A DNA stretch of 64,000 nt from Lasiosphaeria ovina (lineage: Eukaryota > Ascomycota > Sordariomycetes > Sordariales > Lasiosphaeriaceae). The stretch covers positions 2,046,001-2,110,000 of the forward strand of contig JAULSN010000002.1 in the NCBI GenBank assembly GCA_033439765.1. The letters run 5' to 3'. A program made the position numbers and the translations under genes. The notes under the pieces were generated by a model, which was given only the letters and a program-made list of their open reading frames with translations, made no database searches and was not told where the DNA came from. Below are positions 1-64,000 of this stretch, one piece after another (the stretch's first letter is position 1; each line of letters opens with the position of its first letter).

Positions 1-1116
1 CGACTCCGCTCACAGACCGTGCCGGGAAGCATTCCTGGTCAGGGCCGCTCAGCATGGGTTTCCCCTTAAAACCGGCACACTGGGAGCGTCGGTCCCTGTT
101 CAGTTTTCTTTTCAAGCTCGACTAGCTCGCAGTACTGGTCGGTATTGAAGTCGCTGGACCTGATCGGCGGCCACCGTCGCAGCCTGGCTTCAACACACTA
201 TCGGACGCAGCTTCTCTCTTCCTCGACGTTGAGTGGCGTAGAAGGTCATTGAGGTGATTGGCGCTGTTCCTCAAGATTCGAAGAGCGAAGTCGAGCCAAA
301 TAACTTCTGGTAATTAGATTCTCTCGTATTCTAGAGGCGCCCCAGCCTTATCCATCTCCAGCTTGGCCAAACGACGGCAAAGCTTTGATTTCACCAAAAC
401 CGTCAGCTTAGGAGCTACTTAGCTTGAGGCACCATCTACCAGCAGCTGAGCAAGAAGGATACAGACAAGAAATTTGTACAAAGCCCGCCCAAGGCTGTTT
501 CCAAGGGTTAGCTAGAGGTAACGCTGGACGGCAGCGCGAAGGACGAACCAGAAAGGGAGGCGCCTCCGGGGAAGTTCGGCTTTGTAGTCCGGTTGTATAA
601 GTAATTAAACTGCAGCTCTGGAAATCTTTAGCCAATTTGCCAAAGCGTTGATGGAAATCCAGCGCCAGCTCGCATGACTCTCTCTGTTTTTTGCCATGAT
701 TGCACCCCCTGAGCGTTTGGTAACGCCGTTTTGCGTAGGCATATGAGGTGATGAAGGCTTGATCTTAAGAAAGAGAGACCTTGACGAGCACTCCCATCAG
801 TAGGGAAATTCGCTCAAGACAGTTCCACAAATAACTATCAAACCTCATTTGCGTCGGCAGCCCAAATCACCTCCCGCAAAAAGTGAACACAGCGCGACAG
901 GTGGCTCAACTGCAATGCAATCATCCAGACAGCTTCCCCTTTCGATCATTGGTCGGTGGCATTTCCGAGCCCATGCACGTCGGCGACCATGGCACGCGGC
1001 CCAATTGATGCTTCACGGTCAGGCAAACAGCACCCTTTCCCTTTCTTTACACCTCGCGTGTCGTTCCAGCGGACCCGTGGCAAGCAGTGTCCCGCCCAAC
1101 ATTAGACTAGATCGTC
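1..1116. other. No gene recognised
   Basis: I see no convincing coding exon here. Open frames are short, several begin only at TTG, and none gives a recognisable motif. The stretch precedes the CorA-like relic and may contain its former promoter or 5' exon. Confidence 0.4.
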
Positions 1117-4100
1117 ATGGACCCGCCTTCGAGGTCTACAAGTATAGGGTGCGTCAGCGCCGAGAAACACCAACCCGTTTCGTTCGGCGAGCACATTCTC
1201 CATAACTTCGCTTGCCTCGAGATGCGCGACCCCACTGGTTACCTCTCACCACACCATCCCGCCTGGCAATATGAAGCTGGCGTTGAGCGACGGAAACTTT
1301 AACAGCGGAGACAGCCGCAACCGGACACGCTCGACGATACAGACCTTGAAGCACAAGTACAACGCCGAATTGAATTGAGCATCTCCGCTCCGGCAACAGA
1401 GGCGTTGTCTCGTTACCGGAGGATCAAAACCATTCGTACCGCCATCCAGCAGGACAGAGCCACTGACAAAGACGTTGTGTCTTTCGTGGTAGATAGTCAC
1501 CAACAGTGGAAGAACTCAGCCGAGTTTCGAGACAACATCGATGCCGTGCGGACTTGAAGACAGCAGAGGGACTTGGTCTTTCGGGAGCGGAAGATGACGA
1601 AAATGAAATGGCGGCGCCGGGTTTATGGGCCTCCGGAGCTGAGAAAAGTGAAACTCGAAGCCTACAGTACGACTACGTGGTCGATGAAGACATACAAGCG
1701 TACGTTGCACAATTCGAGCGGCCAAGCGGCGACGTTAAAGGGCGAGCCGGGCCGCTGCAACCGATAATACATGGTTCGCCACCCGGTCTCGCGCTGACGG
1801 GAGATTTCCCGTATCAGAGATGTTCCGTGGCAAGGCTGCTTCGCAAGGGAGAGCGGTGTCGACATGACTACCAGCTAGAAAGAATTCGCTACGTCCACAT
1901 CCCGTACAACAATTTGAAGGTGGGTCAAACTCAATTTAAAATTAGCCCTAATTAAACATGAGATTTTTGAGAAAACTGACATGATGTAGTGGGCTGAGGT
2001 AGGTCACTCACTGCCTCACAGATCTTTTGGAGCCTTGGGAGGGGCTGACCAAAACACAGGAGGCTCTCCGCCCCTACGCTGGAGAAAACGTGGAAAAGTT
2101 CCTCCTCGTCAACCAGTGGACAGGGGCAACTTCATTTGGGGGAAGAAGGACTTTCCTGGGATCCCAACCCGAATCAGAGAACGAGTTGGCTCGCTCCCGC
2201 TGCTTTCCTACAACCTGCGAGCTTGTTCCCGTTGGTATGGGCCTCCTGTCTACCTCCACGGATAGACTTGACCTTGCTTGCTGACCAGCGAATGTGCAAT
2301 TCTAGGTCAAGGCGACCGGTCCGCCTCCGGCTAGGTGTCGATGGTAAGCCCAGGACGTCCCGCACATTCCCACTGTTGATTTGAATCAATCCAATTACTG
2401 ATCACTTACTAGATGCCCTACTTACATTGGGAGACAGATAGAAACCGCAAGGCATTCTGGCGCATTATCAGAACAGAAAACTCAAAGCACCTCATACGGG
2501 CTAAGGAGCGGGCGGAACATGACCACAGGCAGAGGCAGACTGATTGATCCGGTCTTCCTCGGTCATCTCAATCCGGGATTCCACATGTTCGAATTAGACT
2601 AATAGCTCGGTCGGGGCTACCCTCACCAGTTCTGGGGCCGACCTTGTCCAACGTCATCGGTGACCTCCTCCATCTGATGGCCCCGGAGACGAGCTCAGGC
2701 GTCACGATAGAGAAGAGCGGTCGGGTTAGAACTTCGAGTGCCCTCGGACAGTTCCTTTTAATTAGACGCGGCACGACTGTATTCAGCCATGGCTTCGTTC
2801 CGTGACAGGAAGATGATGGAGGACTACCTTTTTCAAGATCTTCCACTCCATCCCCGCAGGACCTTGGACCAATCTTACAACTGGGTGACAGAGCCATCAC
2901 GACAGGGAGATCGCCACTAGGTTGTCTTCCACGCTACAGAAGTACAGGCCAGAACACGGACACAGACTTGGAAGGTCTGTCGCACCAAGCAAGAGAAAAA
3001 AAAACGAAGCATCATCGTGCCCGGGTCCGGGTGGTTTTGGGAACGACATACGTTTAACCAAGATTAATACGGGTGTAGCACTTGTAGGGTTGCGACACAG
3101 CAAACACCCAGGGTGGTGATGTCGGATCAACTGTAGATGTGGGCTCTTGATCAGCATACTCTCCTGACTTTCTTCCCTAGGCGGTACGGCGTAGATGAAT
3201 CTGACGACCCATCAGGTGTTGATTTCGCGATACGTCGAGTGCTGGAGCATACAACGGACTTGAGGTCTATGTTCGACCTCGCATTAATCGTGCTAGAAGA
3301 AAGCAGCCTGTCCTTGCTGAATAGGTGGGTACAGCACAGCACCTGTTTGCAATAATATCCCGATATGCTCTCGACTACGTTCCCGTTGCCGTTGCTCGAA
3401 TCGCTTGGAGCTCGTCCAAACAGGCTTGTAGCCGCCTTACCAGGTCGAGAAATTTTGACGTGTGAACTATGAACTGCTGTATGACTGAAATCTGAGCCCA
3501 GGTGACATGCATCATCATGTCGAGCTCCCCAACGATGTCCTTGATCTGGAGCTGGAGGTACCTCTCGGTGGTGCTATCGAGCAAGAGGGCTGGGATCTCT
3601 CTGTCAGCTGCTTTTTTCTCGGACTTGGGGGATCTAGATGGTGTTAATTACTCATTGGCCATGTTCGACTACGCTCCCACAACTCGCGGTGTGCCTAATT
3701 AGAAGCGTAATTGGTTAGGATAGCATCTGTTCCCATCGGATGGCAGCAGAAACCAGCTGGGTTAGAGATGAGAAAGCTCACCAGGGTACCTATAGCGTCC
3801 CTGAAGATCCGCGAAACATCAGGCTTGCCATCCCTGGTGCCGCCTCTATGGCATCCATCCGATTCTTAGGCGGTCAGTCCCCACACACTTTTTGACGAAT
3901 TGGGTCTGACCTCCTTTAACAACTGACTTGGGCACCACAGATTGATAGCCTCGTGGCCTTCAAGCAGCAGCAGATCTCGGTGCTCCAGACCTGGCAGTCG
4001 GCCCAGCAAGGAAAAGAGGCCGTGAAGCAGGGGAAAGCCCTTCCCATTTTCACCTTGTTCACCGTTCTATTGGTAAGCGGGGTTTTCCACACCACCACCA

Positions 4101-4571
4101 CTATCTATATTTACTAATTAATTATCAACCACGACCTGATTGCTGACACAAACTGTCTGCCCTGATTGTTTGCGACCTTAAAGTTACCCTTCAGCTTCAG
4201 GACGAGCTTCTTGGGGATGAATGCGCGGAATTTTGAAGACGGGGCCTGGACGGTCGCCTAGGAGCTCAGGATCGTCAGTAGGTGTGCTCGTTTCCTTCAC
4301 ACATGCAACGAAACCATAACCCAGTTTCGTAAAACAATATGGAAAGCCTCTCTTGTGTTGTGACTGACACACCCCTTGATTAGTCCCCGTCTCCATGGTG
4401 GTCACGATTGCAACTCTCCAACTCACCTACTTCGACTTCGTACGAGAGTTGTTCGTTTCCGCTCTCGACTATGTCTTCACTTGGATTGTCGTAAGAACTG
4501 GCTTTTACCGGCTGTGGCTGGCCAAGTCTGACATGTTTAGCACTGGCGGAAAGAGGCAACTACTGATATGA
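1117..4571 (+). pseudogene. Decayed CorA-like (Mg2+ transporter domain) fungal protein gene
   Basis: Pieces of one protein appear in order in all three plus frames. An ATG at 1117 opens a short N-terminal piece. RYVHIPYNNLKV lies near 1890-1925, MPYLHWETDRNRK at 2412-2450, RRTLDQSY near 2858, and MWALDQHTLLTFFPRRYG near 3137-3190, followed by a DPSGV block. QQGKEAVKQGKALPIFT lies near 4000-4055, LPFSFRTSFLGMNARNF at 4183-4233, and a final hydrophobic segment at 4395-4571 contains ALDYVFTWIVVRTGFYRLW. This order, ending in two membrane segments around a G-M-N-type motif, is that of fungal CorA-like proteins, whose role is mostly unknown. Some frame changes may be introns. In-frame TAG codons at 2918-2920, 3134-3136 and 4259-4261 interrupt conserved blocks, so I call it a pseudogene. 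Family placement rests on my memory of the consensus. Confidence 0.7.
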
Positions 4572-5104
4572 AGAACGAGCTGAAAAGCGCCTGGCGCCGG
4601 AGGCGGAGAGAGGAGGAGCCAACGAAACCAGAGTGTAAGGAGTCTCATATTACCTCGGATTGGTATGACTAGCAGCTACCAACATTCGGAAAATGGAAGC
4701 TAAACGAGCCTAGCTCGAGCGCAAATCGATATATGACCCAGGACTCAAAATATCCCCAATTTTCTAACACGGATCTGAAGAAGCACATGTGATTTCACGG
4801 TGACAATCAAGGTAGACTTTTGGTAAGAGAAGTCCAATCTAATTAACAAGACTACTCCTCCGACTAACTGAAAATACACTGCTGATTGCCTGCCCACCTG
4901 TAGTTGCATGGCAACGGTGAGCCGTCCAAACTAACCCCGTAGTCATACCTCCCAAAAAAGCCAACCACATTCATTGCTTAGTTGGCGGCAAGGTGCCGCA
5001 ACGCCATCTGATCGTGAATAGTCATGTCGTATTATACACTTTGACAGTCCTCCCGGCTTGGCAACCTGAAGTAATGTCCTGGTCGGAGAAGAGGGGGTCC
5101 GGAT
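4572..5104. other. Intergenic, nothing recognised
   Basis: Between the CorA-like relic and the 3' end of the minus-strand Ish1/Msc1 gene I see only short, moderately AT-rich non-coding sequence. Confidence 0.4.
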
Positions 5105-7076
5105 TTAGAGTTCTTTGTGCACCTTCTGCTTCTGGGCCTGCTTCTGGGCGGCACCGGCTCCAATGCTAAGCTGCTCCATGATCCAGTTCCAGCCCGACTT
5201 CACGTTCTCTCCGAGGACAGCAAAGACAGTCTGGGTGGGTGTCGAAGTGCCGTACTTGAAGTATGTCCACTGCCGGCGTGCGAGGGCACGAAGCTCATTG
5301 AGGGTCGATCCTTGGGGTACAGGCTAGAGGTCCACGTGTTAGCATATTTGGGTGAGTTGATCTGCGCGAGCGGCAACTTGCAATTCCATAGCTGTCCAGA
5401 TAAGACTTGAGCTCGCTCTCGCTCCACGAGTCGAAAGTGCTAGCCTTGGCATTGTCGGTGGCCTGGGATAGATAGCTGGTTACTGAGGCATAAGACGAAC
5501 CACCAGCCGACGACGCCGAGGCATAAGCCGACTGGGCAGCCTCAACAAGCTCCTCGCGGGTGGCACCGGCCTTCTCGCTAGCCTTCTTGGCGGCATCATT
5601 GCCGCTGGACGCCAGGTATGACTTCAAGTTGTCGTACGTAAAGTCGTCATAGGTCCAGGCGCTCCAGCCAGATGCTGCCTTGTGAGAATGCTTACGCACC
5701 AGAGCACGGAGCTCATCAACCTTTGAGGCTTGGGGTACAGGCTACCAAGAAGTTAGAAGGGAGACTGTAAATGTCGGAGCAGAGGAAACTTACAATTCCA
5801 CGGGCATCCAAGTACGCCTTCAATCGTGTCTCGGACCAGGCGTTGATAGCCTTGTCAAACGCATCTTGAGCCGTTTGAGCTGCGGCATCAGTAGCCTTGG
5901 CGGCATTGGATCCGATGTTCGAGGTCGCGGCGCCAAAAGCCGAGGCGGCAGAAGCAGTGACGGTATCACCGAGAATCTCGGCGCGATGCTTGCGAACCAA
6001 AGCGCGGAGCTGGTTGAGCTTGGTGCCTTGGGGGACTATATTTTGTCTTGTCAGTAAAGTTCATGGACTCAACCAAGGATGAATGATGCATACCGCTAAT
6101 TCCGTTCTTGTCGCAGAACTCCTTGAGTTGAGATTCACCCCAGGTATCGATAAGCTTGTCAGTCAAAGTAGCATACGCCTTATGAGCGGTTTCGGAACTG
6201 CTGGCAGCTTGCTCTTGGAGAGTGAGGTAGGCGAGGCGCGAGTTCCGACGGACCGCTGCGATCAGTTTATCGCGCTGTGGCGTGTCAGTGTCGCCGCAAA
6301 GCGTTGTTAGGAGCGGAGTGCAATGGCTTACCGAGGTCGGCTGGGGCGCAGGGTATCCGTGAGAATCAAGCCATTCCTTGAGATCCGACTCTGCGAATAT
6401 GTCAGTACAAAAAACGACAAAACGACCGGGCAATGAACATGAAGGAGCGCCTACCTGACCAAGTTTCGTAGAGCCAGTCGCCGGGATACGCGGCAGTCTC
6501 GCCAGCCTTCTGAGCTACCGTCTCGTAAGCACCACGTGCTTTCGCGAGGAGAGTGTCACGCTTGCGGGGCTGGGGAACTGGGATGCCGTGGTGGTCGCAG
6601 AATGCCTTGAGTTGGCTGTCGGTCCACGTGTCCAAGATCCAGTCCTTGACGTTGGACCAGGCGCTCTGGGCCTTGTCCTCAGACTCGTACCAATAGTTCT
6701 GGACCTGGGCGACCAGAGAATCCTTGTTTGCCGCGGCCGCCTGCTTCGTCTCGATGCCCTTTTGCTTCAGATACTCGTTGAGCTTGGCCGCGTCCCAAGT
6801 CTTGTACGGCGTGACGGCGTACGTGTCCCAGTTCTTCTCGACCAGCTTCTCGAGATCCTTGCGGTCGGCAGGAGTCGGGTACGGCACGTCGTGGTCCGAG
6901 AGCCATCGCTCGAGCTCCGTCTCGTGCCACTTATTGTATGCTGTGGTGTGTGTTTTAGCACAGGGTCTGGGATCGCTATTGGTGACAAAAAGCTTACCTG
7001 CATTGGAGAACCAAGAGCTGCCGATGGCGGCATCGGCCACAAGGGCCAAGGAGAGGAGGGCTTTCAGGATCCTCAT
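5105..7076 (-). CDS. Ish1/Msc1 repeat stress-response protein
   Basis: Seven exons give 541 aa: 7076-6998, 6940-6455, 6390-6332, 6274-6094, 6035-5794, 5741-5382 and 5323-5105. The start is an ATG at 7076 followed by a signal-peptide-like stretch (MRILKALLSLALVADAAIG). The rest is about eight Ish1-type repeats with the core W-(S/T/D)-x-(S/A)-x-L-K-x-(Y/F/W)-L-D-x-x-G-I-P-x-P-Q, for example DTWTDSQLKAFCDHHGIPV, ETWSESDLKEWLDSHGY and DSWSESELKSYLDSYGI. Members of this family include fission yeast Ish1 (a nuclear-envelope stress protein) and budding yeast Msc1. All splice sites were checked for phase. The last intron (5381-5324) begins GCAAGT, a GC-AG intron. The C-terminus is VHKEL, which resembles an ER-retention tail but has K where the standard pattern needs an acidic residue or amide. 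Family assignment is firm; cellular role is inferred from relatives. Confidence 0.9.
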
Positions 7077-8157
7077 TTTGTGTGTCGCAGGAGCAGCGGG
7101 GTTCTAGTTTGGTGATTTCCCGTGTTGAATTGTCGCGCGAATGCGGTCGTGTGCAAGTGTGTTTGGGGTATCAAAGAGTGCAAGTTTGTTTGTTGGGGAG
7201 AAGAATGGAAGAGCGAGGTGGGAAAGAGCTGTTGATAGGTAAGGTAATGGACGGTAGGGACGAATTTGGGCGGCTCGAGCTCAGTGGAGGTGCAGTGATG
7301 CGGCGTTGTTCGACAAAGAGCAAATCAAGGACGTCATGCTTGCCTGTTTTGGCCTAACATCTGTTTACCTACCAGTGGCTCCAAAGGGTTCTTGCCAGCT
7401 GCCGGTGCCTGCTTTCCAGGTAGACATCGGACGCAATCTTGCAAATTCCTTTGCACAGCGCACTACCCCCTGAAATCTCCAGCTGGCAGTCACGACGGAT
7501 GGTACACTATGCGGGCAAGCACATGCTTCATGTGCGCCGCCGGGGTGGAGGAAAGTCTCCTTAACCTGTACCTTGTGACGTAATGCTGGCATCCACAGGG
7601 CCAAGCCAGGCGGGAACGACAGCGACCAACGACGATTCTAGATCATTCCTAGATAGCTATTGGCCTCCAAACCCCTCATTAGAGAGCACTACCTCTCGTT
7701 CGGCAGGGCCATGCATCATCCTTTGCAAATCTTTTTGTTTGGATCGCACCATGAGGTGGAGGGTTTCGCACAACGCGGTGATGACGTCACTGGACAGGGG
7801 TAGCTCCAACCCGCTGGAAAACGGTCACTGCAGCACCAGCCAATCGCGTTTGGCAGATTTGGGGAAGGGAAAGATGTCAATTTTACGAGTGAACTGATGA
7901 CGATCTATAATACCTAGGACGATTTATTGATACTGGTGGTGGCATCTGGGACGTTGAAACAAAGATACATGCACCAGATAGATCCATTAACGATGAGCGT
8001 GGGGATGTGACGATTACGTACCTTAAGGAGCAGGCAACGGTTGTTCAACACATTGACATCATTCCTCCATCGGTGAGCCACATGTGGGCCCGTCAAACAC
8101 CGGTCAAGGCTAGAATCTAGAATAGTACGCGAACGCCTAATATCTCCAGAACTCTAT
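7077..8157. other. Intergenic region upstream of the Ish1/Msc1 gene
   Basis: It contains the promoter side of the minus-strand Ish1/Msc1 gene and the left flank of the mariner element. A few short open frames occur but none shows coding character or a motif I recognise. Confidence 0.4.
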
Positions 8158-8159
8158 TA

Positions 8160-8213
8160 CAGTGGGCGGCACATGGGCGGCAAAGAGTTTGAATCCACCG
8201 CAAAAGCCGCTAG
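8160..8213 (+). repeat. Left terminal inverted repeat of the mariner element
   Basis: CAGTGGGCGGCA is followed by an extra copy of GGGCGGCA, then AAGAGTTTGAATCCA and, after a short spacer, AAGCCGCTAG. All blocks occur inverted at the right end. Confidence 0.85.
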
Positions 8214-8329
8214 TAGCCCCTAGCTAGCCGCTAACCAGAAGGAGACCACGCGTGTTGGTCCCCCTCGTAACCACTTTCTTTCACAACAACAACAACAACA
8301 ATAATAACAATCAGAACAACAATACCACC

Positions 8330-9381
8330 ATGGCACGACGGTCGGAATTATCACCTCAAATGCGCTCGCGCATATGTGAGCTACATTTTCTAAGATACAG
8401 CCATGGACGTATTCATAAGCTACATCCAGAAATCCCCCTCGGTACGATAAAGACTACAATACGACGCGAGGCTCTTCGAGTCGACAATCAGACCCGGCCG
8501 CGATCGGGAGCACCACGCAAGATTACTGAAGAGCAGCGAGACCAAATCTACGACACAGTCACGCATACGAATCCCCATATATCTCATAGAGACCTTCTCG
8601 ATTCGGTAGATAATGTAGTCAAAGAACGATCACTCCGAGGCCTTCTTCACGAGATGGGTAGGCGGAAATGGCCCTAATTAAGGAGACCTCAATTAACCGA
8701 CGCACAGGCTGCAGCACGACTCGCTTGGGCTCAACGGTGTGAGAATTATACAGAAGCAGATTGGAAGAGGCTCAAATGGAGTGATGAATGTACTGTGGAA
8801 AGAGGGAAAGGGATACGACCAGTCTGGACCTTCGGCCATGCGAGCAGCTTGCATAGCACGATATTCAGGAAGTTTTGTATAGTGGGAAGGGTGTGAAGAA
8901 GATGCTTTGGGCTAGCTTTGGCTATGGTAGTCGTACCGGCTTAGTCCCTCTCGACGGCGACCCTCTTTCGGTAAGATAAGGTGTCTCTGGATGGGTAATC
9001 AGCTGTTTATACGAAGGTATGCTTCTAGACTTTGTACGGCCTGGAGATATCTTTATACGCGGCAATGCCTCGGTACATACAGCTCGGATAGTACAAGCTG
9101 TCCTTACTAGACTTGGTATTCAAGTTATGGTCTGGCCACCGTACTATCCAGACCTTAACCCAATCGAGGACCTCTAGGCACTTATGAAGGCCGAGATATA
9201 CCGGGAGCATCCAGAACTTGAGCATGCTCCAGATACGGAAGAGACCTTAGAGGGGCTAGTTAGTGCTGCGCAACAAGCCTGACATGCAATTGACCAAGCA
9301 ATCATAGATAGATTAGCGAGTACAATGCCTCACCGCGTCGCGGCCGTCATCAAAGCGCAAGGCGGGTACACGAGATATTAA
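8330..9381 (+). pseudogene. Tc1/mariner transposase, inactivated
   Basis: The first intact ATG is at 8330 (MARRSELSPQMRSRICELHF), after a poly-Asn-coding CAA/AAC tract. A helix-turn-helix region follows (TRPRSGAPRKITEEQRDQIY), then the first DDE block (WKRLKWSDECTVERG). There is an in-frame TAA at 8675-8677 and a frameshift near 8845-8865. The frame then resumes with LLDFVRPGDIFIRGNASVHT and PPYYPDLNPIEDL, stops at TAG 9175-9177 and TGA 9280-9282, and ends GGYTRY at 9381. The family normally has HDNASVHTA, so the second catalytic Asp is replaced by Gly. Three stops, a frameshift and a lost catalytic residue mean no active enzyme. Confidence 0.88.
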
Positions 9382-9404
9382 GATGCATATTATGCCTAAT
9401 ATGG

Positions 9405-9457
9405 CTAGCGGCTTACATGGTACTTAGTGCTGGATTCAAACTCTTTGCTGCCCACTG
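9405..9457 (-). repeat. Right terminal inverted repeat of the mariner element
   Basis: Read on the minus strand from 9457 it gives CAGTGGGCAGCAAAGAGTTT, then GAATCCAGC and AAGCCGCTAG. It matches the left end except for the missing 11-bp duplication and a longer spacer. Confidence 0.85.
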
Positions 9458-9510
9458 TACCTAAGATACCCATTAATTGATTAACTATAATCTTAAATTC
9501 GGAGGCTTGA

Positions 9511-10151
9511 TTAGTCGATTTCGGCGAGGGAGATGACGATCGGGATGCGCTTCGGCGGAGGGGTTTCCAAGCCGACCAGGGTCCGGAGGTCGACGTTCTC
9601 GAGCGGCGTTTTCCCGTCGCCAGGAACGGGGCGCAGGTCGGACCCGGGCTCATACGAGGGAAGCGCTCTGGTGAAAGAGCCCGGGGGCTCGGGACGCGGG
9701 CACCACAGGCTGTCCCGGAGCGAGGTGATTAGCTGGTGTCCCCAGACAAACATTATGAAGAAGACGAGAGGCTGGTCCTTTTGGTCTCGCCCTTTGGTTT
9801 GCCAACCGTGACTTCGACCTAGAGGTCCAGCGAGACGCCTGTGATGCCTGTCGGGACTCCGTCGGGGGGATAGGAAAGGGTGATATCAAAGGACCGGGGG
9901 CGGATGGCGTCGAGGAGTTTGCCGCTGGTCCCGGCATCGATCCATTTCTTCCCCTCAAAGTCGTCTTCCCCGATGCCAAAGGCCTTCACAACCCATGAAA
10001 AGAGTGCCTTGAGAACACTTTCGCTTGGGTTGTCGTGATGGAAACGGAGCCGCAGTTCTGCTCCCCTCCCTGGAAACTCTGTCAAGGTCATGTCGGCTGT
10101 AAAGGAGAGACCGGAGAGTTTCACGGCCAGCCAATGTAATGTGCGTTGCAA
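9511..10151 (-). pseudogene. Unidentified protein relic
   Basis: Two minus-strand open stretches appear to belong together. The first (about 10151-9821) contains LRLRFHHDNPSESVLKALF and FDITLSYPPDGVPTGITGV and ends at a TAG. The second, in another frame, contains VFFIMFVWGHQLITSLRDSL and ends KRIPIVISLAEID at 9511. A stop and a frame change separate them, and no ATG with good context opens the first. I do not recognise the family. The second part has a short hydrophobic segment. It lies 54 bp from the right end of the mariner element but outside it. Confidence 0.4.
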
Positions 10152-10170
10152 TCTTTAACCAGCCCACCAA

Positions 10171-12158
10171 GCGTCCGGGTTCCGTGGGGAGGGCTAACGC
10201 CTGGGGGTTCCTTTTTGGGGTTGTGTCATAGACCAGCTCCGTTCCCCGCGGTCTAATTATGGCGACCCGGGGATTCGTCCAATGAGGAAAGGTATAGCAT
10301 TACCCTTGCAATTTTGATGATACTACGTTGTTGTCTATATACAGCTGTAATTCGGCGAGCGTTCTGTGGCACCCACTACTCACGCGGCTCCAACAATATC
10401 ACGAGCCCACAATTGTGTTTGACGGAGTCTCCTTCGCTACCTCAGTGCTTTTCCGGTCCAGAGCTCGGCATGTTCATCGACGGCTCGAGCGATGGTGTAC
10501 GATAGATCAAAGTCCTCGACACATTCTATTAGTTCGAAGAATGTTAGCTATTGGCGCAGGACTGTCTTGGGGTAGCCACAAGGGACTTGCCTTCGTTACC
10601 AAAGCCTTCTTCTTACTTGATTGTATCCTTCTGTAGTGCCTGTTTCTTGAACCGGGCAGTGTCTCTGGAATCTACGTATTCACAATACGGCAGCCCAGGG
10701 ACGAAGCACTTGTCAATCAGGCTGGCCTGAACGGCTTGGTTGATTCAATTGGGCCATAAGCCGTTAGAGTCAAATTCAGTGTCGCCGTTGACGGAATCCG
10801 AGGCGGGGATACCTGGATGGCTCAGGAATACCGCTCCGTGGAATACCCAGCGGAGGCAGGACATTGTTTGGAACCTGAGACATGCCGTTCATCCGTACGT
10901 CTACTGCGGATTCAAGGGGACGTGAGATGAGAAGTTCGGAGACGGACATTCGTGGACCGGATGGAGAAGATATCGAGGATTGCCACGATAGATTGCCCAC
11001 TTGTGCATGATCGCGGGGGCTGGAAACGCTCGGTACCGAACTAGGTCTTTCGTAATACAATTCCGAACTTTGCGATTAACTATATAGGTTGCTGAGATCG
11101 GTTAAGAGAGGTGGTACTCGGTACGTATAATCCTTTGTCCACCTTACGACGACTTCCGAAAGTATATTTATGATCTCGAGTACCCTACTTGCTTATGGAT
11201 CGCTCTGAGCATAATATTCTATAATCGAAATAGCATCCGTCGCCGCCTTATTATAGGCGTCTGTGTGGTATAGCGACGAAAACTAATTTATAACGATAAT
11301 AAGAGTCGCTATGAAGAGGAAATATCCGAGTAAAGGTTAGCGAGATATATAACTTAGAGGCTAGAGGCCGGCCCCGCCAACGAAACCGTGTTTTTAAGAG
11401 AGACGTGAGCTTGCATGACGAAAGAGTTCCTCTGTGGAAGATACCTCGCTTCTCTGGCTCTTTGCACTAATAGGATGGTCTGATATGATGCGACCACGCA
11501 CGCCTCGGAGTACTTGGCCATTGATGATTCATAGATTAGCATCTCCTTAGTCAGGCCAGAGCGCTGCTCTTGTAACTTCCAGTTGTACATCACGAAGAGC
11601 TGTCGTGTCAGGAGTATTATTGAGTGCAAGGAAAAAAGATCTGCGCGTAGGTCTGCAACAGCTCTATGTTTTGCGCAAAAGTTCCCCTCAGCAATTTCTA
11701 TGTCTATGCGTGGTCCTGAGCTGCCGCTGCTCCAGGGTGAGTCCGCGCGCAGATCCATCTAGCGCGTTCCAGCCCCATACGTGGTCATGTGACCCTGCAC
11801 GTGATGACGGATGGTCGGTGGAACCGTTCGCCAATGCCGTCAACACTAGGGGTTGAATAAAGTGTCAGAGGTGGGCAGCGATGTTATGTAGTCTGTGTGT
11901 GTTGTGTAAGGAAGGAAGGCTGTGGCCGTGGCCGTGGCCGTGGCCAGAGGGCTGGCTGGAAATACTGCCAGAGAGGTGGGGCTAGCCTCACACCTCTCAC
12001 ATAAAGCTGAGGCCATCGAGGAAGGATAAAGCAGACTATCCCTAGACCTAGGAGAGGAGTAGTGGGGCAGGCTTCAATATCATTATGTTCACATACCTAC
12101 CCACCTCGTATATCTTGTTCGTTCAGAGATCCCTTGCCGGCCCACAGCGCACCTGCCA
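10171..12158. other. Gene-poor stretch, no gene supported
   Basis: Mostly short, uninformative frames. A part around 11060-11350 is visibly AT-richer, which fits an old RIP-affected repeat. A minus-strand frame at 11354-11758 includes LTKEMLIYESSMAKYSEACV and could be a fragment of a protein gene, but I recognise nothing in it. Confidence 0.35.
11922..11946 (+). repeat. Hexanucleotide GTGGCC tandem repeat
   Basis: Four consecutive GTGGCC units lie within a non-coding stretch. Confidence 0.8.
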
Positions 12159-13102
12159 TTATAGGCAATCCCTAACTATATGCCAAAGGTGTTTAAGGTG
12201 CACTGACTTTCGAATAGCCAGGACTCCTTTAACCGGACCCATAAGGGGGGGTGGTGGCGCTACGGCGAATATAGTATCGCCCCTCTTGATGACGACAAAC
12301 GTCGGCTTGTAAAAAAGCCCCTGCGCCCTGAGTAAACCCTCCCAATTCAGCGGCACCGACGCGATGCTCACAATTACATAAGTTTTTTCCTTGCCGTACA
12401 TGCCGTACTCCCTTAGAACCACAGCCTCCTCCTCCCCGTAGCCCCAAAACATAACCGCGAGTTTATCACCAGGCCGGGCGCCCGACGTACACAGCCAGCA
12501 GTGCCATGCTCAGTCGAGTACAGGCTGAACTTGGCTTCCTTCACATGCGGCGCAATAGTATGCCTGATGTCATCAGGCAGTGGCTGTGCCTGAGTCTCTC
12601 TCCGTAATGGAGCCAGGGGATTTGCCGCCGAACCTTTTGCCTTAAATCCTATCAAGAGATCAAATCGACGTTGCGCTTCTCCATCGGGTAGTCTAGCAGT
12701 GTTATTGTCCAAGCAATTCCCTCCTAGCAATGTCTTCCACAGCGGCTCGATTCCGTCGACCGCCCACCACTCTGCCGATCTGCTTGCCTTGGCATGAACC
12801 TCCTGGGCGTCGGACAAAAATTCGCCGAGCGCTATTTGCCGCCTTCCATCCCTCTCAATCATCATACCCAGGGTGTCACCGAGCATTGCGCAGGGCGGAG
12901 CACCTAAGTCGAGAGATCCGAGCGAGAGGTCTTCGATAATCGCAGCTGTCAAGTCTCCATTCGTGGTCTCAGCATATGGCTGAAAGGGTTCGATGTCGTG
13001 GTCCACGATCGACTCTATGTTTCCTAGGAAAGAGGCATACGCGCCCAGCGCCCCTTCTATAGGGTTAATTTTTGGCTTGTTTTTGGGGCGCTCTTGAATC
13101 AT
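12159..13102 (-). pseudogene. Relic of an unidentified protein gene
   Basis: A 229-codon frame (13102-12413, opening ATG not confirmed) continues after a one-base frame change near 12470 as RPGDKLAVMFWGYGEEEAVV and then YVIVSIASVPLNWEGLLRAQ, finishing at 12159. The two pieces read as one protein. The segment with PGDKLAVMF before a G-Y-G resembles the strand-plus-glycine pattern of fungal caspase-like proteins, but that is a guess from pattern and no catalytic His/Cys pair is visible. It may be a two-exon gene, but I found no convincing splice junction, so relic is the safer call. Confidence 0.35.
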
Positions 13103-13494
13103 AGTTGCATTGAAGTACCTAAAACCTTTACCAACAGACGCTGTGCCTGACTGTGTTAGTAAGTCGGCCTAAAATCCGAGTGGCCGAGCTGCACCTGGTA
13201 TGAGCTGACAAACCCGACGAATGACGCACCAGTGCACGCAAAGAAAGCTGGTGACTTCGTAAGGGGGAAGTCGCTCAAGGCTGCGGACCCGACCATGTAC
13301 CAACCACATGGGGTATTCGGTCGACTGGGACTGCAGAGCTGCAGCAATATGGCAACACGACATAAAGCATCGGGATCTTGTCATCGGGTCCACGAATATA
13401 AAGATGATGGGGTATCCTGCTCAACTTGGCTTTCCCTCTCTCATCGCTGCCGAGTCAGACAAAGCATCACTTACTCTTCAGCCCACAACACCTT

Positions 13495-14291
13495 CACATA
13501 AACCGCGAATCTTCATCCTCGTCTTCAAGCATTGAGGTCCGCCGTGCCGATCTGGAATCCGTCCCCTCCCTCACCACCGCCTTCGCCGGCCAAGACGCCG
13601 TCCTCGTCACCGTCGGCTACGCCGGCATCGCCAAGCAGAACACCCTAGTCGACGCCGCCATCGCCGCCGGCGTCTAGCGCTTCATCCCCTTGGAATTCGG
13701 CCACCAAACCGACCGCCTCACAGGCACTCTTGCCGCGCTCCTCGCCGGCAAGACCAAGACGCGCGAATACCTAATCGAGCAGACCAAGGCGCACCCGTAT
13801 TCACTGGCATCGCGACGAGTCCGTTCCTCGACTGGGGCCTCGCCTACGCTATCTGGGGCATCAGTCTCAAGGACAAGACAGCGCACATCCTGGACTCGGG
13901 GAACGAGCTGGTGTCGAAGTCGACGCTAGAGTTCGTGGGACAGGCGGTCGCGGCTGTGCTGACGCATGAGGAGCAGACGGCGAATCGGTATATTGATGCG
14001 GTGGTTGAGTTCACCGTGTCGCAGAATGGGATCGTGAGGCTCCTTGAGGAGACCGGGGCAAAGTTTACGATTACGCGTGGGAGTACAGAGGAGTTGCAGA
14101 AGCGGGGCGAGGAGAAGATTTTGAAGGGGGATTATCATACTTGGTTTGGGGATTTTTTGTTGGCGTGGAATTTTAAGGATGGGGCGAATGTTGCGGTTAA
14201 GGATGAAGACTTGTCGAATGAGGAACTTGGGCTCAAGGGGAAGACGGTCCAGGAGAGAGTTAGGGAGTATGTCCAGAGCAGGAGCGCATGA
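13495..14291 (+). pseudogene. NmrA-like / isoflavone-reductase-like family pseudogene
   Basis: The family consists of NAD(P)-binding atypical short-chain dehydrogenases. Visible blocks are SIEVRRADLESVPSLTTAF, GQDAVLVTVGYAGIAKQNTL, an in-frame TAG, RFIPLEFGHQTDR, then after a +1 shift near 13798 FTGIATSPFLDWGLAYAIWG, and a continuous C-terminal part to 14291 (SKSTLEFVGQAVAAVLTHEE onward). The N-terminal glycine-rich nucleotide-binding motif, which belongs upstream of SIEVRR, is missing. One stop, one frameshift and a missing cofactor site indicate a dead gene. The stop falls in a position that family members usually fill with K or W before RFIP. Confidence 0.8.
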
Positions 14292-14394
14292 GCACTTGGT
14301 GGTGGACCGAAGGAGTGCAGTTAATAGATCTCAACAGGGTCACGCTTAATTCAGTAGACACGTTCTTTTACAGCCCAATACATCACTTTCAACT

Positions 14395-16107
14395 TCACAC
14401 CACAACCTCCTCCAAGCCCAACAAAACATCAAACGCCAACTTCTGCACATCCTCCCTGACACCCACTCCACCACCCCCCTCCTCCCCCTCCCCCTCCCCC
14501 TCCCCCTTCCTAGCCCCCTGCGCGCCATACTCCAAACAAACCCTCACGGCCTCCGCATACCTCCCCCCACACAAGGCCCTCAACTTCTCCCCCTCATCCA
14601 TCAACCTCTGATGCCACTTCCCATGGTCCTCCTCATACTTCTTCGACCAGGTAAACGTCTCCAGCGACTTCCACGTGCCAATCTCCAGCAGCACACACCC
14701 AAGCGAATAGACATCATGTTTGCGCTGAAAGTGCTCCACACGTTTCATCTTGCCGCTGCTGGCGAGGTACGACGGGGACCAGTACAGCCTCTGCTGCGCC
14801 AGCGTCTGACTGATAGCTTTCTTGTCCTGAAAAGCAGTCGACGTGTCGACCTCGTCGCGGGCGTGCCCGAAGCCGACGATGAAGGGCTGGTCGATGCGAA
14901 CGCCCTGGTACGTGGTCATTGACGGCTGGGTGGTGCGAGAGGTGATTTCGGTGGTCACCGCAGACGGCTGGATGAAGAGGATGTTGTGGGAGCGGAAGTC
15001 GTGGTGCACCCAGTCGGACGAGTGGTAAAGGACCATGGCCCGGCAGAGTTTGCGGGCTATGTCGAGACGGACATCGAGTGGAGGGGGCAGGACGACCTGT
15101 TTGGGCTGGAGGAGCTGCCCGAGCGAGTGGACCTTGAGGTTATGGGTTCCGGGAAGGGTGGAAGGAGTAGTAGTAGCTGCGATGATGGGGTCCTGGGGGA
15201 GCCGATATGCCAATGCGTACCGCCATTTGTCGTGTCGTTTGGCAAACTCTTCGAGGTAGCCGGCGCAAGGTAGGAGGAGCAGCTCGGGTCGTTGGACGTT
15301 GGCTAGTAGACCGGAGCTCCTGCTGACGCGGTCTGCTACATCGGCACTCGGTTCCATCCATGGAAGCCAATCCACGACGAGAACATGGCCAGGTGTGCTG
15401 GACGGTATTGCGAGGTACCGGTCAGGAGTCGCCTTTCCCACAGGCTTCCCTTCCATGTTGAGTGACTGGAGGTCCAACTTGTTGCCCAATACGATACCGC
15501 CCACGCCACAAACAGAATGCTTCCATCGGACCTGGGATTCCAGAAATGCATTGCTAGTGGGTGCTGTCTGCTGCGGAGCCTCCTCGTCTGTCGCGCAAAT
15601 AGTGGCCGGCAGAACGGTATCAAGGAACCTCTGGATGGACACCGGGAGGACCTTCTCAAGGCTCTCGTTGTAATCGGCAAGATGGACCAGGGCTTCTTCA
15701 TATGCCGCCTTGTCGCGGATTGACCAAGGGACTCTGTCACGTATTCTCATCTGGCTGACGCCACCGCTGATATTTCCCGCAGGAGAAGAGTATTTCCGGT
15801 CTGCCTTTTCCGCCCTCTCCAGCAACAGCGCGATCGCCCGGAGCGTCCCTTCTACCCCTCGGCGGCGAAATTCATCATGCTCCATGTACCGTCGCAGAGC
15901 GTCAGCTTTGGGATCGTCGTTGCTGTGAAATGCTGGCAAACCCAAGGCCGCGCAAACGTTGACAAACCGCTCCCGCTGATGGAACATGCGCCACCGCAAC
16001 ACGGTAAAGTCGTTGTTGGCGTCCTTGACTGCGAGGCAGACCTTGTAACCCTCCAGGCAAACGTTGAAAAGACCCAGGAGGCCCAGTGCGCTAACTGGGT
16101 CTGCCAT
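14395..16107 (-). CDS. HeLo domain-pseudokinase protein (putative cell-death effector)
   Basis: A single exon encodes 570 aa from the ATG at 16107. The N-terminus (MADPVSALGLLGLFNVCLEG onward, about residues 1-200) is a HeLo-type helical domain like that of HET-S and related fungal proteins, where it inserts into membranes and kills cells. Residues about 290-530 are kinase-like: catalytic-loop equivalent HHDFRSHN at 368-375, then VGFGHAR at 411-417 in place of the Mg-binding DFG, and KHDVYSLGCVLLEIG at 463-477. No glycine loop is evident. The lost Asp argues for a pseudokinase. Near residues 534-548 there is a Gly/Glu-rich run encoded by a CCCCCT-type repeat. It is divergently arranged with the kinase-ankyrin gene, and a MITE lies only 85 bp upstream of its ATG. 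Function is inferred from architecture. Confidence 0.85.
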   Translation of the reverse strand: MADPVSALGLLGLFNVCLEGYKVCLAVKDANNDFTVLRWRMFHQRERFVNVCAALGLPAFHSNDDPKADALRRYMEHDEFRRRGVEGTLRAIALLLERAEKADRKYSSPAGNISGGVSQMRIRDRVPWSIRDKAAYEEALVHLADYNESLEKVLPVSIQRFLDTVLPATICATDEEAPQQTAPTSNAFLESQVRWKHSVCGVGGIVLGNKLDLQSLNMEGKPVGKATPDRYLAIPSSTPGHVLVVDWLPWMEPSADVADRVSRSSGLLANVQRPELLLLPCAGYLEEFAKRHDKWRYALAYRLPQDPIIAATTTPSTLPGTHNLKVHSLGQLLQPKQVVLPPPLDVRLDIARKLCRAMVLYHSSDWVHHDFRSHNILFIQPSAVTTEITSRTTQPSMTTYQGVRIDQPFIVGFGHARDEVDTSTAFQDKKAISQTLAQQRLYWSPSYLASSGKMKRVEHFQRKHDVYSLGCVLLEIGTWKSLETFTWSKKYEEDHGKWHQRLMDEGEKLRALCGGRYAEAVRVCLEYGAQGARKGEGEGEGEEGGGGVGVREDVQKLAFDVLLGLEEVVV

Positions 16108-16192
16108 GGCGAACCGGTGATTGATGCCTACCCGAAGGTGCTTGATGGCGAATTGGTTAGCACACGTGAACGATATTTCAGAGATATAGGTA

Positions 16193-16426
16193 CGTCATTC
16201 CAAGGTTATTTTAGCAAATTGGTGACTTACTCAACGCCTACAAGCTCCCTGCGAATGCCTATATCAACTGTTAGAAAGATTTATCAGTTGTTAGATATAC
16301 CTTTTAATACGTAGTAAAGGCGTCTCTAATACCTCTTAATTACTCTAGGTTCGATCTTTTAGGCGTTTTGCACAGAGTGAGATGGCCTAGAGGTACCTAT
16401 TTTATTAAAATGAACGTAGAATGGTG
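16193..16426 (+). repeat. MITE copy 1 (about 235 bp, TIR-bounded)
   Basis: It begins CGTCATTCCAAGGTTATTTT and ends with an imperfect inverse of that sequence, preceded by TA (16191-16192) and followed by TG (probably mutated TA). Its interior, including TCGATCTTTTAGGCGTTTTG, recurs at 22100-22335. It has more T and A than copy 2 at matching sites. Confidence 0.8.
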
Positions 16427-16808
16427 TGTTTTAGAGATCTGTCACTTCCCTAAAATCCCGGCGACCCTCAGATATCCGAGAGCTGAACTTTGCTTAGATA
16501 ATTAAGCGCGAGCCTTGCGAAATAATACTCCTGGTTTTCGTTAGATTGGAACTCTGCATGACGCCCTTAAGGGGCTCGCTGATTTGTGATTGCTCCCTTG
16601 ATACAGGAGAGATGCGGGCCACTATTTCAGCTGGCCTTGGCGCATGAGTCTAGATGTCCATCGTTAGGCCGCCTCCTGAGGGGTTATCCAACAGGGCAAA
16701 CATTCGTTTTGCAAAACACCTCGGGATATATCATGCCTGATCTCCCTTCGAATTTTTAGCACATCTAGCTCTCAGTTTCGTTGCATATAGTCTCAAAGAT
16801 AGAATAAC

Positions 16809-19800
16809 ATGAGCGCCACGGATTTTGACTTCAGCGACACAGGAGGAGGAGCGGATAGCCCGACGGCTAATTTCATCCACAATGTCGGATGGGTGGTCTC
16901 TAAACACCGCGAGAACTTAGACGAGGCATGGAAGACTGCTTGTGCCGTTTGTGTCCCATTTGGTTTCCCCTTTCCAAGGCCTCTACTAATCCGAGAAGCA
17001 CACATGGGCCGCTGCATTGAAAAGGTTCTCTCCCAGAGAAACAGCAATTTGTGACCACTGGCAACCACCGGCTCAAGCCGGTGCTTCTTCGACGTCAAAT
17101 GCCACGACGAGCCAGCGGACCGTTCGTCCCCAGGACGATGCGCGGTCCACAAATAGCTCCGCGCGCAATATGGGGGCGGTGTTCGACATTCGCAGCTCGG
17201 CGAGCAATCCTGCTGGTACTGTAACTGGAACTTCCGAGTCGTCTTCAAACCACGAGACCGACCGCAACCTGAGTCGATTAACCCGAGGTCCCCCAGTCAC
17301 AGGGGAGCGTCCATGCGAAGAGTGTAGCGGGACTGATCCCATTTCCTTCCCGTACGTATCGGAGCCCGCACCGCTTGCGATCCTCATGTTTCTCGAGGCA
17401 CTTCACAACCACAAGGAGCTGTCATTCACCCCAATGGCTCCTGCACACACGTCAGCCCGCCCCGACTACCTCAGCCATGGCATCTCCTTCAAGGTCACGC
17501 ACGTGCCGTGGCAGCAGGTTCGGGTGGACACCGGTGGTCGCGTGTTGACGGATGCCGTTTACAAGAGGCTCAACCGTCGTGGCTCCCGATCGGCATGGCT
17601 TGAGTTCATGAAGGATCTCGTTGTCACCCACCACATGTCGTACCACGTCTCGCCACAGCATAGGCGGAACGTTGTGAGCCTCTTGGGGCTGGGTTTTGAG
17701 ACAGTGAGCGACGGCGTGGACCAAGATCCGGCACTCGCCCCGGTGATTGCGCTCGAGTATGCTCCGTTCGGGACCCTTGCCGAATTGTACTCCTCGTCGT
17801 CGTTCCTGGCTTCCTATCAGAAAAAGTTATGGATCCTTTCCGACATCGCCGATGGGCTGCAGGCACTGCATCTCTCGAGTGTGGTCCACGGTGACGTCAA
17901 GCCGGAGAATATTCTCATTTTCCCCGACAAGGACCGCGGAATCAAGGCCAAAATCAGCGATTTTGGTTACTCCATGATCGACCCCGCCGCAGGCCCAGAA
18001 TTTCAGACTCTTCCAGGTTATTCAACCGTGTACGCAGCTCCAGAAGCAGTCAGACCGATTCGAGTGGATGAGCTGGAGTATACCGATGTTTATTCCTTCG
18101 GAATCGTCATGTGGCAAACCCTCCTCGGCGGCACTATGCCGTTCTTTGTCCCTCGCTGCCCAGGCCGGCTGCCACTGACACATAAAGAAATCAAAAACCT
18201 AAAGGCAGGCCGAAATCAGGAGGTGGCGAGCCTGTACGGAATTAGAATAAGCGAGGAGGGCTTCTTACGTTTGAACCAAGTCGGTCGGCCACAGTCTGAT
18301 GCCAGATCCCAAGAGCCACCAGATGATGCGGTCAACGAGCTACTGCTCACCATGGCAATGGACACCCTGAAACCGATGACAGATCCAGCGGGCGACACGC
18401 TGACGATTCCTCGCGCTGAGATCTCGGTACTCCTCTCCGCGCTCCGGATTGCCTTGAGCAGTCGCCCATTTGATAGAAGCCTTGCCGCCCTTCGAATTCT
18501 TCTCGGGCAGCCGAACATGAGGGAGCTCATATCCATTTCCAAGATAAAATGGGAAGCCAAGGTGTCCCAAGCTCTCATGACATCCGTCCAGTTTTCGACA
18601 GCCACGACTCGCTCGCGTGAGCTTTATTCGTCCATGTTCGAGAGGTTCTTCATTGTCCTCCAACGTAGCCCCAAGAACACGGATCTGGCTCAGCTGGGTC
18701 ATCTGGACACCGTCCTCGCCCGTCGTCTCTCGCATATTCTCTTGGAGTACAACCTCTTCCGGTTCCTCTCCGGCGACCAGTCGGCCACGACACGGCAAGC
18801 AATCCTGCAGTACCTCGCGCTAACAAGCTCTTCCGGGAATGCAAGCGTGTGCTCCACCGGTCTCGCCATCCATCAACTCCTCGGTGCGAAGATGGAGATA
18901 CCCCTTTTCTACTCCATGGGATCGGCGAAAGACCTGTTGAATGAAGACGTCACGCTCTCGCGGTATGAGCACGAACCGCAGCTCGAATTCCAAGCTCAAG
19001 TCAAAAAGGCCCGCATCCAGATCTCGCAGAGATGCTTTGACGCCGAGCAGAACCTCGTGCTGGCACATGTCCTTCTCAAACATGACGTAAGCCCCATCGA
19101 CGTCAACTGCCAAAACGCGGATGGCGACACAGTGCTGCATATAGCCGTTCGGTCTGGTAATGAACCCCTTGCCTTTAACCTGGTTCAGGACCATGGAGCC
19201 TCCGTTTCGGTAAGGAATAACCTTGACGAGGAACCGATTCATTGGTTACATCGCTTCGAGGCCCAATTTGTTGGAGGGATGGCCGTGATGCTGGCTGAAG
19301 CCGGAGCAAATATCGAAGCCCGGGCCCAGGCTCAGTTCGGCGACCCTGATGATGTCTTGGATTTTTCCATCACTTCTGGACGTCTCTTCTCAACGCCTCT
19401 GCTGCGAGCTATCCAGGCCCGCAACGTTGCGGCAGTAGCAGCCCTCGTAGCTCTCGGGGCGGAGGTCGGGAGAGGACCACTGACAGCATATGACTCGTTC
19501 GAGCTTTGTCCGGTCGGGGTTGCAGCTGCGATGCTGGAACACGAGTGTCTGGAAGTGCTTCTGGCGGAGTGGGAGCCTAACCCCTCAGACGACCCAGACG
19601 GGAGCGAGACAGCCTATCTCTGGGAGCTCGCCATCGCCGGATTCAACCGTATGGACGTCGTCAAGCTTCACGGAGACGAGTACGGCGATCGGATCAAGAA
19701 CACCGTGATGGTTCTGGCCGAGCACATAGGACCGTGCTATCTTGTTCGCAAGCAGCGATCGAGTCTCGACTACATTGTGGATGGCGGAGACTTGGCATGG

Positions 19801-21957
19801 GTTAAAGCGATCCTTGAAAGCCACCACGACGATCCAGCGAGAGCAATCCTCGGAGAGCTCCAGCTTGGACTTGGCCGCGCGGTCTGTCACGGCCACAAGG
19901 AGATCGCTAGGAAAATCAGGAGCTTTGGAGCCCTGCCGTTGCTGCCCGAGAAATGGGCCACGAGCCGATTTGCATTAGGACGCCCAGGACCCTGGTCCCG
20001 GAATCTCGTAGTGCGTCTCAACAAGGAAACGTGGGAGGCTGGCGGGTCTTTGTACAAGACTCAGTGTTGTTTTCATTTCTGCGCCACCGCAGGGGCGAAT
20101 GCGGTATCTGAAGCTTCCGACATGCTCACCGCTCCAGTGTTGAACCCCGACTTGAAACCAGATCTCTCCAAAGAACTGGACCCTACGTTGGAAATGTATT
20201 TGTCAGCCCGCGAGGATTTGTGGACGCAGCCGCGACTTGACAGGCCGGACGAAGAGGGTAATACGCCGTTGTACTTGGCCTTGGCCAATGGAGAATTCGG
20301 GCTTGCGCAGCTTTTCGTGCAGCACGGCGCGTCCTGGTATGGTGATGGATGGTCGATTCCGGCACAGCTGTTTGAGGACGTAATGCCCATCCTCGGGGCA
20401 CAAATCGAGTTCCTGCTGAAAACATGTGGTGCATCGATGCCGTTACGGTTGAAGAGGCGCGTGTTTGACCGACTGTATGCTCAGCCGCACGACTTGCTGG
20501 ACAAGGAAACCGAGATCATTCGATGGCCAACTGAGAGTCAGACAATTTTGACAGCAATCGCCGAGGTTTGCGCCTACCTTGATGAACCCGGAAAGCTGAG
20601 ATTGTGGAGCCTGGTCCTGCCACATTTCCCAGACGCGCCTTCCCTTCTCGCCGGGTCAGAGGGCACTCCAGGAAGGAGCAGAAAGGACCCACTGGGCATC
20701 GCCATTGAGAACGCAGACGTGATCAGCTTTTGTCAAATTTTGGAAGCGCTGAAGAGGGCTTCCGTCTTCCCTGCGTATTCAGCCATGGACCAGGCGAGAG
20801 ATCTCCTCCTGGACGAGCCACCACCAAGAATTGCAGACAACCCTATCAAAGGCCGCATTCTCACCTACCGGCAGAGTCTCAGCAAGATCATTGAGCGGTT
20901 GCTGGGTGCTGGCGACAAATGCAGAACGGGGCGGTCTGACATCCCGGCCAAGATACTGGAGAGGCTCCGGAGCGAATTCCCCATTCTCACCACTAGATAC
21001 GAGCAACGTGGTATCAGCAACGAGGGGCCGAGAGACGAGTTCAAGAAAGAAACGGAGGCCTTCTGCAATGCCTTGCTGGGGTCTCTGCGGTGCTCTCCAC
21101 GCAGCACAGGCTGGAACACAAAGGCAGATGCTGCCGAATTGGAGCGCGAAATCACAAAGTTGCTGTCGCCTTATTTCAAAGCCAAGCTTGGGCCAAACAC
21201 CACCGCCACGGTCGAATTCCTACCGCATAGTAAACCGACTGCTACGAGAGGTAACGAGAAGTCCACGCATGGCCCTGGCCTTGACGCCGTAGCCCTGGTC
21301 AACTGGGACCTGTATCGCAAGGTTCGCCTCATTGAGAACATGGTTACCAAGTCCGCACAGGGGGCTCTGCCGATGCTCGACGAGCTGGAAATCTTGATTT
21401 TGGCGAGCCTCGGGTTCGGGAATGGCTCCTCACAAGTTCCCATCCCCAGTTCCGATCTGCTTATATCTCGAACCCTGGAGCTTGGTTATGCTTCTCGGCC
21501 GGCATATCACAGACCGATAGTTTACCCTCCAGACCCGCGGTATTACACGCGCCCAAACCCCTCTCAACTTTCGCCCATCGCTGCATCCTTCCAGTCGCAG
21601 AGATCAAAGCTGCTTTTCATCCAAGTTCTCCGCCAGATAGTCCCCACAACCAAATCGGTCCCTGAAGCGAAAACTACCGTTGATATCAGGGAGTTGTTGC
21701 TTAGCCACGTCGACGACCTTATCGACCTCGGTGATGCTGTCCCCCTTCCATCAATGAGGCATCCGCTGTTTGGGCGGTACAGGACTGAGACCGGATACAT
21801 GGACCTTCCCATCGGGGCGTACTCAGAGGGGGCACGCCGGCTTAGAAACAGATGGGCAGCAGAGTATCAAAGAGTGGGGATGGAGCTCCCTGAGGAGCTG
21901 AGGGAACTGGAGCTGGACTCGGATGACGAAGATGACTCTGCATACATCGGTTTGTAA
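16809..21957 (+). CDS. Protein kinase-ankyrin repeat protein
   Basis: Two exons: 16809-16946 and 16999-21957, about 1698 aa. The start is the ATG at 16809 (MSATDFDFSDTGGG). I place a 52-bp intron (GTTTGT donor, CTACTAAT branch site, AG at 16998) to join it in phase with the long frame. Residues about 200-450 are a protein kinase domain: HGDVKPEN catalytic loop near 343-350, SDFG near 366-369, YAAPEA near 391-396 and DVYSFGIVMW after it, so Asp/Asn/DFG are all present. A VYKRL near 235 may supply the ATP-contact Lys. Ankyrin-like repeats follow, for example NADGDTVLHIAVRSGN and DEEGNTPLYLALANGEFGLA with long divergent spacers. The tail is acidic (ELDSDDEDDSAY). It is divergent from the HeLo-pseudokinase gene. 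Confidence 0.87.
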
Positions 21958-22099
21958 TGGCACTTCATCATACTTGGTCACTGTACAGAGCCACCTTCTC
22001 CATGGTTCAGCTTATCACATAGTCTGAGTGTTCCTCACACTCATATTCTCAATCATTTACAGTCTGCGGTTCGGATAGAAACCACAGTGACTCCAAGTA

Positions 22100-22335
22100 C
22101 ACCATTCCGCAATTATTTTAGTAAATCGGTTACTTCATCAATGCCTACAAGCCCCCTGCGAGTGCGGACATCAACTGCTGTAAAGATTCTTCAATTTCCG
22201 GATCTGCCTTCTGACATGCAGTAAATATGTCTCCATTACCACTTGATGGCCTCGGATCCGATCTTTTAGGCGTTTGCACAGAGTAAGATAGCCTAGAGGA
22301 GGTACCTATTTTGTTAAAATAACCGTGGAATAATG
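22100..22335 (+). repeat. MITE copy 2 (same family and orientation as 16193-16426)
   Basis: It starts CACCATTCCGCAATTATTTT and ends CCGTGGAATAATG, which is its imperfect inverse. TA flanks both ends (22098-22099 and 22336-22337), indicating TA target duplication and a Tc1/mariner-like mobiliser. It has no coding capacity. Confidence 0.83.
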
Positions 22336-22337
22336 TA

Positions 22338-23995
22338 TCAACCAGTACAGAACTTCATCGCCAGGTCGACGTGCGTGATCGCACACTAGGTGTAACAGAC
22401 TTGCGCCCACTTTTGATTTTGCACGTGATCTGGATTGACTGCGCATTGAATTGTCTGGTTAGCTAGGTCTAGAGTACAGGTAAAAAGCGTCTTCTTATAG
22501 CCAACAAGGCCACTGAAATCCTCCACGGAAGTCCGTATACAGGGCAGGCATTCCGGGCAAAAGGAATGCCGTAGAAACGAAGGAATTCCAGGTGCAAGGA
22601 ATGCAGGGATTTAACTTGGGCATGCAATGTGGGTCATTTTCTGGCGATTGGTTTTTTAGTTTTAAGGCAGATTGATTCCTTATATTAACTTTGCGTCGTA
22701 TCCCAGTGTCTCCCCTTCCATATCACGGGCTGCCTCGCTTTTGACCATTGAAGTAGATATGAGCTGGGTATAAGGGGATTATCCGACGGGCAGGACTAGG
22801 ACTGTACAGCGGATCCGTAAATAAGGCAGCTTCTCCTTTGGATCCCCTTCTCGCATGCGTGCCTAGGAGGTTGCAGTCTTTTAGGGGCTTAGCGCGGTTG
22901 CCTACTATATTTGTAACAGCAGACCATAGAATGCCCGCAGTTATGCCTGTAGTTATGCCACCTCAACAGTCTTCAGCTTGCAAACCCTGTTAGGACTCTT
23001 TGCCACCGGCCAGCCAAAATCACGAGAGCGTTCTGTATCTGTCTAGGCAGCCTTCATACGAGTCATTAGTGTTCTCGTGCCCCTCGATAGGCAGCTGCTG
23101 TGGTACCTGCGCTACTCTCCACGGAAGAACTTATTCTCGTATTCACGAACTTGTAGCCGCGGGCTAGCGATGATCGGCATAGAGTTACACCAGGCAACTA
23201 TGACTGCGCCATCCTTCTCATCCTTCCAATTCATTTGTAGGTAACCGAGGTGATCGTTTGCCCTAGTAGGGTAGAAAAAATGAGACGGGGTGGCCAGGTG
23301 GCGGAGCGCCAGTGTCCTGAAATTGGGCTCAGAATGCCATTTTCAAACTACGGCAAGTATAACCGGGTAGCCCAAAAAATGACCTCTCGCTCAGCCTGAC
23401 TCAGCCTGGCTCAGCTTCAGGCGGCAACTGCTCAGCTCCGAAGGAGGAAAGGGAAATTCTCCTTGTCAGTTTTGGAGTGTTGCAATGGATGTTTCTGGAT
23501 ATCAAAACTCTTCATTTTAAGAAATAGCAATCCATCTAGCCTCGGTATCGCTCTGTCGGCAGCAGCTAAGTCTTGACTTGAGATTTGCAAGACTGTCCTG
23601 TAATTACTTAGGTAAGGTGGGCAGGAAAATCCTAACTGTATTCCCGAAACTAGGATATGATACAAAGTGACGAAGCCAAATGACATGATCAGCCAAATTC
23701 GTAAAAGAACCTAGCGGCCAATCCCAACTCCCACACCCCCGTCTCCCATATTATGGACAGAGATGATGACGGCCAGCTCCCGTCCCAGTGGAATAGACAG
23801 ACTCCAAAGTCCATCCCTGAATACTTAATTATATTTCTCCTTTGGTTTCCCCCAGCAGAGAGTCGATGACTCGCGCACCTCAATTTCGACGATTCAACTC
23901 GGCCAGAGTGACAACTAGTCTTGCCCGAGGTCGAGACTCGGGACTTTCGGTCGACTGTCGAGAGATGATTGGTTAATTACTAGACAACCTGGTTC
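22338..23995. other. Gene-free stretch with small palindromes
   Basis: No coding frame is supported. It contains a perfect 8-bp inverted repeat (GGCATTCC 22547-22554, GGAATGCC 22563-22570) followed by GGAATTCC and two more GGAATGC-type words, and a short CTCAGCCTG-type tandem near 23390-23415. Old repeat debris is likely. Confidence 0.4.
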
Positions 23996-26527
23996 CTAAG
24001 CCCGCTCTTCGTATCCCAGTCCGGGCGGTGGGTCGATGCGGTCGCACGGGTCTCGTCCTGTTGAATTCAGAAACATCTGTTGTTAGCCAGCCAATTCTTC
24101 TGTTGTTGAAAGCTTTGACATGGCGAAGAGAGAAAAGTAACAAAAAAGAAAAGAGAGAAATGGATGGATTGGAACAAACCAAGCCAGACACAAAAAAAAG
24201 AAGAAAAAAAAAAAAAGAAAAAAAAAGAACACGCACCAAACTCGCAAACAACACCATACTCCTTGAACTCGCGCGAGAGCGCCATGCGCGCCGCCTCGGC
24301 CTGGCAGCGATAGCTGCCAAAACGGAACTCGACGAGCGCGCGGCGCCCACCACTTTGGTCACCCACATCAGCGAACCCGAGATGCCGCACCTCGTCGACC
24401 TGGTACTCCATTTTCGAGGAGAAGTACGCGTGTAGCACGGGCTCGTTGACCAGCGCCGCCGGCCCGCTGATCAGCAGCACGCGCGACTTGCCTCCGCCCG
24501 CGTCGGTCTCGGCCGAGCGGATGCGGTTCCACACCACGCGGCCGCGGTAGGATGGCGTGAGTGTGTTGTTGTTGTTGTTGTTGTCATTATTAATATTAGG
24601 GTCGCCGGCGGTGGTGGTGGTTGTTGTTGTTGTTGTTGTTGTTGCCAGTGCGACCGTGTTGCCTGGCAGGAAGCCGTCGGCGGCGAAGCGGTTGTAGAAG
24701 CGCTCTGCAAAGACCCCAGGGACGTTAGCAATTTGTTGTATCTTTAGAAGAAAGGGGGGACCGGGTAATTAGGAAGAAAATGACGCGTAGCTCACCAGCA
24801 GCGGCGCGCTCGAAAAAGATGATCTTGGCGGCCGACGTGGCGTGGCCGCGGTTCGTCTCGGGCGGGTTGATGTGGGTGGCGTAGACGCGGCCCGTGTCGC
24901 GGATGGCCGTGAGAAGGTCGCGCGTGGTCAGGTCGGGCGCCAGCCCGATGACGAACAAACTACAGTTCGCGTCGGGCGGGATCGCCGCCGACCGGTTGCG
25001 CTCCAGCAGCGGGTCGCCCTTGTACCGCGGCGAGAACCCCTGGATCATCAGCCCCAGCGCCTCCTGGTTGCTTAGCGTGTGGTGTGGCCGCAGAACCATG
25101 GGCTCGAACACGCGCGGGTTGACCGTGGTGTTGGTGGCGCTGCTAGAGGGGATGAAAGTGTTGGCAGAGGCGGTGGCAGCAGTGGTGCCCGTGGCGGCCG
25201 TGTTGTTGTGACGAACCCGGTATTCGTCATCGCCGCTGATGTCGTCTGACCCAGCCGGAGTGTCAAAGGATGCCGTTGTGTCAAAGCTTGACGAGTGGTG
25301 GTGCTGGGGGAAGACCGAGGGCTGTGATATCATGCCCGAGAGAAAGCCGAACTCCTGGCTGGATCGATTGCCGGCAGTTTCCGTGGAGGCGACATACTGC
25401 TGCGGGACGGTGGGTCTGCGGATTGGAAGGACGGACCTAGTGCGGTTGTAGAAGGCAGCCTCAGGTGTAGAAACTTCATGGCGGTTGTTGAACAGTCGGC
25501 CCCCAGCGAAGCTGAAGCTGTTGCTTTGTCCGCTTTGGCTGGGAATGACTGACTCGGCACTGCTGTTGCGCGTGGCAGCCTCAGGTGCTGCGGTAGGAGT
25601 CTGATAGCGGCTGCTGAACAGTCGCTCAAGGCCAGCCAGGCTGCTGCTTTGCTCGCTTCGGCCGTTGTTTCCACTCCCGAAGGATGCTGGCACATTTGGC
25701 ACTGGCTGCGGTGTGAACATCCAGGGCACTCGGCGGGGAGGCGGGGCATTGAAGTGTTCGACGGGCGATGGAGGCGGCCCTGCCGTGGCTGTGGCCTGTC
25801 TCGCGTTGAATTGCAGACGGCCCTCCGAGTTGAAGCTCAGCCTGCCACGCTGAAGAATCGGCGCTTGAGTGTCGTGAGTCTCGCGCTTTTTCCCGCTGGT
25901 CAAGCGTTCGAACAGGTTGGGCTGCTTCATTGCGGATGTGACTGATTCTCTGTTCGGCGGAACGTGAAAGGGGTCGAATGTTGGAGGGCGGTCTCTAGCT
26001 CTCCAATCTGCCTGTTGGTTGAGAGAAGAAGGCCAGTGGTTCATGCCCCGCTTGTGCACGGTGAACACGTCTGTGCTGCTGCTGCTGCTGCTGCCGGGCG
26101 CGTCTTGTGGGCACGTGTTGCTGTTATTGCTGACCCCTCTGGGCCAGGACGAGAATGGAACCGACGCAGGTTGGAGTGGCTGCGAGCCCTCGCGGTCTTT
26201 GGCGGGCTTGGAGGGCGAATCGGCGAGTCCTCGGCGCTCAGCCTCGAGCAGGCGGTGCTTTTCGCGGGTTAGGAGGTCATTCGTATGTTGAAGTTTGGCG
26301 TCGTGGACATCTGAGCCGAAATTTAGCTGCGATAACTGCTTATAGTCCGAGTCGGTGAATCCCGAGAAGGCCTTTGGAGGACTGGTGGCGGGGGTGAGTT
26401 CCGTCAAGCTGCCGCGCTCTCCCTCTCCGGACCCCAAGAAAGAAGGAGAAAGAGCAAAACTTGACACGGACGAGCGAGCCGACCCCGAGTCAGAACCCGG
26501 AGACGCAAACTGCCGGTTTCTCTCCAT
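23996..26527 (-). CDS. RRM-type RNA-binding protein
   Basis: Three exons (26527-24796, 24704-24237, 24057-23996) give about 753 aa. I chose the ATG at 26527 (MERNRQFASPGSD). The first 480 residues are low-complexity, rich in Ser, Pro, Gln and Asn. An RNA-recognition-motif-like fold follows: CSLFVIGLAPDLTTRDLLTA as the RNP2-like strand and helix, then a strand/helix ending AAAERFYNRF across the first splice junction. A second one is suggested by SRVLLISGPAALVN and RRALVEFRFGSYRCQAEAA. Between them is a run of Thr and Asn codons that are simple repeats. The protein ends GLGYEERA. Intron 2 (24236-24058, 179 bp) has a very long T-rich tract after its donor. The exact RNA targets and role are unknown. 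Confidence 0.8.
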
Positions 26528-27986
26528 TTCAAGTTGCAAGGCAAGGCGTCAATCTAGCTCACTTCGTTTGACCTGTCGAGAATACCAGAAGCTGTTCAAC
26601 GCTGGGCTGGGCTGGGTTGGATTTGTTTTGCGCTGAAAGTAAGTATCCTGACGGGTGGGGTGTGGCGACGACGCTTGCAATGGTCTAGAAAAAATGCGAT
26701 GTTGTAGGTGTGAGAATACCTTATTTATGAATTGTCCTAACAAAAGCGAGAATTTTGTGGGAGTAGAGCAGTAAGGGAACAATGGGGCGCTAAGCTAGAA
26801 GAAACTAGATCTAAGCAAAAAATGAGCACTGCCTTAGTTGAAAGTGAAATCTACATGAGTCTAGAACGGACTCATGAACGCTTTGGTTGTCCAGACAACC
26901 GTCCACCTCACTTTTGATCACTTTCTCGAAAGTCAGCCATTTTGGCAAGATGAGACACGCGACAAAACTCATTATTCAGGTTCACAGAGACAGTTGTTAT
27001 GGAACGCTTTCGTTGGTATCTCTTTGTTTCGGTTTCATCGTCATCCGTGGTTCACGCACGCAGGTGCGCAACAGAGGTTGCCTCAATGGGTTGCACTGTT
27101 AATTACTGGGTGTATTTCTTTCACTTCTGACATGTTTCTTTGGAGTGTCAGACTGTGTATCGTATCAATTTCATTCGTAACTCATCTCACCCCATTCCAG
27201 TCTTGAGCTGACCATTTCGGGTTGAGACGGCGTGCTTCCTAGTGATGAATAATTACGACCCAATAATCGAGCTCAAAACTCTGTGACGGCAACACAGGCA
27301 GAGAATGAATTTCAAAATAATGCTTTGTTTCTAATTGCTACCAAGGTGATTTAGGCTGAAGCCAAAGTGAGGCGGTAATAAGCACTGCCTTATCGGGCCA
27401 GAGTTTAATCACGAAGAGGATGCAACCTGACATCTTTGATAAGGCTGCCCGGGCGAACCGTGTCTTTCCCACCCAGCAAGTTCGCCCAGAGGCACATAGT
27501 TAGTCCGGAACTCGACGAGGTACAGAGGGGAGGCGGGGAGGTGAGGGGGAGGGAACATAGGCAAACAGTTTGTCAAGCGGAAGCTGGTCTGATACCGTCC
27601 ATGTCGTAATACCGAGTCTCGTCCCGTTTCGACCACGCGGGACTGAGCGAGTGCACCCACCTGTCGCCCGCCTCCAATCTATTTTCACCGATTGGCGATG
27701 GACCGATGCCGTTGGGGTAGGGTCTCATCGCGTCTTTTGCCACTAGGTCGAGAGAGGACTGGACTTGACTGGACTTGACGAAACATTGCCTAGCATTGCA
27801 TTCGTTCCAGGTTGGCGGGGAAAATTTGGATGCCTTAGGTTCGAGGCAATTAATTACCAATTGGAAATTATTCAAGATCTAATTCTTTGTCCTTTTCTTT
27901 TTCTGGGATCTCTTCACGCTTTTTGGCTACACTTGGGTGCCTATTCTTTGGTGCATCGATAGTCGGTTAGATAGGCGACAGCGACC
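26528..27986. other. Divergent promoter region between RRM and MFS genes
   Basis: It separates the minus-strand RRM gene and the plus-strand MFS gene. Only short frames are present and I see no conserved coding segment. Confidence 0.45.
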
Positions 27987-29893
27987 ATGTCGGAACCCGC
28001 CCACGAATACGATGGGCTCGACAAGCCACGAGCTGTCGCTTCCGCGGGCGACGGCGGGGCTTTGGAGATGCCGAACTCGGACGAGTCGGATACTGTTGAC
28101 TGCGTCAACGACAACACGGAGCAGCGTGGACCGCCGGGCATTGCCCTGTCCAAAGGGCGCCGCATCGCCCTCGTGGCCACAGTGACGGGAGCCAGCTTCC
28201 TCAATGTAATTGTTTACCTAGGTTCCCCTCTGGCCCTCCCATTGGAGTCATACTGGAGTAATTGGCTTACCAGAGACTGAAACCAGACAATGTCGGGGCA
28301 AGCCGTCGTCATCATCCTGCCGACCATCGGGCGAGACTTGAGCATCCCAGAAGCTCGCGTGCAGTGGGTTGTGTCGGCCTACGCGCTCGCCTTTGGCTGC
28401 TTCCTGCTGCTGTGGGGGCGGATCGCCGACATCTACGGCAAGAGAAAGATCTTCATCTGGGGGTCGGCCTGGGTTGCCGCCACGTCGGTCGCCAACCCGT
28501 TCGTGCCAAACGAGATCGCCTTTTACCTGTTCCGCGGGCTCGCAGGCTTGGTGAGTACTCATCCACCTGAGTCCTAATCAAACACGGGATTTAGACTTGC
28601 CTCGGGACAGAGCGGCGCTGATCAAGAGACAGGGGGCGGCGGCCAACGTTCCAACCGCAATTGGCATACTCGGCGTGACTTTCCCTCCCGGAAAAGCCAA
28701 GAACTACGCGTTTAGTTGCTATTGTATGTCGTTTGCGACAACTCCCTGACTTTACTTACGCTGACGCTGAAAAACCAGCGGCCGGCGCGCCCCTCGGAGC
28801 CGTCTTTGGCAACCTGATCGCCGGATTCATCGCCCAGTACGCATCCTGGAAATGGGTCTTTGGGGTGATAGCCCTGATGGCCGCCGTCATCACGGTCGCC
28901 GGCGTGGCCATCATCCCGCCGCCGAAACACACGCTGCACGACGACGGCGCGACGGTCAAGGCGTCGGTCGACTGGCTCGGCGCGGCTCTCGTGACGGGCG
29001 GCCTGCTGGCGCTGCTCTTCGCGCTGACCGAGGGCAACGTGGTGGGGTGGAGCACGCCGTGGGTGCCCGCGGTCATCGTCGTGGCGGTCGTGCTCGTCGT
29101 GCTCTTCGTCTTCTGGCAGCGCCACCTCGAGACGACGGGCAGGCGGCCGCCCATCATGAAGGTGTCGGCCTTCCGCAGCAAGAAGTTCAGCGCCGCCATG
29201 CTCATCATGGCCCTCTTCTTCAGCAGCTTCAACGGCTTTCTGGTGTATGCGACCTACTTCTACCAGGACTACCAGGGGCTGTCGCCGCTGCAGACCACGC
29301 TGCGCTTCATCCCCACGGGCGTGTCGGGCGTGCTCACGGCCGCCGTCGTCTCGCAGCTGCTGTCGCGCGTGCCGACGTACGTGCTGCTGGCCGTCGGCAC
29401 GTCGTGCGTGAGCGTGTCGGCGCTGCTCTTCGCCGCGCCCATCCCCCCCGACACCATATACTGGGCCTATGGCTTCCCGGCCATGGTGCTGTCCGTCTTC
29501 GGCGCCGACGCCACCTGGCCGTGCCTGATCCTCTTCACCAGCCACGCGCTGCCGCAGTCGGACCAGGCCCTGGGCGGCGCCCTCGTCAACGCCATGGGTC
29601 AGGTGGGCAGGGCCGTCGGGCTGGCCGTCGCGACGGCTGTCCAGACGGCGGTCATGGCCAGAGAAAGGGGCGTCGACGTCCAAAACGTCGGCAGGCTGCA
29701 GGCGTGGGAGCCGGCCACGCTGCAGGGCCTCAGGGCCGCCGAGTGGTGGAATTTCGCGTCGGGAATTGCTGCGCTCGTGGTGGTGCTCTTCGCGTTTCGA
29801 GGGTCGGGCATCGTGGGGAAGGCGGGCGTTGCCAAGGTCGAGCGGCAGGCTGCCGTGACGGTTCAGAATGTCGAGAAAAGCTCCGAAGCGTGA
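27987..29893 (+). CDS. MFS drug/metabolite transporter (DHA2-like)
   Basis: Four exons (27987-28205, 28287-28550, 28633-28723, 28779-29893) give 562 aa. The cytosolic N-terminus is acidic, then come multiple hydrophobic segments starting RIALVATVTGASFLN. Motif A between helices 2 and 3 reads GRIADIYGKRK, and GAAANVPTAIGILGVTFPPG and YSAGAPLGAVFGNLIAG match the helix 4-5 region of drug:H+ antiporter families. The exon 3-4 junction reconstructs the conserved YSAGAPLG. The layout and a C-terminal half with FALTEGN and a long loop suggest a 14-helix DHA2 type, similar to aminotriazole/boron exporters. Substrate cannot be told from sequence. No biosynthetic genes flank it. Confidence 0.9.
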
Positions 29894-30235
29894 GACTTTG
29901 GTAGGTAATCAAGATAATCATGTAATAGAGACGAAATAGACTAATCTTCCATTCTTTTGGTATATTGTTTGTGATTAATTTAACAAGTAACATAACACGA
30001 AGCGAGCTGAATAGTGAGAGCGAACGTTTGGCAAGTAGCGGTAAATGAATGTGGCGAGATGAATAAAGCAGACCATATCAGCCTCCACCAGTCCTGGCGT
30101 GCGTGTTTCCTCGGCATTCTGACTCGACCAGTAGAGAAAAAAGAAATCATGCATATAAATTACGAGGAGCATACAGGCTGCCTAGACCAAACTTCTTAAT
30201 CGTAGCGATTCGAACCCGATATCCAGTCCAGCCAG

Positions 30236-31518
30236 CTAAGTCATCGTTGACACCAGTGTGCGACTGCAGAGGAAAATCATTAGCTGGCCAGTTGTCTCTC
30301 TGATTCGTTATAAATCTAGGTAATTAAATGGCTAACGAAAGCTTGGCACTTACATTGCTCTACTGCGGACCAGCTTCGGCTCGCTATTTTTCTCTGATTT
30401 CAGCTCCTTCCGGCGCGGCGACCTCTTGGGCTCCTCTGGCGACTTTGATCCCGAGGCTCTGCTGCTCCTGCTGCTTGAGTGTCGTCGTTTGCTAGAGGCC
30501 TCGCGCCCTGGGCTTTCTGTGGCGACAGCCCTGGAAGCAGAGGGACTCTCCAGCTCAAAGGCATTTGGGGGAGGAGAATATTGCTGGGTCTGCAGCCGTA
30601 ACGGCACGATGGCCCGGCCGTCAAGACGGTCACCATTATGGAGGGGGGTGTGCGGTTCCGAGTGGTCCCGCAAGTGGTCTCTCTGTCTGCTGGCGTTTTG
30701 GGCTCGGACTTCGGCCGCGAGTGTATTTAGCTGCTCGGCTTGGTCGCGCACTTCTTTGCGCAAGCTTGCTTCGCGAAAGTCGGCGGCCTCCTCGGACCGG
30801 CGCAGGGCTTTCCGTGCGTCTCGCAGCTCGTCTTCCAATTGCTCTTCACATTTGCGGCTCTCTTCGTATAGTATCCGGTAATTTTTCTCGGCCTGTTTGG
30901 CGTCTTTGAGCAGGCCGCGGAGCTCGTCGACCTCTTGCTGGAGCCGTGATTCTGTCGCCTCGCAGAACTTGTCGAGTTCAACGAGATTTTTGCGTGCTGT
31001 GGCCTCGACATCTGCCAGCTTTTGTTGGAGGTCCTCGACCTGTTTCTCGCATCGGCGGTGCTCGTCCTTCCTCTCGACCGTCTGCTTTTGAGCTTCTTCG
31101 ATGCGTGACTCGAGTCTCACGACCTCGCTCGAAGGCGGCGGCAGGGTAGACAACGGCGTGGAAGGCGAGAGAGACGGTAAGGAGTCGGCGGAGCTCGATG
31201 GCGGTGGGCTTTTTCGGTGGCCCAGACTTGGCCCGGCTCATCTTCTTCGGTGGTTTCTGGCTCTTCTGGATCAGGAGTGACGCGTGGGCTTTGTCTTACG
31301 TTTCGGGATGCAGTCAGTCTAGCAGGCACTAGAGGCGGGCCAGTCTCTTTGCCGCGCCGTGCCGCGGCCGCACCCAGGTTGGTGCCGAGCCCCTGATCAA
31401 TGAGCTGGCGCTCTTTGGGCGCAAGCTCTGCGCTGTGCGCCTGCGTCTGGTTATGACTGGGTTCGTACAGTTGGCGCAGCTTGCTGGCTTTGCTCATGTC
31501 CTCGCCCGAACCAGACAT
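30236..31518 (-). CDS. Coiled-coil protein of unknown function, frame break near 31220
   Basis: The ATG at 31518 (MSGSGEDMSKASKLRQLYEP) opens an N-terminal frame that stays open to about 31120. The clear downstream product, in another frame, runs SPPPSSSADSLPSLSP, then a long charged coiled coil (RLESRIEEAQKQTVERKDEH onward, about 130 residues), a Ser/Arg/Lys-rich tail (KRRHSSSRSSRASGSKSPEE) and, through a 90-bp intron (30353-30264, GTAAGT donor), a short last exon ending at 30236. The frames join if one A is added to the AAAAA run near 31217, so this is either a one-base deletion or assembly error, or an intron I cannot place. I do not recognise the family. Confidence 0.6.
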
Positions 31519-32313
31519 TTTCGTAGCTGCCTTTTGATTACCGGGCTGTTAATCAGAAGATGGTCCTTCTAGGTTTCGACCCGGCTGGGCTGGAGGCACC
31601 CATCAGAATTATATACTGCTCCCCGACCCCCAAACTCACAATCCAGCAAGGCAGATTCAAGAAGCTGCAGCCTACCTGCCAGTGTTCCAAGTTAGGATAT
31701 CAGTGTGCCCCTCGAGGCGTTTCGACAATCCATGTGTCCAAGGACTATTGGACGCCTCTATCCAGTTGCAGGTGCTGGAGCCAGTCGCATCATTCCGAGT
31801 AACCCAAGAATTGGAGACGTGCGTTTGAAGATTATTCCCAACTTCTCATTGGCAAGTCCCGTGCATACTCGGTAGCCATGCCCCGCCTTCTCACTTTCCT
31901 CGCAGCAGCCAGAGTTGGGATGGCAGCCTGCCTACAACCTGCGCTATGTGGGCAGGTGCCTGGCGGAGAAGCGCCAGTCCCTGCCAGCTGCCTCAGGTGC
32001 CTGAGTCTCCAGGATATAGGGCAGTTTGCGCGCTGACCTTCGCGCCTACGAGCACAGAGGGCTCCGGGGAATTTAGTCGAGTGGGATATTGGCTCACGTC
32101 ACAGTGCGCCTTCCACAGAGGCTGCGGGCTCGAATCCCAGCAGCAGACCGATTCTCTGAGTCATTTCGACAACGTACTACCCCGGAACGGGGTTCGCCAC
32201 CAACTTTGAATATACACGCCAAAGACCATCGGTTGACCGTAGTCGGGGGAGGGGGGTTTTTTTTCTCCTCCTTTTTTCCCCCTCTTTCTTTCTTGCCGGC
32301 GGCCTACTTCCTT
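31519..32313. other. Intergenic, nothing recognised
   Basis: It lies between the coiled-coil gene promoter and the 3' end of the SnoaL-like gene. No coding frame is convincing. Confidence 0.4.
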
Positions 32314-32994
32314 TCAAGCAGATGGGTACAGTTCTTCTTGATCCCACTATTATCAAATCGAGACAGTCAGTCAGTACGCCACCATATATACCATTTGACA
32401 TGAAAGGAACAGTAGCGAGGGAATGCAGCAAGTCTGAAACTCACATGCTCAACAATGCAACCGTCCTGCAGCCTGAACCGGTCTACAACCTCCCCAAAAA
32501 GATCGGTCTGGTAGTTTAGCCAGCCCGTGTCCCCTTTGAAGGTCCGACGCAGAGGCGTGATGGTGACAGTATCCCAGAGAGGCCCTAAAACGTCGAGTGC
32601 CGCGTCGGGACCATCCTTGGCAGCGTAAGGATTGTGATTCTTGAAATGGTTATTTTTGTCAACTACCCAGCAAAACATGACGTAGAACTCATAGAAATGA
32701 GAAAGGGGTGGAAACATGAATGAACCCCACCCTGTAGACAGACGATATGTACGTGAACGCCTCTGTGAGGTTTTTGACGTCTATGAATGCCTGCGCAAAC
32801 TTCTCAAAGCGCGCCGCCGTCTCCTGTTCGGTAGGCGGCGGCGAAAGGGGCTGACAAGGAGCCGGCGTCGCAACGGCACCTCCTTCTACAACCCTGCTCG
32901 GCGGAAAAGCATTGGTGTCTGTCGGCAAAGCGAGCGCTGTGAAAGGGGCCTGGGCTAGGGTCAGGCCAATTGCCCATAGTGAAGGACCACGCAT
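32314..32994 (-). CDS. Secreted SnoaL-like (NTF2-fold) protein
   Basis: Three exons (32994-32731, 32639-32445, 32346-32314) give 163 aa. The ATG at 32994 opens a signal peptide (MRGPSLWAIGLTLAQAPFTA, cleavage near ALA-LP). The mature part reads like SnoaL/polyketide-cyclase-like NTF2-fold proteins: FAQAFIDVKNLTEAFTYISS, then YRNHNPYAAKDGPDAAL formed at the first junction, LGPLWDTVTITPLRR, and a final strand CIVEHWDQEELYPSA formed at the second junction. The HNP and EHWD motifs are typical of the family. The first donor is GTGGGG, which is weak, so that junction is less certain than the second (GTGAGT). Substrate is unknown. Confidence 0.75.
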
Positions 32995-35298
32995 TTCGGT
33001 TGTTTGTCTAATTATATGTCTTGGAAACAAGAGGAGCTGGCCTCAGACAATGTCTAGAACCATGGAGGTGAGAAGAATAGGATAGAAAATCGAACAGAAG
33101 ATTTGTTCTGCCCCTCGTTCATATTTGAGTAGTAATAATTTCCACTCGGCAAATTGCCGTCAACTGGACAAGTACCCTTTGCTCCGCTGCCCACTTTCGG
33201 GCACATTAGGCTGTATTAGTTGATCTCGCGGCATATCCATTGGCCAGTGATCTAAATCTAAGCCCATTAATGACACCCCGTGTCCTATAAGAGCCATTAA
33301 ATCACCTCGCTGGCCCGATCAAGCATCATCAAGAGCTGTTTTGAAATTGGTTGGGAGGAGAAAACGGTAGTGGTTGAATGGAAAGGGTTGAAAGAACCAC
33401 TTTGTCATTCCGTATCTACCTGGTTCAATCTCCAAAGGAATAAGCGACGGCAGGTATGGAAATCACAGGAGGAGGGAAGTTTCCTCATTGGAAAGCGATA
33501 ACTGAAGACTCAAGGAGAGGCGACAATTGAGACACCACCGTGACTACTAATTAGGTGGGATGATTGTTTTGTTGTTTATTGTGCTTTGTATGCAAGCAAG
33601 ATATAAACAGGTATGTGATGCTGCAACTTCCAACCCACTGGAAGAGCGTTTGGACTGTCGAATCTGCTCGGCATTTAGGGCCATGTTTGAAAGAGAGATG
33701 AAGGCCCACAGCCACACTCCCCTGTTAACCTCGGCCGTCACTCGGAGAACCGACTATAAAGTCCGGTCGATCAGCGTGTTTATCCCGATGATTGCTACCT
33801 AAAGCTCGGGTGCAACTAAGACAGCGAACTTGTGAGTTGAAACACAGGGCGATCAGGTGGTCATTGCTCATGCCAGCTCCAGCAAATCAGACGCCTCAGC
33901 GCCGGCTGCCGGCGTCGCCTCAGCCCGCCACAGGCCAAAGTTGCCAATTAAATGTGTTTATGCGAGAATAGGGGAGGGTGGTGAGGAGGTTTCCGAATTC
34001 TGCTGTAGCGGGTCTGATATTGGCACGACGAGGTAGGAATTTTCGTCCCTTTTCGCCGCGGGAAAGCGAATCTGGGCTCGCTCAGCTTTCAGCCAACCAG
34101 TTACGCCACACGCTAACCCGATGCGGACGACGAGAACGAGCATCTTTGGGATGGCTGCAAGCCACATGTAGGCGAAGAATATGCTGGCGGGTGCCAAAAC
34201 AGGGGAACCAATGGCGCGATTGTTCGAGTCGCTCAAATCGGGTCACGGCTGGTTGTCTGGACCTCGAATTTCAGATTGCCTGTCCAGGCTCAGCTAGGTG
34301 CGAACAGGTGGGCGGCGTCGGGCGCGTCTCTTTTGGGAGCAATACAGGCGCGTTAAATGAGTTGTATTGGACAGCTGAACACTCCCGCGAGAGCCGCGAC
34401 TCTTGGCACCTGCCGGATATCCGGACAGAGTCAGTGCCCGTGGTTAAGGAAGGGGCCACCAGGGGCGCTGGACGCCAGGAATCACTTCTTAGGGAAGTAG
34501 CAACCTGGAACCCACGAGGGGCGAGACCCTGACAGACCGGGGAAGCTGACACCTATCGCCCATACTTGCACACACAAATTTGTAGATCGCGGGAAATTGT
34601 GCGAAATGCAGTGGCGCACATCTCGCGGAGATCCCGCGGTCAAGCGCCTAGTTGAGCCTTCTTGCAGGGTATGAGTTTGGCGATGGTCGAATTCCCACGA
34701 ATCAACCCAGTCCAACTCTTGAGCTGAACTTCGAGCTGCCTCGGCCATTGAACCAAGCTCCAGGGTACCATCATTATTCCGAGACAGATGCGAAGCCCAA
34801 ACGAAGCCATGATCGCCGATTTCAGCCAGACCCAGGCTTGGTGGCTTGATACCGGTACGTGCTATGTACAAGCAGCACCACCAGCACGGTTCCAGCCATT
34901 CCCAATTATTGCGCCTCGACAACTGCCCATGCCATGCCGGTGCCCCATCATGACGGTTATATATACCGTCCCAAACAAGCCTGGCCAGGCCATGCCATCA
35001 GGGCCGAAGCTTGTGCCGGTATTCCCTTCTCGCCCAGGTCTCCCCGGGGACGTCTTTTTCTCCTAATTCTCCGACTATGTTAGGATTGCGAACTTCATTT
35101 ACAAGTACGGCCCCTGTCTTCCACGTCTCGGTCTCCTCTCCCCGTTCCCCGTTCCCCCCTCCCCCCTCCCCACCAGGTATCTAACACGCATGCTGTGGCT
35201 ACCCAGGCAGGAGACTCCGGAAGCGCAGCTCAGCGTCGTCATCTATTGCTCCTGAAATCGTTAACCAGGAAGCAGACGAATCATCAAGCCGATCAGCC
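32995..35298. other. Long intergenic stretch, no gene supported
   Basis: Several frames of 60-180 codons occur around 33560-34920 on both strands but most begin at TTG, overlap one another and give no motif. A pyrimidine-rich run (35140-35175) precedes the STAND gene start. Confidence 0.4.
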
Positions 35299-38200
35299 AT
35301 GGACACAATCCGAGCTGGACTGCACGAGTCGATGAATGGCCTGGTCGGGAAGGCCCACAAGCCCTCGGATGCTGTGAGCATCGCCGTCAGCACCGTCAGT
35401 GCTGCCAGTGACTCCGACGACTCGACCAAAACGGCCCACGTCGTACATGAAGATGAGACGCTCTCTTCGGTCACGGCCGTCTCACACAGCCAAAGCTCGA
35501 CGGCTTCGATCCAAATCACCCGTCTCATTGACACCAGCCGAGCCATTCGAGGCCACATCTGCGGCTTTGAAGAATACAACGAGACCTTCTTCAAGTCCCT
35601 GGACCTGGAGTCTTATCTCGCGTGCATCTCGGACCACCGCCTCGTCCATATGCCCCCGCGCGGCAGCGACTGGGACCGCGTGCTCAAATCAGCCCAGTTC
35701 TTCGGCCTCCAGCTGTGGAGGCTGGGGTCTAAAGTCGACAGCTTCTGTTTCGGCGCCGAAGTCGCATCCATCACGGCCTTGGGAAGCACCCAGGTCTTGC
35801 TCGAGGTTCGTCGACGCGGTTTGCTGCACGATTTACGTGGCAGTTGACAAAGACTGACTGGGACGTTTAGATTGGACCTCGCCAAGCCAAGGCCCTCCTG
35901 CCAACCTTCAAGGCCCTGTATAAGCTGGCCATCCTCATATCCAACATCAGCCAGATCAACGACATCTTCTCGGGCCCGAGAGAGGTGAAGGAGGCCGTCG
36001 CTCACCTCTACTGCGACTTGGTCGAGTTGGTGGGCGACATTGCGGTTCTGTACCGGAAGAAGATCAGCAATCTGAAGCCGGGCGCCTCCGTCGTCCTCAA
36101 CTTTGAAGCTTCTTTTGGGAGCGCCATGGCTGGCATTCTGAAGAGGCGAGACCAAGTCACCGCGAAGCTATGGTCACTCAAGCTCGGCAGTAGAGTCGCT
36201 GGGCTCACCCTCGAGGCCATTCGGCATCGACTGAAGCAAGATCGCTCGGCCCGGGGCGCCTTCTACGATCAGGTCTCGGACAGCATGAAACGCGCCGAGG
36301 GCACTTGCGAGTGGCTCAAAAGTCCCCTTGTCGAGTTCTTTAGGAGCCACGACAAGGCGCTGACAATCACGGGCGACATCGGTACCGGGAAGACCTTTCT
36401 TTCTGGGTGGATTGAAGAACGTTTGCAACGCCCCCTTGATCACGCTCAGTACTCAACTTTGGCGTACAGTTTCCGTAAGTCTTCACATCTCCATGCACCG
36501 TGCCTAGCCATGGGCTCTTAGCTGATCTTCCCCAGCCTTCGATTCTCCCGCCGGGTGCACTCCACTCGCATTCCTCAAGAGCATTTTGTTCCAGCTTCTA
36601 GAGAAGAACGTGGGTGACTTCGGCTTGTACGAGAAGCTTGTTGCTGCGTTTGAGGCGTACGACAAGCACCACAGCACGGAAAAGCTCGAGTCTTCTCTCT
36701 GGAGGGCCTTCGAGTCTGGGCTCCGGACGCTGAACAGTCGCCTTGTCAACCTCGTTATCGTCGTGGATGGCTTCCACGACATTGTTGGGCCACAGACCCC
36801 TTTGGACTTCCATAAGACACTGCGTGGATGCATTGGGAAGTTCAAGACAATCCGCATGATCACCTTGTCCAAAGCCATCTCGCATCTGAGCGATGGCTGC
36901 AGGCATTTTATCATCACGCCTCAACACTTGCAGGTCGACATCAAGGCGTATTTCCGGCAGCGTTTTGCCGAGTTCCAGTGCTTTGGTCAACTCAAGCCCG
37001 AAGCAAAGGAAAAAACTGTGCATGAGCTTTCTCTGAAAGCCAAATCATCCTTCATTTGGGCCTACCTTGTGGCTCAGATGCTAGCAAAGGAGGCGCCGAC
37101 TTCTTCGCCTGAGGCCTTTTCTCAGGCCGCCCACCACGCCTCCACCAGCTCCGACGAGATCTTGAAGAAGCTTGTTGCCAGAATCTCTTTGAAGAACGAC
37201 ACCACCGAAGCACTGCTTTGCTCCATGCTTGCTGCCGACAGACCTCTGTCGGTTGCCGAGTTATCTGAGCTTTTGCGGGTCGACATCAAGGCTCGGCGTT
37301 TTGGAGTTGCGGTTGACGTCCCGAAGCACATCAAATCAGCTTGCAGTGATATTGTGGTCATCGAGAATGGCAGCGCTCACTTCAAGAGCAGGACAATCCG
37401 CACTTACATGCATGGCCTGATGGGCAAATCTTTGCCGGCGCCTCGAGATGCTCAACGCCACTTGACCTTGGCCCTTCTTCTCTACTCCAAGCTCACGTTA
37501 CCGGATGTCTCGGAGCCATCTTTTGACCTTCTTGGAGATACAGTCATGGATCAAAACTTCCACTCTCACGCACTTCTATACTACGCTGTTCGACACTGGC
37601 AATCTCACTTTCGTGCGTCCAGCTTCTACGGAGCGAAAGGGGAGCTGGTTTTGACCAAGGACTTTCACGAAGTTTTCCCAGCCTCATGCCATTTCGCCCT
37701 CCTCGAACGGTCGAGCTGCTACCATAACCTGACCACGCCATCGCTGGTTGAGTTCCACGACTTCTCTCTGAAGGTTCGAGAGGCATGCTTTGGCCAGAAG
37801 CACATATCGGTTCTGCAGACCTTGATTATTCTCGGCAACATCCACATCACGGCTTCGGACACTCTCGTCGGGGCCAAATTCTTCTACAGAGCGGCGTCTG
37901 TAGGGAAGGTGATTTTGTCACAACTCAGTGCGGTCGTGGTGACATGCACAAATTACTTCCTACAATACACGGAGACCATCACCATCACGACGCGCACCGA
38001 GATTGTCACCTACCGGGAAGAAATGATCCTCTTCATGATTGAGATTTGCAAGGGCAAGCACGGAGCATCCAGCGATCTGGTGATCAAATGGTACGAAGTG
38101 CTGGCCAAATTGTATGTTGACATCAAGGAAGAATTCCGAGCGACGTTGATCTACAAGGAGCTTTACGAGATCTATGTCGTTCGTTTCGGCAGAAAGTCGC

Positions 38201-41200
38201 CACAGGCTCGCCGCCTTACAGAGCATCTCGGAGGACTTGACATTGTCCTCAAAGGCGAAACGAAGACAGACGTCAAGGAGTATGCCGGGTTCTTGCTGGG
38301 GGCCACCGAAGATCTCAATATGGAAGACGAGCGACGGATCTCCATCCTTCTCCGGCTTGCTCTGTTTTACGAGTCTCAAAAGCAGTGGTACCTGGCCGAG
38401 AACCTATACATCAAGCTCTGGAGACACATCTCAGAGGTTTGCCGCATCAAAGCAACCATTGAGCTTCACATCACCAAGATCACCATCGCCGTTGAGTACG
38501 TTCGGTTTTTGCAAAGACTGAAGCGTAACGAAGAAGCTTGCAACATCTTGATCTGCCTTTGGGCCGAATATGAGCATCACAGCTTTGAAGAGAAGAAAAT
38601 CATCGTCCTCATCAGGGAGGTCGGCGTCTTGTTCAAAGTGTGCGGCCTTCTTGACGTTGCCATTTCAATCTTGACCAAGGTCTGGGGCTGGTTCAAGGGC
38701 AAAGGCAAGGTGGATGACGAGGATGCGGTCCAGACTACTGTATTGATTACAGAGGTCGTTGAGGAAATTACCCAGACCACAGTGACCACCAAGACGACCA
38801 CCACCACAACCTCGGAGACTACCGAGACGGTTGTCAGGGAGATCTTCGAGACGCATCTCACGAGGTGCAAGAAGAGCAAGGTTGATGCCGTCTTCTTCAA
38901 GTCATGCGTCGCCCTCGCCAACCTCTACATCAAGCTCCAGAACTGGGAGCAGGCCGAGATTGTCATCAAGCAGACCCTGGAGATCACCTGGAAGGCTATC
39001 CTGACGGCAGAGGTCACCATCAAGATTACCGAACACTTCGCTTCGGAATGCATCTTGGTTGCCACTCGCCTGGCCGTATGCTATCACCAACAGAAGTTGT
39101 TCGATAAGGCCGAGAGTATCTACCTCCGAATCTTCCACGCGTGCCTTGCGTCCTTGCACTTGGAAGATGTCAGAGTTGAAGAGACCCTTGCCGTGCTCAT
39201 CAAGTTCTACGAGGAACACCATCGCCACGAGAAGGTCATTGAGGTCTATGTCGAGCTTCTTGCGAGGTACCGCAAACAACTCGGACACACCCACAAGCTG
39301 ACCATCAAGGTCTTGTATGCCTTGGCTACTCATTGCGAACTCTTGGGACGCCACGGTGCGTATGACTATTACATCGAGATCGTCACAGTGCTCAACAAGC
39401 ACAAAAAGCATTGCCATCATGATGCTTTCCAGGCAGCCGTGGTCTTGGTCAGGTACTACCATGAGAGGAAGTGCTGGACGGAACTCCAACACATCTGTCA
39501 CGTTCTGTGGGAGACGTTTTTGCACCACCACAAGGAAGTCCACTTTTCAGAGGACATCATCCAGCTCGTCTTTGAGAAGTATGTCTACGTACTAGAGTTT
39601 CACGCCAAGGTTGAGCTTTCTGTGCTTTACGACATCACAAAAAGGTTCCATGAGACGGTCACAGTTGTGTTTGGTGTCGCCGCGTCCATCGTGATCGTGG
39701 CGATGCTTTCCCTAGCCAAGATCTGCGAGCGGCACGAGAAGCATTACCAAGAGTCGATCACGATCTACGAGGAAGTCATCAAGCGCATCACCACGACCAA
39801 AACTACGACGACCACAACTACGGAGATTACAATCAACACCGTTAAAAAGCGTTTGTCGAAGGTTTATGTGACACTCATTACCTCTGGTTCTTCGAAGACG
39901 GCTGTCACCGTCACGACAATCGAGCGAGCCATTGTCATTTGTCTCGAGTCGTATGCCCAGCTACGCATTGAGTTTGGATGCTGGCATGAGAAAACACTTT
40001 TCAAGCTGAGGGACGTCATCGTTTTGTACCAGAAGCTGGGGAGCAAGGAGTCACACGCAAAGATCATCGAATTACTGCAGGTTGCTTTTATTTCCATTAC
40101 GACAACCACGTGTGGCTCTTTGTCTCTCTACCATGCCGCAGCGACTCTTGCATCGATCTACATTACAGCCGGCCTTGCCAAGCAGGGCCTCGCGCTGGTG
40201 CGTCATTTGCGTCATCTGGTCATCTTTGGGAAAGACTTTGAGATCAGCACAGAGATCAAGGTCACTCTTGACACATTGTCTATCAGCAAGGCCACCTTTG
40301 TCTTCCTCGTGTCATTTGAGCAGCGCATCACAGAAAAGATAGTCATGACGTTCTCGGAACTCATGGCCAGTACACTGCTCGAAATCTCTCTCTACGAGCA
40401 GTACAAGAAGGTCATCGAGATTGGGACGGAGACTGAAATCATGCTTCAGCACGGTTCCAGGCTACGGGCCTTCTGGGTCGAGCAAAGAGAGGATCATTTG
40501 CTCGCAGTGCTCGACAAAAAGCTGTTTCACATCTTCAAGACCAAGTACTCGGCCTTTATAACGACACACGATGACTACACTCGCATCTTCTACCTTGCCT
40601 TATCAGCGTCTCTTGCAAAGGATGAGGCCAGGGTCGACTTTGCGGCGTTGGCATGCAAGTCTGGCAATGCCAAGGTAGCCGAGCTGCTTGAGTCAGGCGA
40701 CTTCAAGAAAGCTCTAGAGGTTGCAAAGTGCACCTTCCACTTTGCCGGCAAGCAGAAGTTCTACGGCAACTTGCAGCACGTTCGGTATGCTTACAGGCTA
40801 GCCGAGTTGATGGCTGGAATCGACGCCCGGAAGCCGACCGACGCCAAGCTCTGGGCCGAGTTCCTCAAGCTCTCCAAGGAAATCACGAACGAGGCATTAG
40901 CCATTTTCAAGGCGAACGGCATTGACTTTGTGCGATTGAGGTTTGAAGACCTGAGTGGGATTGTGCGCCTGCTCGGAAGTCAGCAGAACTACGGAGAACT
41001 CGAGGTACGTACAGGTTCACGTTCGACAAGTTCCCTTCCCCAAAAGAGTAGCATTGCTACGCCTTTAACCACAGTATGCTGACAGTTACACTCACAGGCC
41101 CTCCTACTCAAGCTTTGGCAGTCGCGCGAAGTGCAAAAGACGTGGCATAGCGGCCGCGTCCTCAGCATCGGGAAACTGATGGTGCATGCCCACGTTGCCG

Positions 41201-41865
41201 CGAAAAATATCCCGGCGGCCATTGAGCTTGCAGACATCATGTGCTACAACTTGCGGCGCAGCCGCGGAGTGTTGGACCCAGTGACGGTCGAGATGTCACA
41301 GATGCTGGCAGCTCTGTATACATCCGACAACCGCGTCGGCAGGTCCATTGACGTTCACGAGCAAATCCTTCGCGAGATTGAAGCTGCTCTTCGCAAGCAA
41401 GGGCAAGGCCATGGCCACCACGAGAGAATATACCAGGCTGCAGAAAACGGCGGCAGCACGAATGGCCATCAGCAACTTGTTGCCTTTAAGCCGAAATCTG
41501 AGGAGGATTTTGCAAAGACGGCGAGCTGGCAGCTGGAGCTGCTCAAGAGAGCCCATCTGCGACTTGGCGGCTGGACGAAATCTGAGCAAGAGTTCACGGA
41601 GCTCTATTCGCGCCTCGCAGCTCTCTTTGGCAAGGGCGATCTGAAGGGCCCCAGTCCCGACACGTGGTCCAAGGCAGGCAACAAAGACAAGCCGGACGAC
41701 ATGATCGGCAGGTATGTCGGGCCAAGGGAGTGGGAGTGGCGGTTGGACAGCGATAATGAGATCTTTGGGAGCCACAAAGCGGCGAATGGAAACGGAGAGG
41801 TTGAGAGCGGCAGCAAGTGGGGTGTCAACCACACTTGGGTCGCGAGTCAGCAGTGGCTCTTGTAG
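35299..41865 (+). CDS. STAND (NLR-like) NTPase with TPR array
   Basis: Four exons (35299-35805, 35871-36474, 36536-41004, 41098-41865) give about 2115 aa, all junctions in phase. Residues 1-330 include a helical N-terminal domain (IGPRQAKALLPTFKALYKLA, AHLYCDLVELVGDIAVLYRK) resembling the DUF7708-type region found ahead of fungal NACHT domains. The P-loop is GDIGTGKTF near residue 337, the Walker B-like strand is LVIVVDGFHD, and winged-helix-like sequence (LLCSMLAADRPLSVAELSEL) follows. From about residue 600 to the end there are many TPR-like helices such as ALANLYIKLQNWEQAEIVIK and RLAVCYHQQKLFDKAESIYL, separated by Thr-rich insertions. In fungi such proteins act as non-self or cell-death receptors. 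The trigger and downstream partner are unknown. Confidence 0.88.
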
Positions 41866-42378
41866 GCGCCGGCTCTGATGCAATGACGAAGATGTTGCTG
41901 GATGTTGGGTAATGAAGGGTTTGTGGTGTCGGGGTTGGGATAATTGTTGAGCGGTTGATTTCTTTTGTCTTTTTGTTCGTTCACTTCCCTTGATACGCCA
42001 TGACGGCACTGTCCTTGTCTTTTAGTTTTTATATACCTGTAACTTGTACGGTTTAATACAACTCTAATGCCAAAACTTTTACTGCATCGGTTTTGCCAAG
42101 CACTGTTTTTGCATCTGCTTCCATCACAAGAAGCTTCGTAACCTTGTAGTCCTGGTTTATTTGTGTAGTCTCCGATAAAGCAGACTCAGTCTATAAAGGT
42201 AGGGCTAGTTGAAATGGCTCTTTCTGATTGGCTAATTAAGTCTCATCTCATCAACAGCACTTGAGTTCAAATTGAGTCAGTGGGCGGCAACTTCAAACGT
42301 CAATCGAGATTCATTTAACAACTATCTAGGTAGATATATAACTCTGGTTCGAGGGCCTGCCTTTTGACACTGCCTTAC
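41866..42378. other. Convergent intergenic region
   Basis: 3' flanks of the STAND gene (plus) and the DUF2235-type gene (minus). The sequence CAGTGGGCGGCAA at about 42279 resembles the mariner TIR end but has no TA flank and no partner nearby. Confidence 0.4.
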
Positions 42379-43873
42379 TCATTTAGTCCAGACTAAAACT
42401 AGTTCTAGAGGGTCCTGCCTCTTGGAAACCACTTGTTTAGGTATTTCTTTTCGACCAGAGGATCCTGGCTCTCTCCGAGCCTGGGGTTTGGAGGGAACCT
42501 GCCTCTTGAAATCAGCTTGTTTAGCTAGTTTTTCTTTTGACTGGAGAACCCTGCCTTTCTTCGAGCTCTGTGTTGCACTGCGAGGATCCTGCCCCTCCTC
42601 GGGCGTGTTGGCCGGGAACAGCGTCTTCCACACCTTGGCCAGCACCGACTTGGCGAGGTTGGGCATCTGCGCGATGCCCGTGTACCACCGGAAGCTCTCC
42701 ACGCTGTTGGTGATGATGTGCAGCCGCACGTTGTTGCTCCACTTCGCGCGGTCCTCGTCGCCCAGGAAGATCCACACGCCGATCTTGGAGTCGACGGCCA
42801 TGACCGCCGGCGTGGTGCCGTGCCTGCGCAGGATGAACTGCATCAGCAGCGACTCGTTGACGTCGAGCAGGAGCCGGAACTTGTCCACCATCCATATTAG
42901 CGTCACTTCGGAGCTGGTGTTGCCCGGGTCGTCCGAGGCGCCGCCGACGCGCGTGTAGAAGCCAGGAAAGAGGGTTTGGTTGACCTTTGCGTAGGATCCG
43001 TCTCCGTAGATGGCGCAGGGGAAGCTTTGGCGGTGCTCCGACACGGCGCAGGCGTGGGCCACCTTGTGGATGGCGTCCCGGTTGTCGATTTGCTCGGAAA
43101 AGACGTATTTATCGCTGTGGAAGGTGAAGGGTCCAATATCTAGCTTGCCGATGGACGAAACCGTGTCCCAAACGTCGATGAAGGGCACAGCGATGTTCTC
43201 CTTGTGCAGGAAGGCCGTGTGCTTGGTCAGCTTAGTCTTGTTTTGCGCCTTGGACCACTCGTTGAAGATTTCCTCGATTATTATGTCAAAGTCGTCGAGC
43301 TCCTTGCCTTCTTTGACGTTGTTGGGGTTGAGCGACAGGTCTTGCTGCCACTTGTAGATGCCCACGTCGGCGATGAAGGACGCGAGCATACGAGCCACAT
43401 AGACGCCGCGCGGGAAGCCGAAGAACAGCCTGTCGGGGTTTGTTGCCTGGTGGCTCCAGTTCCACATAGCGGTAGAGATTGCGGATTATGTCGGGGGAGG
43501 CGGCGGCGAACATCAGGTCATTGGTCTTGTGCAGATCCCTGTAGGACCCCAGGCCCGGCTGGTACAAGACGGCCTGGTTTCGCTTGCCGTCGGCCGACTT
43601 GGGCTCGAAGATGCAAGACGTCTTGGCCACGTTGCTGATCTTGTGCAGTTTCAGGTCACGGATCTGGTTGTTCCCCGTGCCGTCGATGCAGATGATATGG
43701 TCCGTGGGGAGGCTGGCATCGCGCGAGCCGAGGTTGTACTCGTCTGCAGGCATGCCATAGATGGTATCGAACACGACGTAGTAGCCACGAAGCTTGGGTT
43801 AACCCGAAGTCGATAAATCCTGAGAGCTTGAGCGAGATGGCGGGCCGCGGATCGACACGGAACTGGAGGCCAT
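42379..43873 (-). pseudogene. Damaged DUF2235 / Tle1-like alpha/beta-hydrolase gene
   Basis: A possible exon 1 (43873-43804, MASSSVSIRGPPSRSSSQDL) joins across a 60-bp intron to HIICIDGTGNNQIRDL, the family's N-terminal D-G-T motif. The frame then breaks near 43455-43475 and resumes one base off as RLFFGFPRGVYVARMLASFI, followed by FIDVWDTVSSIGKLDIGPF and a long C-terminal part ending in a basic tail at 42379. In relatives the nucleophile elbow reads G-F-S-R-G; here it is G-F-P-R-G, so the catalytic Ser is absent. Relatives are phospholipase-like hydrolases or uncharacterised fungal proteins. The frame break could be an assembly error, but the missing Ser supports loss of hydrolase activity. 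Confidence 0.75.
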
Positions 43874-45601
43874 GGTGTCTGTCACAACAAATTATACATG
43901 CCACGTAAAGATTGGTTGATTGGCAGTCGCAGAGGGGAGGGGAATAGAGATTGTGAAGATGCAGTTCAGTCCCGTCCACAATAGCAGAGAGTTCCTCCAT
44001 TTTATAAGTCGGCCAGCTCAGTTCATTCACAACCTCGCAATCAATCAATCAATCAACCCGTACCATTTGCATCCATCATGATCATCCAACAGGCCAACAC
44101 ACCAACAGCACGGTAACACGGGGGCGAACAGTTGCCAGGCCATGTTGATTGTTGGAGAGCTGAGCTATTTTTATTTTTCACCAACCCAACGCTGTAGGGT
44201 TTGACGACAAAGGGGTATTTGGGCCACAAAATGGTAAACATTGTTGTCCCGTGTGCCACCTCAGGAAGCTATTTTTGATATTCCATGCCTTGGCAGCCTT
44301 GCCAATTGGCAGCACTTTACGGCCCATTAGTTTTGGAATTGAGGGCAGCTGGTAATTACCTGGGAGGAAGTCAACTTTGATTTCTGTTTTTGGACGGATC
44401 GTGATGAAACAAGTGCCTCAACTCTCGCCGTTGTTGCGTCGCCCGAGTCATGGCTGGGGCTCGGGGTGGGAGGCCCAAAAGGGAAAACGGTCTATATGCC
44501 CGCCGTTGCTGTGTCACAACTCGGTAGCCGAGGCCCAAAGGGGAGAAAAGTGTGCGAAGGGTGCCGCCTCCGACCTCGCGGTTGGGTGGGCCTCTCCTCT
44601 TCTGCGTCGCATAATTACTATAATATTTGTGGCCGCATGTTGATGTCGCCGCAGCTCAGCTCACACGAACTCCGCTTTGAACAAGAGTCAATGCCGTGCC
44701 GGAGATGGGAGCCAGGAATATATTGGACGTTTCTGTGTCTGTGTCTGTGTTTGTGCCGGTCTGTCTGGTTGGGAGGGACGGGAAGGTGCCCGTTGGGCTG
44801 CTGCGCCATGCCTAATCGTGGTCGGCCCCGCGGCACCTGCCGTGGAGCCACCCAACTCTAGAAGCGCTCCTGCCTAAGGTAAGGTAGGTATTTAAGGTTC
44901 CTCCTCACCTTACCTGTACTTAAGGTACTGTACTTGATCGAAGCGGATCCGCAGGATCATACCACCTTACCTACCTAGGTAGGTATTCATAGTTCATGGG
45001 ATGATGAAATCAAAGGCAGGCTGGCCGCGACAATGGGCCGAACCTCATCCTTATATCTCCCCAAGTAAGGTAATGGCCTAGGTAATTATCTATCAATCTA
45101 GTTATCTCTCCCGTGTCACGACAAAACCAACATGGAACAACCACCCATATCCATCACAACACGACCTTACCTTTTCATCAAGTTGAATTGTCCACGCCGC
45201 TTATCCCCCCCTCGCCTCTCGCCCTTTCTCCATCTTGATTACGTCTGAGGCCCCAGCGTTCGATTGGTTCACCCATCTCTCATCCATCCACCTTCACTTT
45301 GAATTCATTTTTCTCAAGACACATTAGCCGTGTGCAGCTCCGATAACCGCTAAGAGGGGGGGAGGGTGACACAGATATCAGAGACTATTAACTACCTTAA
45401 TTATTATCTGTTTTGTAATGAGGGCCAGTTCCCCTCGTATACTAGGTGGATCCAACAGTCATGCGTGTGCCTAGGCAAGTACCTAAATAATTTTGTCCTA
45501 GAACCAACAACGCTGCAGCGTTGAAAAACTCGCTTGATTAGTTCCGACGCGGAGATAACACCCACCCACCTTCCTGCAAGGCGGAGACTAATTACCAACT
45601 G

Positions 45602-45632
<31 letters not shown>

Positions 45633-46718
45633 CGAGAGAAGGAGAGACAGAGACAACTGGCACGGAGTAATAAACCATCTCACCCTCTCGGCTAGCTTTT
45701 CCCCATTTCACCTAGCGCAGACAGCGGTCCGCACGCGGAACCAGGTAACACGCAGCCCAGACAACCATCTCAGATCTCTCCGCTCCGCCCTACTCTATAT
45801 CTGGTATCACTGCGCACAAACTCTCTATCTGCCTCTCTGCCTCTTTGTCTCTCTCCCCATCTCGCCCTCCACCCATACAGACTCAGACAAACACCGGACT
45901 CGGACACGCAGGCTGGAACTCACGCACGAGATCTGAGACCAGAGACCCGGCACGATCCATCACCCGGACCTGTCCTGCAAAACGTGATAGTTATGCTGGG
46001 CATGTGGACATGTGGGCACATGTAGGGGGGTTCCTGCAACGCGCAACGCTCTCCGTGTTACCGTCCAGCCCATGTCTCTCTTCCTCCCCCTCTTGCCTCC
46101 TCCGCAAGAGTCTCAGCCCAGATCGGCTAAGACTCGAGGGCGAAAGAGGCTGAGAGCCGAGGTTGGTCCGCTTCTGTACGACGCCAGACAACGCCCCCTC
46201 TCCCCTCTCCCCAGAGTTTCAGACTCTGTGACTCTAGTCGCCTCTCGCAAAGCCCAAGCTCGATAACGTGCGCAGCAGATTCGGGCCGCTGCCGTTGCTT
46301 GGGCACGAGTGAAACACGCGTGGGTCGAAGTCTCAGCACAGCACACAGCTAGCCGGGAGGACAGCCGAGGCGGTGAGGCTGGCTCCTTGTCTTTGCCAAC
46401 GTCACCAATGTCTAGTCCTTTTCGCCTAGCGTATCCCAACTTTCCATCACAGCATGTCAAACCCAAAAACAGGTGTTAACAAGGCTTGGCACTAGGCATA
46501 TAGAGTTGATTAGGTATATAGAGATCCGACTTTGAAACTAGGTAAATAAGTAAGACAACAACCAGCAACGCTAATGCACCTGACCAAAGCACGCAAAAAC
46601 CTCGCAGTCCCGCTCAGACAGTCAGTCCCCGATAACGCCGATATCATGCCGTGTTCGACCCACGGATACGAGACACACATACACTACTGACGCAGTGCCC
46701 AAAAACGCAAAAAAAAAC
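43874..46718. other. Long gene-poor stretch with simple repeats
   Basis: No coding frame is supported. It includes iterated AAGGTA/TACCTT words with a CCTAGGTAGGTA palindromic core at about 44875-45085, a GA microsatellite at 45602-45653 and a C/T-rich part near 45770-45860. Confidence 0.45.
45602..45653 (+). repeat. GA-rich microsatellite
   Basis: Nearly uninterrupted GA dinucleotides with occasional GC and GG interruptions, in a non-coding region. Confidence 0.9.
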
Positions 46719-48255
46719 CTACGATGCGGGGGCGGCCCCCAGAGTGCGCATCTCCGGCGTCGACAGGAGACGGTATCTATCCTCTGCTATGAGACGCTTC
46801 GTCGTGACCCGATCGGGATAGTTGCGCATGAACATGTTGGTGAAGTGGGTTCCATAGTGGATGCCCTCCTGCTCCTTGCCCCGGCCGAGCCGCATGCCCC
46901 CGGAGACCTTGTCGAGAGGCTTCAAGACGGCTTGGAAGCTGGGCTCGTGGAAGTAGGCAAGCGCGAACCGTTCTCGCGTATTGAGGCCGACCTTGTGTGG
47001 TGTGGCGGTGAGAAAGTCGTTGGTGAGATACTGCATCATATCTCCTGATATTCCCCTCTAAGTATCAGCAGCTGCGAGGGCAAGGCATCTTCACGCATGG
47101 TCCACATACCGAGAATGACAGTATGCACTCCTTCTACTGGGGGGATGTAGATCCAACCGTCGTCATCTTCCTTCAGACCAGCCGCGCTCTTTTCCCAGTT
47201 TGCAAACCTCTCCCTCTGGTCGGGACGGCGAACGAAGAGACCTGGCATGGCCCAATCAGTCAGCGTGTCTCAGGCACCATGCATCAGGGTCTCAGTTCCT
47301 GCTCACCTCCCACATCGTCTTGCGCAGAAATCACGAGCAGGCCGTAGTCTGTGTGGGAGCCAATGCCCCGACCCTCCTTGCCTTTGCCATTGGTGGCATT
47401 TCGCGGGGGAAATCTGAAAACCACAACGAGTGAGACACTGAACGGTCGGATGCGGGGGGGCTCGTATCACGGCAGACACAAGAAGCTGGCTTGGGAGGCT
47501 TACCGGAGGACGCGTGTGTGGTGCCACCCATCGCGGGTGTAGCGTGTCAGGGATCCCGGCGATACCTCCAGGCCAAGCTCGGCGAGCTGGAGCAGCTTCT
47601 CCCCCTCAGCGCCGAGGCTTTCATTGTAACGCACCATTGGCTCTTTCATGTCGACATCGGGCCAGGGGCAAGGACCATGGCACGGCCACTTCGCACGGAC
47701 TCGGGGATCCGACAGATCCAGGTCCTTGGTGATGGTAAAAATCTCCGAGTAGTCGGCAATGCCGTCTGTCACCTCCTCTCCCGACGCGATGTAGCCTGCG
47801 TAACTCTGCGAGTCAACACAGACCGCTTTCTCGCTGTGCTGCTTTCTGAAGAACCGACGACTGGCCAGTTTGGCGTCTTGCCAAAGCGAGATGTGCTTGT
47901 CGCTCATAGCAATCTGGACAATGCCATCTTGGCGCCACGCTCCAACGAGAGCCTGGCCAAGTTTCACGTCGCCGGCCGTCCCCGTGACACGCTCCGGTAG
48001 TTTGAAGGTGTCGAGATTGGCGACTTGGGCCTTGAATCCGGGCGGCATCGTCTTGGCTAGACGGCCGTCAATGCTCGACGGGGGTCCACGCTCCCGGGAC
48101 TTGAGTGTAGCGAGCTGGGCTGTCTTGGCATTGAACCCGGGCGGCATAGCCATCCCAAAGAGTCCAGGGCCATGTGTCACTGTGCTCAGCATGGCTTTGC
48201 CACTCAGGCCCTGTCGGCCGAGGACAGGGATCGAACGAGGCAGAATGCTCTGCAT
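46719..48255 (-). CDS. efe: Ethylene-forming enzyme homologue (2-oxoglutarate/Fe(II) oxygenase)
   Basis: Four exons (48255-47504, 47413-47307, 47241-47110, 47044-46719) give 438 aa, all introns GT-AG and in phase. The body from about residue 80 follows the bacterial/fungal ethylene-forming enzyme closely: DTFKLPERVTG, YAGYIASGEEVTDG, WPCHGPCPWP, LTRYTRDGWHHTRVLRFPPR, GSHTDYGLLVISAQDDVGGL, TPHKVGLNTRERFALAYFHE and IHYGTHFTNMFMRNYPDR. Iron ligands are H271, D273 and H347; R356 would bind 2-oxoglutarate. The enzyme converts 2-oxoglutarate to ethylene and CO2 and couples this to arginine oxidation. The homologue has an N-terminal extension of about 80 residues absent from the roughly 350-residue bacterial enzyme. 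True ethylene formation versus another 2-OG reaction cannot be decided from sequence alone. Confidence 0.88.
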
Positions 48256-50164
48256 CTTGGTCTTGGGAGTGTTCAGAGTGGCGGTGGGCGAACGGCGGCG
48301 TAGATCTGTCGTGTGTTGGACCAGATACCAAGAGCTGCGGGTGAACAGAGAATGTGCAGAGTACGGTGTGTGATGTTGGAGGAGGTTTTCTCCTTTTTAT
48401 CCTGTCACCATCAACATTGCCCCGCTAAGGTCGGCCTCTGTTCGGAGGCAACCACGGGGGATCCGTCCTATCAGATGCTGCCGTGTAGTTGTCATTTTGT
48501 CTTGGAGCAAAGATCCGGCATGCATGAGAAACTGTCCTGGTGGGATGTGTTAGATGCCTCCCTGCATCCGAATCTACCGCTCCAGGTTGGGATGTATCGG
48601 TGTGCCGCGTAACCATGTCCGCCAGTCTCGTCTAAACTTGCCAAACCGGCAGCATGCTCCCATCTCAGCTTGATCAGGTTGCTCGGGCTTTATTGGTGCT
48701 GCCGCACGACCAGAGACAACCTCTAAACCACCGGAATCGGACGCACGACTTGCGCAACTTGGGTTTTGATGATCCCATTTCCGTCCTCGATAGCTGCTTC
48801 CGGCCGCGACTTTGCCAAGCGAGACTACTTGTCCAATTCAGATCGGCAAAGCAAGCGATTTCGTAAATGGCCGGCGGTACACGGCATGGGTAACGCAGGT
48901 GTTCTGTGCTAATGCTGAGTGTCGTCGCATGGCCGTCTGGCCAAATAGTATGACAAGGCGTGCTCGAGGGACTGACTCCATGTTCTAAGCCCTCGCTAGG
49001 ATAGCCTGCATGTCACATGTGTGTTTTGTTTACCACTGGATCCTTAGTAAATCTGCAGTGGCAAGCGAACACGAGCGACTCTGGTCTGGTTCGGTAACTT
49101 TAGGTTGGTCGCGGAGGGATCGCTGGACTCTTGGTGTGTCCCAAGCTCGGCCAGCAAGCTGCTGTTCCGCTGCTATCCTTCTGCTGTCTTGCCGCAGCCA
49201 ACGATTTGAAGACACGGAAATGGTCTGAAGAGATTATCAAGGCTGGGCAAACTTGACGCTGTACGCTAGATACGACTTTAGATTCCTGCTTTTGGTCTGC
49301 GAAGACATCATAGTCATGCCATACCTATCCGATTGTAGGATTACCTCCCATGGCGAGCCAGCCAAGGCGACCGTCAGAAAGGTCGATGGCGCCATTGTCG
49401 GTAGCGGCAGCACGGCGCCTCTTTCGTTTGGCCCTCGTCTCCCTTGGCCATGCATCAGTATGCGCGACATTTGGAGCACAAAGCCGCATCTCGATGGAAG
49501 ACCATCATCGAGATGCGATGCTTGCCTCTTCAGGCGCTCTCAATTTCCAATCAGCAGCTCCGTTCACATTCCGAGTCGGTCGTGCAATGTCGTAAGGAAT
49601 CTTAAGGCTGATACTCAAGCTGTCGGGCTCAAAAGTTTGTCCAGAGCCAGTTCGTCAATCGGCCCTTCCCTCCTCGGTCGATCATCCTTCTTGCCTGGAA
49701 GAGCGGTTGCGTCAACTTTGTTGTGGTCGGCTGACTATGACGGAAATCGGCGAAGGTTGGGATCAGCAGTGGGCAGCAGCGAAGGGTGGGTGTGTTCAAG
49801 TGTGGGAACTTGGACTTGGAAGCAATAATTTGGGCAGCGGGGATGCGGAATGTTCTTTCTATTTTTTAACAGAAAAAGAAAAAAAAAAGAAAGTCTACCT
49901 ATGCGGTGATCGTACATGATGAAATGACCCATGCCAAGGTTCCGGAGCAGACTTCTGCTGCCAACGCTTTCCAGCTCTTGGTCTGCGTTTTTCCGGTCCA
50001 TTCCGGGCCCATTAGAAATTAGCCTTGATGCTATACAGTGTATTATTGTTGGTCATTGAGCCTTGACCAAGGCCTTGTTCCTCCTCTGCCATAAACGCAG
50101 GGAAAACATGCAAGAAAGAAAAAAATGGGAGAGGACACACGCGCATGCCCACACGCGTACACGA
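48256..50164. other. Intergenic, nothing supported
   Basis: Upstream of the oxygenase gene. A 191-codon plus frame at 49253-49828 starts only at TTG and has no motif, so I do not call it. A short A-rich run lies at about 49870-49892. Confidence 0.45.
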
Positions 50165-51085
50165 TCATGCAAGACGCCAAGGCCTGGGCCGAGAAGAGCG
50201 GCGCACAAGGGTAGTCCCGTTCCACGGAGGATATGTCGTGTGCCAAAGGCCGTCGTCAAAACTTGAGCTGCTGCTGGCACTGATGCTAAATGCCGTGGTG
50301 GTGGGAACGGGTTCGGGAAATGTGGTGAATTGCGTAACAGACAGAGATGTCGTCTGCGAAACCAAGAGCGCATCACTTGAAGAGGTCGTAGCGGGAACTG
50401 AGGTTGGCGTTGTTGTTGGAGTTGTTGTTGGAGTTGTTGTAGTTGTTGTTGGAGTTGTTGTTGGAGTTGGAGTTGTTGTTGGAGTTGTTGTTGGAGTTAT
50501 TGGCGTAGTTGTTGTTGGCGTAGTTATTATTGGCGTTGTTGTTGGTGTTGACGTAGATGTTGGTGTAGATGTTGTGGATAATATCGTAGAGCTTGATGAC
50601 GAGACCGTCTCCAACTGCCCCTTTGATTTGGCGGGCAGCAACGATGATGTTGATAGAGGCTCCTGGCGGGTGACAGTGGTGGTAGTTGTTGGTTGTGGCT
50701 TGATGTCGACGACCGACACCGTTTTGGTGACAACGAGAGTGTCTGTGACGTGGTCGGTAGTTTTTGGTGGCGACGACACGTAGATTGTCTCTAGAGACGT
50801 CTTTGGCGGAGGAGTCTCGATCACGGTTTTTACCACAGTGACTGAGCCGCCCGACCCATTTCCTGAGCCTGAACCTGAGCCCGAGCCCGAACTACCGGAC
50901 CCGCCAGAATTTCCCGAGCCCCCGGGGCCGGAGCCCCCTCCGTTTATGGGGACAACCGAGTATGTTGCTCTCGGCGCCAAGACGACTGTTCGCGGCAACC
51001 GAGGCTCATTCAATGGTAAAGAGTGACAAGGTGCGAGAATGGCAGCAACTGCAAAAAGCAACGAGGCAAGCTGGTTGAGGCGCAT
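50165..51085 (-). CDS. Secreted Thr/Pro-rich protein
   Basis: A single exon encodes 306 aa from the ATG at 51085. A signal peptide (MRLNQLASLLFAVAAILAPC, cleavage near CHS-LP) precedes a Gly/Ser-rich segment, then V-T-V-V-K-T-V-type strands, then about 70 residues of Thr/Pro/Ser repeat encoded by AACACCAACA-like DNA (about 50400-50580), and a C-terminal part with LWHTTYPPWNGTTLVRR. The Thr/Ser-rich section should be heavily O-glycosylated and extended. There is no C-terminal hydrophobic stretch, so a GPI anchor is unlikely. A cell-wall or extracellular role is inferred. No domain is recognised. Confidence 0.75.
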   Translation of the reverse strand: MRLNQLASLLFAVAAILAPCHSLPLNEPRLPRTVVLAPRATYSVVPINGGGSGPGGSGNSGGSGSSGSGSGSGSGNGSGGSVTVVKTVIETPPPKTSLETIYVSSPPKTTDHVTDTLVVTKTVSVVDIKPQPTTTTTVTRQEPLSTSSLLPAKSKGQLETVSSSSSTILSTTSTPTSTSTPTTTPIITTPTTTTPITPTTTPTTTPTPTTTPTTTTTTPTTTPTTTPTSVPATTSSSDALLVSQTTSLSVTQFTTFPEPVPTTTAFSISASSSSSFDDGLWHTTYPPWNGTTLVRRSSRPRPWRLA

Positions 51086-52347
51086 CGTGGACAGTTTGCC
51101 CTGGTCGAGTCGAGATGCGCGACGCGCAACAGAAGCGGCTCAGGGGAATCCCAAAGAGTGACCACGGCAAGGCTTCTTGACCAGGGCCGGCTGCAGGGAA
51201 AATCGCACAGCGGAGCGGATGAGGGTGGAGGAATTACGAAATACCAAACCTTGGAATGCGATTCTCCGTCTATTTAGCACTCGAAAGGCATGCCATAATG
51301 CAGGTGGCTGGCCGAGGACGAGAGGGGCTTGCTTGCACGACTCTGAGACCGACCGAAATTGAGGTGGTTGATGTTTCCAGCCGGGCGGTTGAGGCGGCGG
51401 GCGTCGGCGTTAGCTCCAGTGCCCCAATTTCCCCCAGCCACCCCGGTCGTGATCCCCAGGGGCATCCCGTCGTCGCATGCGCAAGGGGCGATAACCCAAT
51501 TGCACTTCAATCTCCTTTGCGCCCAGCGAACATTATTGGTCTTCGCGCACAAAAAAAGACTTCCAGCATCACGGACGGTGGTTAATTGGCGAGATGGACT
51601 AAATTGGCAAAGCTTGGAACCTGAAGTGCTCCGTATCTTCCTGGTGACCGAGCTTCTATTGGTGCACGGCGATTTGGCAGTTTGAATGACAGGGGTTTGG
51701 CAGCTGGCGGGACCTGAGCACGGCCTAAGCCGGGCCTCCTCCAGTCTTTGCGCTTGCGTGCTTGCGCGCGTCAACAGCTTCCATGTGCGGCACATCGTGT
51801 TCCCATCGCGCAGCAGGATCTAAAAAACATGGGAGGCGTGCTGGATTCCCGGGCTTGCTCCGGCGCGGCCAAGAGCCGACTGCACAGCTAGCAAGCAAAT
51901 GGATTCCGCGTGGTTCGATGATGCGTGTGGGGTGAAGAACTGCCTTGGCGGTAGGTAGCCTGTTGCTAAGCCACATCTTGACGCAAATCCGCCCGCCTCA
52001 CTGGTACTGGTGTCGGAGGCGATCAGCTGCTCGGCCTGGAAGGCAAAAAGGGACAAAAAATAGCGGCCTCTTGATCTGCAGACCTGAGCCACATGTATAT
52101 TTTCCTGTTTTCCTTTCGTCCATCTTGAACTACTTCTGGAACTTGCTCCTATATCTTTCCTTGCCGTTGCAGCCGTGTTTGGGGGCGAGCCTCAGTCTTT
52201 TTGTTCAAACAAAAACAACCCCTCCCCCGCACCTGAGCGCATTGTGAGAATACAAGATCCTGCTCTCCATTGCTGGACACCCAACGTCACCAGCTGTCTG
52301 CGCCGTACCAACAAGACCGGTATAGAATCTTGAGCTACCTTTTTGCA
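51086..52347. other. Divergent promoter region of secreted-protein and annexin genes
   Basis: Non-coding. A 173-codon minus frame (51274-51795) has no motif and is rejected. Confidence 0.45.
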
Positions 52348-54054
52348 ATGTCTTATCAAGGTTATCCTCCATACGGTCGTACGTTTTCTTTCTTTCTCTA
52401 TTCTGCACATCCTCAAGGCTCGTGTCAGCAGCCACCAGGCGGGACGCAGCTACATTGAATGGTGCTTGGCTAACATGCAGCAGAACAACCTCCTCCCCCT
52501 GGAGGAGGTTATTATCAACAGCCACCTCCTCCCCAGCAGCCCCCCTACGGCGCGCAATCTCCTCAACCACCTTACGGCGCGCCATCTCCCCAACCGCCTT
52601 ACGGCGCGCCATCCCCTCAACCACCTTACGGCGGCCAGCTTGCTCCCCAGGGCCAATACTATCAACGGCCCCCTCAAGGTTACGGACAACCGCCGCAACA
52701 TTCTCCTCAGCCCGGCTACGGCGCTCCATCCCCTCAACCGTACGGTTCCCCAGCGCCTCCGCAGCAGTACGGTGCCTCTCCTCAGCCCGGCGGCTACTAT
52801 CCGTCGCCTCAACAGCCGGCGGGATACGGACAGCCGCCGCCGCCGCAGCAATATGGTGGTCCGTCGCCCCAGCCGTACGCCTCCCCGGTTCCACCGCAGT
52901 TCGGCACTCCTTCCCCGGGCTACCCGCAACCGCCACCAGGGCCATACGGGCAGCCTTCGCCTCAGTATCCCCCCTACGCGCAGCAGTATCCCCCGACGCC
53001 TCCGTCGCTCGGGTACGGCCCTCCTCAGATCATCCAATATTCGGGCGCGGCCGACGCGAACGCGCTGAGGGCGGCCATGAAGGGCTTCGGGACGGACGAG
53101 AAGCTGCTCGTCCGGGTCCTGGCGGACAAGGATCCCTTGCAGGTTGCGACGATCCGCGACGCGTACTCGCAGCTACATGGCCGTAATCTCGAGGCGGACA
53201 TCAAGAGCGAGGTGAGCGGCTGGTTCGAGTTCGGGCTGCTGTCTATCGTCCGCGGGCCCCTGCAGACGGACGTGTTCATGCTGCACGAGGCCATGTCGGG
53301 GCCGGGCACCAAGGAGAAGGTCCTCAACGACGTGCTGCTCGGGCGGTCCAACGCCGACCTGAACGCTATCAAGGGCGCCTACCAGCTCACCTACCGCAAG
53401 CGGCTCGAGGACGACGTGCGCGGCGACCTCAGCATGCAGACGGAGCGGCACTTCATGATTGTGCTCGGAGCGCAGCGCGCCGAGGACTCGGCGCCCGTCG
53501 TCAAGGCCGAGGTCGACCGCGACGTCAACGAGCTGTACAACGCGACCGAAGGCAAGATCGGCACCGACGAGATGAAGGTGTGCAGCATCCTGAGCACAAG
53601 GAACGACAACCAGATACGCGCCATCGCTGCCGAGTACCAGAAGAAATACGCGAGGAACTTGGAACACGTCATCCGCAAGGTAAGCAGGACACACACGCCG
53701 GGGGAAGGGGTTAAGAGGGGGCTTATTTCGGTGTAGTCCAAGACTAACACACTTTTTCTCACAAAGGAATTCTCGGGCCACATGGAAGATGCCTTGCTCT
53801 TCCAGCTTCGACACGGACTCGACCGCTATATGCATCAAGCGCAACTTCTCGAGGACGCCATGGCCGGAGCCGGCACCGAGGACACGCTCCTTGTGAGCCG
53901 TGTCGTCCGTTCCCACTGGGACCGGAATAACATGGCCAACGTGAGAGCAGCATATGAACAGCGCTATCGGACAAATCTGGCAAAGCGCATCAAGGGCGAG
54001 ACAAGCGGTCACTACGAGCGTCTGCTGCTAGCTTGCATTGGGGAGAATGTCTAA
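52348..54054 (+). CDS. Annexin with Pro/Gln/Tyr-rich N-terminal tail
   Basis: Three exons (52348-52378, 52481-53679, 53767-54054) give about 505 aa. Exon 1 encodes MSYQGYPPYG. The tail (about residues 10-190) repeats QPPYGAPSP-like units and resembles the disordered tails of lipid-binding proteins such as annexin A7/A11. Four annexin repeats follow: KGFGTDEKLLVRVLADKDPL, a second with SGPGTKEKVLNDVLLGR, a third with GKIGTDEMKVCSIL, and a fourth with AGAGTEDTLLVSRVV. The G-x-G-T loops in repeats 1 and 4 are typical of type II calcium sites; repeats 2 and 3 have the sequence more altered. Annexins bind acidic phospholipids in a Ca2+-dependent way. The exon 2 acceptor is CAGCAG, so two splice forms differing by one residue are possible. 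Confidence 0.92.
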
Positions 54055-56814
54055 AAACCCTGCGATTGATGAGGTCTGGGCGGTGGTGGCCGTGTTTGAT
54101 GAAGATGACGCTGCTGATGAAGGGACAGGTGGAATAAGGCAGAATGATGGGATGGGCACGAAGCGAGCTTCGTTGGGGCGGAGCGGCTGGTTGGACGTTT
54201 TGAATGCCAGGGTTTGAGGGGGGCGGCGCACTTGAAGGCGGCTCTTCGCTCAATTAAATCGGCATATCTTATTTTTATTTTTATTTTGGCCTCGTTCTTT
54301 AGGTTTCTTCTTGTTACTTTTCTATTTCTTTCGGCCGGGGTCCTGGAGGGGGGCTAGCGGCCTCGTACAGTACCTGGAGCTGTTTGACATGTCATAAATA
54401 GCCCCTACCTTGCGCCTCTTTTACGCCTTGACCAAGCACTGAGATCCACCACCTACGACCCCCCCAGAGTCGGCCTGCATGGGATATGCGGCCTTGGGGT
54501 TACACGAGTCTTTGTTTAGATCCCGGTGCATGAGAAATCGGTGGGCCTGCCGCAACTCTCTTCTTTCCCTTCTCGATGCGGCAGCACTAATGGATGGGGA
54601 AACCTTTCCAACTACTACTATTGTACCTTTGCAGTTCTAAACTTGCAAAAAATGCATGTCAGTTTGGGGTTATCGGCTATTTCAAGCCATTGTCCAATCC
54701 ACCGCTGACGACTCGACCGGGGGGCTGCTATTACGACGAGCCAGTGCGAATAGGCAAACTCTTTTTGCCTACCCGCGCTAGCGAGATTGGTGTAACAGTG
54801 GCGTAGCACGCTTTTTTCTTTGTCGGAAGAATACCAAGGCCGCTTGCCTCTCTGCTTGGTCAGTTCGTTCAGCGAGTTTGATGTCGGGGGTTGGCGGCGC
54901 ACTGGCGGCTTCGGGGAGCGGAGAGTTTCTTTTTATTTCTTCTTCTTTTTGAGCCACTCAGCGACATGGGGTCTGCTTTTGCTGTCCTCTTTCTCGCATT
55001 TACCCGACTCGGGGTGCTGAACACCGCAGAGAGCGACGACGAAAGCGCTGTCGTGTCCATTCCCTCCCCCAGCAATTATGGGATCTGGCCTGCGCTGGGA
55101 TGTACCCAGCCAAGCAACAGCAGGGAGCATGAATTGAATGGCACATTGAGTTATTTACGTAAAGTAGTAGCGTGTACTAGGTTTCCGGATGCAGCAGCAG
55201 CTTTGCCCAGGTCCAAACGGCATAAACTAAACGAACATACCGATCGTAATTATCATATGCGCTAGTGAGTACGGAGTAAGTCCGTTTCGACTAAGTAAAA
55301 AAGAGCGCCCCGCTCGTCTCGCACTTTGCGGCGTCTTAATTACGAAGTACCAAATAACGATGGATCCCATCCCACGGGGTACTTTGAAGATACGCGGACA
55401 CAAAAAAAAGATGCTCAGACCACTTTGTCATCTTCGTTGCGTGCGTGGACCTGCTGCAGGGTTCTTCTGGTCATCAAGTATAACATGTGTTTCAGGACAT
55501 GAGACACCACACACTCGACACTCAAGAGAGGGCAGTTATTGCTGCCGTGGTGGGTTTGTTTTTTGGCATTGATAATTATCTCTTGTATTGGGTCATATGC
55601 CGGGTAGGGAGAAAAAGAAGCCGGGGTGGTGGGCCGGTTGCAGTTAAGAAGACGTAACGGAGGAAAGAAGCGGGGCAAAAATAGAAGACACGAATGGATA
55701 CGATTAGAAATCTCGGATCTCGCATACGGACCCTAAGAATAAAAAGACAAGCCTGGCGTGCCTCGAGCCTGCTTCCAGCAAACTGCGAGGGTGGGTCGTG
55801 GGACTGGGGAAAAAAAGAAGTTTTGGGAGAGGCGGAGCATGGGCTCCAACAAGATGGGATCGAGGTACTCGGCCCATTGGCCCCAGCTTGGTGAGAGTTC
55901 TTTGTACTCGGTATTGGTTAGGTAGCAAAATTTTAGATGGAGCCACGGAAGCTAGCTGGATTTGTAACCTGGCTTTAATTAAGTTGTTAATTTTTTATTA
56001 ACCAAGTGGCCGCTCCCCTTTTAACCGAAGCTTACGTGAAAGAAAAACTTTTTAAAGAAACAAGGTACGCTGCGTACTCTTGTAGCGACGCTACCTTCCT
56101 TTTTTATTATTACCTCGATACCTTACCTACTTTACATATTTTTGCTTTGGCCTTCCGCCCCCTCTCCGAAGAAGCAGCTGAAGAAAAGGCGACCCGAGCT
56201 CTTAGCTTCCTCTCGTTGTCGTGCACGCGTGTCCAACCTATCAAGGCGCAATTTCGCGCCCTGGCTATCCCCAAAAGCAAAAGAGGACGACGACAAGTTT
56301 GCAGGTTTGCTCTTTGACAGGGCTTTGCGCCAAAGGGATATCGCTATTTTTCAGTATTGTTCCTTTTAATTCTTATCCGCACCTGGGCTGGAGCTATCGA
56401 CGAGCCACGAACGACACTTGTTTTTTTGGGGGCCGCGCTGGCTTTGCAGCTTTGGCAGGAACGAGCCAAGGCATTGGTAGCCTAACCAATCTTCGGTTCT
56501 TATTCCGCACATTCCTTCCGTACCGCGTCGGACCCAAAGCAGCGCAGCGCGCGGCGAGCGCATGCTGGCGAGAAGGGAAGGATCAGGACCGGGGAAGGTC
56601 GAGGCCGGACGAAACGAAAAGCAGTCAGGTTTAAGCTGTTGTGTTCCAAGGCAAGACAAGGACGAGACAAACGCCAGAGCACCCACCTTCGCCTACCTAC
56701 CTTAGCCACAGCCGAATATCCCGTCGCCACAAATCCGGAAGTCACCCTCGAGCTGCAGAAGTCGAGCGTTGAGACTCGAGCCACAAGGCAAGTTTCAGCG
56801 ATATCACGGCGGCC
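54055..56814. other. Intergenic / 5' leader region, no gene supported
   Basis: 2.7 kb without a convincing coding frame. The part next to 56815 is a GC-rich leader and probably the promoter and 5' UTR of the zinc-finger gene. Confidence 0.4.
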
Positions 56815-59800
56815 ATGGAGATGTCGGCCTCGCCATCGCTAGGGCACAACGCCGACGTGCCAAGCCCCATCGTGTCAGACATTCAGCAGCAGCAGCCCGC
56901 ACCCGCATCTGCATCTGCGCCTGCGCCGTCACCTTTGCCGTCGCCGGCAGGAAGCGTCGCAGGCGGCGGCGGGCCCGGGTCGGTAAATGGAGTCGCATTT
57001 GGTGCCGCACAGTCGGTGGCGAGTCCCGCCGTGCGCTCTGAAACCCCTGCATTCCCCTCCCATCCTTCGACACCGACAATTGTGAACGGTCAGCCGCCCC
57101 CGCCCTCCGGCGCCGGCATTGCTGCCGCTGCTGTTGCTGCCGCCGCTTCCGCTGCCGCTGCCGCTGCCGCTGCCGGTACCTCGGCCGCCGCCTCCACTCC
57201 CCGGGCCAAGGACCAGTTGCGCTGGCGAGACCCAATGACGGTCAAGTACGAAAGCGGCCAAGCCCATCCGGGAAAGCTACAGGCATCGTCAACCCAACCT
57301 CCGCCTCCACCTCTACCTCCGACCTTGCAACATCAACAGCAGCAGCCACAACACCCAGCGCAATCGCAGCCGGAGCCGCAACAGCAGCAGCCACCTCTGC
57401 CTCAATCGCAACCGCAACAGGCAGCTCCCCCGCCTCCGTCGCAGCCGCAGCAGCAGCAGCAGCCACCTCCGCCGCATGCGCAACAGCAGCAGCAGCAGCA
57501 ACATTCGCATCAGCAGCAGCAGCAGCACGCGCAGAACCATTATGCGCAACACCAACAACCTCAACCCTCGCAGCCGTCACATCAGTATCCACAGCAGCCG
57601 CACGCGCATGTGCATGCGCACCCGCATCAGCCCCCGCATCAACCGCATCAGCAACAGCAGCGTCAGCAGCAGCACCCTCCCCCACCACAGTACCATTACC
57701 ACCAAATCGCTACGCAGCCCCAGCCACTGCCGCCATTGCACCAGTCCCAACATCTGCCGGCTCAACAGCAACCTCCTCCGCCTCCGCCGCCGGCCCGGCA
57801 GAACATCACCAAGCCCGTGATAATGGATCCACCCGCGTCCCGGAGGGCGAGTCAGGCCGCCACCCACCCGCAATCCAATGGTTTCCCCTCCCCGACCCAG
57901 GACTATGCCCGCATTAACCCCAAATTCATTGATGACAGCACCCGCCTCACCTTTGCCGTCCAGCAGAGCATGCCCGAGTCTGTCCGGCGCGTCATCCGCG
58001 ACAACTGGGAAAAGTGCCTGCTTGGTTCCGAGTTTCATCAAGCTTTTGTTGTGAGTAGCGCGCTTAGGCTCCTTCTTTGCCCTTGTTCCTTCCTATCTTG
58101 CTTGCCTGCCACTTGCCTGCCACTTCCTCATTCCATTCTTGCGCGCACCTTCCCAACTGGCCGCCTCCTTCCACCTTCCTCTCCCTCTTCGTTCCCAATA
58201 TCCACTCTACTCGCACAATTTTCACTTCATCTTCCGTCGCGTTTCGCGCGACACGATACGCCTAAAAAAAATTCCCGTCGCGTCACGCGTCACACTGCAA
58301 GAAGACTTCCAACTCTTTCGCAACGCGATTCTCAATTTCCACGCACCATCGGCCTTTCTAACCCAATCACAGCTCAACGCATCTATTCATCACGCCCTCC
58401 CGTCAATTACGCAACGGGCTGTCAGAGATTTCGGGCGCAAAATGGTGATCGAATCCAAGGTCGATCTCATCGGCCACTTTGAAGGCCCTGATATCGACGA
58501 GGTTGCCGACCTCATCATCAGCAAAGCCAGCAACAGCTTTCTCGACAAGTGCCTAGAAAAGCGCCTCTTGACTATTGAGGCCAAGCCCTTGATTAGTGCC
58601 CTCGCCAAAGCGGAGCGCCTCGGATATGAGCCTGGCGACCAGATTCAAGAATTCCCTCACGAACGCGTCATACCTCAGGAGGCATATCCTGGCGCCGGTG
58701 TAGCCGAGAATGGCCCCCCGCAGGCTCGCCCGCCCGTCATGGCTCCACTGCCTGCCTATCCGCCTCCCCCTCCTCCGCTCCAATGTCTGAGATGTTTGCG
58801 AACATTTCAGGTCGTTGATCACTTTGAATACGTTAGTCAACCCCAATGCAATGGCCCAGCGCAACCTGGATAGGATTGGTTTGTTAACTCTTCATACTAG
58901 CACACGAGATACAACGTCTGCATGCAGCAGCCTCCGACCAAGAATGGGTTTGACCAAATCTGCACGCAATGTGGCCAAGGGTTTACCAGCCCGGCTGACC
59001 TCCAATCTGTAAGTGTTTGGCCATGGAATTGCGAGCTCCGCATTAATCGACTAACCCGACTCTCCAGCATATTAACAATAAGAGTTGCGGCGGTCATGCT
59101 CCCCACAACCAAAAGCAGTCTCGTGGGCCAGGACGACCTCCTAGGGCCGCCCCGGTCTCTCAGGCCAACCCAGTCGCCATCCTTCCCTCTGTCACCCCAC
59201 ACGCCTATGGGCCAAATGGCCATCTGATTTCGTACACGCAGTCCCCGGTCGCTCAGTCGACCCCAGCACATCCTCATGCCGTGGCTAGTCGAGCTGCCAC
59301 AACGCCCGTCGCGGCCAATTCTCCAAATCACGGGGATCCTTATGGACATCTGACCGAGGAGCAACATCAGGCTATGAACGAAGAGCTGCAGGGGGCCGAG
59401 GCAAAGTATGCGCCAAGATTCGCCGAAGCAGAACAAATCCAAGATGAGAATGAGCGGCGCCTCAGAATTGAAGGGCTTCGAAACAGCTTCGGTACCAAAC
59501 AGTCCATGATTCGTAAGAAATACGGCGTACGGCTCCGTGAACGCCGCACAAAGGCAGAGATACAAGCTGAAAGGGAACGCCTGGGTATCAAGCGTGCAGA
59601 GAGAGAGAGGGCAAGGGCTTTGGGAACACAACACAACTCGAGCCCTACCGCAACCCAAGTCGAATCTAACTCTAACACCCCAGTTGCTACTGGGTGGACC
59701 GCCGCCAATACCGCTAAGCCCGACAACGGCTGGGAGGAGCATGATACGAAGCGCCGCCGCATTGATAACTCCGGCGCCTACCAGACTCCTTACCCCCCTG

Positions 59801-60180
59801 TGGCTGAAGACACCCCTACGCGCAAGCACCAGTCAAGTGTATACCTGTTGGGCAACGATACAGCAGCCGCCGAGGATCCCGCAGCTCGATCTCGGTCAAC
59901 TTCTCAGCCGGCAAAGGTTTATGAACAGTCTGGAGCACGGGTCGAGATCCACGAACCTTCACAGCCTGCTGCCTCGACAAATAGTGATAGCCCGGCAAGC
60001 TCGGCTACTCCAACCGGGACTAGCCGCCATCCGAGCACCGATGGCTTGCCTTCTGAAATGCAACCAGAGGTTATTGGCGTCGACGATTCGGACTCGTCAG
60101 ATGACGACGACATACCCCCAACCCTGCCCGCCCATATAAGGCAGAGCTTGTCAGCGTCACAAAAGGTCAGCGTCACCTGA
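56815..60180 (+). CDS. Glutamine-rich zinc-finger nuclear protein
   Basis: Four exons (56815-58050, 58373-58831, 58901-59008, 59068-60180) give about 971 aa. The first 340 residues are low complexity: Ala-rich, then long Gln/Pro/His runs encoded by CAG/CAA repeats. A conserved helical segment spans intron 1 (DSTRLTFAVQQSMPESVRRV, then ITQRAVRDFGRKMVIESKVD). Two C2HC/C2H2-like zinc knuckles follow: CLRCLRTFQVVDHFEYHTRY (completed across intron 2) and CTQCGQGFTSPADLQSHINN (completed across intron 3). A basic, charged helix (ENERRLRIEGLRNSFGTKQS) and an acidic tail (DDSDSSDDDDIPPTLPAHIR) end it. The composition suggests a chromatin or transcription role. Intron 1 is unusually long at 322 bp. The last codons might be altered by an unplaced terminal intron. 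Confidence 0.8.
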
Positions 60181-61640
60181 GATGTCTAGAACTCTTGACT
60201 GAAAGCGGTCTTACCTTGCTTTGGGCCGTAACTTAAGCCACGCTACTCGATCATCCCTTCATACTAGGCAGCATTTAGGGACTCTAGGGTGGCTGGCAAA
60301 CCCCCCTTTCTATCTAATACCGATAGATAATATGCAAGAAATCTGCATCAATGGATTACCTGGTGCTTGGTGATGGGGACACTCGGCAATCTATCGATAT
60401 CCCGGCTCGACCTTCTTCTCAATCCAAAAGTGACATCTCTCTGGCTCGCTCTTTGCCAATCGCTTATTATAACTCATCTCGCGCAACTGCCACACGATGC
60501 TTATCGCGACCCGCTCTTGCAGAGATAGATTAAACCACCCTTGCTCGTATTATTCTATTCACAGAAAACTCTCCTTTGACTGTTTCGGAAAAGCTATGGT
60601 TGCCGCTGGTGGCAGTCAAGTCGGATGCTATTTGGGACCTTATAAATGCATGAGCGTGTCGGTGCAAATAAAATAGGTTATTGCTCTTTCTCTCTTATTT
60701 TCTTCCTTGCTTTCAATTTAACTCCTTGCTTGTTCTGTATATACCTTTTTTTTTTTTTCTCCTTTCTCCCCCCCACCCCCCCCCCCCCCCCCCCCCCTTC
60801 CCTCTTGCGCCGTCCCAAGGCTGTAATAACGCAGTTTAAACTGGCAACCCCAGCGAAACTCTTTCAAGGATTCGTTCTTGCTGCTTGTTCCTTTTCTCTT
60901 CTTTTCTAGGAGGTTCAAAAAGGAAAATCTTAGGTTTAGTCGGTTGGCTCGGTCGGCGGTTCTAGATTTAGATATTCATAGTTCTTAGGGCGGGCTTAGG
61001 AATAATTCACGTTAATCAACTTGGTCTCTTTCTCTCCCTACCCATTTTCCTACACCCTGTCATGTTCTCTCGATTGCTGTATCTCTCTCATATGTGACTG
61101 TATATCTAATATCAAGCCTGAGTAAATAAATCCAGTAATTATTTATAAAGCGAGGAACCAAACGTGAACTCGAGAGCAACAGGCAGGCAAGGACTGCCCA
61201 AGGGCGAGTTACCCTCCAGTGAAGGTTCATAGAGGGAACTCCAGATCTTCAATTCGAAGATTGCGACACCGTTGGTGTTTGTTCCTAATGTGATCAATTA
61301 AGGAGTAGAGACCTATGGACACAGTTTCTTAATGGAAATATGTACTACTTCTCCCCAAAGTGTTGAGATGTTTTTTTTACAAGATTCTCTCTCTCCTTCT
61401 CTCCGTGCCCCAATCCACCTGAAAATGTAGAAAAGCGACGCCAGCTGGTGCAGCACTGGAGTTGCCTAATTCTAGAGTCCCCAGTCGTAGAGAAATAATG
61501 CAGAGCCAACCAGGAACTCCTTCGCTCCAAAGACAATGAGTGAGGAAAAACAGACAACAAAACGGAATTCGACCAACCCACGAGACATACCCCATCAGCA
61601 AAAAAAAAATATCTTGCGACATTCCCCCTCTCAATCTCCC
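60181..61640. other. Convergent intergenic region with homopolymers
   Basis: 3' flanks of the zinc-finger gene and the downstream coiled-coil gene. It includes a T13 run (60746-60758) and a C run (60776-60797). Confidence 0.5.
60746..60797 (+). repeat. Homopolymer tract: T13 then C22
   Basis: T13 (60746-60758), a short spacer, and C22 (60776-60797). Length is likely variable and prone to sequencing error. Confidence 0.85.
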
Positions 61641-63215
61641 TCAGCCAGTGACCCTTCTGACCCAGAGTGTGGTGGGCTCGTAATCTGCATCCCTGTCCAG
61701 TCTCTTGTACGCCATGTGTAGCTTCAGCCCCAGCTCATATTCCTCGCGCCGAACCTCTGACAGCTCCTGTTTCAGTGCCTCGACCTTCCTCTTTTCCATC
61801 TCGCGCTTCCGCCTCACCGCGTCGCTGTTCATCAAGTTGTCCGTCGGCATGAGCTCTGTCATTTGAGTAATGGAGCGATTAATGTTCATTTGTCGGTTTG
61901 CGAGAGCCTTCAACTGAGCGTTGAGCATGCCGACACGATCCCGTGCCTCGCCTGCCGATGTCTCTGGCGGGGCCGGGGGCAGCATCTTGTTCATACTAGA
62001 CGCGCTAGTCGGCCGCTCCGTAACTTGCTGCGCCCGGAGGACACTCGGGTTGGGTGCAACTCCGCCTGATCCAGGCGCCTTCCGCGCCCATCCAGCTTGA
62101 GATTCACCAACTACCGGGGAGGTGACCAGCTCCTGCGGCGATGCGGCTAAAGGGCTGTTTCTAGGTGAAGGAATGTTCTCGCGCTCAGCCTGTTCGATCA
62201 TGATGTTCTCTTTTTCCTTAAGCCCCGGAGGCAAGGTCGGCATAGGGGGTCGGTCACGGTCACGGTCTTGGTCGTCTATCGAATCGCGCGATGTCCCGGT
62301 AGCACTCGTTGCGTAAGTAGTGACACTAAACCGAGATGGAGGAGGTACCCAGGTATCGTTGGACGGTGCGAGGCTGTTTGCGTTGGGGTTGTGAAGAGGA
62401 GGGGTCGGGGGGGCCTCTGCTGGTTGGGAATAGACCGACGAGATAGAGTCTTGCTGATGGTGGGCTTTGACATGCGCTGGTGGTGGTTTCCTGCGGATGA
62501 CGTTTTTCTCGTGCGAGCCAAGATTTGATTTTGGGCTCAAAGGGGAACTGGGAAGTTTTGCTAGGCCGTCGCGGGCCAGTTCTTTGGCTGCTAGCGTCGG
62601 CGCATCTCCTCCCACGGGGTTGCCAGAGAGCGGAGGACTTGGAAAGTTCCCATCGCCATGAGACGGCGGACTCGTGGAGGGTGGTGGGGACAGCTGGGAT
62701 GAGGGGACAACTTGCCTCACGGTGGCGCCGCGAGGCCCCGTACCGGTGGCCGTTTCAGACCCCGGAGGGCTAACAGGGGGTGTCTGTCCACGCCTCGGCG
62801 CCACCACTGCAGACTTGGGTCCGGGCGCAAAGGATGGCGACACGACTCTCCTGTTGCTTTTATCGGGAATCCGCAAAGGTGCCACAGCGGGATTGTCGCG
62901 CACGGGGTCGACAATTGTTGTCCGCCCACTCGCCCCACGCCAGCCGGGGCGGGATGACGCGAATGCGCCGGCTGCGGGGTCCGCATCGGGCTCCTTTCCC
63001 CCGGCCTTTTTGGTCATCCTCCGAACTCTATCGCCGAACGATGTGACTACAGCGGATGGACTTCTCTGTGCCGGAGCCGGTGACTGTGACATGACGCCCA
63101 AGCCCTGCGCAAACGCGGCGGGCTTGACTTGTGACGGCCGGCCGTGCGCAGCGGTTGTCCGCTCGCCAGTGATCGGATCCCAGCGGGGCCCGTCCTGTGC
63201 GGGTTGGTTCTGAAC

Positions 63216-63251
<36 letters not shown>

Positions 63252-63726
63252 GTGCTGTTGCTGTCGTGATGGCGGACGGTCCTTTATAAGGGCGTCGCGT
63301 AGGGCCGCGTCGGACTGTTGGCGCCGGGCTCGGCGCATCATTGGGATATTGGTGGCAGCTTTGCTCTGGGGCGGGGAAGCTTGTCGCGGTTCCTGGACAG
63401 ACATGCGATTGGCCTTGCGGTTCCTTGAGGAGCCGGGCTCAAACTGCGATGTCTCGGGAGGGTCATCCTCTATGGGGGATACGTCATCGCCCTGGTACCG
63501 GTATGCCCCGCCGGAGTCTGGCTCGGGAGAGCTCGGTGGCGAGATGTCGTCGGCCGCCCCATACCGGTGATTGTATTTGGTCGCCAGGTTTGCGGAATAG
63601 CTCGCCGCCGGCGCAGCAGGGAATTGCGTGTAGACTGCAGACGCTGGCCGAAGGTTAGTGCGTAGTGCAAGGCGGTTTGGGTTTCGCGGGGGCGGTTCCT
63701 GCACGGCAGGGGCAGATGAGGTTTCG
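61641..63726 (-). CDS. Gln/Pro-rich coiled-coil protein, 5' end unresolved
   Basis: The open frame runs from just after a TAA at 63755-63753 down to the stop at 61641. No ATG opens its conserved start, and CACAG at 63731-63727 looks like a splice acceptor, so the first exon is probably further right and not resolved. The protein has a Ser/Pro-rich part, a poly-Gln run (about 63210-63270 region, CTG repeats on the plus strand), RWDPITGERTTAAHGRPSQV, further proline-rich low-complexity sequence, and a C-terminal coiled coil (MLNAQLKALANRQMNINRSI, then EMEKRKVEALKQELSEVRRE) ending YEPTTLWVRRVTG. The C-terminal coiled coil is the best-conserved-looking part. I do not recognise the family. Confidence 0.7.
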
Positions 63727-64000
63727 CTGTGAGTCGGAGAGGGGTGACGGTGTTAGCTTTTTGAGTCTCGAGAAATTAAGAGAGAAAATGAAGTTTCAGA
63801 AAACACGCTTTGAAGACGCTCAAATTGGAGAAACGGCGGGCTCGGCGTGTGCATTAGGAATGAAGGGTTTAAAGTGGCCGAACTTTATTAGAGAGCTGCG
63901 GCTTCCCCCAGAAAAAGAACGGCGGACTGCGGGCAGGTATGACGAGTGGAGGGGTAAGCTGATGGGTGCACTGGGCTGCCTGGCGCGCACTTGTGGCAGC
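63727..64000. other. Right edge, probable intron/5' region
   Basis: An ATG on the minus strand at 63854 and the branch-like GCTAAC at about 63752-63757 suggest an upstream exon and intron of the preceding gene, but the phases I tried do not join cleanly. Confidence 0.3.

Follow-up and report, generated by a model that had tools for sequence, protein, structure and literature searches.

A Head-to-Head HeLo-Pseudokinase and Kinase-Ankyrin Gene Pair in Lasiosphaeria ovina with a Design Parallel to RIPK3-MLKL

The Divergent Gene Pair and Its Products

The window analyzed here, a stretch of 64,000 nucleotides of the Lasiosphaeria ovina genome, contains two divergent genes, the HeLo-pseudokinase gene HP1 and the kinase-ankyrin gene KA1, which share an intergenic region with divergent promoters (16108..16808). 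The ATG-to-ATG gap is 701 bp, in agreement with the head-to-head arrangement at 0.7 kb given in a preliminary description of this DNA. Two MITE-like repeat copies, 76% identical, lie between HP1 and KA1 (16190..16422) and 3' of KA1 (22097..22331), and a genome search for the repeat found no third copy. We consider it improbable that a transposon carries the pair, the flanking repeats being two old MITE-like copies outside the coding sequences.

HP1 runs on the minus strand (14395..16107) from the ATG at 16107 to the stop at 14395 and encodes 570 aa; the L. ovina record B0T24DRAFT_694844 (535 aa) is otherwise identical and lacks one 35-aa stretch, perhaps annotated there as an intron. The HeLo domain, whose presence at the N-terminus of the 570-aa protein had been set as a refuting test in the preliminary description, was found at aa 5-170 (15598..16095, minus strand), with Pfam family PF14479 matching in two stretches (aa 5-108 and 119-170) at 8.1e-17 and 62.1 bits, above the cut-off of 23.2. 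In the PDB, the top match of the N-terminal 210 residues was the HeLo domain of HET-s (2wvo, residues 6-108), a weak match (E 0.15) that alone is not significant. The 19-mer hydrophobicity of HP1 peaks near its N-terminus (aa 9-27, KD 1.46), and judging from the sequence an N-terminal helix at this place might permeabilize membranes.

The second domain of HP1 is DUF7580, or kinase-like, with limits judged from alignments at aa about 230-530 (14518..15420, minus strand); PF24476 matched at 2e-9 and 38 bits (Pfam cut-off 27), the Pfam Pkinase score of 26.6 bits stays below its cut-off of 31.7, and the whole protein gave only weak kinase matches in the PDB (E of at least 0.074). A structure model built from 10 sequences was poor (mean pLDDT 47.8, pTM 0.45). 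The catalytic-loop motif HHDFRSHN (aa 368-375; 14983..15006, minus strand) retains its Asp and Asn, and in alignment A2, made of HP1 and its relatives, H368, H369, D370, F371, R372, and N375 are invariant and S373 and H374 are kept in at least 90%. As had been claimed, the Asp of the DFG site is missing in HP1, where the site reads GFG within GFGHAR (aa 412-417; 14857..14874, minus strand), and Gly412 is present in 10/10 sequences of A2. The HRD-type Asp is likewise present in all ten, and the column of the Lys holds L, N, T, S, or G; given that the catalytic-loop Asp and Asn are retained, the case for an inactive HP1 is made by the missing Lys together with the GFG site. In the pseudo-activation segment, Ser423 (14839..14841, minus strand) is Ser in all ten A2 sequences and is a candidate phosphosite.

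On the plus strand, the partner ORF (16990-21957) matched the Pfam families Pkinase (2.9e-18, 66.7 bits) and Ank_2 (4.1e-11). The coordinates of the preliminary description leave out a likely first coding exon from ATG 16809 (16809..16946); across a predicted intron of 52 nt (16947..16998), in which TACTAAT is the branch point, it is joined to the second exon (16999..21957), for a predicted whole protein of 1698 aa. The intron was picked among 18 frame-keeping splices as the one restoring the length and N-terminal alignment of the ortholog P0015 (1698 aa). The protein kinase domain (17479..18144, plus strand) has AVYKRL, HGDVKPEN, and an intact DFG, and two blocks of ankyrin repeats follow according to Pfam (19060..19245 and 20230..20337, plus strand); the active-looking kinase with ankyrin repeats had thus been correctly recognized. 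The N-terminal pieces of KA1 have no Pfam match, and no NB domain was found by Pfam in the protein.

Recurrence of the Pair in L. ovina and in Other Fungi

We found that in the L. ovina genome, 5/6 HeLo-pseudokinase genes have a kinase and ankyrin gene head-to-head at 347-701 bp, that is, four further pairs with gaps of 347-466 bp besides HP1/KA1, and this recurrent pairing is a new observation. Behind 16 HeLo matches there are 14 HeLo genes, 6 of them HeLo-kinase-like, and 5 of the other 8 were used as controls; none of these five HeLo genes without pseudokinase adjoins a protein-kinase gene (Fisher p 0.013 for 5/6 vs. 0/5, with small numbers). C3:821442 (a broken gene), C7:43581, and C28:360980 were left out of the controls; p becomes 0.040 if the first is entered as a control with a kinase, and no kinase is listed near the other two, in a listing that is no proof of absence because it is incomplete (122 scored of 346 candidates, with 4/5 partner kinases, KA1, KA3, KA4, and KA5, missed). 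The broken HeLo gene at C3:821442 lies opposite a fragment resembling a kinase N-lobe by eye, which has no Pfam match. If the 346 first-look kinase candidates are assumed to be randomly placed in 51.7 Mb, the probability of at least 5 of 6 is 1.5e-7, and on these grounds a chance neighborhood was rejected for HP1/KA1. The pairing was counted from the HeLo genes outward, and for HP3-HP5 the 3' side (L071-L073) was covered by ORF lists.

The members of these pairs keep a clear division of residues. The DFG Asp is Gly in 6/6 HeLo-kinase-like proteins, and in five of them (HP2-HP6) the HRD Asp is also absent, but a Lys is present in the Lys column; all five partner kinases keep, by eye, a VAIK-type Lys and both Asp residues, that of the catalytic loop and that of the DFG site (DFS in KA5). 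Of the six, HP1 and HP6 alone exceed the DUF7580 cut-off (41 bits in the latter), while HP2-HP5 score 13-24 bits, their kinase-like domain being assigned by similarity to HP1; in HP5 the HeLo domain is matched only in part. The unpaired HP6 has no kinase neighbor within its 4.6-kb 5' flank, where a Zn-cluster regulator lies, and a carboxylesterase is found at its 3' side. The matches of HP2 with HP4 (245 bits) and of KA2 with KA4 (322 bits) are far above every other comparison, and therefore this pair was duplicated as a unit. Three ORFs encode DUF7580 and a kinase domain as a cis fusion. On C2, a possible other pair type, which was not counted, consists of a kinase-like protein without a Pfam HeLo domain next to a canonical kinase in which no ankyrin repeats were detected.

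Outside L. ovina, orthologs of HP1 and KA1 lie on the same contig in six cases, each another fungus or a metagenome contig, which makes 6/12 HeLo-pseudokinase and 6/10 kinase-ankyrin orthologs among those found in searches that scored about 8000 candidates each; the distant P0012-P0014 and P0025-P0041 are left out of these numbers, and P0001 (the window's own gene) is not one of the 12. Strict adjacency is established for L. ovina and, by locus tags, for two other species, namely Sarcosagium campestre (M1825_001738/001739) and Glonium stellatum (AOQ84DRAFT_225374/225375), the latter of another class and with 50% and 44% identity. No partner was seen, among the proteins found, for two Fusarium kinase-ankyrin orthologs and for one on a 63-kb metagenome contig. 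Over 7 pairs, the distances of the two proteins correlate with r 0.96, a value reached in 4 of 5040 permutations. The linkage in relatives, the other refuting test set in the preliminary description, is therefore conserved, and the six contigs, the four further pairs, the co-duplicated pair, and the cis fusions give strong circumstantial support to the functional coupling that had been proposed.

Kinship to MLKL, RIPK, and Fungal Cell-Death Clusters

The pair had been described as MLKL/RIPK-like, and this is borne out as a parallel of design and not as family membership, given that our searches placed neither protein especially close to MLKL or RIPK. In a profile search of the PDB with the HP1 family, the best solved-structure matches of the kinase-like part were IRE1 and CLK, with B-Raf and others also present, and of the 39 sequences that reached E ≤ 0.01 none was MLKL; this profile has 427 positions and probably omits most of the HeLo part, half of the A2 sequences being without the N-terminus. 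For the KA1 kinase, MSK1, MK2/3, and Aurora lead in the PDB, with no RIPK in the best 60 of 1324 matches. All NCBIfam matches were far below the cut-offs, and the comparison of alignments A2 and A3 with hhalign aligned the catalytic loop alone (41 columns, probability 94.6). No Pfam family of RHIM or fungal amyloid motifs matched HP1, KA1, or the KA1 N-terminal pieces at E ≤ 1, a search that short motifs can escape. The likeness to RIPK-MLKL thus appears, from the sequences, to be one of design, and descent would come solely via the published link by which the 4HB of MLKL is homologous to HeLo (PMC9815663, PMC12881547).

In the animal system, RIPK3 phosphorylates the MLKL pseudokinase and frees the bundle (PMC12881547, PMC11476962). 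Both systems have a helical-bundle membrane attacker, in HP1 a likely one, fused to a pseudokinase, with HP1 adjoining an active-looking kinase as its likely upstream partner; in contrast to RIPK3-MLKL, HP1/KA1 has no specific sequence kinship or RHIM that we could find, KA1 has ankyrin repeats, and the genes are head-to-head. The fungal HeLo and NLR clusters of the het-S/nwd2 type also place a HeLo effector beside a likely receptor with superstructure-forming repeats, but here the receptor is a kinase in which no NB domain was found, and the effector carries a pseudokinase; with neither an NB domain nor an amyloid motif found by Pfam, an NLR/amyloid system was rejected for HP1/KA1. L. ovina also has a pair of the het-S/nwd2 type, with a HeLo gene bearing a HET-s prion-type motif (78.5 bits) beside a NACHT-type gene, whose own HET-s-like motif is below the cut-off (23.5 bits). 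In fungal gasdermin clusters, an enzyme, often with repeats, adjoins the pore-former that it activates (PMC10197012, PMC12881547); the HET-Q1/HET-Q2 type shares with our pair the enzyme gene beside a pore-former, and differs in being protease and gasdermin instead of kinase and HeLo-pseudokinase. As in such two-gene clusters, the putative pore-former gene HP1 lies beside a likely receptor gene, and this is conserved in several species. Fungal HeLo/HELL proteins with a kinase or pseudokinase domain have been described, in accounts whose available parts give no paired active kinase.

A Possible Death Switch and Its Alternatives

By analogy with RIPK3-MLKL, we lean somewhat towards HP1 and KA1 forming one module, in which a sensor kinase and a membrane-attacking effector would work as a death switch. 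The repeats of KA1 would sense some signal, and active KA1 would then phosphorylate the kinase-like domain of HP1, with the Ser423 segment after GFGHAR as the candidate site. The unmodified kinase-like domain would restrain the HeLo bundle and, once modified, release it; the HeLo protein would oligomerize, and its N-terminal helix would insert in the plasma membrane and cause cell death, as in non-self recognition or defense. The functional coupling of the two genes is well supported, and we infer the sensing, phosphorylation, release, and killing. Phosphorylation signaling is the more likely mode for this pair, whose effector bears a pseudokinase and matched no amyloid motif family in Pfam.

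In plant immunity, pseudokinases act as baits, and HP1 might similarly be a bait with KA1 as its guard or inhibitor, in which case an intruder's enzyme would modify the kinase-like domain, and HeLo would be freed by binding, not phosphotransfer. Conserved pairing and co-duplication would look alike under this reading, which we nevertheless hold to be rather unlikely, given that all five partner kinases keep their catalytic residues, and therefore selection for catalysis is implied. It is improbable, too, that the pair is a toxin/antidote, allorecognition, or drive element, where the HeLo-pseudokinase kills, the kinase-ankyrin protein restrains it, and loss of the pair is costly; the patchy occurrence across distant ascomycetes, the repeats flanking KA1, and the broken HeLo gene opposite a kinase-like fragment on C3 would fit, but the partner in fungal two-gene clusters is an activator as far as the published sources describe it (PMC12881547, PMC10197012), and five diverged pairs in one genome better match a receptor repertoire. 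Separate jobs for genes that are neighbors only because such genes cluster in defense-rich regions with shared promoters are quite improbable and disfavored, even though L. ovina, with 162 NLRs, ranks highest among the Sordariales of one study (PMC12258605), ankyrin and kinase genes are common in its genome, and joint inheritance alone yields correlated distances, since the kinase neighbor goes with the pseudokinase (p 0.013, small numbers) and adjacent tags are kept as far as Glonium.

Returning to the death switch, fungal HeLo domains have already been tied to animal necroptosis via the helical bundle and amyloid signaling (PMC12881547, PMC9815663), and our literature search found, in the parts of the sources available, no fungal counterpart of the kinase-to-pseudokinase step; likewise, it found no description of a HeLo-pseudokinase and kinase-ankyrin module, nor the name DUF7580. 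A 2025 review urges a broader study of fungal HeLo/4HB proteins and of the extent of necroptosis conservation (PMC12881547), and the five pairs are ready candidates for this in a Sordariales species, with head-to-head pairing as a simple genomic rule for finding such modules elsewhere. The pairing also suggests a role for DUF7580, and the two-gene set in L. ovina and distant fungi suggests a fungal counterpart of the animal necroptosis switch. More broadly, and tentatively, filamentous fungi might run several independent necroptosis-like modules per genome, each with an ankyrin sensor kinase wired to a dedicated head-to-head HeLo-pseudokinase killer and with DUF7580 as a fungal regulatory pseudokinase family; if true, this would be either a counterpart of RIPK3-MLKL with an evolutionary origin of its own or an old design that has persisted outside animals.

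The divergent gene pair and its kinase-like domains

In the 51.7-Mb genome of L. ovina surveyed here, the window (C12:2046001-2110000) holds the HeLo-pseudokinase gene HP1 (14395-16107, minus strand) head-to-head with the kinase-ankyrin gene KA1 (16809-21957, plus strand), with 701 bp from first ATG to first ATG. The N-terminus of HP1 matches the Pfam HeLo family at 62 bits, which upholds the domain claimed in the preliminary description, and its kinase-like part matches DUF7580 at 38 bits, while KA1 has a kinase domain (66.7 bits) and ankyrin repeats. The L. ovina protein record P0001 equals HP1 letter for letter, apart from 35 residues absent from the record. The start of KA1 probably lies in a short first exon, placed by comparison with the ortholog P0015; this exon had previously been missed. 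Two MITE-like copies, 76% alike, flank KA1 (16190-16422 and 22097-22331), the start of the first matching the reversed end of the second over 28 bp, and a genome search found no further copies.

HP1 and its orthologs share the catalytic loop HHDFRSHN and carry GFG at the DFG site (GFS in P0008, GLG in P0011), and Asp370, Gly412, and Ser423 are identical in all ten sequences of the alignment of HP1 with its relatives. In KA1, AVYKRL, HGDVKPEN, and DFG are all intact. Judged by these residue patterns, KA1 appears to be built for catalysis and HP1 not, as the idea of a pseudokinase beside an active-looking kinase had it, with the reservation that HP1 retains the catalytic-loop Asp and Asn. The other HeLo-kinase-like proteins of this genome, HP2-HP6, lack that Asp but have the Lys, at a column where members of the HP1 family show L, N, T, S, or G.

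Elsewhere in the window, a large TPR protein (35871-41079), with an NPHP3_N-like P-loop piece upstream in another frame (23.6 bits, just under the cut-off), looks like an NLR gene, either intron-split or broken, and close to it lies a Tle1-like phospholipase domain (42379-43485; T6SS_Tle1-like_cat, 90 bits). The number of L. ovina NLRs is given as 162 in PMC12258605.

Recurrence of the pair within the genome

HeLo matches occur in 14 genes. In six of them, similarity to HP1 shows a kinase-like domain in the same frame, with DUF7580 above the cut-off in HP1 and HP6 only. Five of these six, window pair included, face a head-to-head kinase gene with ankyrin repeats behind, all gaps being measured by first ATG: HP2/KA2 on C1 (kinase 74 bits, ankyrin 83 bits, gap 371 bp), HP3/KA3 on C28 (45.5 bits, 32 bits, 450 bp), and, both on C23, HP4/KA4 (71 bits, 90.5 bits, 347 bp) and HP5/KA5 (60.6 bits, 79.5 bits, 466 bp). 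Kinase and repeats of KA3-KA5 lie in successive open frames, counted as a single gene with introns, and the HeLo match of HP5 is partial (24.6 bits, barely above the cut-off). HP6 (C12) is the exception, having a Zn-cluster regulator instead of a kinase gene on its 5' side. The pairing first noted in the window is thus real and bigger than described, being a recurring gene module.

Three further loci deserve mention. At C3:817101-823469 (L027, L079), a HeLo gene (56.6 bits) has its frame broken soon after the HeLo domain, with kinase-like remnants visible by eye, and opposite it lies a fragment resembling a kinase N-lobe, without a Pfam match; this is perhaps a decayed sixth pair. At C2:126001-132961 (L016, L065), a 629-aa protein, which matches kinases weakly and has no Pfam match at its N-terminus, stands head-to-head with a canonical kinase, and at C29:2532706-2536203 (L024) HeLo is joined to a ubiquitin-conjugating (UQ_con) domain in a single open frame, an odd effector combination.

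As controls, we took five HeLo genes that gave no match to the kinase-like domain and scanned the larger ORFs in their 4.5-kb 5' flanks; none of the five flanks contained a protein kinase family match. They held, respectively, a Dus gene together with a NACHT-type gene carrying a HET-s-like motif, a transposase, weak APH-type matches plus one F-box-like match, a divergent patatin-like phospholipase beside the HeLo gene (L077, C1:8304101-8308600), and ORFs with no telling match. In the first (L019, L074; C12:2683134-2689500), the motif of the NACHT-type neighbour is weak; the HeLo protein carries the HET-s 218-289 prion-type motif (78.5 bits), and because of this we assign the locus to the known het-S/nwd2-type amyloid-signalling clusters, and therefore the control set recovers a known pair. 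A kinase neighbour in 5/6 vs. 0/5 cases gives a Fisher p of 0.013, or 0.040 when the C3 relic is added as a control with a kinase. The chance of such pairing from kinase density is 1.5e-7, a value calculated for genes placed at random and for 346 unverified kinase candidates.

Linkage in other fungi and shared history

Homolog searches, each scoring the roughly 8000 candidates with the most shared words, yielded 12 HP1 orthologs besides P0001 (P0002-P0011, P0042, P0043) and 10 KA1 orthologs (P0015-P0024), from Sordariomycetes, Dothideomycetes, and one unplaced Pezizomycotina genus. The partner lies on the same contig for 6/12 and 6/10 of them, as called from contigs of identical size in bp and, in two cases, also from consecutive locus tags, which shows co-location in all six. 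The adjacency expected in relatives is shown by the tags in Sarcosagium campestre (a MAG; tags 001738/001739) and Glonium stellatum (225374/225375; contig of 20,697 bp); the partners share a scaffold in Aaosphaeria arxii (2,850,607 bp) and Apodospora peruviana (4,845,350 bp), and a contig in two metagenome cases (16,357 and 31,664 bp). No partner was found for six HP1 orthologs, on contigs of 2.0-16.6 kb, or for four KA1 orthologs, on contigs of 6.4, 14.6, 15.6, and 63.3 kb (the 14.6- and 15.6-kb ones from Fusarium); the ortholog on the 63.3-kb contig is possibly truly without a partner, though split gene calls can hide one.

The HP and KA distance matrices correlate at 0.96 over seven pairs, some with partial proteins, a value equalled in 4/5040 permutations. 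Both trees share (jgi16357,(Sarcosagium,(L. ovina, Apodospora))), with Glonium, Aaosphaeria, and jgi31664 placed differently in HP vs. KA. This correlation and tree agreement show joint transmission, from which alone contact between the proteins would not follow. Within L. ovina, HP2 vs. HP4 scores 245 bits (remaining HeLo comparisons at most 100 bits) and KA2 vs. KA4 scores 322 bits (remaining ones below 100 bits), and therefore this pair was duplicated as a unit, both members staying together; the five pairs are otherwise strongly diverged (22-36% in aligned regions).

At three more loci (L004, L006, L008), DUF7580 comes after a kinase domain in a single ORF, of 955 aa on C12, 843 aa on C32, and 840 aa on C27, and the DFG site again begins with Gly in all three. 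Kinase and DUF7580 are thus brought together in trans by gene neighbourhood as well as in cis, and the fusion is possibly a one-protein version of this signalling step.

A putative two-component switch

Published work describes gasdermin/protease clusters (PMC10197012) and both the HeLo/MLKL fold relation and het-S/nwd2 (PMC9815663). Titles and abstract starts of mostly open literature, preprints excluded, gave no description of the HeLo-pseudokinase/kinase-ankyrin pair, including when searched by the name DUF7580, and a prior mention is possible.

Beyond the gene arrangement, we infer every mechanistic step. If the pair resembles RIPK3-MLKL and the receptor-effector clusters of fungi, the ankyrin kinase KA1 would be the sensor and HP1 the executioner, restrained by its own pseudokinase, with Ser423 of its pseudo-activation segment as a candidate phosphorylation target. 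We consider it very probable that HP1 and KA1 are functionally coupled, a kinase-to-pseudokinase switch being slightly favoured and cell death as the output somewhat less so. Membership of the MLKL/RIPK families is not supported; the likeness is one of working, the module plausibly acting like RIPK3-MLKL.
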